15,925 nt of DNA from positions 1 through 15,925 of the forward strand of contig WJIO01000110.1 in NCBI GenBank assembly GCA_014730235.1. The letters are read 5' to 3'. Source of the stretch: Candidatus Poribacteria bacterium. GTDB taxonomy: Bacteria; Poribacteria; DTPJ01; WJIO01. The notes below the pieces were generated by a model, which ran no database searches, was not told the origin of the DNA, and saw nothing but the letters and a program-made list of their open reading frames with translations. Of this stretch, positions 1 to 15,925 are shown in pieces. Positions within the stretch are counted from its first letter, which is position 1. Each line of letters begins with the position of its first letter. The translations under genes and the position numbers were made by a program.

Positions 1-741
1 AATATAATCTTTGAGAAGAAAGACATAATAGAAACTTTCATAAATCAATCAGCAGTATCCCTGAAGCGAAGACTGGCCGAAGATCAGACAAAAGCATCTT
101 TGAAAGAAAAAGAAGTATTGTTAAAAGAAATACACCACAGAGTTAAGAATAACTTGCAAATTATATCAAGTTTACTGAGTCTTCAATCCGGCTATATAGA
201 TGATGATCAGGCTTTATCAATGTTTAACGAAAGCAAAAACAGGGTAAAATCTATGGCCCTTATCCATGAAAAGCTGTATCAATCCGAAACTCTGGCCAGT
301 ATTGATTTTGCCGGATATATACAGGATCTGGCAGAATACCTGTTACGCATGTATGGGGCGGCATCACAGGGGATAAGGTTATCTGTAGATGTCAGGGATG
401 TTTCCCTTGATATTGATACGGCCATTCCATGCGGATTAATAATAAATGAACTTGTGTCCAACTCGCTTAAATATGCTTTCCCGAAAGACAGAAAAAATGA
501 TACGGAAAACATTATAAAAATAGAGCTTTACGAATATGACAATAATCAGCTTACACTCTCCATTGGTGATAATGGCATTGGTTTTCCTGAGGACGTTGAT
601 TTTCAGGACACAGATTCCTTAGGTCTTCAATTGGTCAACACCCTGACGGAGCAGCTTGATGGATCTATTGAACTTGATGGGATAAGCGGAACAAAATTCA
701 GCATTGATTTTCCAGATCCAAATAAAACAAGGAGTGAATAA
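1..741 (+). CDS. Sensor histidine kinase, HisKA_2/HATPase type (5' end outside window)
   Basis: The reading frame is open from base 1, so the gene starts upstream; 246 residues are visible. The first ~30 residues resemble the last helix of a GAF domain ([14 protein letters not shown]). A HisKA_2 phospho-acceptor region follows, with [11 protein letters not shown] at visible residues 43-53 (His45/His46, the second preceding Arg as in the family). The HATPase_c domain shows an N box with [13 protein letters not shown] (~148-160), a G1 box DNGIGFP (~190-196) and a G2-like SLGLQLV (~206-212). It should autophosphorylate and pass phosphate to a receiver, most simply the N-terminal receiver of the next gene, which begins 2 bp after this stop. 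No membrane segment is visible in this part; the signal it senses lies in the missing N-terminus. The family call is firm. Confidence 0.9.
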
Positions 742-743
742 AA

Positions 744-2669
744 GTGTCTAAGGCAAGGATACTTGTAGTTGAGGATGAAAGCATCGTAGCTATGGATATA
801 CGGAGGATGTTAAAAAAAATTGGCTATGATGTTCCTGCAATCGTTTCCACCGGGGAAAAAGCCATCGAAAAAGCGAAGCAAACTTCTCCCAATCTAGTGA
901 TGATGGATATTATGTTAAAGGGAGAAATGGATGGTATTCAGGCTGCAACCCAGATCCGAAACCGGTTCCATATCCCTGTAATATATTTAACCGCATATGC
1001 AGATGAAAGCACTCTCCAGAGGGCAAAAATTACCGAACCTCATGGGTATTTGTTAAAACCATTTCAGGAAATCGAGTTAAAAACCACCATTGAAATGGCC
1101 CTGTATAAACATGAAATGGAGAAAAAGCTAAAAGAAAATGAACAGTGGCTATTTACAACTCTCAAAAGTATTGGAGATGCGGTTATAGCCACAGATCAGA
1201 ACTGCCAGATTAAATTTATGAATCCAGTAGCCCAGAAATTAACTGGCTGGTCCCAGGAAGAAGCGATTGGAAAACCACTTAAAGATGTTTTTGATATTGC
1301 AAATGAAGAAACCGGCGAACCTGTGGAAGATCCCGCCGCAAAGGTTGTCAGAGATAAAAAAACGGTTGGTTTAGCTAACCATACCATTTTACTTTCAAAA
1401 GATGGACGAAATATACCTATTGACGACAGTGCTGCACCTATTACTGATGAAAAAGGTGATCTACTTGGTGTTGTGCTGGTATTCAGGGATATAACGGAAA
1501 GGAGAAAAGCTGAGGAAGAAATACAAAAGATTCAAAAGCTTGAAGCGGTTGGTAATCTGGCTGGTAGTATAGCCCATGATTTTAATAATTTCCTGCTTTC
1601 AATAATAGGAAATATATCAACGGCTAAAATATCAAATGATCCTAAAGATATTACCCAGAAATTACTGGATTCAGAAAAGGCTTTAATCCATGCAAAATCT
1701 CTGACAAATCAGTTAATGACATTCTCCGACGGCGGCGAACCAATTAAAAAGATAATGAATATAGGTAAAATTCTCAGGGAGTTTACAGCATTTGCCTTAA
1801 CAAAATCAAAAGCCGAACAGGAATTTTCTATACCAGATGAACTGTGGGCAGTAAATATTGACGAAGGTCAGATAGCAAGAGTTTTAAGCAATCTTGCCAT
1901 AAACGCAGACCAGGCAATGCCTGATGGCGGCACAATAAAGGTAAGCGCGGAAAATATCACCCTGGATGCAAATGATAAACCTTCTCTAAAACCGGGAAAC
2001 TATGTAAAAATTTCAGTTCGGGATCAGGGTCATGGTATACCAAAGGAATATATTGATCGTATATTTGAACCCTATTTTACCACCAAGCAAAAAGGAAATG
2101 GTTTAGGTCTTGCCAGTTCCTATTATATACTACAAAAGCATAATGGCTATATCGAGGTAGAATCTGAAATCGGAGTTGGTTCTACTTTCCATTTATATCT
2201 TCCAGCTTTCCCTGAAACTAAAATAAAGAAAAAATCAATAAAGAATGAGATAATTTATGGTGAGGGAAAAATCCTTGTAATGGATGACAATAGCGAAGTT
2301 AGAAAGACATTAACCGGGATGATAAGTAGACTTGGTTATGAAATAGAAACCGCGTCTGATGGTTCAGAAGCAATACAAATGTATAAAGAGGCAAAAAATT
2401 CTGATAAACCTTATGATTTAGTGATAATGGATTTAACCGTTCCCGGTGGAATGGGAGGAGCCAGGGCGATAAAGGTTATAAAAGATTATGATCCGGAAGT
2501 AAAAGCTATAGTTTCCAGTGGATATTCCAGCGATCCTATTATGGCCAACTATCTGGAATATGGATTCTCCAGTGTTATTGCAAAGCCTTTCGAACTTAGC
2601 GAATTGGGGAGAGTTATCCAGGATGTATTGCAGGATGATCAAAAAAATACAGTTTCTCACGTTCTTTAA
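744..2669 (+). CDS. Hybrid histidine kinase, REC-PAS-HisKA-HATPase-REC
   Basis: A 641-aa soluble signalling protein. The GTG start at 744 is chosen because AAGGAG (729-734) lies 9 bp upstream, inside the end of the preceding gene. Domain order: receiver 1 (~4-120; acidic pair E10/D11, phospho-acceptor D55, T83, K105); PAS (~133-255, SIGDAVIATD to the FRDITERRKAEEE exit helix); dimerisation/phospho-acceptor helix (LAGSIAHDFNNFLLS, His278); HATPase_c (N box around 380-392, DQGHGIP ~427, FEPYFTTK, GNGLGLAS ~451-458); receiver 2 (~508-628; D563, SSGYSSD, K614). All key residues are present, so both kinase and receivers look active. I infer that receiver 1 takes phosphate from the upstream HisKA_2 kinase and tunes this kinase, which then phosphorylates receiver 2. 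No DNA-binding output domain is visible here, so the final target is unknown. Confidence 0.92.
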   Translation: MSKARILVVEDESIVAMDIRRMLKKIGYDVPAIVSTGEKAIEKAKQTSPNLVMMDIMLKGEMDGIQAATQIRNRFHIPVIYLTAYADESTLQRAKITEPHGYLLKPFQEIELKTTIEMALYKHEMEKKLKENEQWLFTTLKSIGDAVIATDQNCQIKFMNPVAQKLTGWSQEEAIGKPLKDVFDIANEETGEPVEDPAAKVVRDKKTVGLANHTILLSKDGRNIPIDDSAAPITDEKGDLLGVVLVFRDITERRKAEEEIQKIQKLEAVGNLAGSIAHDFNNFLLSIIGNISTAKISNDPKDITQKLLDSEKALIHAKSLTNQLMTFSDGGEPIKKIMNIGKILREFTAFALTKSKAEQEFSIPDELWAVNIDEGQIARVLSNLAINADQAMPDGGTIKVSAENITLDANDKPSLKPGNYVKISVRDQGHGIPKEYIDRIFEPYFTTKQKGNGLGLASSYYILQKHNGYIEVESEIGVGSTFHLYLPAFPETKIKKKSIKNEIIYGEGKILVMDDNSEVRKTLTGMISRLGYEIETASDGSEAIQMYKEAKNSDKPYDLVIMDLTVPGGMGGARAIKVIKDYDPEVKAIVSSGYSSDPIMANYLEYGFSSVIAKPFELSELGRVIQDVLQDDQKNTVSHVL

Positions 2670-2686
2670 TAAATAATTATTTAACA

Positions 2687-2704
2687 GTGACATTGGTATG
2701 TCAC
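2687..2704. promoter_or_regulatory. Perfect 7-bp inverted repeat (hairpin or operator)
   Basis: GTGACAT (2687-2693), loop TGGT, ATGTCAC (2698-2704). It lies 18 bp past the hybrid kinase stop, in the 278-bp gap before the PHP gene. It has no following T run, so it is not an intrinsic terminator by itself. It could be an mRNA 3'-end hairpin or a dimeric regulator site. An AT-only 14-bp palindrome (2670-2683) sits just upstream. Function is unknown. Confidence 0.35.
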
Positions 2705-2802
2705 ACCCCATAGATATAATATATAATGAGTTAGCAGAATGGATATAGCTAGACATAAATGGCTGTCCAGATAACTTACTATGTACCCCCTCTTATGCCA
2801 TA

Positions 2803-2841
2803 AAAACAGCCTGACTTTTTAAGCAGGCTGTTTTCTATTTT
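2803..2841 (+). terminator. Strong intrinsic terminator of the histidine kinase operon
   Basis: A perfect 11-bp stem, AAAACAGCCTG (2803-2813) and CAGGCTGTTTT (2824-2834), encloses a 10-nt loop and is followed by a T-rich tract (TTTTCTATTTT). The A run on the 5' side and T run on the 3' side mean it could work in both directions. It separates the two-component genes from the PHP gene, whose own promoter lies just downstream. Confidence 0.85.
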
Positions 2842-2872
2842 AAATTCTATTTTTTAGGATTATTCTTTCCAC

Positions 2873-2901
2873 TTTACAGATAATCTACTGAAGAGTATAA
2901 T
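2873..2901 (+). promoter_or_regulatory. Sigma-70-type promoter for the PHP gene
   Basis: -35 TTTACA (2873-2878, 5/6 match to TTGACA), 17-bp spacer, -10 TATAAT (2896-2901, perfect). It predicts a transcript start near 2908 and a leader of about 40 nt. A good Shine-Dalgarno AAGGAG (2936-2941) sits 6 bp before the ATG at 2948. Its position just after a terminator supports an independent transcription unit. Confidence 0.7.
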
Positions 2902-2947
2902 ACAAAAATAAAGATATTAACCTAAAAGTTACAATAAGGAGACAAAA

Positions 2948-4441
2948 ATGCCTTATCAGCTTTACTGGGGTGACATACACAATCACTGCGGAATCAGCTA
3001 TGGACACGGAAAGCTTGAAGATGCCCTCGTCAGGGCCAGAGAACAGCTTGATTTCTGTTCGGTAACAGGTCATGCCTTTTGGCCTGATATACCTACAGAT
3101 AGAGCTAAATATGAGCGGATCATCAATTTTCATACAGAGGGATTCCAGAAGTTGGCCAAAAGCTGGCAGAATATCCTTAAGGCATTTCAAAAATACAACG
3201 ATCCGGGAAATTTCCTCACCTTTATAAGCTATGAGTGGCATTCATGCGAATTCGGCGATCACTGCGTTTATTATCCCGATGATCGTGGTGAACTAATAAC
3301 TGCCGATACAATACAGGAACTGAGAAATAAAATAAAAACACATTCTGGAATGGTAATACCCCACCATATCGGATATCCCAGGGGATATCGCGGGATGAAT
3401 TGGGATAGCTTTGACGAAGGCATGTCTCCTTTTGTAGAAATATACTCCATGCACGGATGCTCAGAAAGTGATAATGCACCGTACCCCATGCTCCATACCA
3501 TGGGCCCCAGGGATTACCAGAGCACAGCCGAATTTGGTTACAAACAGGGACGTAAATTTGGTCTGGTGGCCTCAACAGACCACCATTCGGCATATCCCGG
3601 AAGTTGGGGAGATGGACGAATGGCCGTATATGCCCGGGAATTAACCCGGGAATCCGTCTGGGATGCTTTTCTTAATCGCCGCACTTACGCGGTTACCGGA
3701 GATAAAATAAAAGCCGATATATCCGTAAATGATGCCATACTGGGTCAAACTATAACTCAAACAGGTAAACGGGAGATAAATCTGAATGTTGAAACGTGTG
3801 ATTTCCCCGACAGGGTTGAGGTTTTGAAAAACGGTAAGGTTATTAAATGTCTTACAGGCTTTGAGAGCAAGTTACCTGAAGAAAAGGAAATTCGGGCGAA
3901 AGTTCGAATCGAATGGGGTTGGGGTCGTAAGGAAAATGAAATCAGATGGGATGGTCAATTGTCCGTATCGGAAGGGAGTATATTATCTGTTGAGACATGC
4001 TTTAGTGGTCTCCCGATCCTCGCTCCTCAGGACAGGGAAGTAAAAGAGAAATCCCTACCCCACAAGCTAATTTTTGCTGATGACAAAAGCTGTAAATGGT
4101 ACTCTCATACCACAGGCAACGTAACCATGAAGCATCAGACCACCCAGGCAATTATAGTCGAGGTGGAAATGCCGTTAAAATCCAGCATAGAGATTAACGT
4201 AAACGGAAACTATTATAAACATACACTGGAAGAACTAGCGGAAGGTTCACGATCTCATTTTATACGCGGTTTGCTGACAGAAGCAATCCGCATACATAGA
4301 GCTGTTCCCTTTGATTGCTACACCATACATAATAGTTTTACAGATGAATCACCGGAAAAAGAAGTAGATTATTACCAGCTCAGGGTTTCTCAGGTAAACA
4401 ACCAACGGGCATGGTTGACGCCTGTATGGGTGCAGTCCTGA
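2948..4441 (+). CDS. PHP-domain protein, CehA/McbA (DUF3604)-like metallohydrolase
   Basis: A 497-aa protein with no signal peptide, so probably cytoplasmic. The N-terminal ~250 residues carry PHP metal-site motifs: YWGDIHNHCG (His11, His13), VTGHAFW (His42), IPHHIGYP (His139, His140), FVEIYSMHG, and ASTDHHSAYPG (Asp211, His212, His213). PHP proteins hydrolyse phosphoester or related bonds with a di- or trinuclear metal centre. CehA/McbA relatives act as carbaryl esterases, but most members have no known substrate. Residues ~255-497 look beta-rich, with VEVLKNGKVIKC and MPLKSSIEINVNG stretches, and may be an accessory beta domain. Start choice is clear from AAGGAG 6 bp upstream. A small membrane-protein gene follows 37 bp later and is probably co-transcribed. 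The superfamily is confident; the substrate is unknown. Confidence 0.85.
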   Translation: MPYQLYWGDIHNHCGISYGHGKLEDALVRAREQLDFCSVTGHAFWPDIPTDRAKYERIINFHTEGFQKLAKSWQNILKAFQKYNDPGNFLTFISYEWHSCEFGDHCVYYPDDRGELITADTIQELRNKIKTHSGMVIPHHIGYPRGYRGMNWDSFDEGMSPFVEIYSMHGCSESDNAPYPMLHTMGPRDYQSTAEFGYKQGRKFGLVASTDHHSAYPGSWGDGRMAVYARELTRESVWDAFLNRRTYAVTGDKIKADISVNDAILGQTITQTGKREINLNVETCDFPDRVEVLKNGKVIKCLTGFESKLPEEKEIRAKVRIEWGWGRKENEIRWDGQLSVSEGSILSVETCFSGLPILAPQDREVKEKSLPHKLIFADDKSCKWYSHTTGNVTMKHQTTQAIIVEVEMPLKSSIEINVNGNYYKHTLEELAEGSRSHFIRGLLTEAIRIHRAVPFDCYTIHNSFTDESPEKEVDYYQLRVSQVNNQRAWLTPVWVQS

Positions 4442-4478
4442 TGAATCTATACCATTATAATTAACTGGTGGTGATGAA

Positions 4479-4748
4479 ATGCACACTCTAATTTCCATAT
4501 TCGGAGTAGTTATAATCGTTATTCTTGTTCTGGCCGTAATATCGATAATCACAGGTTTGGTATGGATTATTTTTCCATTGGAAAATAAAATAGCATTAGC
4601 TCCGGGATTATATAAGGTAACCACACCTTTAGGCGGTCGGGAAACGGGAGTTATAATTTTGTCAGCAGGTATATTCAGCCTGATACTTGGTATCGCTCTG
4701 GACAGAATACATACCGGCCTTATAAAAAAATACGGGGTAAGAACTTAA
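4479..4748 (+). CDS. Small two-helix membrane protein, unknown function
   Basis: An 89-aa protein not recognised as any named family. Hydrophobic segments at about residues 5-31 and 57-75 would form two membrane helices. Between them is a ~25-residue loop with a PLENKIALAPGLYKV stretch and an RE pair; the C-terminus is basic (IKKYGVRT). A purine-rich GGTGGTG (4467-4473) precedes the ATG at a usable distance. It follows the PHP gene by 37 bp on the same strand with no terminator between, so the two are probably one operon. Its stop is only 2 bp from the stop of the convergent DUF6785 gene. The hydrophobic pattern and spacing make it a likely real gene. A role such as a membrane anchor for the PHP enzyme is speculation. 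Confidence 0.6.
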   Translation: MHTLISIFGVVIIVILVLAVISIITGLVWIIFPLENKIALAPGLYKVTTPLGGRETGVIILSAGIFSLILGIALDRIHTGLIKKYGVRT

Positions 4749-4750
4749 TA

Positions 4751-6670
4751 TTAAATCCAGAAAGCATACATCCGCCGACTTAATATTATACCCAGTATAT
4801 TCCATACTCCACCCATCATGTATTCGCCCAAAATCAAGCCCAGGAAAAATGGCATGGCTTTGCGATATTGGTTTAACCCACCGTATTTCAGTATTATAGT
4901 TTTAGCCACAAAGCTGATTAAAATAGGGAACCACAAAAGATTCATAGCCCACCAGTAAGAGATTGAATAACCAATAGGATGCAGGGGCCACCAGAAAAAG
5001 CGCATGCGCATAATCAGCAGGGCCAGGCTGAATACAAATCCAAAGGACATCATCCCGATACCTATATAATCCGTCTGCTGGGGATATACCATCCACGATG
5101 AAAGCCTTCTGAAACCCTCTGTGGCAAACCATCGGGCCGGGCCTCCAAAGCGCACCTCTGAACCCAGCTTATAGCCAAAATGCAGAACAACCCAGAAGCA
5201 TGAGATCATGCCCATAAAACCGGCAAGCATAATAACCGCGGTGTAGCGACGCAGACGTATGGCACCACCTTCAGCCAGTTTTAATCCTTCCATTTGATGA
5301 GCCATAGGAAAGCTGCGGTAAGATTCCCGGTTTAACCAATACAGCAGAGCCATAACCGTCAGGTTTCTTTCCCCGAGTCTTCTTGTTCCAGTAATACGGG
5401 TTATTACATAATCAGGCCCTACGCCGTATAGATCATGCACAGGTGGGCCCAATTCCGCCCTTATGCGGGTGATCATTGCACCAAGAGCGAAATATATGAG
5501 AAAATACGACAGAGCCATCCATATGGACATACCCATCTGCATACAGAAAAGTATTATCACTGTTAAACCAAACAGGAATCCCAGCATAGCGATCCTGTAG
5601 GGCATCACTTCATTCTCATCGTCTTCTGCATCCTCATTATTTTTACCAAACATTGTAAGGAAAACACCTTTAAAGTGTTTTCGGCTTATCCATATGGTAA
5701 ATGCAAATATACCTATCCATACACCTGTAGCCTGCTCTGATGTAAAGGGATATCCCTGTAAATTTAACCCCAGCGCGCTTCCCATAACTCTTTCAGCCTT
5801 CCATAGCAGGTAGAAGAACCAGCAAGAGAAGGACAGGTCAAGCGGCATAAGAAAACCTATACCAAGAGCAAAGGGGTAAAAAGATACAGGCATCCATCCC
5901 ACGGCGTTCCAGGGTCTGTCTGCAAACCTGAACACCCATTGGTGCTTTACAGGTATGTGTGGTATTGCCGGATAAAGGAAGCTGAAACCGTTAATAAGGT
6001 TTATACCTGCAGCAATAGCAAAGCCGATCCACATTGCTTTACTGCGGAGTATACTTCCCCTATCATCACCCTTTGCCATTTCCCCCGGTAATCGCACAAT
6101 GGGATATGTAAGACGCTCCCGCTCTACCCACTGCTTGCGGAGAACCGTATTTATACACAGCATAGTAAACAGCAGGACCAGTGCAAAAGCCGTCCATACG
6201 GCCATAGGTGTCAGCCATGCTCGTATATATTCCAGTTGCCAAAAGGTAGTTCCACCTTCAAAGAAACCCCGGTATATTGATCTATCTGAAAGGGTAAAGA
6301 GTTCAGGCAGGTGCGAGTGAAATGTATCAGCCCATTCGTTTTCAGGCGTGGCAAACCAATAAGGCGAGGATACGATATGAACCAGTGTCTGGACTACATC
6401 GCATCCGCAAAGGGATATACCTACAGCCATCATAATGTATATGGTTAAAATTTCACCGTAGCTAAGGGCTGACTTAGGTGAAAATCTCTTAACCAAAAGA
6501 TTTATGGCAATGACAAAAAACAGTGTAAATACAACGTTAAAAAGCAGTGTAATTACTGATGGATATGTGCCACCCCACACCAGTTCCAGTTGTATTATCC
6601 AGTAAGCGTTAGGCGGAATTAAAAGCGCACCTATCAGTAAGGAACGCCAGGTTATACCAGGGTTTTTCAT
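4751..6670 (-). CDS. DUF6785/DUF6784-family polytopic membrane protein (transporter-like)
   Basis: A 639-aa very hydrophobic protein with about 12-14 predicted membrane helices, e.g. ~39-60, 71-89, ~155-180 and several near the C-terminus. Family-like features include SYGEILTIYIMMAVG followed by SPYWFATPENEWADTF, and an aromatic, Arg-containing loop after the fourth helix (RKQWVERERLTYPIV). I recognise this as the DUF6785 N-terminal plus DUF6784 C-terminal type seen in Poribacteria, Planctomycetes and relatives. The topology recalls OPT-like oligopeptide transporters, but no transport function is proven. A cytoplasmic acidic stretch (NNEDAEDDENE) splits the two halves. ATG start at 6670 with GGAAG 9 bp upstream. 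It is the last gene of the HDAC-UroD operon, 19 bp after the UroD-like stop, which suggests it moves the substrate or product of those enzymes. Confidence 0.8.
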   Translation of the reverse strand: MKNPGITWRSLLIGALLIPPNAYWIIQLELVWGGTYPSVITLLFNVVFTLFFVIAINLLVKRFSPKSALSYGEILTIYIMMAVGISLCGCDVVQTLVHIVSSPYWFATPENEWADTFHSHLPELFTLSDRSIYRGFFEGGTTFWQLEYIRAWLTPMAVWTAFALVLLFTMLCINTVLRKQWVERERLTYPIVRLPGEMAKGDDRGSILRSKAMWIGFAIAAGINLINGFSFLYPAIPHIPVKHQWVFRFADRPWNAVGWMPVSFYPFALGIGFLMPLDLSFSCWFFYLLWKAERVMGSALGLNLQGYPFTSEQATGVWIGIFAFTIWISRKHFKGVFLTMFGKNNEDAEDDENEVMPYRIAMLGFLFGLTVIILFCMQMGMSIWMALSYFLIYFALGAMITRIRAELGPPVHDLYGVGPDYVITRITGTRRLGERNLTVMALLYWLNRESYRSFPMAHQMEGLKLAEGGAIRLRRYTAVIMLAGFMGMISCFWVVLHFGYKLGSEVRFGGPARWFATEGFRRLSSWMVYPQQTDYIGIGMMSFGFVFSLALLIMRMRFFWWPLHPIGYSISYWWAMNLLWFPILISFVAKTIILKYGGLNQYRKAMPFFLGLILGEYMMGGVWNILGIILSRRMYAFWI

Positions 6671-6689
6671 TTATATTTACTTCCGTATG

Positions 6690-7703
6690 TTATTTCCAGT
6701 AGTCAGCGTATTCGTGCATGGCTTTTACGCCAGCTTCGATGTTTTCAATCTTCGTAGGTGGGAAAGCATACCAGATCATGCTCAGACCGCCCTTTGGCGA
6801 ACCGAGAGTTTTTATGCAGTCATGTATATGTCGGTCAATTTCATCAGGTGTGCCAAACACCATAAGCTGTTGTCGGTCAATATCCAGATGTATATATAAT
6901 TTACCCTTGGCCAGATTTTCCAGATTATCCAGACCATTGACCAAATCCTGTGGGTTAATTTGGGAAACACCACATTCTATCAGGTCTGGTATGATATCCA
7001 AAATATATCCGTCAGAGTGCAAAGACACATGGACATCGTTCTGGCGGCAATATGAAAAAATGCGATTATAGGAAGGTTTTATATAACGCCGCCACGTTGT
7101 TGGACTTACAGGCAGAGAAGTCTGAAGACCCAGATCGTCGCCAAAACCAACTACATCAGCACCGATATCCACCCATCGCTTAATCACCTGAAACCAGTAG
7201 TTTTCCACAATGGATATTAATTCATCCAGTTCAGGCTTATGGTCGGCCATATCCATCATCATGTTCTGAAATCCCCTGAGATATGTAAGCCGGAGAAATA
7301 TAAATCCATGATCTGTGCCGCCGTGACATACACGACCTTCTGCCTTCAACTTTTTGAAATTTTCCTCGGCTTTTTTCCAGTCCGTATGCTTGTCAGGATC
7401 AGGGGGCTGATAATCTTTCAGATCAGACCAGGAACCTATTGGATGACCTTCACACAATCCATCATGGGATTCTATAGGGTATATCCATTTACAACCCCAT
7501 ATATCTGTTGCCTCACTTCCGGCCTGATGGATAGAACTACGGCTCATACCGACAGATACATAAGGGGAAAAGTCGTTTAGCTTATCAAGCTGATCACCGT
7601 ATTCCTGCCAGACTTGATACCATATATGCACACTGGAATAAACTTCTGGTTCTCCATCCAGGGTCATTTTCTTTTTAAATTTTTCTATCTCGCTTATACT
7701 CAA
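6690..7703 (-). CDS. Uroporphyrinogen decarboxylase (URO-D) superfamily protein, not canonical HemE
   Basis: A 337-aa soluble protein with the URO-D/TIM-barrel pattern: WVDIGADVVGFGDD (~177-190), PTTWRRYIKPSYNRIF (~201-216), VHVSLHSDG (~224-232), and a late GSPKGGLSMIW segment. The Arg-rich N-terminal substrate loop of true HemE is not obvious, so coproporphyrinogen synthesis is unlikely. Related MtaA/CmuA methyltransferases bind zinc with an H-x-C motif; here the equivalent is H229-S-D231, without the Cys. Start: TTG at 7703-7701 overlaps the upstream TGA (TTGA), with AAAGGA (7713-7718) 9 bp away. An in-frame stop just upstream rules out a longer form; Met13 is the only nearby ATG alternative. 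The overlap implies translational coupling to the HDAC-like gene. Superfamily is confident; reaction unknown. Confidence 0.82.
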   Translation of the reverse strand: MSISEIEKFKKKMTLDGEPEVYSSVHIWYQVWQEYGDQLDKLNDFSPYVSVGMSRSSIHQAGSEATDIWGCKWIYPIESHDGLCEGHPIGSWSDLKDYQPPDPDKHTDWKKAEENFKKLKAEGRVCHGGTDHGFIFLRLTYLRGFQNMMMDMADHKPELDELISIVENYWFQVIKRWVDIGADVVGFGDDLGLQTSLPVSPTTWRRYIKPSYNRIFSYCRQNDVHVSLHSDGYILDIIPDLIECGVSQINPQDLVNGLDNLENLAKGKLYIHLDIDRQQLMVFGTPDEIDRHIHDCIKTLGSPKGGLSMIWYAFPPTKIENIEAGVKAMHEYADYWK

Positions 7704-8662
7704 CCGTCATTTTCCTTTAGTTTTAAGTGCTTAAGATGTTCTAATACAGATTCAGACAACGCCACAGGTTCATAACCGCCTTCCAGAAGCGAAACGATTT
7801 TTCCATCACATGAATAATCGGCTATTTCTTTGACAACATTAGTAAACAATCCATAGGATTCCGATGTAAGTTCTATCCCACTCAGGGGATCTGCCTTATG
7901 GGCGTCAAATCCTGCTGAGATTAAAACGAAGTCTGGAATAAATCTCATGGCCACAGGCATTAACTTTTCCCGGAAAATCTCCACGTATTCCTCCGATGTA
8001 GTTCCATAGGGAACAGGAACATTAAGGGTATATCCTATACCTTTCCCGCTTCCGGTTTCATAAGCTCTACCTGTACCGGGATAAAATGGATGTTGATGTA
8101 TAGAAAAGTAAAACACCGATGGGTCATCATAGAAATAATAACATGTTCCATCACCATGATGCAGATCCCAATCAACTATTAATATCTTTTCCAGATCATG
8201 CTCTTTTTGAAGATAACGGGCGCATATGGCAATGTTATTAAAAATGCAAAAACCCTTTGCTCTGCCGGGAAAGGCATGATGCCCCGGAGGTCGTATAGCG
8301 GCAAAGGCGCTCTGCACCTCACCATCCATAACAGCTTTTGCAGCCCGAATAGCACCACCAGCAGATAGCAAGGCTACATCAAAGGATTCTCTGGACACGC
8401 CTGTATCCTGATCCAGAGAACCGCCGCCTCGCTGGCAGAATTTTCTTACAGCTTCAACGTATGTATCAGTGTGCACATACGTGACCTGTTCAACAGTTGC
8501 AGGAACAGGATCTATATGTATAAGTTCATCCCAGTAATTCGAAGATTTAAGGCTTTCAACTATAGTTTTTAGCCGTTCCGGTCTTTCCGGATGCCATTCT
8601 CCTGCGTCATGCTTGAGATAATCAGGATGATATATAAAACCAATGAGATTTTCTTCTTTCAT
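7700..8662 (-). CDS. Class II histone deacetylase / acetylpolyamine amidohydrolase-like enzyme
   Basis: A 320-aa cytoplasmic zinc hydrolase that should remove acetyl groups from amines. Motifs in order: HDAGEWHPERPERL (18-31); IRPPGHHAFPG with the His128/His129 charge-relay pair; FCIFNNIA; VDWDLHHGDG, giving zinc ligands Asp166 and His168; ISAGFDAHKADPL with the third ligand Asp253; LLEGGYE with catalytic Tyr297. All active-site residues are present, and length fits bacterial class II enzymes. Bacterial relatives act on acetylpolyamines, acetylated small molecules or acetyl-lysine; sequence alone does not choose between them. ATG at 8662 with a modest AGGT upstream. It is first in a three-gene operon with the URO-D-like and DUF6785 genes and has its own promoter. 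Confidence 0.9.
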   Translation of the reverse strand: MKEENLIGFIYHPDYLKHDAGEWHPERPERLKTIVESLKSSNYWDELIHIDPVPATVEQVTYVHTDTYVEAVRKFCQRGGGSLDQDTGVSRESFDVALLSAGGAIRAAKAVMDGEVQSAFAAIRPPGHHAFPGRAKGFCIFNNIAICARYLQKEHDLEKILIVDWDLHHGDGTCYYFYDDPSVFYFSIHQHPFYPGTGRAYETGSGKGIGYTLNVPVPYGTTSEEYVEIFREKLMPVAMRFIPDFVLISAGFDAHKADPLSGIELTSESYGLFTNVVKEIADYSCDGKIVSLLEGGYEPVALSESVLEHLKHLKLKENDG

Positions 8663-8665
8663 TTT

Positions 8666-8683
8666 TAACTACCTGGTTAGTTA
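8666..8683. promoter_or_regulatory. Small inverted repeat in the HDAC-gene leader
   Basis: TAACTA (8666-8671) and TAGTTA (8678-8683) surround CCTGGT. In the transcript read from the - strand the probable ribosome-binding AGGU lies at the loop, only ~10 nt before the start codon. It could modulate ribosome access, but the stem is AT-rich and weak. A T run (8684-8690) follows on the + strand, but no + strand gene ends there. Confidence 0.25.
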
Positions 8684-8726
8684 TTTTTTTAGGTGCACTG
8701 ATATTCCATATTTCTTCTGGTCGCGA

Positions 8727-8755
8727 ATGATAGCAAATACATGCCCATGAGTCAA
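8727..8755 (-). promoter_or_regulatory. Sigma-70-type promoter for the HDAC-UroD-DUF6785 operon
   Basis: Read on the - strand: -35 TTGACT (8755-8750, 5/6), exactly 17 bp, -10 TATCAT (8732-8727, 5/6). Predicted transcript start is near 8720, giving a leader of about 58 nt to the ATG at 8662. The spacer holds a CATG-GG-CATG inverted repeat (8740-8749), a possible but weak regulator site. The promoter starts 24 bp after the porV-like stop, so the operon can be expressed independently of porUV. Confidence 0.7.
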
Positions 8756-8778
8756 GTCTTAATTGTTTTTGGTTTTGA

Positions 8779-9810
8779 TTAAAACTTGGTCAGCAGAGAA
8801 ATTCGGTGGGTGTTACCAAGTTCATGACTTAAGAAGGCATAATCTATCAGAAAATTAAGGCTGGATTCCCCTCTGGCAAAGCCCACATGGAGTCCTGCAC
8901 CGGTGGTAAAATTGCTGTCCTGAAGTCCTGCTCTTAAAGCCAGAACATCACCCAGGACACACTCAAGGCCATATCGCATTTGTAGATCATATCGTGTGTC
9001 TGCATCCACAGATAGAAGCACTTTGCTGCCGATAGCTGGAAGATTGCGTAAATAAGCTGCGCCTATCTTGAGATTTCTGGGGATTACATCTATATGTGAT
9101 GGTGAAGAGGTTGTATTCCAGAATAAACGGGTCTTGGTAAAATCCTGAACCACTATACCCAAGGATAGATCACCAGCATGGTCTTTACCTTCTTCAGAAG
9201 CAAAGCTGGTTCTCCATATCACACCTATATCACCACCAAATCCCACAGCATTTCTTGATATTCCGGATACGGCGTTATATATGAATTTAAAATTTCCTCC
9301 AACCTGAATATATGTGCCAATTGATCTATGGCTTCCCATGGGAACATCCAACCGGATTTTCCTTCCATAAGATAATAATACAGCGTTTTCAGTGTCTTTC
9401 ATATATCCTGTTATATAGGGTCGGTTGGACGCGCTCATGCTCCCGGAACGCTGTAAGTCGGTAATAGGAATTTCATCAATTCCCAGCCTGATCCAGCTTA
9501 TGCCCAGAGATGAAGATTTACTCACCGGTTGAACAAAGTTAAGGAAGTCGTAGCTGTCCAGTCCAAATATACTGGCGTGCATAAAAGTAATCTGGCTTTG
9601 ATCGAATCCACCAATTCCCGCAGGATTCCAGTATGCCGCCGTAGCGTCATCGGCCACAGCCGTAAAGCTGCCGCCCATACCCAAAGGTCGGGCTCCAGCA
9701 CCCAGATTCAGAAATTCACCAGCGTATTTTTCAGCAGCAAAGGATGTTCCTGCTGTTATAAACAGAATTGGGATTATAGTAATTATTATTAATGCTTTAC
9801 GTGATAACAC
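8779..9810 (-). CDS. porV: PorV/PorQ (UPF0164) family outer-membrane beta-barrel protein
   Basis: A 343-aa exported protein. The N-terminus is a clear signal peptide (basic SRK, hydrophobic 7-20, likely cleavage after Ala25 in TSFA-AEK). The mature start carries the family signature: EFLNLGAGARPLGMGG, then ADDATAAYWNPAGI. The remainder alternates polar and hydrophobic residues as in a beta-barrel and ends in an aromatic-containing strand (HRISLLTKF), typical for insertion into the outer membrane. In type IX secretion PorV is a shuttle that presents sorting-domain cargo to the PorU sortase; its position next to a PorU-like gene supports that role over PorQ. GTG start at 9810-9808 with GGAG (9818-9821) 7 bp upstream. 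The family is confident; the exact paralogue is inferred from context. Confidence 0.82.
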   Translation of the reverse strand: MLSRKALIIITIIPILFITAGTSFAAEKYAGEFLNLGAGARPLGMGGSFTAVADDATAAYWNPAGIGGFDQSQITFMHASIFGLDSYDFLNFVQPVSKSSSLGISWIRLGIDEIPITDLQRSGSMSASNRPYITGYMKDTENAVLLSYGRKIRLDVPMGSHRSIGTYIQVGGNFKFIYNAVSGISRNAVGFGGDIGVIWRTSFASEEGKDHAGDLSLGIVVQDFTKTRLFWNTTSSPSHIDVIPRNLKIGAAYLRNLPAIGSKVLLSVDADTRYDLQMRYGLECVLGDVLALRAGLQDSNFTTGAGLHVGFARGESSLNFLIDYAFLSHELGNTHRISLLTKF

Positions 9811-9843
9811 GTTTTGTCTCCGATGTAATATTTACAAAAGTTA

Positions 9844-9961
9844 GTTCTTCCGGGTTTGGTGTGGTTATAATTGAAAATTCCCTCAGCTTGTCATTCCTGC
9901 AAATGCAGGAATGACAGCATAAAGAAGTTTCTTATCTTTACCACACCAAACCCGGAAGAAC
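9844..9961. mobile_element. MITE-like element with 22-bp terminal inverted repeats
   Basis: A 118-bp non-coding element. GTTCTTCCGGGTTTGGTGTG starts the left arm (9844-9865), and its perfect 22-bp reverse complement forms the right arm (9940-9961). The interior carries a second perfect inverted repeat. It has no reading frame of its own and is flanked by 8-bp direct repeats. Small size, long terminal repeats, nested palindrome and flanking duplication fit a miniature inverted-repeat transposable element moved by a transposase elsewhere in the genome. It lies between the PorU-like stop and the PorV-like start. As RNA it would fold into a long stem and could slow or end transcription between them, though there is no T run. 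No second copy is present in this window. Confidence 0.7.
9889..9916. repeat. Internal 13-bp palindrome of the MITE-like element
   Basis: TGTCATTCCTGCA (9889-9901) and TGCAGGAATGACA (9904-9916) are exact reverse complements separated by AA. The core GTCATTCCTGC...GCAGGAATGAC recalls extragenic palindromes common in many bacterial genomes. No T run follows on either strand, so it is not a standard intrinsic terminator. Confidence 0.75.
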
Positions 9962-9968
9962 CTAAAAG

Positions 9969-12900
9969 TTACTTCAATTTCATCATTTTACCCACCTGGA
10001 CAATATCCTCCCGACCTTCGCTTTTGAGTCTGAGTTTATAATAATATACACCGTTTGCCACTTCGTTTCCGTTTTCATCTTTTCCATCCCAGTGTATGTT
10101 TACAAAATTAACCAGGTGTTTTGCTTCCAGAGTTTTTATTAGTCGACCTGATACGGTATATATTTTAATAATACCCTCTTCAGCAAGGGAAGTAAGATGG
10201 AAGGTAATATCGGTTTCTCGCTCAAAGGGATTGGGGTAGTTCATCAAGGTGTCTTTTGTTAGTTCAAATTCTCGCTTTACTACAAATTTCGCCGTCTCTT
10301 CTGTTTGATTTCCATTAAAATCCTGAACACTTAGCATGACTTCATATTCACCGGGTTCCAGTTTTCCAGGCCAGTAATTTACACTTACTTCATTGGATTC
10401 CGCCGTCCAGTATACAGAATATTGATCATCCAGGGCCTGCTGGAATTCGCCCCTATCTCTGCTGATGCTAATCACAGGATTCTGGTTGATTACATCTATA
10501 CCATTATCATCATACAATAGTGCCTGAATGGTAGGTTCCATACTGACAACATCGCCATCGGTAAAGTTCTGGTCACCTATAGTAATGCTTATGGATGGTA
10601 ATTCTACGTCCTTATTTGACATGAGTGTAAATGTTCCGGTTTTATAGACGTTTCCCTGAATAGTGCCTGTAACAAGAGTCTTAAAGCTGAATCTGTCTCC
10701 CTGAACAAAGTTCCTTTCATCCTGAAAAATGGTAAATCTAAACCCAGTTTTAGAATGATAAAATTCCTGCCCTAATGTTCCTATCAGCGGCTGTCCGTTT
10801 ACTTCCAACACACCTGTTTTATCTCCTGTCAATCGGAAATTATCCTGATCGTCAAAGATAATAGTCCATTCATCAATAGGAGTATTAGCATCCTCCTGAA
10901 TAGAAACAGGCCCGATCCATTTATTTATCGGCGTTACCCCTTCCTCAATAATAATCTCGGGAAGAGTGGCGTGTATGCGACGTAAAATATTGCCAGAATT
11001 GTCTAGTTCAGGCTCAGAAGGCACATACACCCATTTTTTTGCATCCTGATTCCATCTATAGATACACATCTCAGAAGTTCTCTCTTTTAACGTTTGTTCA
11101 AAAAATGCTTTTTGATCTGGTTCCATCTGTTCTTCTGGAACTCCAGCCAGACCTATTTCGTTCTTTACGATTTCAGCAAAGGACTCAAAATCAAACCTGA
11201 TTTCTACAGCAGCAGGCCTGGAAAAGGTTAATTCACCGCTATCTGTTACGCTTTCTACAATATAACCATGTCCTTGGTCATCGGGTAATGGTATATAAGA
11301 TATATCAGGTTGATTATTGGCTTCAAGAGATTCTGTTAAATAACTTACTTTAAGTATTTCACGTTTATCGTAAGTGCCAATAAAAGTATTGAAACTGAAA
11401 ACACTATCAAGACTTCTGGTTGATGATTCTCTTGTGGGGCTAAGAAGAACATGGGTCACATTCAAAACAGCAGGATACATATTGTCTTTTTCGCTTCCTT
11501 CGGAATACTGGTTTTCCGGATCTAACCAGAGGAAAAGCTTATATTCTCCCGGAGATAACTCAAGAGGAACGAACACATTAATTATCTTATCATCATCCCA
11601 TAAGCCGGGTTCAAAGTTTGTCTCAGCAATTTTATTTGATCCATTATCAACGTTATTATCATCGTCAACATCTGGGTTTCCCCGGTATATAGCCAATTTA
11701 ATTGGAACTGTTACAGGTAATGTGCCGGTATTCTTAACCGCAACATCAACACCCCATGTCTTAAGATCATTGGAATATGTATATGATATATCAGGACGGG
11801 TCAGATTTGCGATTCTATTTAAAGTCAAATTAGGCTGTGAAGGTAAAGGGAGAGTCTGGCGTTCCAGTTCAACAGTATTACTATCAGTATCCTCAACAAT
11901 AAGGTAATAAACTAACTCACCACCATTGTTGAATAATGGTAAAGGTTTATTCAATGTATATTTTTTGCTTTGTGCGTCATAAATCATATTCCATTCAGAC
12001 CACTCACGTTTCTGTGGACTGATCCATCTCAGGATAATAGATTCTATACCTGAAATCCCGGCATCGTCATCCACTTTCGCATAAAAATTTATACCGTTAT
12101 CGGTAAATTCATGTTCAAGGCTGACAATTGAGGGTTTGTCAACGCTAAATTTGCTCCCGCCTATAGCTGCTTCAACACCACTTTGGCCAAACAGTTTTAA
12201 ATATCCGGTTCCGGATGATATACCCGCAGGAACACTTACAGAAGCTGAATCGTAGTTGTTATTAATCGCATTTACAGTGCTGATTGTTTCTGAACCATCG
12301 GCAAACTCAGCTTTAATTTCTATATTTCCGGTAAAAACTGACGGTCCACTGCCAATCACCCTGGAAACCTCACCGGGCAATATATCCAGACTTTTTCCTG
12401 GCTTTACACTTGTGCTGACTAGTTCCGGCTGAATTTCATATTCCGGTATATTAAGTCTGGAGGCAGGATCACCAAATAAAGTATACTCCTGCATCTGACT
12501 TAGCCATGACATCCCTTCTTTTAAAAGCACCTTTATTTTTGAAACAGCCGTCATTTCACCTATATTCAACAGGTTATCTTTAAATATAGCATCAAACAAA
12601 AACTTATTCAGGGATACATTGCCTGTTCCATAGGTTAATCTGGTTGCGCTTAGCATGGCCACTGATCCGCGCCTGTCCGCCCTAACCATACCTTCGGCCA
12701 TGCTTAACTCTCCCGGCAGATCAAAATAGCCGTTATAGCAGCTAAAAACCAGCAGGAAGGGGAATGTTTGTGTCTCTATCATTGACTCAATATCTGTTAT
12801 ACTGAATACGATTTCATGGGCCCAGACATGACGACCCCCATGCCCGGAATATTGGACAATAATCGGCCCTTTGCCAAAGGCTTCCCTTATCATGTCTTCC

Positions 12901-15680
12901 ACTACATTATTAGGTCTTCGGGTTTCTGTGGGATCTTTTTCTACCTCAGCCAGTATATCTTTAAGGTAAATTTTTTCAGTTTCATAACCCGGGGGAGTAT
13001 GGTATTTCCATATCTCTTCCAGTCCAATGCGGAAAATCTCATCCCCGGCAGCATGGGTATCGTCATCAGCAATAGATACGATCTGCTTACGCCAGGGGCC
13101 GTTTATATCCGATTCATTGGCAATGATTTTATGCAGTACGGATTGGGCCTGGGAAACCTCTTCCACAGGTATACGTCCAAGATATATATCTGGAAATCCG
13201 TCATCACCGTCAATTGCGCTGTACCAGTGATCCGCTGCTGTTTGTCCGAAGGTTGTCCATATATAGAAAGAAGGTATAAATCCTGCTAATTCTGGTGCTT
13301 CGGGATAAAATTCTTCGTTTACACCCAAAAAGTCATAGGTAGCATCAGCCAGTATCAAAACGTAAGATGGAGCAGGATCAAGCCAGTTATGATAAGCATA
13401 GGTCAGAAAATCCTTGATGGCATGAGGACTTACCATACCAAAGCCAAACTCATCATATATATCCGTAACATCAATAACTGATGTCCTGAAACCACCACCT
13501 CTGGGATCGCTCCGCCAATTAGATAACTCATAAGCCACTTCAAGGAATTTAGGGTGTGATATTACCAGATAATCTGCCCTGTTGGATGCCGATTTAAGGT
13601 CCGATGGATAATCCTTCTGGATTCGATCCGGCTCAAGGATATTCCGGGATGATACGGCCAGATATTTCGTATTCCTGCCACCTACATCCTCAAAAGTCAC
13701 CTGATAACCGATCTCCGGTAATTGGGAATTTATAATACTTGATTCACCCAATATAGAATGAATCGTCAGCAATCTTTCCCGATCTTCACGACTGAGGGAA
13801 TATGAACTTATCTGCAAATCTTTAATTCTACTTACAGCGTTAGAACCGCTAAGCTGATATACCTGTATATCAGGATTCAGAAACGAACTTACGTTATAAC
13901 GGGCTATCTCTCTCTCATCCGGATCTTGAGGTTCGGGGGCGTTAAATTCCAGAGTGTCGTTTACCGCCAGAAGCTTACGCAGGTAAGTTATTTTAAACCA
14001 GTTAAGATAAACTTGATATGGATAGCTTTCCTTATTATCGCCATCGGCTGGATTAGAGCCAATTCGGGCAAGACGAAGTTCATTTAATCCCTCCTGTATA
14101 GAGGTAGCGGGGATTTGGCCTTCATAAGAATATATATCCTGCCTTTCCCATTGGGCTTCCTGTCCAACTTTATGACCGTTAATGGAGATCATGATATTGT
14201 GCTCAAAATTCGTACACCCCACAAGCTCGATCTCAAAATCCGGTCGTATCATGCTTTGAGCTAGGTCATATACAGGAAAATCAAGGGTCATCTCTGTTTT
14301 TGATGAGCCATTTTCGATTCCATCCCAGAACCAATGATCCCGGGATTCAAACCACGCATCCGGGTTATCCGGATCAGGTTGGACATTCTGAAGTTTATGA
14401 TGCAGGTGGTCTTCCTCAAAATAATTTACAGAACTGAAAAAGGTAACTTCTCTGGATGTAGGAGATTTTGGACTTCCTGATTTCTGTATCATGCGAAGCC
14501 CGCGCTGTTTGCCATGAATTAACCAGTAAACGTTCCATCGGGAATAAATGCTGTCGGGTTTTATACCGTAGAACTCAATGAAATCCTCAGGATCGAAGCT
14601 TCCATCGGTTTCTCCCTCTATATATACAGGAATTTGCTTTCCATGGAGGGTTATTCTGATATTTCGCGGGTCAATCAGTGCAGGATCTAAATTAGCTCCA
14701 AGGATCATATCATAATTGACCCTGTATATACCCGTCTTTGATACAAATAATTTAACAGCTTCCGAACCTTCCTCGACTGTATATCCCTTTGGTGCGGCAT
14801 ATGTTTGAGAATCGGATTCCCGCCAGTTTTTTGCGCTGTTATAATTGATTAAAATGTTCCTGTATGATTCTTCAAATTTCGGTTCTGTATATTGTTGAAA
14901 GCTATGTGTAAATTCCGATTCACTTGTATTCCTATTATACTTATTATTTCTGGAAATATTATCGGAAAAGTTAATCCGAACCTGTATTCTGGAATGTTTT
15001 TTCAAAACGCCAGTAACTGGATTATACTGCACAGGATAAATTTCGACCACAGCAATGCGTTGATGCCTGAGATTGCCAGTGTATGAAATGGTTGCTAATT
15101 CCTGGGGATAAAGTCTATTATTACGATAAAAACCGGTATCCTCAGAATATTCCTCTGTAAGTGCATCCACATCAGAAGAAGCTGACAATCCTGAATAAGG
15201 CGATATTTTATCAACTATTCGGGGAACAGGTATAGGCCTGTATCCATGAATAGAGGATGTTTGTGAACTTGAAGCATGTATGGATAATAACGCAGACGGT
15301 GGTATACCTATAAAAACTCGCGATACAGGAAGTCTGGGTTTGCCAATATTAGAAGTATACCCGCAGTTTTCATAGGATATAAGGTGATATTGTTCTGCAT
15401 TTACGGTCTTGGTTTTGACAGCAAAATCCCTAAGTTCAAAACCAATTGACACACCTGTATTATCCGAACTTATCAGTTTTACTGGTTGGGCTTGAGTTGT
15501 GTTCAGTGTCAGAGAAAATGTTATAAAGATAGCAAGAAAAACGGCAGGTAGAAGATGCCTCATATTTGATTTTTTAACCTTTGGTCTTTGACGGGAGGGG
15601 TTGGATTCTGATATAAAGTATAAAACTTTACCAACAGCAGGGACAGCTTCAGGGGAAGCAAAATTATGATAAATTTTCAT
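9969..15680 (-). CDS. porU: PorU-like C25 (gingipain-family) peptidase with large modular insertion
   Basis: A 1903-aa exported protein. Domains: signal region; propeptide-like NIGKPRLPVSRVFIGIP (~110-127); PorU-type beta region (~300-700); C25 domain (~720-1075) with ADYLVISHP, LILADATYDFLG, QYSGHGG (catalytic His947), FSCYNG (catalytic Cys981) and TLFGDPASRLN; Ig-like region (~1080-1270); CARDB-like domain (~1281-1414, VDVAVKNTGTLPV); uncharacterised modules (~1420-1690); a domain like that preceding the PorU sorting module (IGDQNFTDGDVVSMEPTIQA); terminal FlgD/sorting-type module with MNYPNPF (~1811) and GVYYYKLRL. Bacteroidota PorU, ~1100-1300 aa, cleaves sorting domains and links cargo to lipopolysaccharide. 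Start: ATG at 15680 has AGGAG 11 bp upstream but puts 39 residues before the hydrophobic segment; ATG at 15563 gives an ordinary signal peptide with a poorer ribosome site. Confidence 0.85.
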   Translation of the reverse strand: MKIYHNFASPEAVPAVGKVLYFISESNPSRQRPKVKKSNMRHLLPAVFLAIFITFSLTLNTTQAQPVKLISSDNTGVSIGFELRDFAVKTKTVNAEQYHLISYENCGYTSNIGKPRLPVSRVFIGIPPSALLSIHASSSQTSSIHGYRPIPVPRIVDKISPYSGLSASSDVDALTEEYSEDTGFYRNNRLYPQELATISYTGNLRHQRIAVVEIYPVQYNPVTGVLKKHSRIQVRINFSDNISRNNKYNRNTSESEFTHSFQQYTEPKFEESYRNILINYNSAKNWRESDSQTYAAPKGYTVEEGSEAVKLFVSKTGIYRVNYDMILGANLDPALIDPRNIRITLHGKQIPVYIEGETDGSFDPEDFIEFYGIKPDSIYSRWNVYWLIHGKQRGLRMIQKSGSPKSPTSREVTFFSSVNYFEEDHLHHKLQNVQPDPDNPDAWFESRDHWFWDGIENGSSKTEMTLDFPVYDLAQSMIRPDFEIELVGCTNFEHNIMISINGHKVGQEAQWERQDIYSYEGQIPATSIQEGLNELRLARIGSNPADGDNKESYPYQVYLNWFKITYLRKLLAVNDTLEFNAPEPQDPDEREIARYNVSSFLNPDIQVYQLSGSNAVSRIKDLQISSYSLSREDRERLLTIHSILGESSIINSQLPEIGYQVTFEDVGGRNTKYLAVSSRNILEPDRIQKDYPSDLKSASNRADYLVISHPKFLEVAYELSNWRSDPRGGGFRTSVIDVTDIYDEFGFGMVSPHAIKDFLTYAYHNWLDPAPSYVLILADATYDFLGVNEEFYPEAPELAGFIPSFYIWTTFGQTAADHWYSAIDGDDGFPDIYLGRIPVEEVSQAQSVLHKIIANESDINGPWRKQIVSIADDDTHAAGDEIFRIGLEEIWKYHTPPGYETEKIYLKDILAEVEKDPTETRRPNNVVEDMIREAFGKGPIIVQYSGHGGRHVWAHEIVFSITDIESMIETQTFPFLLVFSCYNGYFDLPGELSMAEGMVRADRRGSVAMLSATRLTYGTGNVSLNKFLFDAIFKDNLLNIGEMTAVSKIKVLLKEGMSWLSQMQEYTLFGDPASRLNIPEYEIQPELVSTSVKPGKSLDILPGEVSRVIGSGPSVFTGNIEIKAEFADGSETISTVNAINNNYDSASVSVPAGISSGTGYLKLFGQSGVEAAIGGSKFSVDKPSIVSLEHEFTDNGINFYAKVDDDAGISGIESIILRWISPQKREWSEWNMIYDAQSKKYTLNKPLPLFNNGGELVYYLIVEDTDSNTVELERQTLPLPSQPNLTLNRIANLTRPDISYTYSNDLKTWGVDVAVKNTGTLPVTVPIKLAIYRGNPDVDDDNNVDNGSNKIAETNFEPGLWDDDKIINVFVPLELSPGEYKLFLWLDPENQYSEGSEKDNMYPAVLNVTHVLLSPTRESSTRSLDSVFSFNTFIGTYDKREILKVSYLTESLEANNQPDISYIPLPDDQGHGYIVESVTDSGELTFSRPAAVEIRFDFESFAEIVKNEIGLAGVPEEQMEPDQKAFFEQTLKERTSEMCIYRWNQDAKKWVYVPSEPELDNSGNILRRIHATLPEIIIEEGVTPINKWIGPVSIQEDANTPIDEWTIIFDDQDNFRLTGDKTGVLEVNGQPLIGTLGQEFYHSKTGFRFTIFQDERNFVQGDRFSFKTLVTGTIQGNVYKTGTFTLMSNKDVELPSISITIGDQNFTDGDVVSMEPTIQALLYDDNGIDVINQNPVISISRDRGEFQQALDDQYSVYWTAESNEVSVNYWPGKLEPGEYEVMLSVQDFNGNQTEETAKFVVKREFELTKDTLMNYPNPFERETDITFHLTSLAEEGIIKIYTVSGRLIKTLEAKHLVNFVNIHWDGKDENGNEVANGVYYYKLRLKSEGREDIVQVGKMMKLK

Positions 15681-15732
15681 TAATCTTCTAGCTCCTCGCG
15701 CTGGCCCTCAACGTTTGAACTATTATGTCAAA

Positions 15733-15762
15733 AGTATAACATAGGCTTTATAAACCTGTCAA
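15733..15762 (-). promoter_or_regulatory. Near-consensus sigma-70 promoter for porU-like gene
   Basis: Read on the - strand: -35 TTGACA (15762-15757, perfect), 18-bp spacer, -10 TATACT (15738-15733, 5/6). The predicted transcript start near 15726 gives a ~45-nt leader to the ATG at 15680, or ~160 nt to the alternative ATG at 15563. A second TTGACA (15731-15726) overlaps the start region. An AGGAG (15696-15692) lies between this promoter and the first ATG. Confidence 0.75.
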
Positions 15763-15784
15763 GTGGCTATATATTCCGGCTTCT

Positions 15785-15916
15785 ATGAGTGCGATTCAAA
15801 ATTGTGAAAAGCGAAAAAACTTTGACGACATAGAAACTCAGGTTCGTTGTGTGATGCTTGAGATAGGCATACAGACAGTAGAATCCATAATAAGAGCCCG
15901 TGGCACAGGGTTTTGA
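15785..15916 (+). pseudogene. Possible decayed N-terminus of an ISKra4-like transposase
   Basis: A 43-codon + strand frame from ATG 15785 to TGA 15914-15916, divergent from the porU-like gene. The peptide contains FDDIETQVRCVMLEIGIQTV, then ESIIRARGTG. The spacing of acidic, hydrophobic and Arg residues recalls the N-terminal helix of ISKra4-type transposases (family pattern recalled, not searched). The TGA falls where such proteins usually continue, so if the match is right this is a broken copy or the edge of a decayed insertion. The window ends 9 bp later. The - strand frame is also open here to the edge, so the call is tentative. No ribosome site was recognised. Confidence 0.25.
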
Positions 15917-15925
15917 GGCAAAGGC

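Follow-up and report, generated by a model that had tools for sequence, protein, structure and literature searches.

The 120-bp element that separates the porU-like from the porV-like gene in the window, i. e. the complete stretch of 15,925 bp of DNA from a Candidatus Poribacteria bacterium that was analysed here, belongs to a new family of the well-known bacterial MITEs. According to our preferred reading, to which we assign a probability of about 0.8, it is a non-autonomous MITE which an ISL3-family transposase moved in trans and which inserted on the stop codon of porU, with duplication of 8 bp; the affiliation with ISL3 is an addition to the preliminary description. The preliminary description had proposed a MITE-like element at this position, and had named a single copy with the same structure kept at the junction in distant relatives as the finding that would speak against it. 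The identification as a MITE is borne out by the copy number, by the common ends and core, by the 8-bp duplications, by the intergenic location of all sampled copies and by the junctions in relatives that do not contain the element; the copies and the element-free junctions exclude the contrary finding.

An alignment of 29 copies places the element at positions 9843-9962, without assignment of a strand, and its 120 bp correspond to the dominant length class (the length mode) of the family. The left terminal inverted repeat (TIR; AGTTCTTCCGGGTTTGGTGTGGT, 9843-9865, plus strand; family consensus GGTTCTTCCGGGTTTAGTGTGGT) and the right one (9940-9962, minus strand) are complementary at 22 of 23 positions. 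Because the family consensus ends in GG...CC, the element is taken to span these bounds, an A having replaced its first G. The perfect 22-bp inverted repeat reported initially is contained in these TIRs, its arms at 9844-9865 and 9940-9961 being fully complementary, and the perfect 13-bp palindrome is present as well: its arms (9889-9901 and 9904-9916) make up an inner hairpin, TGTCATTCCTGCA-AA-TGCAGGAATGACA (9889-9916; no strand assigned), the commonest core among the copies of the family. Overall, the two halves of the element (58 nt each) are 78% complementary. No ORF of at least 80 aa in the ORF list of the window covers the element, and there is no Rfam match in the window at gathering thresholds. 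With its 120 bp and its 23-bp TIRs the element lies within the size limits of MITEs (70-300 bp, TIRs of 15-30 bp), and it shares with RUP, NEMIS and ERIC, all of them bacterial MITEs (PMC3733652), these dimensions, the non-coding nature, the high copy number, the intergenic location and the foldback RNA; it differs from them in the sequences of both TIR and core. The four nucleotides in the loop of the core hairpin (9901-9904 in the window) occur in both orientations across the copies (GAAA 14, TTTC 11, AAAA 7, TTTT 6). The flanks of the element keep one orientation, as if the loop of the palindrome inverts in place.

The further copies that the preliminary description had suggested looking for are present in the source genome, a MAG of 5.53 Mb in 451 contigs, in several hundreds. 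Terminal-repeat ends number 504 at up to two mismatches and 555 at up to three, as compared to none and one, respectively, for the reversed control pattern. The core hairpin was found in 393 copies at up to two mismatches in this genome and in none of 19 relatives, and a BLAST search of 57 relatives did not detect the element. In the source genome, BLAST returned 852 candidate places; scoring of the best 40 yielded 93 matches, a number that includes both strands since the element is a foldback. The window copy is about 87-94% identical to the approximately 40 best-scored other copies of the same genome. Paired elements, mostly of 120 bp, were identified 63 times in about 940 kb. The family comprises length classes of 120, 141, about 163, about 186 and about 204 bp, and the longer ones carry enlarged or additional internal hairpins; at L129:6820-7024, a further nested palindrome around GCTTCAAGCTTTTTGAAAAAGCTTGA was observed inside members of the longer classes. 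The first 20 sampled stretches had been picked for containing copies and the 60 later ones regardless of copies, and all copy densities derive only from the latter: their 498.5 kb hold 24 paired elements, plus 33 ends that have no partner, at up to five mismatches. As a rough extrapolation from these 498.5 kb, the genome would contain about 270 complete copies and a few hundred more solo or damaged ends.

The duplications at the target site have a constant length throughout the family. The flanks are identical over exactly 8 bp in 27 of the 63 paired elements, over 7 bp in five and over 9-12 bp in none, and a shifted control with the sequence 8 bp further out gave no duplication among the same 63 elements. 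For the window copy, the duplication in the register of the family (CAAAAGTT at 9835-9842, TAAAAGTT at 9963-9970) matches at seven of eight positions; the direct repeats noted at the outset, AAAAGTTA at 9836-9843 and 9964-9971, are there too, and this register, shifted by one, matches at all eight positions, although it agrees less well with the other copies. AT-rich octamers make up the duplications, and the extended target preference approximates TTA-AAATATTT-TAA. None of 74 elements falls within an ORF of 120 aa or more, as compared to 67% of random positions. Avoidance at the step of insertion and loss of harmful insertions both fit this intergenic confinement, and the two cannot be told apart.

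The porU-like gene (9969-15680, minus strand), which encodes a C25 peptidase with a C25 propeptide and an FlgD-like Ig domain, ends with a TAA codon at 9969-9971, and the porV-like gene (UPF0164; 8779-9810, minus strand) starts with GTG at 9808-9810; in addition to these C25 peptidase/UPF0164 genes, the window carries DUF6785/DUF6784, a gene content that, like the set of relatives, suggests Poribacteria. The porU stop codon overlaps the right duplication in both registers: In the register described originally, the second copy of AAAAGTTA contains TTA, the complement of this TAA, as had been stated. The distance of 30 nt from TAA to GTG that had been calculated for the junction after removal of the element and one repeat is correct and the same in both registers; the present gap amounts to 158 nt. 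A GGAG Shine-Dalgarno-like site (9818-9821), 7 nt before the porV GTG, was left intact by the insertion. Without the element, this junction would read TAACTTTT followed almost directly by TAAATATTACATC. None of the junctions read in relatives, a comparison that had also been suggested, holds the element. These relatives are divergent (the best matches to the C-terminus of PorU are 33-46% identical), and the comparison thus demonstrates a junction that lacks the element rather than a base-for-base empty allele at the nucleotide level. A porV homologue lies downstream of porU in 16 of the 19 relative loci that were read. The exceptions include G001, the only genome of the same order, in which the best porV match is on another contig, and L113, where the locus stops at the contig edge. 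Several relatives have short gaps between the two genes; in L110 and L115, for instance, the first start follows after 11 nt. These short gaps support the idea of a tight ancestral arrangement.

The insertion at the stop codon is genuine, although for this MITE family it is only mildly out of the ordinary. Among 48 element ends that face a stop codon, the duplication reaches the stop in nine, and 13 ends are no more than 10 bp away from it as compared to 8.4 expected (P = 0.03, for one of two cut-offs and with simple ORF calls); the excess disappears at the cut-off of up to 30 bp. Twelve of the 13 stops within 10 bp of an element end are TAA, a codon that accounts for 60% of the stops overall, and start codons are avoided (two ends versus 6.9 expected). 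The preference for AT-rich targets explains landings on stop codons without any special targeting.

From the form of its ends, together with the duplication length, we infer that an ISL3-type transposase is behind the MITE. Starting from a transposase fragment of the source genome, we reached annotated ISL3 elements: one has GGTTCATCCGGCTAAAGCGT ends flanked by the 8-bp duplication CTAATGGT, another one GGTTCATCCGG ends flanked by the 8-bp duplication CATTTAAG, and ten of the first 11 bases of the MITE TIR match the annotated ends (shuffle P about 6.5e-5). The ISL3 elements L214 of Pseudodesulfovibrio profundus and L225 of Vibrio parahaemolyticus resemble the MITE in their GGTTC(A/T)TCCGG ends and 8-bp duplications, whereas they are about 1.3 kb long and carry a transposase gene, as opposed to 120 bp that encode nothing, and their ends diverge from those of the MITE past the first 11 bp. 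A duplication of 8 bp is classical for ISL3 according to a published study, which also reports the AT-rich TTCTTTTT (PMC7643977); the MITE family has the 8-bp direct repeats that are looked for in derivatives of ISL3. Closer to the source genome, degraded ISL3 transposase remnants of the same phylum (L218 and L216) possess the ends GGTTCATCAGACTTAAGTGGGG and TTCATCCGACTTATGTGGGAATGAATCTTGC, which resemble the MITE TIR and are not identical to it. They also share its inner part, -CTTAAGTG/-CTTATGTGGGA, which is of the CTTAAGTG(T)GGG type and which connects them to short elements of the same phylum with the TIR GGTTCTTCAGGGTTAAGTGTGG. These short elements of genome G029, L085 (561 bp, duplication GGTTATTG) and L088 (270 bp, duplication TTATAGAG), are like the MITE in their TIR, which is identical to it at 20 of 22 positions, and in their 8-bp duplications; unlike the MITE, they are longer, have an unrelated interior and are present in few copies.

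The full-length transposon with the same 22-bp ends that the preliminary description had proposed to search for was not found in the 451-contig MAG, nor did we find a complete or internally deleted element that joins exactly these ends to an ISL3 transposase of the DDE_Tnp_ISL3 type. The source genome contains only three ISL3 transposase fragments, one of them with the ends GGTTCATCCGGTTAATGCGTAG, and the end that is known agrees with the MITE TIR at only 15 of 22 positions. All three are located at contig edges, as is to be expected since repeats break assemblies; a complete partner may have been lost to such breaks or may, equally well, be absent from the strain. No match to Zn_ribbon_ISL3 was obtained in the source genome and none to PF01610 in G004 and G029, the genomes with the closest other TIRs. 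The exact TIR does not occur in GTDB genome contigs and IMG/VR, sets to which the source genome itself may not belong. In the first 40 sampled stretches, what followed the unpaired TIRs was short MITEs of other types or ordinary genes, and never a full-length element with the same ends. A TIR pair spanning 2,128 bp on contig C79 was rejected as a transposon: it has no exact duplication and encloses an unrelated gene. The contig L061 (G000:C342), on which an ISL3 fragment resides, has its best relatives in Bacteroidetes MAGs and may be a binning contaminant in the source MAG. In G004, the genome of a relative, the four contigs L082, L086, L089 and L091 end inside an element with the TIR GGTTCTTCAGGGTTAAGTGTGGGAATGAAACTTGC, which suggests an unassembled multi-copy insertion sequence in that genome.

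Other families that leave 8-bp duplications exist, e. g. IS1595 and IS6, and the MITE might have been moved by such a transposase, with the ISL3-like ends being a chance convergence. The missing full-length ISL3 partner and the lack of PF01610 matches in the genomes with the closest TIR variants would be in line with this idea; the agreement with annotated ISL3 ends over the first bases of the TIR and the occurrence of the CTTAAGTG(T)GGG-type inner TIR on the same-phylum transposase remnants argue against it, and we consider it rather unlikely. An origin as a palindromic repeat of the REP/BIME type that a RAYT transposase (tyrosine, Y1) had spread would account for the extragenic location, the palindromic structure and the high copy number. 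REPs, however, have 20-40 bp and GTAG or CGTC tags (PMC3733652), to be set against 120 bp, 23-bp TIRs and 8-bp duplications here, which makes this origin very improbable. The same holds for a native regulatory hairpin or attenuator of porU-porV that is not mobile: Both the very stable predicted fold and the position between two genes of one operon are what such a device would exhibit, but the hundreds of copies elsewhere in the source genome, the same junction without the element in relatives and a flanking duplication like that of other copies leave it hardly credible, and we rejected it based on the copy number and the element-free junctions.

A later retention of the mobile element by selection as a module of 3'-UTRs or operons would add to the ISL3-mobilised MITE rather than replace it as an origin. 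Among 59 copies of about 120 bp, the identity between the arms is 0.866 within elements as compared to 0.848 for re-paired arms (sd 0.0043), and 11 arm pairs are perfect versus 1.8 expected; moreover, the copies cluster directly behind TAA stops, and starts are avoided. On the other hand, the copies have a common ancestry, so that covariation of their arms requires no selection, mismatches between the arms are often non-wobble, and the bias towards stops is weak and would equally result from the AT-rich target preference combined with loss of harmful insertions. Selective retention therefore appears quite unlikely. It is an unlikely reading that a lineage-restricted MITE family of several hundred copies settles just behind TAA stops without truncating genes and re-punctuates operons across the genome with a standard long hairpin whose arms are kept matched in each copy. 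The matching of the arms within copies sits mostly at position 15 (T-T or C-C).

For the ISL3-mobilised MITE, we propose the following course of events: The transposase, acting in trans, would have recognised the GGTTCTTCCGGG-type ends of the MITE and cleaved AT-rich DNA with a stagger of 8 bp. This cut would have hit the TAA with which porU stops, and the 8 bp would have been duplicated upon repair, so that the reading frame of porU still ends at the same residue. The insertion puts a very stable predicted hairpin into any joint porU-porV transcript: On the porU-porV strand, the calculated RNA fold of the element has -73 kcal/mol, whereas shuffled sequences average -25.5 (z = -16.5), and it persists when the flanks are included. 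The hairpin differs from a textbook terminator; its stem is followed by the tail TAACTTTTG. Promoter-like hexamers inside the element are near chance level. Hairpins of MITEs in transcripts are reported to stabilise or destabilise the mRNA (PMC3733652). Because of these published effects and of the strong fold, a partial uncoupling of the two genes, of the kind that the preliminary description had considered, or a processing of the porU-porV transcript is likely. The long hairpin would separate the translation of porU and porV (from 30 to 158 nt) and would most likely serve as an RNase III-type processing site or as a site of partial attenuation, with translation of porV relying on its own ribosome-binding site, which is intact.

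The family, which belongs to an uncultured lineage, is an abundant one, with hundreds of copies in one 5.5-Mb genome and a likely transposase affiliation, and it may account for part of the assembly fragmentation and of the non-coding DNA of this genome. The window copy provides a clean example of how an insertion can hit a stop codon and still leave the protein unchanged. In the case of the secretion genes porU and porV, it appears to represent a lineage-specific change of the operon layout that may affect their expression. A further type of ends, of the form GGCTCATCCAGTTTGGGTGTGG, was encountered at L132:1831 (there followed by AAGTATAAAAAATATTGTCC), L141:7480, L133:1893-2055 and L137:11182-11345. 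These ends are partly found within elements of about 163 bp that have AAAACTTT-like duplications, and they probably define a second family of ISL3-like MITEs within this genome.
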